Positions 1 through 10,866 of a DNA stretch of 10,866 nucleotides are shown piece after piece (the stretch's first letter is position 1; each line of letters starts with the position of its first letter). The stretch is from assembly GCA_937951455.1 (NCBI GenBank), contig CALFBU010000114.1, positions 1 through 10,866 on the forward strand, given 5' to 3'. The DNA comes from an uncultured Rhizobiaceae group bacterium (GTDB lineage Bacteria > Pseudomonadota > Alphaproteobacteria > Rhizobiales > Rhizobiaceae). The translations under genes and the position numbers were made by a program. The notes under the pieces are model-generated. The model saw nothing but the letters and a program-made list of their open reading frames with translations. It searched no databases and had not been told where the DNA came from.

Positions 1-372
1 GATCTGCTTGAGAGCATTGCACGCGGTGTGGATATGTTTGACTGTGTCATGCCAACACGGGCAGGGCGACATGGACAACTCTTCACCCGCTTTGGCAAAT
101 TGAACATCAAGAATTCACGTCACAAGGACGATCACCGTCCAATTGACGATACATCGGATTGCCCGGCAGCGAGAGACTATTCAAGAGCTTATCTTCATCA
201 CTTGCATAAATGTGGAGAGTCACTGGGGGGTATGCTTTTGACTTGGAATAATTTGCATTACTATCAGCAACTTATGCAAGGTGCTCGTGATGCCATAGAG
301 CAAGGGCGATATGCCGATTATATGGCGGAAACAAAAGCCGGTTGGGCGAAGGGCGATATAGACATTTTGTAA
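1..372 (+). CDS. tgt: tRNA-guanine (queuine) transglycosylase, C-terminal part
   Basis: This is the last 123 codons of Tgt, which exchanges guanine 34 of GUN-anticodon tRNAs for preQ1 in queuosine synthesis; the gene enters from the left edge, so the start is missing. The fragment opens with the family motif GVDMFDCVMPTR, which holds the nucleophilic Asp, followed by the RAGRHG and NIKN segments and then the YSRAYLHHL block and GGMLLTWNN. The usual zinc site of bacterial Tgt (C-x-C-x2-C and a later His) is degenerate: the positions read Ser, Cys and Ala (154–171), and the His position reads Asn (247–249). The rest of the tail is full length and intact, ending in a TAA at 370–372. It converges on the DUF4864-like gene with a 14-base gap. 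The identity is secure; whether the enzyme works without zinc is not visible here. Confidence 0.95.
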   Translation, partial: DLLESIARGVDMFDCVMPTRAGRHGQLFTRFGKLNIKNSRHKDDHRPIDDTSDCPAARDYSRAYLHHLHKCGESLGGMLLTWNNLHYYQQLMQGARDAIEQGRYADYMAETKAGWAKGDIDIL

Positions 373-386
373 AACGTAATCCCTAA

Positions 387-815
387 TCAGGTTGCGGCAC
401 CTTGTGTAGGTTCCATTTTAACACCCGTTATTTTCCAACTACCATCATCCTGTTGTTTAAGGGTGTAAACAGCCTGCCATTGCTTGCCAGCCTGATCGGT
501 CACAATAACTTCCTGATAAACACTGCCGCCTTGCTCGATACTTCTGGAAAAAGCGTATGAATCTGGATTGTACAGCGGCTCATAGCCATTTTTCACCATA
601 CCGATAAAACGATCGGTAGTCTTGAAAATCTGCTTTATAGTCGGCGCTGCATGAGAGAATGCGCGTTCATAGTCTTTTGATTGGAAGGCGTTTATTTGAT
701 CTTCAATCACGCTTTGGATTGCGGCATCATCGGCTGATTGTGCTTGCGCTTGTGCGAAGAAAAAGAAACATGAAAACAGTGTTGCTGCGATTATAGGCCA
801 AGTTTTGTAAAGCAT
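387..815 (-). CDS. Secreted DUF4864-like protein
   Basis: This encodes a 142-residue protein of unknown function that resembles the DUF4864 family, small NTF2/SnoaL-like proteins of Alphaproteobacteria. The N-terminus has a lysine at residue 4, a strongly hydrophobic stretch at 7–21 and a probable signal peptidase I site after the AQA at 23–25, so the mature protein of about 117 residues should be periplasmic. The middle (about 30–80) is predicted alpha-helical and the end (about 95–137) contains alternating beta-like segments typical of an NTF2-like cone (YQEVIVTD, WQAVYTLKQQ, WKITGVKM). There are no obvious catalytic residues. The Cys at 16 lies inside the hydrophobic core and does not make a good lipobox. 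A GGGGA Shine-Dalgarno sits about 7 bases upstream of the ATG. It lies 67 bases downstream of the phosphotransferase on the same strand and may be co-transcribed with it. Confidence 0.75.
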   Translation of the reverse strand: MLYKTWPIIAATLFSCFFFFAQAQAQSADDAAIQSVIEDQINAFQSKDYERAFSHAAPTIKQIFKTTDRFIGMVKNGYEPLYNPDSYAFSRSIEQGGSVYQEVIVTDQAGKQWQAVYTLKQQDDGSWKITGVKMEPTQGAAT

Positions 816-861
816 TATTCATCCCCGTAAATTAGTTTTCACTTATTAATACGTGGGCATT

Positions 862-877
862 TTGAAAATTGTTTCAA
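862..877 (-). other. Weak A/T-rich inverted repeat after the phosphotransferase gene
   Basis: TTGAAA (862–867) and TTTCAA (872–877) form a 6-bp stem with a 4-base loop just beyond the phosphotransferase stop codon. It is low in GC, so it is at most a weak terminator or processing site between the two minus-strand genes. Confidence 0.2.
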
Positions 878-882
878 GTTTT

Positions 883-1926
883 CTATTCTTCGTTGATCAT
901 TTGCATCGCCATAGTACTCAACACAGGAACTGCAGCGCCGTAGAGTTTGGCTTTTTCAGGGTTTGAGGCATTGCCATCGAGCGAGCGTTTGTAAACGCCT
1001 TGTAAAATAGCGGCGAGGCGGAAAAATGAGAAGGCTACATAGAATGGCCAGTTATCTATTTTTTTAATTTTCCTGCGTTCACAATATTTCGCGACGTATT
1101 CTTCCTCAGTGGGAATGCCAAGCGACTTTCGGTCAACACCAGCAAGGCCACGGAAGCTGCCAGCATTTGGCAAACGCCACTGCATGCATTGATAGGCCAA
1201 GTCCGCATAGGGGTGTCCGAGTGTCGATAGCTCCCAGTCAAGAATGCCAAGCACATCGGTTGATTCAGCCGCAAAGACCATATTGTCGAGTCGGTAATCC
1301 CCATGTACCAGCGTGACGTTACCATCATCAGCTGGCAGGTTTTGTTCTAACCAGTCTATTAGTTGATGCATGGGTTCAAGACGGTCAACTTCACTTGCGT
1401 GATATTGTTGTGTCCAGCGTGACAGTTGTCGGGCAAAATAATCTCCCGGCTTACCGAAGTCTGACAATCCGGATTTTTCGATGTCAACATCGTGCAGTGC
1501 TGCAAGGCTTGCATTCATTGCGTTATAAATTTCGCCTCTCTCCTGATTATGCTCTTTTGGAAGTTCAGAAAGTGCCGGATCCCAAAAAATACGCCCATCC
1601 AAAAATTCCATAACGAAAAACATGCGGCCAATAGGGCTGTCTTCCTCGATTGCCAAATGTAGCATTTTGGGTACGGGGACATTTGAACCTTTTAATGCGT
1701 TCATGACACGATATTCGCGGTCAACCTGATGTGCTGATTTCAAAAGGTCTCCGGCAGGTTTGGCACGTAGGACAAAACTCTTGGTCGACGTTGTTAATTT
1801 ATAAGTCGGGTTTGACTGGCCACCAGAAAATTTCTCTATTTCCAAGAGATCGCCAAAGCCATTTATGTGGTCGGCCAAATAGGGTGCTAGAACATCTTTA
1901 TTGAGTTGGTTTGGATCAGCGGTCAT
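883..1926 (-). CDS. APH-fold phosphotransferase family protein (ACAD10/11-type)
   Basis: A 347-residue kinase-fold protein of the aminoglycoside-phosphotransferase superfamily. The N-lobe has the nucleotide-binding loop FSGGQSNPTYKL (about residues 34–45) and the lysine-like position in FVLRAK. The catalytic loop is HGDYRLDN (residues 208–215, Asp210 as base) and the metal-binding Asp is in the ILDWE motif (Asp230). The GHPYADLAYQ segment that follows is characteristic of the bacterial relatives of the N-terminal domain of human ACAD10/11, which phosphorylates 4-hydroxyacyl-CoA substrates and is often found beside acyl-CoA dehydrogenase genes. No such dehydrogenase is in this window, so the substrate is undetermined. 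No good Shine-Dalgarno precedes the ATG, but this start gives the normal family length. The gene diverges from the TVP38-like gene with about 70 bases between. It is not evidence of drug resistance. Confidence 0.85.
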   Translation of the reverse strand: MTADPNQLNKDVLAPYLADHINGFGDLLEIEKFSGGQSNPTYKLTTSTKSFVLRAKPAGDLLKSAHQVDREYRVMNALKGSNVPVPKMLHLAIEEDSPIGRMFFVMEFLDGRIFWDPALSELPKEHNQERGEIYNAMNASLAALHDVDIEKSGLSDFGKPGDYFARQLSRWTQQYHASEVDRLEPMHQLIDWLEQNLPADDGNVTLVHGDYRLDNMVFAAESTDVLGILDWELSTLGHPYADLAYQCMQWRLPNAGSFRGLAGVDRKSLGIPTEEEYVAKYCERRKIKKIDNWPFYVAFSFFRLAAILQGVYKRSLDGNASNPEKAKLYGAAVPVLSTMAMQMINEE

Positions 1927-1998
1927 CGTTTTTTATTTCATTGCAAATGATTTTCCTGATTGTTAGGTGAACTGCAAGGCAATGCAACTGGAAAATCA

Positions 1999-2679
1999 AT
2001 GCTTCACACTTTCTCCAAGACAATAACCCAATTGGGATTACGGTTCTTTCTCAAAATGCTTGCTTTGATGGTTGTGCTTGTCGGCTTTGCGTATTTCATA
2101 TCGAGCGTTGATTTTGAAAGTTTCTTTAAGTCACTGCCTTTCGCAGATGATGAGAATGCTGGCTGGTTGAATGGCAAATTCGCTTATCTGATTTTGGCTT
2201 CACTTTTGGTTTCTGTCGGGTGTCCACGGCAGGTCATCAGTTTTTTCGCAGCGTTCTTTTTTGGCCTTTGGATGGGCATCCTGATCGGCGTTGTGGCCAC
2301 GACGCTTGCCTGTATGATATCGTTTTCTGTAGCGCGTCTGTTTCAAGATACTTTTAAAGACATGCTCAAAGGCAAGTTGAAACTTGCTTTGGATTTCTGG
2401 AAAGAGAATACTTTTTTCGCGACCATGATCTGGCGGTTTATTCCTGCCGGATCGAACCTTTTGACCAATCTGGCCGCAGGGGCATTTGGCCTTTCTGCTT
2501 TGCCATTTATATTGGGTTCGGCCGTTGGCTATATTCCGCACACGGTTATTTTTGCACTTTTGGGAGCGGGTATTGAAGTTGGCTCAAACTTTCAGATAAT
2601 CGCTTCCGGCGTACTGCTTGTTGTCTCAATCCTGCTTGGTGTTCTGTTGATGAAAAAATACCGCAAGCAAGTCTCTTGA
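1999..2679 (+). CDS. TVP38/TMEM64 (VTT domain) family membrane protein
   Basis: An inner-membrane protein of the DedA-like TVP38/TMEM64 group, about 226 residues from the ATG chosen here. I prefer this ATG because a weak GGA ribosome-binding element lies 6 bases upstream, while the in-frame TTG at 1960 (239 residues) has none. Hydrophobic segments lie near residues 10–35, 55–80, 85–115, 145–190 and 197–220. The family hallmark is present as a re-entrant, Arg- and Pro-containing segment (IWRFIPAGSNLLTN, then AAGAFGLS), and the earlier Gly/Phe-rich stretch (FFAAFFFGLWMG) matches the first half of the VTT domain. Members are implicated in lipid scrambling or small-molecule handling, but the function here is unknown. 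The stop codon lies 3 bases from the end of pta, tail to tail, so it is not in the taurine transcripts. Confidence 0.85.
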   Translation: MLHTFSKTITQLGLRFFLKMLALMVVLVGFAYFISSVDFESFFKSLPFADDENAGWLNGKFAYLILASLLVSVGCPRQVISFFAAFFFGLWMGILIGVVATTLACMISFSVARLFQDTFKDMLKGKLKLALDFWKENTFFATMIWRFIPAGSNLLTNLAAGAFGLSALPFILGSAVGYIPHTVIFALLGAGIEVGSNFQIIASGVLLVVSILLGVLLMKKYRKQVS

Positions 2680-2682
2680 TTG

Positions 2683-3609
2683 CTATCGCATGATTGCTGC
2701 AAGTGCTGCACTTGCCAGTCTTGCTTCTGCAGGGTCGGCGCGGCTTGTTAAAAGTACGGGGATTTTGCCTCCCAAGACAATGCCTGCGGCGCAGCCGCCA
2801 GTCATGTATACCAGCGATTTGAAAACTGCATTGCCCGAAACAATATCCGGCACGATGATCGCATCTGCTTTGCCAGCTACAGGGTCGTCACCCAGTCCTT
2901 TTGTATTAGCGGAATCTTGCGAGAGAATTAAATCCATCGCAAGCGGACCGCGAACATCGGATGTTGGAACATTTATCTGTGCCCATTCAGCAAGTTCCGC
3001 CGCTTCCATCGATGAAGGAATAGATGGAATGGCCGATTCCGTTGCTGATAAAATTGCAATTTTCGGGCGTTCAATACCTGTTTTGCGTGCCATTTCATCC
3101 ACGACGGTAACGGCTGCCTGACGGGTTTTCATATCTGGTGTTACGTTTACAGCTGCGTCTGAAATAATCATCGGTCGTTGCTCAACCGGATCGGTGATAT
3201 AAAAAACATGCACCAATCGATTTGATGTCCGAATGCCTGTATCTTTTTTGATAAGTGCGCCCATGAATTGATCTGTGTGGAGATTACCCTTCATGATAAC
3301 GTCAACTTCTCCACGGTTACCCAGCAGTGAACCTTCATAGGCTGCTTCTTCTTCACCGTTTGTGTCTACAATTCTAAAATCTCGAACATCCCATGATATA
3401 GCGCAAGCTTCTCGCTCAATGTCAGCTTTTTCGCCAACAAAAACTGGCTCCATGATACCTGCTTCTACAGCAGCCTTTGCAGCTTGCATGGGTAGAGGCG
3501 AGCCTGCGCGAACGATAGCGGTTTTTGCAGGTGAATTTTGCTTGGCTAATGTCAGAAGGTTTTCTGGGCAAACAGGGGCGTGTTTTGAAAGAAATGGACT
3601 GGCTGACAT
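2683..3609 (-). CDS. pta: Phosphate acetyltransferase of the Xsc pathway
   Basis: A 308-residue member of the phosphate acetyl/butyryltransferase (PTA/PTB) family, without the N-terminal DRTGG/AAA-like extension of the long enterobacterial Pta. It would convert acetyl phosphate plus CoA to acetyl-CoA plus phosphate in the cytoplasm. Family features include the N-terminal TAIVRAGSPLPMQAAKAA segment, VDVIMKGNLHTDQFMGALI near the middle, and the C-terminal block ADAIIVPDIVSGNAVFKSL followed by the GG-A-G-VLGGKIPVLLTSRAD ending. It lies directly downstream of xsc on the same strand, the standard order in taurine dissimilation loci, where it consumes the acetyl phosphate made by Xsc. An AAGGA Shine-Dalgarno sits 7 bases before the ATG. 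A hairpin with a T-rich tail separates it from xsc, so its expression may be lower than that of xsc. A phosphate butyryltransferase activity cannot be excluded by sequence alone, but the context favours acetyl. Confidence 0.9.
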   Translation of the reverse strand: MSASPFLSKHAPVCPENLLTLAKQNSPAKTAIVRAGSPLPMQAAKAAVEAGIMEPVFVGEKADIEREACAISWDVRDFRIVDTNGEEEAAYEGSLLGNRGEVDVIMKGNLHTDQFMGALIKKDTGIRTSNRLVHVFYITDPVEQRPMIISDAAVNVTPDMKTRQAAVTVVDEMARKTGIERPKIAILSATESAIPSIPSSMEAAELAEWAQINVPTSDVRGPLAMDLILSQDSANTKGLGDDPVAGKADAIIVPDIVSGNAVFKSLVYMTGGCAAGIVLGGKIPVLLTSRADPAEARLASAALAAIMR

Positions 3610-3663
3610 TTGGATTTCCTTGGGTGTGTGAGATTCTATTAGGTTAATTTATCAGCAGTAGCG

Positions 3664-3706
3664 CTGAAAAGAAAAGGGCGGCACAGCATTAAACTGAACC
3701 GCCCTT
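3664..3706 (-). terminator. Rho-independent terminator or attenuator between xsc and pta
   Basis: An 8-bp G/C-rich stem (AAGGGCGG at 3674–3681 paired with CCGCCCTT at 3699–3706) has an inner CAG/CTG helix in the loop. Read on the minus strand it is followed by TTTTCTTTT, which makes a good intrinsic terminator 23 bases past the xsc stop codon. It would end most xsc transcripts and let only part of the polymerases continue into pta. Confidence 0.75.
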
Positions 3707-3729
3707 GTATTTATTGAAAGACCGAAATC

Positions 3730-5499
3730 TTACTGAGGACGCATGTCTTTAGGATCGATGCCTGCAACTGAAACCGGCTTTTTCATCGCATCGCGACGGA
3801 AAGGCTCACCCAATTCCTGGTTCAGAACTACCTCAATCAAGGTTGTTTTGTTGTTCTTCATTTGACCTTCAACAGCTGCGTCTAGTGCTGATGTTAGTTC
3901 GTCCATTGTGGTAACCTGAACTCCTTCAAGGCCACAACCTTGTGCAACTTTAGCGTATTCAACGCCAAGATTTAGCTCTGTACCCACAAAGTTGTCTTCG
4001 AACCAAAGTGTTGTGTTACGCTTTTCAGCACCCCACTGGTAGTTACGGAAAACGATCATGGTGATTGGAGGCCAGTCATTACGACCACAAGCTGTAAGCT
4101 CGTTCATTGAGATACCGAATGCGCCATCGCCAGCAAAGCCAACAACCGGAACATCTGGACACGCAATTTTCGCGCCGAGGATAGCAGGAAGACCATATCC
4201 ACAGGGGCCAAATAGGCCAGGAGCAAGATATTTGCGGCCTTCGTCAAATGCAGGATAAGCATTACCAATGGCACAGTTGTTACCAATGTCAGAAGAAATA
4301 ATAGCTTCTCTTGGTAGTGCTTTTTGGATTGCTCTCCAAGCCATACGAGGTGACATACGGTCTGGCTCACGGTCACGTGCGCGTTCGTTCCAGTCTGTGC
4401 CTGGATCATCATCTTCGTGATCCATTGAGGTTAGTGTTTGTGCCCATGAAGATTTCGTTTTAGCAATTAATGCTTCACGGTCAGCGCGGCCATCATCACC
4501 TGCTGATGGTGATAGTTTTGCAAGAATGCTTTCTGCAACAGATTTAGCATCGCCTTGAATACCGACTGATACTTTCTTAGTAAGACCAATACGATCTGAG
4601 TTGATATCAACTTGGATTATTTTTGCATCTTTTGGCCAGTAATCAATGCCGTAACCCGGTAGTGTTGAGAATGGGTTTAGGCGTGTGCCGAGTGCCAAGA
4701 CTACGTCAGCTTTTTCTATAAGTTCCATCGCGGCTTTTGAACCGTTGTAACCAAGTGGACCAACGCCCATTGGGTGGTTGCCAGGGAATGCATCATTGTG
4801 CTGGTAACCACAACAAACTGGTGCAGATAGCTTTTCAGCCAAAGCAGCAGACGCTGGGATTGCATCACCGATGATGACGCCAGCGCCGTTAAGAATGACT
4901 GGGAATTTAGCTTCTGAAAGTAGAGCAGCTGCTTCTGAAATTGCAGTTTCACCACCTTGTGGAAGTTCAAGACGAACAATTTGTGGAAGCTCGATGTCGA
5001 TGACTTGTGTCCAGTAATCACGTGGAATGTTGATTTGTGCAGGAGCACAACCACGCCATGCTTTTTCGATCACACGGTTAAGAACTTCAGCCATACGGGA
5101 TGGGTCACGAACTTCTTCTTGGTAGCAAACCATGTCTTCAAACAATTTCATTTGTTCGATTTCTTGGAAGCCACCTTGGCCGATTGTTTTGTTTGCCGCT
5201 TGCGGTGTTACAAGTAGAAGCGGTGTGTGGTTCCAGTAAGCTGTTTTAACAGGTGTTACGAAGTTTGTAATGCCAGGGCCGTTTTGAGCAACCATCATGG
5301 ACATTTTGCCCGATGCGCGTGTGAAACCGTCAGCAATCATGCCGCCTGATGTTTCGTGGGCGCAATCCCAAAACTTAATGCCTGCTTGTGGGAACAAGTC
5401 AGAAATCGGCATCATGGCCGAACCAATAATACCAAAAGCATGCTCAATGCCGTGCATTTGCAATACTTTTACGAAAGCTTCTTCAGTCGTCATTTTCAT
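3730..5499 (-). CDS. xsc: Sulfoacetaldehyde acetyltransferase
   Basis: A thiamine-diphosphate enzyme of 589 residues that converts sulfoacetaldehyde plus phosphate to acetyl phosphate plus sulfite, the C–S bond-cleaving step of taurine dissimilation. The N-terminal Pyr domain has the catalytic Glu in the CAHE motif (Glu49) and the ADGFTRASGK and QNGPGITNFVTPVKTAYWNH stretches typical of Xsc. The PP domain carries the ThDP/Mg motif starting GDG at 457–459 and ending at Asn486, with the Xsc-like NYQWGAEKRN right after. The reading frame stays open 42 codons further upstream, but I chose the MKM start because an AGAGGAAA Shine-Dalgarno lies 7 bases before it, the length then fits the family, and the longer version would run through the putative TauR operator. 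The codons favour T- and A-ending forms such as GCT, GGT and GTT, consistent with high expression. It stands between tauR and pta, with a terminator after it. Confidence 0.96.
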   Translation of the reverse strand: MKMTTEEAFVKVLQMHGIEHAFGIIGSAMMPISDLFPQAGIKFWDCAHETSGGMIADGFTRASGKMSMMVAQNGPGITNFVTPVKTAYWNHTPLLLVTPQAANKTIGQGGFQEIEQMKLFEDMVCYQEEVRDPSRMAEVLNRVIEKAWRGCAPAQINIPRDYWTQVIDIELPQIVRLELPQGGETAISEAAALLSEAKFPVILNGAGVIIGDAIPASAALAEKLSAPVCCGYQHNDAFPGNHPMGVGPLGYNGSKAAMELIEKADVVLALGTRLNPFSTLPGYGIDYWPKDAKIIQVDINSDRIGLTKKVSVGIQGDAKSVAESILAKLSPSAGDDGRADREALIAKTKSSWAQTLTSMDHEDDDPGTDWNERARDREPDRMSPRMAWRAIQKALPREAIISSDIGNNCAIGNAYPAFDEGRKYLAPGLFGPCGYGLPAILGAKIACPDVPVVGFAGDGAFGISMNELTACGRNDWPPITMIVFRNYQWGAEKRNTTLWFEDNFVGTELNLGVEYAKVAQGCGLEGVQVTTMDELTSALDAAVEGQMKNNKTTLIEVVLNQELGEPFRRDAMKKPVSVAGIDPKDMRPQ

Positions 5500-5593
5500 G
5501 AGTGAATTTCCTCTTGGCTGAAAAATTAAAATAGGCGTCGCAGAAACCATATTCCGCAAGTAAGACATATAGAAAACAGACGTGGTTACAAGT

Positions 5594-5625
5594 GTAGGTC
5601 CAGATATGGGGTAGCTTGGAACCAA
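5594..5625 (-). promoter_or_regulatory. Putative TauR operator of xsc (paired direct repeats)
   Basis: On the minus strand, TTGGTTCCAA (5625–5616) is followed by CTGGACCTAC (5603–5594); the starts are 22 bp apart, about two helical turns. The second copy is nearly identical to the Rhodobacter capsulatus TauR repeat as I remember it (CTGGACYTAA). The pair lies about 95–125 bases upstream of the xsc ATG, immediately after the tauR stop codon. The same spacing and consensus recur in front of the ureohydrolase gene. The spacing is seen directly; TauR binding is inferred. Confidence 0.65.
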
Positions 5626-5641
5626 TTGGCTGTTTTATGTT

Positions 5642-7108
5642 TTATGTAACATCCTTTATAGCGGATGCAATCCGGGAAATCCCTTCCGGTATCTTTTCAT
5701 TGGCTATTGAGGAATAAGCTATGCGAAAATAGTTTCTGGGAGGATTATCTGCGCCAAAGAATGCACTGCCGGGCTCAATGAGCACGCTTTTTTCAACAAG
5801 ATTTTCGGCTAGAATATTAGAGTTTAGATTTTTGGGACCTTTAATCCAGAAACTTGTTCCACCAAACTTTGCCGCCGTTGAATCGCTCAACCCATTTTTC
5901 TCTAGCGCCTCTAACATGGTCGCATGTCGTTCAGCGTATTTTTTCTTAAGTTTGCGCATTTGTGAGCTGTAATGACCAAGCGCCATAAAATAAGCTGCGG
6001 TACGCTGGCTGTGGCCTGGCGGGTGTCTAAACATAAGGTGCCTTAAGCGTCTGGCTTCTTCTATAAGGGAGTCTGGGCCGGCAAGATATCCAAGGCGTAA
6101 CCCGGGAAACAGGGATTTGGAAAAACTGCCGATGTAAACAACACGTGCTTTTTCATCCATGGATTTCAAGGCAGGTGAAGGTGGCGCCAGAAAATTCATC
6201 TCGAATTCATAGTCATCTTCAATGATTACAAAATCGTGCTTTTCTGCCATTTCCATTAGCTTCTTGCGACGATTGACAGTCATGGTTGCAGTTGTCGGGC
6301 ATTGGTGGCTTGGCGTCACAAAAACCACATCGCATTTTGCAAGCTTATCTTCGTCCAGTATCATGCCGCCTTCATCTACGTCGAAATATTCAATTTTTTC
6401 TGTGCGGTTTGTGACAATGTTTCGGATGTCTGGATAGCAGGGGTTTTCAATGCCCACCGTTGTGTCCTGACGTATCAGCAGCTCACCAACCAGATAGAGT
6501 GCATTTTGTGCGCCAAGCGTCACCAGAACATGTTCGGGTACTTTGTAAATACCACGCTGGGGCAGGCTGTGGCTTGCGATGTAGTTTACCAGCATTGGAT
6601 CATCATTATAACCAAAGTCACCTGCCAAGACGCCGAAATCCCTTGCTCCCAGCGCTTGCCTCGTACAATCGCGCCATTCCGAGTGTGAAAAGAGTTTGAA
6701 ATCTGCCTGGCCATAGACAAAGGGAAATTCATATTCGCGCCAATTGAGGGGCTTTCGGATGACCCTCAAGCCATCAGAATTGTTTCGGATACGATGTTGC
6801 CAGTCAATTTTCTCTGTGGGTTGTCGCGCGTTTTCCATAAACCCAAGCGGGTTGACGGGAGCGTCTTCATTAACGACGTAACCGGATCTTGCCTTTGGTG
6901 TTAAATAACCATCATCTGCCAGTGCCTGATATGCAAGTGTCACGGTGTTGCGCGCAACTTTAAGGTGTTTGGACAGACTTCTACTGGACGGCAGGCGTTC
7001 TCCTGGCTGCAACGCACGGCTCAGAATTGCGTTCACTACTTTCTCACGCAACTGCGCTTGCAGGCTTGCCGGTAATTTTGGGTCTAATTCAAATAGAATT
7101 TCTTTCAT
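5642..7108 (-). CDS. tauR: MocR-family transcriptional regulator TauR
   Basis: A 488-residue GntR/MocR regulator: a winged helix-turn-helix at about residues 10–80 (LQAQLREKVV, GERLPSSRSL, RNTVTLAYQALADDGYL) fused to a fold-type-I aminotransferase domain (about 125–488). The PLP-binding lysine is in the SFSKSLFPGLRLGY motif (Lys331). Other aminotransferase-like landmarks are the ENPCYPD and VTPSHQCPT segments and EDDYEFEMNF. In known relatives, taurine forms an external aldimine with PLP and switches the protein to activate taurine genes. Here it is placed between xsc and the ureohydrolase–tauABC operon, is transcribed away from the latter, and is followed by the xsc promoter. The ATG at 7108 gives the expected N-terminus, though the Shine-Dalgarno is weak (GGACTC). 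The putative operator in the 136-base gap to the ureohydrolase probably serves both directions, so autoregulation is likely. Confidence 0.92.
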   Translation of the reverse strand: MKEILFELDPKLPASLQAQLREKVVNAILSRALQPGERLPSSRSLSKHLKVARNTVTLAYQALADDGYLTPKARSGYVVNEDAPVNPLGFMENARQPTEKIDWQHRIRNNSDGLRVIRKPLNWREYEFPFVYGQADFKLFSHSEWRDCTRQALGARDFGVLAGDFGYNDDPMLVNYIASHSLPQRGIYKVPEHVLVTLGAQNALYLVGELLIRQDTTVGIENPCYPDIRNIVTNRTEKIEYFDVDEGGMILDEDKLAKCDVVFVTPSHQCPTTATMTVNRRKKLMEMAEKHDFVIIEDDYEFEMNFLAPPSPALKSMDEKARVVYIGSFSKSLFPGLRLGYLAGPDSLIEEARRLRHLMFRHPPGHSQRTAAYFMALGHYSSQMRKLKKKYAERHATMLEALEKNGLSDSTAAKFGGTSFWIKGPKNLNSNILAENLVEKSVLIEPGSAFFGADNPPRNYFRIAYSSIANEKIPEGISRIASAIKDVT

Positions 7109-7113
7109 GACTG

Positions 7114-7155
7114 ATGAGTCCAGTTGGCACCATATATTGAGACTTTTGGTTCTAT
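7114..7155. promoter_or_regulatory. Putative TauR operator between tauR and the ureohydrolase–tauABC operon
   Basis: Two direct repeats, TTGGCACCAT (7124–7133) and TTGGTTCTAT (7146–7155), start 22 bp apart, the same geometry as upstream of xsc. All four copies fit YTGGNNCYAN. Abutting the first copy on the opposite strand is CTGGACTCAT (7123–7114), a possible third half-site facing tauR. The pair lies upstream of any likely promoter for the plus-strand operon and could overlap the tauR promoter. I did not find convincing -35/-10 boxes for either direction. Confidence 0.6.
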
Positions 7156-7233
7156 TTGAAAAATGAGTAAGATTCTAGCCTTGCTTCATAAATTTCTTCG
7201 GCCTACGTTGTCAGCCGATGTACAAATGCCTTG

Positions 7234-7238
7234 GGAGG
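7234..7238 (+). promoter_or_regulatory. Ribosome-binding site that decides the ureohydrolase start
   Basis: A perfect GGAGG core lies 6 bases before a TTG codon at 7245. The in-frame ATG at 7218 has no such element and would bury this site inside the coding region, so the TTG is the better start. Confidence 0.7.
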
Positions 7239-7244
7239 GTGTTA

Positions 7245-8219
7245 TTGTCCGATAATCGTTTTCAGCCGGTTTCAGGTTTTGATTTACCCCGTTTCGCAGG
7301 CGTGCCAACGTTCATGCGTTTGCCGTTTGTGGAAGAAGGCAGTGAACTATACCCGCTAACTGAAATTGGTTTGATTGGTATTCCTTGGGATGGTGGCACG
7401 ACTAACCGTCCAGGCGCACGGCATGGCCCAAGACAAGTGCGTGATTTATCTACCATGATACGCGCAATGCATCCTGCTACAGGTACAAAACCATTCGAAC
7501 TTTGCAACTGTGCTGACCTAGGCGATGTTTCGCCAAATCCTGCGGGGCTTGAAGATACGCTAGAACGTGTGACAACGTATTATAAGCGCATTCAGAAAGA
7601 TGGTATCATTCCGCTTTCTGTTGGGGGTGATCATTTGACCAGCCTTCCTGTACTGCGAGGTCTTTCAAATGGCCGTGCGCTATCCATGATCCACTTCGAT
7701 GCGCATACGGATTTGTTTGAAGGGTATTTTAACGGTACAATGTATACGCATGGAACGCCTTTCCGTCGTGCCATTGAAGAGGGCATTCTTGATCCGACAA
7801 AAGTTGTTCAAATTGGCATTCGTGGCACCATGTATGATGGTGAAGATATTCAATGGGGCAGGGAACGCGGCGTCACGATTATAGACATCGATGAATGCAT
7901 GAAGCGTGGGTATGAAGATGTCATGGCTCAGGCGCGTGACATTGTGGGAGACACCGAAACCTACGTGAGCTTTGATATTGATTTTATTGATCCTGCATTT
8001 GCTCCGGGAACAGGTACGCCAGAAATTGGCGGTGTCGACACATGGACAGCACAACAATATGTGCGAGGTTTGTCGGGGGTAAATATAATAGGTGCAGATA
8101 TGGTGGAAGTTTCTCCACCATTTGATGCCTCTGGTAATACAGCTTGGGTTGGCGCTTCGATACTTTTTGAGCTACTGTGTAACCTTGCTGAATCACATGC
8201 TCGAAGAAAAGAAGCATAA
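7245..8219 (+). CDS. Agmatinase/guanidinoalkanoate-type ureohydrolase; possible taurocyamine amidinohydrolase
   Basis: A 324-residue arginase/agmatinase-superfamily enzyme, which hydrolyses a guanidino compound to an amine plus urea with a dinuclear Mn site. All six metal ligands are present: His130 in GGDH, Asp152, His154 and Asp156 in DAHTD, and Asp244 and Asp246 in SFDIDFIDP, followed by PGTGTPEIGG and the Glu288 of VEVSPPFD. The N-terminal FAGVPTFMRLP, TNRPGARHGPR and YTHGTPFRRA segments resemble the guanidinobutyrase/guanidinopropionase side of the family more than arginase. It is the first gene of the operon with tauABC, 80 bases upstream of tauA, and lies under a repeat pair shared with xsc. 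From this context I infer that the natural substrate may be guanidinoethanesulfonate (taurocyamine), giving taurine and urea. Agmatine, guanidinobutyrate, guanidinopropionate, guanidinoacetate or guanidine remain possible. The start is TTG with a perfect Shine-Dalgarno; an ATG at 7218 would add 9 residues. Confidence 0.9.
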   Translation: MSDNRFQPVSGFDLPRFAGVPTFMRLPFVEEGSELYPLTEIGLIGIPWDGGTTNRPGARHGPRQVRDLSTMIRAMHPATGTKPFELCNCADLGDVSPNPAGLEDTLERVTTYYKRIQKDGIIPLSVGGDHLTSLPVLRGLSNGRALSMIHFDAHTDLFEGYFNGTMYTHGTPFRRAIEEGILDPTKVVQIGIRGTMYDGEDIQWGRERGVTIIDIDECMKRGYEDVMAQARDIVGDTETYVSFDIDFIDPAFAPGTGTPEIGGVDTWTAQQYVRGLSGVNIIGADMVEVSPPFDASGNTAWVGASILFELLCNLAESHARRKEA

Positions 8220-8299
8220 GGCATAAAGTTTGTGAGAGAGGTAGGGCAGCGTAGCCACTCTTGCTTTTAAATTTCCGCTGTAAACTTAGGGAGAGAATA

Positions 8300-9301
8300 A
8301 TGAAAACTCTAAAAACAATGGTAGCAGCACTTGCAGCATCTTCAGCGATGTTTGTAGCAACTGCTCCTGCTAATGCACTAGACGAACTAACTGTTGCTTA
8401 CTTCCTGGAATGGCCAACACCAAACCAGTTCGCTCAAGCTAACAAAATCTACGAAGAAGAGCTTGGCGTAAAAGTAAACTGGGTATCTTTCGATGCTGGT
8501 ACTGCAATGTCAGCTGCTATGGCTTCTGGCGATGTGCACATCTCGTTTTCACAAGGTGTAACACCATTCTTGGTTGCAACTGCTGCTGGTCAAGACCTTC
8601 AGGTTGTTGATATTGCGGTTTCTTACTCAGACAACGACAACTGTGTTGTACGTTCTGAGCTTGAAATCACAAAAGACAATGTTGCTGATCTTAAGGGCAA
8701 GAAAGTTGCTGTGCCGCTCGGTACTGCTGCTCACTCCGGTTTCCTAGCTCAAATGAAGCATTTCGGCATTGCTGAATCTGATTTGACAATCGTTGATATG
8801 GCGCCATCTGACTCAGCTGCTGCATTCTCACAGCCAAACACAGACCTTGCAATGGCTTGTGGTTGGGGTGGTTCGCTTCGCACTATGAAAGAGCACGGCA
8901 ACCCAATCATTTCTGGTGCTGAAAAAGAAGCTGTTGTTGGTAAAGTGTACGATGTAACATCTATCCCAACATCATTTGGTGAAGAGAACCCAGAGCTTCT
9001 AGCAAAGTTCCTTAAAGTGACTGCTGACATGAATGCAGAATATGCAAAAGACAGCGCTCCAATGATGGAATCAATTGCTAAGGCTGCTGGCATGGACGAT
9101 GCTGGTACTAAAGCTGTTATCGGAACTTTCGTATTCCCAACAGTTGAAGAGCAGCTTTCTGATGCATGGATGGGTGGTTTTGTTGCCAAGAACCTGGCTG
9201 AAAGTGCAAAGTCACTTGAAGAAAGCGGCAAAATCAAAGCGCTTGGCGACTATAGCGCACTTGTTAATGCAAGCTACCTTGAAGCAGCTTCAAAAATGTA
9301 A
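8300..9301 (+). CDS. tauA: Taurine ABC transporter, periplasmic substrate-binding protein
   Basis: A 333-residue periplasmic binding protein of the SsuA/TauA (NMT1/THI5-like) type. It has a classical signal peptide (Lys2 and Lys5, hydrophobic 7–22, cleavage after the ANA at 24–26) and no lipobox Cys, so it should be free in the periplasm. The mature start LTVAYFLEWPTPNQFA, then VKVNWVSFDAGTAMSAAMASGDVHIS and GKKVAVPLGTAAHSGF, match the alphaproteobacterial TauA group. It would deliver taurine, or a related aminoethanesulfonate, to TauBC. An AGGGAGAG Shine-Dalgarno lies just before the ATG; the frame is open 13 codons further upstream but without a ribosome-binding site. The codons are strongly biased to GCT, GGT, GTT and CTT, as in xsc, fitting the high level needed for a binding protein. 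A hairpin after the gene may set its excess over tauB and tauC. Confidence 0.93.
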   Translation: MKTLKTMVAALAASSAMFVATAPANALDELTVAYFLEWPTPNQFAQANKIYEEELGVKVNWVSFDAGTAMSAAMASGDVHISFSQGVTPFLVATAAGQDLQVVDIAVSYSDNDNCVVRSELEITKDNVADLKGKKVAVPLGTAAHSGFLAQMKHFGIAESDLTIVDMAPSDSAAAFSQPNTDLAMACGWGGSLRTMKEHGNPIISGAEKEAVVGKVYDVTSIPTSFGEENPELLAKFLKVTADMNAEYAKDSAPMMESIAKAAGMDDAGTKAVIGTFVFPTVEEQLSDAWMGGFVAKNLAESAKSLEESGKIKALGDYSALVNASYLEAASKM

Positions 9302-9317
9302 TTCGATTTGAATTGCC

Positions 9318-9349
9318 TGCAGTCCCATTAATTTGGGGCTGCATTTTAA
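9318..9349 (+). terminator. Hairpin between tauA and tauB, likely attenuator or mRNA-end stabiliser
   Basis: TGCAGTCCC (9318–9326) and GGGGCTGCA (9335–9343) pair over 9 bp with one G·T, around an 8-base A/T loop, and are followed by a short TTTT. It is placed where binding-protein genes often carry a partial terminator that raises the binding protein over the ATPase and permease. Confidence 0.6.
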
Positions 9350-9376
9350 AGATAAAAATAATCACTCAAAGTGGGA

Positions 9377-9381
9377 AGAGG
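9377..9381 (+). promoter_or_regulatory. Ribosome-binding site that decides the tauB start
   Basis: AGAGG sits 5 bases upstream of the ATG at 9387. An in-frame ATG at 9333 lies in the loop of the preceding hairpin and would add 18 residues not expected for the family, so it is rejected. Confidence 0.7.
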
Positions 9382-9386
9382 TAGGC

Positions 9387-10190
9387 ATGAGCGGACTCAT
9401 TATCGACGATGTTTCTATGACCTTTGAATTGCCGGATGGTGGCAAAGTCGAAGCACTAAAGAACATCAATTTGAATATCAAAGAAGGTGAGTTGCTGTCA
9501 GTCTTGGGGCCTTCAGGTTGCGGAAAAACAACACTTCTAAATATCTGCGCCGGATTCCTTGCTCAAAGTGATGGGAAACTTTCCCTAAATGGTGATTTGG
9601 TTACTGGTCCAAGCCCAAAACGTGGCATGGTCTTTCAAAAAGGTGCTCTTTTCGAGTGGATGTCTGTGCGTAAAAACGTATCTTTTGGCCCCGAACTTAA
9701 AGGGATGCCAAAGGCAGAGATGGACGAAATCGTAGACCATCTGCTTGACGTTGTCGGTCTTCAGGATTTCAAAGAAAAGGCCATCTATGAACTTTCCGGC
9801 GGTATGCAGCAACGTGTGGCCCTTGCCCGTTGTTTGGCAAATGAGCCTGATGTTATCTTGATGGATGAGCCGCTGGGTGCGCTTGACGCGTTGACGCGTG
9901 AAAAAATGCAGGGTCTTGTGCTTAAGCTGTGGAAAGAGACTGGTAAAACAATCATCTTGATTACGCACTCGGTTGAAGAAGCACTGCTACTTGGAGAGCG
10001 CCTAATTGTTATGGCACCGCGCCCTGGACGCATTCACAAAGAATATAATCTTCCTTTTGCTGAGATGGGCGTTGGCGCTGATCTTCGTGAAGTAAAGAAA
10101 CACAAAAAATTCGGCACAACCCGCGATGAAATTCTTACCATGATTTGGGATATGGAAGAAGAAATCATGGGCAGAACCGAAAGCGCGTAG
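9387..10190 (+). CDS. tauB: Taurine ABC transporter, ATP-binding protein
   Basis: A 267-residue ABC ATPase of the nitrate/sulfonate/taurine (SsuB/TauB/NrtD) subfamily that powers import at the cytoplasmic face. Visible motifs in order: Walker A GPSGCGKTT (41–49), the Q-loop region (MVFQKGALFEW), signature LSGGMQQRVALAR (from 136), Walker B VILMDEPLGALD (Asp160, Glu161) and the switch His194 in ITHSVEEAL. The C-terminal MAPRPGRIHKEYNLPF is common in this subfamily. It is the second transport gene after tauA, with a hairpin between, and tauC follows after 10 bases, so tauB and tauC are translated from one message. The substrate assignment comes from the neighbours (tauA, xsc, tauR); the ATPase alone would not separate taurine from other sulfonates. 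Confidence 0.93.
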   Translation: MSGLIIDDVSMTFELPDGGKVEALKNINLNIKEGELLSVLGPSGCGKTTLLNICAGFLAQSDGKLSLNGDLVTGPSPKRGMVFQKGALFEWMSVRKNVSFGPELKGMPKAEMDEIVDHLLDVVGLQDFKEKAIYELSGGMQQRVALARCLANEPDVILMDEPLGALDALTREKMQGLVLKLWKETGKTIILITHSVEEALLLGERLIVMAPRPGRIHKEYNLPFAEMGVGADLREVKKHKKFGTTRDEILTMIWDMEEEIMGRTESA

Positions 10191-10200
10191 GGGAAGAGAC

Positions 10201-10866
10201 ATGTTTTTAACAAGTGAAGATTTTATTTCTGAATTTGGTTTTGCGATTACGACATCTCTATGGATGATCGTAGGCATTGCCGCAATTTTTGCCATATATC
10301 TTATATTCAGTGCAGGATTTGCTTTTCTTTACGGACTTTATGCTAAGGGCAAGCAAGCCAAGGGCTTTGGGTCTCTAAAAACAGTTACCTTTGGTGATGA
10401 AAGTGCTGTGGTTGCCAACCGTGTCGCTTCTGTTCTAGGGGTTTTAACGTTGTTTTTCTTGTGGGGACTGGCAACGGAATCCAAGTTGCTACCCTTCAGC
10501 TTGCCCGGTCCATTCAACGGCACCTCTCAGTTTGAATATACAGCCAAAAATGCAGCTGGAGAAACTGATAAGGCTACCGTTACTTTTCGCGTATCAAAGC
10601 AGGGTGAAGAAGTTGAAAAACTTGAGGCACCTGCATCGTCAGAAGGTTTTGCCAAAGATGACGTCGCCATGTTGTTAGAGCGCCGTTCTAAAATTTTGAG
10701 ACCGCAAAACAACGATGAGGGTGGCAAGGATGACGGTTATACCATAACCGAGATTAATGGTCAGCCCATCAAAGCAGATGATGTTGTAACGGTCGATGGC
10801 GCTGATGTGCTGTTCACCAAACGCGGCAGTTTCTCCATTCGTCCTGCTGAAGGCATGACCATGGAA
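10201..10866 (+). CDS. tauC: Probable taurine ABC transporter permease TauC, N-terminal part with unusual extension
   Basis: An open frame of 222 codons with no stop runs off the right edge. It begins with ATG after a GGGGAAGAG ribosome-binding site, 10 bases past tauB. I call it tauC from this position. What is visible is not the usual start of a 6-helix permease of about 275 residues: a long hydrophobic segment (about 20–47), a second one (about 75–92), and then from about residue 95 onward a hydrophilic region with no membrane segment. Inside it, residues 103–131 (GPFNGTSQFEYTAKN, then GETDKATVTFRV) look like an Ig/cadherin-like beta strand pair. Residues 180–222 look like a second small beta-rich piece. 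The permease (BPD) domain would have to lie beyond the window. This may be the extended TauC type of Alphaproteobacteria, or a separate membrane protein inserted before tauC. Confidence 0.65.
   Translation, partial: MFLTSEDFISEFGFAITTSLWMIVGIAAIFAIYLIFSAGFAFLYGLYAKGKQAKGFGSLKTVTFGDESAVVANRVASVLGVLTLFFLWGLATESKLLPFSLPGPFNGTSQFEYTAKNAAGETDKATVTFRVSKQGEEVEKLEAPASSEGFAKDDVAMLLERRSKILRPQNNDEGGKDDGYTITEINGQPIKADDVVTVDGADVLFTKRGSFSIRPAEGMTME

Follow-up and report, generated by a model that had tools for sequence, protein, structure and literature searches.

Two Pseudomonas aeruginosa enzymes of solved structure, the 3-guanidinopropionase GpuA (EC 3.5.3.17, PDB 3NIP/3NIQ) and the guanidinobutyrase GbuA (PDB 3NIO), are the nearest described systems to the ureohydrolase reported here. 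The gpu genes have a LysR regulator, and enzymes of EC 3.5.3.17 act slowly on taurocyamine. A third comparison is offered by the human enzyme GDAH (AGMAT), which is mitochondrial and without operon. According to the available text of PMC9772407, GDAH is nearer to GbuA (60.2%) than to GpuA (45.2%) and is a broad enzyme: taurocyamine is the best substrate of its R105 form, which splits it at three times the rate seen with guanidinobutyrate and leaves agmatine intact, and hypotaurocyamine and guanidinopropanesulfonate are also taken. Its Km exceeds 50 mM for taurocyamine, guanidinobutyrate and guanidinopropionate. The same text reports that the R72 position of GbuA caps the active site of the neighbouring subunit. 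Taurocyamine hydrolysis is thus already known as a chemistry, and the doubt voiced in the initial annotation, as to whether such an enzyme had been described before, was justified. A Candida guanidinobutyrase also takes 3-guanidinopropionate (PMC10833137, available part).

On the side of taurine, the TauR regulon of Alphaproteobacteria comprises a MocR-type regulator, a direct-repeat operator, tauABC, xsc, pta and bisC/hybA/dmsC-type genes, and in Rhodobacter capsulatus the sites bound by TauR are CTGGACYTAA direct repeats (Suvorova and Rodionov 2016, PMC5320631). In the portion of that article available, the TauR section names no ureohydrolase, and the main text brings up an agmatinase just once, in connection with GabR2 regulons. 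IsfD/IsfE clusters serve the use of taurine nitrogen, as the accessible part of PMC6616044 has it. Taurocyamine and its kinase occur in annelids, trematodes and oomycetes, and peanut worms form a phosphagen from hypotaurocyamine (PMC6429109, available part). No bacterial taurocyamine operon was found among the matches listed by a full-text literature search that covers few subscription papers and is weak evidence, and the literature searched gave no bacterial recycling route for taurocyamine.

Gene layout of the window

The stretch analysed, hereafter the window, is 10,866 nucleotides long (C114:1-10866) and comes from a genome that is 72% complete. Pta-like, xsc and tauR-like genes lie on its minus strand, and the ureohydrolase, tauA-, tauB- and tauC-like genes follow on the plus strand. 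The ureohydrolase thus heads tauABC-like genes and diverges from tauR and xsc, a layout that the initial annotation had read correctly. The features are as follows:

2683..3609, minus strand: pta-like phosphate acyltransferase (PF01515; no NCBIfam cut-off reached)
3730..5499, minus strand: xsc, sulfoacetaldehyde acetyltransferase (TIGR03457, 944 bits)
5596..5625, minus strand: direct repeat TTGGTTCC-N14-CTGGACCT, candidate TauR operator before xsc (pattern scan)
5642..7108, minus strand: tauR-like MocR regulator, GntR domain and aminotransferase-like domain (near the ureohydrolase throughout the clade)
7124..7153, plus strand: direct repeat TTGGCACC-N14-TTGGTTCT, 22-bp register, candidate TauR operator before the ureohydrolase (pattern scan; published consensus)
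7245..8219, plus strand: ureohydrolase of the GpuA/GbuA group, candidate taurocyamine (guanidinoethanesulfonate) amidinohydrolase (ORF, PF00491, ligands, alignment)
8300..9301, plus strand: tauA-like substrate-binding protein (best solved relative the taurine-binding protein 6SSY, 100 bits; below the TIGR01729 cut-off)
9387..10190, plus strand: tauB-like ABC ATPase (NF008421, 274 bits against a cut-off of 357)
10201..10866, plus strand: tauC-like permease, 5' part only (continues past the window end; full-length homologue in locus L005)

Xsc passes its model clearly (TIGR03457, 944 against a cut-off of 676). For the MocR protein, only PdxR exceeds its cut-off (351/320) among 25 NCBIfam matches listed; its MocR architecture and its position beside xsc bear on TauR orthology. 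No name of a polyamine enzyme was found above cut-off among the eight window proteins scanned. As Rfam gave no match in the window at the gathering threshold, the idea of a guanidine hydrolase linked to a guanidine riboswitch or other RNA control was dropped. We also observed that TauC is long: the L005 protein begins to match the TauC model at residue 222 (model position 48), and the TauC part in the window (10201-10866; L005 counterpart 12963-14303) has a marginal Big_9 match.

Sequence features of the ureohydrolase

The ureohydrolase frame runs from a TTG start at 7245 to a stop at 8219 (324 aa) and is preceded by a Shine-Dalgarno motif, GGGAGG (7233-7238), that ends six bases ahead of the TTG. 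Pfam Arginase PF00491 matches residues 40-311 (2.5e-87). All six metal ligands that had been claimed are present by alignment (H; D-x-H-x-D; D-x-D), as H130, D152, H154, D156, D244 and D246. Five of these columns are invariant in a 133-row alignment and D156 deviates once, in clade member L005, where a V points to a broken enzyme or a sequencing error.

The nearest solved relatives are GpuA (400 bits) and then GbuA (316 bits), with identities in our own alignment of 55% over 316 columns and 45%, respectively. R73 of the window enzyme corresponds to R72 of GbuA and R69 of GpuA. Y161 corresponds to tyrosine 157 of GpuA, a GpuA-type feature whose role was reportedly described by Lee and colleagues in 2011, whereas GbuA has M161 at this place. 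By way of GbuA R72, human GDAH also has arginine at the R73 position (PMC9772407, available text). R73 is found in 112/112 and Y161 in 111/112 more distant rows. From sequence, these two residues mark the protein as a predicted guanidino-acid enzyme; being near-universal among the rows, they therefore do not discriminate between a sulfonate and a carboxylate substrate.

Database names pull in several directions. The window enzyme passes the TIGR01230 agmatinase equivalog cut-off (189.8 against 174.3), a model that may not separate GpuA, and misses that of the agmatinase subfamily NF002564 (262 against 302). NCBI names several of the homologues listed agmatinase, and JGI names five of the 120 listed guanidinopropionase. 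In a quick tree, GpuA groups with other rows, outside a 111-row group that holds the window.

A clade of ten loci with taurine genes

We compared 141 loci (the window, 80 and 60 others), 130 of which are distinct after removal of 11 duplicates. The 80 are the best 80 of 214 relatives, and the 60 are made up of 39 of 58 and 21 of 48 places besides the window. The closest relatives by ureohydrolase, among these best 80 of 214, are from 'Rhizobiaceae group' MAGs. A tree of the 130 ureohydrolases and three references places the window in a ten-row clade (window, L004-L009, L012, L144, L145), with an SH-aLRT support of 96, and a bootstrap of 96 and SH-aLRT of 90 in a 40-row tree. On the latter set, a state count gave 4 changes on 39 rows, with a label set that is hand-selected and biased.

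Taurine-degradation genes surround the ureohydrolase in all ten clade rows, in two architectures: tauR|ureohydrolase-tauABC-degT-soe-like and tauR|aminotransferase-ureohydrolase-soe-like. A tauR-like gene adjoins the ureohydrolase in 10/10 rows, with one gene between in L012, and a tauA-like gene does so in 9/10. Xsc was found in seven rows; in L006 and L007 the flank on the xsc side is shorter than 2.1 kb. In L144, tauB and tauC are not recognisable beside tauA, and xsc is on another contig. The second architecture is that of L012, where xsc-tauR on the minus strand face a class III aminotransferase, the ureohydrolase and soe-like genes on the plus strand, without tauABC; the enzyme is therefore tied to taurine breakdown and not to one transporter. 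The L012 aminotransferase passes the AptA omega-aminotransferase model (582/500). Since AptA uses beta-alanine, this context also fits 3-guanidinopropionate.

Five residues are constant in the clade and seldom seen elsewhere. All ten clade rows have G at position 160, where GpuA has R and 8/8 of the nearest outside rows have E; D216 is constant in the clade and E in those eight; W267 is found in 10/10 against 0/8. D265 (10/10) and T268 (constant) are shared with 4/8 and 6/8 of the nearest outside rows, respectively.

In the eight nearest outside rows (L010, L011, L013-L018), two of which (L010 and L016) have short flanks, no tau markers were found. Five of them (L011, L013, L014, L017, L018) adjoin oligopeptide-type ABC genes, by look, and the wider subfamily neighbours an SLC13-type transporter, aldehyde dehydrogenase or other ABC transporters. 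The initial annotation had asked whether close orthologues keep tau or xsc genes as neighbours: within the window's clade they do so in every row, while outside it other genes are mostly found.

Some clusters carry methyl-handling genes. FAD-GcvT-type genes lie in taurine clusters at L144:14413-16833, L145:14770-18907, L240, L248 and L251, accompanied in L144 and L145 by an MTTB-type methyltransferase and a LysR-type gene; the FAD-GcvT gene was scored in L144 and the methyltransferase-type gene in L145. Such genes, whose products may act on N-methylated taurines, are missing from the ORF lists of L005 and L012. Elsewhere in the tree, a gene of one sequence cluster (MTTB family, scored in L044) lies directly upstream of the ureohydrolase in L041, L042, L044, L052 and L075, possibly for a methylated guanidino substrate.

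Operator-like repeats

The repeat pair said to precede both the ureohydrolase and xsc is real: the pattern YTGGNHCY-N14-YTGGNHCY has exactly two occurrences in the window, at 7124-7153 (plus) and 5596-5625 (minus), so that TauR-type spaced direct repeats stand before both genes. In 300 mononucleotide shuffles its chance was 0.013 per window, for a pattern derived from these two sites themselves, and relatives are a fairer test. In 8/10 clade members, window included, the 600 bp ahead of the ureohydrolase contain the strict repeat. In L012 it precedes the aminotransferase gene that itself precedes the ureohydrolase, and L144 has a loose form only. It was not found upstream of the ureohydrolase in the eight nearest outside rows, L010 having just 247 bp there. 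Over all 141 loci and 600 bp, the strict form before the ureohydrolase is that of the window, L004-L009, L145 and the duplicates L143 and L147; L168-L170 have it on the other strand, and L144 and L164 have the loose form. The total is 46 strict matches in 2.45 Mb, duplicates counted.

The repeat also precedes xsc in L004, L005, L008, L009, L012 and L145, and it is found in the gap from degT to the soe-like genes in L005 and L007, in L144 on the opposite strand and in L009 on both strands. With CTGGACCTA before xsc, to be compared with the consensus CTGGACYTAA, the window repeats resemble the published TauR operator. The ureohydrolase thus looks, from these motifs, co-regulated with the taurine-degradation cluster, and control would be exerted by TauR itself. 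In L005 and L007, an extra small frame of about 110 codons lies between the repeat and the ureohydrolase, in the tauR-ureohydrolase gap.

Co-occurrence with xsc

Of 297 family genomes, among them the window's own, the enzyme occurs in 57 (E <= 1e-110) and xsc in 78 (E <= 1e-200), and 30 genomes have both. The two genes lie at most 10 kb apart in 9 of these 30 genomes, against an expectation, with kinship disregarded, of about 0.005 per genome. Five of the nine belong to the clade (G000, the window's own, G292, G010, G184 and G004) and the others are G279, G215, G269 and G153. A binomial estimate of about 1e-14 (20 kb in an assumed 4.3 Mb) treats the genomes as unrelated though they are kin, and independent linkage events number about three. 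G242, a genome of the same genus that is 94% complete, has xsc and lacks the enzyme at E <= 1e-110. In a phylum-wide sample, the enzyme was near none of 20 xsc loci (20 of 27 other places), at least three of which are on short contigs or close to contig ends.

Relatives outside the clade

Three loci outside the clade, L168-L170, place a relative of the window enzyme in what looks like another sulfonate setting. There, polyamine-type ABC genes (by look) follow the relative, and its neighbours include a MocR gene, a class III aminotransferase and, by look and with no NCBIfam match, a TauE/IsfE-like gene; a sulfoacetaldehyde-reductase-like gene is adjacent, with the TauR-like repeat in between. 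The best solved match of this reductase is 2NWQ, which is 'probable' only, and the second-best is the sulfoacetaldehyde reductase 6IXJ (284 bits); its best NCBIfam name, YdfG, is below the cut-off. In the sister rows L164-L166 these genes are replaced by tauR and xsc, and a frame that we take to be acetate-kinase-like (motif clear in L165 and L166) runs towards the enzyme's unit. As the enzyme unit converges on the unit beside tauR-xsc, it is therefore a neighbour on a different transcript.

Several other loci were considered and set aside. In the SAR116-type loci L025, L028 and L048, xsc is 6.5-9 kb from the relative with intervening genes, which amounts to proximity only; in L025 and L028, the relative follows an aldehyde dehydrogenase. 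L050, with xsc and a tauR-like gene 8-10 kb away, is weak, and L062 was rejected as one unit with its adjacent IsfD-like set because a LysR-type gene lies in between. An arginase-family gene near TauABC in L236 (30% identity, beside polyamine-type ABC genes by look) is a different system.

TauABC and the question of import

By best match, the window TauABC proteins are apparently diverged relatives of the E. coli-type taurine transporter. They miss the curated cut-offs for taurine transporters (TauA 161.7/304, TauB 273.7/357, TauC of L005 227/342). Window-type TauABC (TauA 54-84% identical) is found without this ureohydrolase in 20/20 other loci, which are 20 of 30 places outside the clade, six of them contigs of 5.9 to 11 kb. 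Since taurine clusters commonly include it, the hydrolase seems to have joined a taurine system that was already there, in which TauABC does not have to transport taurocyamine. Identity of TauA drops to 52% in clade member L144, where that of the ureohydrolase is still 85%. The claim that taurocyamine is imported by TauABC is thus unsupported; of the proposed taurocyamine-hydrolase operon, the enzyme part is likely (10/10 clade rows, L012, shared operator-like repeat) and the import part is unproven. Taurocyamine would enter by TauABC or by another importer. In nine tree rows, genes for an SsuA-type binding protein and ABC proteins come directly after the ureohydrolase and are perhaps an importer unit of its own.

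Discussion

We propose that a metal-dependent guanidino-acid hydrolase would have been recruited into the TauR-controlled taurine-dissimilation regulon. The window enzyme would split taurocyamine (2-guanidinoethanesulfonate), or a very close guanidino-sulfonate, into taurine and urea; a transaminase, DegT-type in the window's genome and class III in L012, would convert taurine to sulfoacetaldehyde; Xsc would turn this into acetyl phosphate and sulfite, and a Pta-like enzyme would yield acetyl-CoA. Sulfite would be removed by a SoeABC-like oxidoreductase and urea nitrogen released by urease. The genes for these steps are in the same genome. Contig C156 ends in a DegT-type aminotransferase gene (5' end cut) followed by molybdopterin, Fe-S and DmsC-type subunits, which we take to be SoeABC-like (their NCBIfam names are generic and below cut-off). 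This order is the same as after tauC in L005, L007 and L009, and C156 is likely the continuation of the window operon. Urease is in the same genome, as is a separate agmatinase (the C131 homologue, NF002564 456 against a cut-off of 302).

Two side observations concern these gene families. A DegT/DnrJ/EryC1-type aminotransferase is repeatedly found in taurine clusters, at the place expected of a class III taurine transaminase (L005:14387-15586, PF01041; own C156, L276:5355-6425; L239, L241, L244, L247, L248, L251) and is a candidate unrelated taurine transaminase. A third arginase-family gene of the window's genome (C100, L278:7538-8551), beside polyamine-type ABC genes by look, passes TIGR01230 and misses NF002564.

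That the enzyme is a TauR-regulon hydrolase of taurocyamine or a very close guanidino-sulfonate, feeding Xsc, is in our view probable. This reading is favoured by the superfamily domain, the metal ligands and the nearest solved relatives; by the clade linkage, the two architectures and the repeats before ureohydrolase, xsc and, in four relatives, soe-like genes; by the closeness of enzyme and xsc in 9 of 30 family genomes; by the degT, soe-like, urease and separate agmatinase genes of the genome; by the equivalence of R73 to GbuA R72, with the arginine form of GDAH preferring taurocyamine (PMC9772407, available text); and by the L168-L170 relative, which sits with a sulfoacetaldehyde-reductase-like gene and a TauR-like repeat. 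It is weakened by the eight nearest outside rows without tau markers and the 0/20 phylum-wide xsc loci, by the passing of TIGR01230, the AptA-type aminotransferase of L012 and the lack of recognisable tauB and tauC beside tauA in L144, and by window-type TauABC being common without the enzyme (20/20 examined).

A general guanidino-carboxylic-acid hydrolase, acting mainly on 3-guanidinopropionate or 4-guanidinobutyrate with taurocyamine as a side substrate, is rather unlikely. Such an enzyme would have been placed in the taurine regulon because its products, of beta-alanine or GABA type, would share the transaminases, and the AptA-type enzyme of L012 would suit them. The 55% identity to GpuA, the GpuA-type Y161 and the JGI names agree with it, as do the wider subfamily's neighbours (aldehyde dehydrogenase, an SLC13-type transporter or other ABC transporters) and the breadth of human GDAH and of the Candida guanidinobutyrase (PMC9772407, PMC10833137, available parts). 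However, Xsc and sulfite-oxidase-like genes are sensible for a sulfonate only, the operator-like repeat is common to xsc, and taurine genes are present in 10/10 clade members. The window also differs from the GpuA system by its tauR and taurine genes, in contrast to gpu genes.

We consider it improbable that the enzyme naturally acts on a different guanidino-sulfonate or guanidino-sulfinate (hypotaurocyamine, guanidinopropanesulfonate or an N-methylated compound), even though the first two are taken by GDAH (PMC9772407, available text), peanut worms use hypotaurocyamine as a phosphagen precursor (PMC6429109, available part), and clade clusters contain methyltransferase-type (L145) and FAD-GcvT (L144) genes. 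The substrate of Xsc, sulfoacetaldehyde, is a C2 compound, which argues against guanidinopropanesulfonate, and the methyl-handling genes are missing from the L005 and L012 ORF lists.

Taurocyamine inhibits taurine transport in animals. An enzyme that heads importer genes and has a repeat in common with xsc might thus be protective, destroying taurocyamine that would block the taurine importer or taurine enzymes. We hold this to be very unlikely; urease is available for use of the urea, though this does not separate feeding from protection. Most improbable is an agmatinase, or a passenger without sulfonate role: TIGR01230 and several NCBI names point that way, but the genome has a separate, higher-scoring agmatinase, R73 matches the residue that goes with acid substrates in GbuA and GDAH, linkage and repeat are conserved in the clade, and no polyamine enzyme is named above cut-off among the eight window proteins scanned.

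Returning to the hydrolysis of taurocyamine into taurine and urea, a wider proposal, which is possible and which we put forward tentatively, is that the Rhizobiaceae group would have a dedicated pathway to salvage taurocyamine, from which animals and protists make a phosphagen, as a source of carbon, nitrogen and sulfur, through a hydrolase added to the TauR regulon. In other genera, a related hydrolase would have separately joined an isethionate-type branch (IsfD-like) or been set beside tauR-xsc, so that the link would have arisen more than once. If true, this would supply a bacterial recycling step for taurocyamine, a sulfonate would join the known guanidino nutrients of bacteria, and the 'agmatinase' label in taurine clusters would become a testable prediction.
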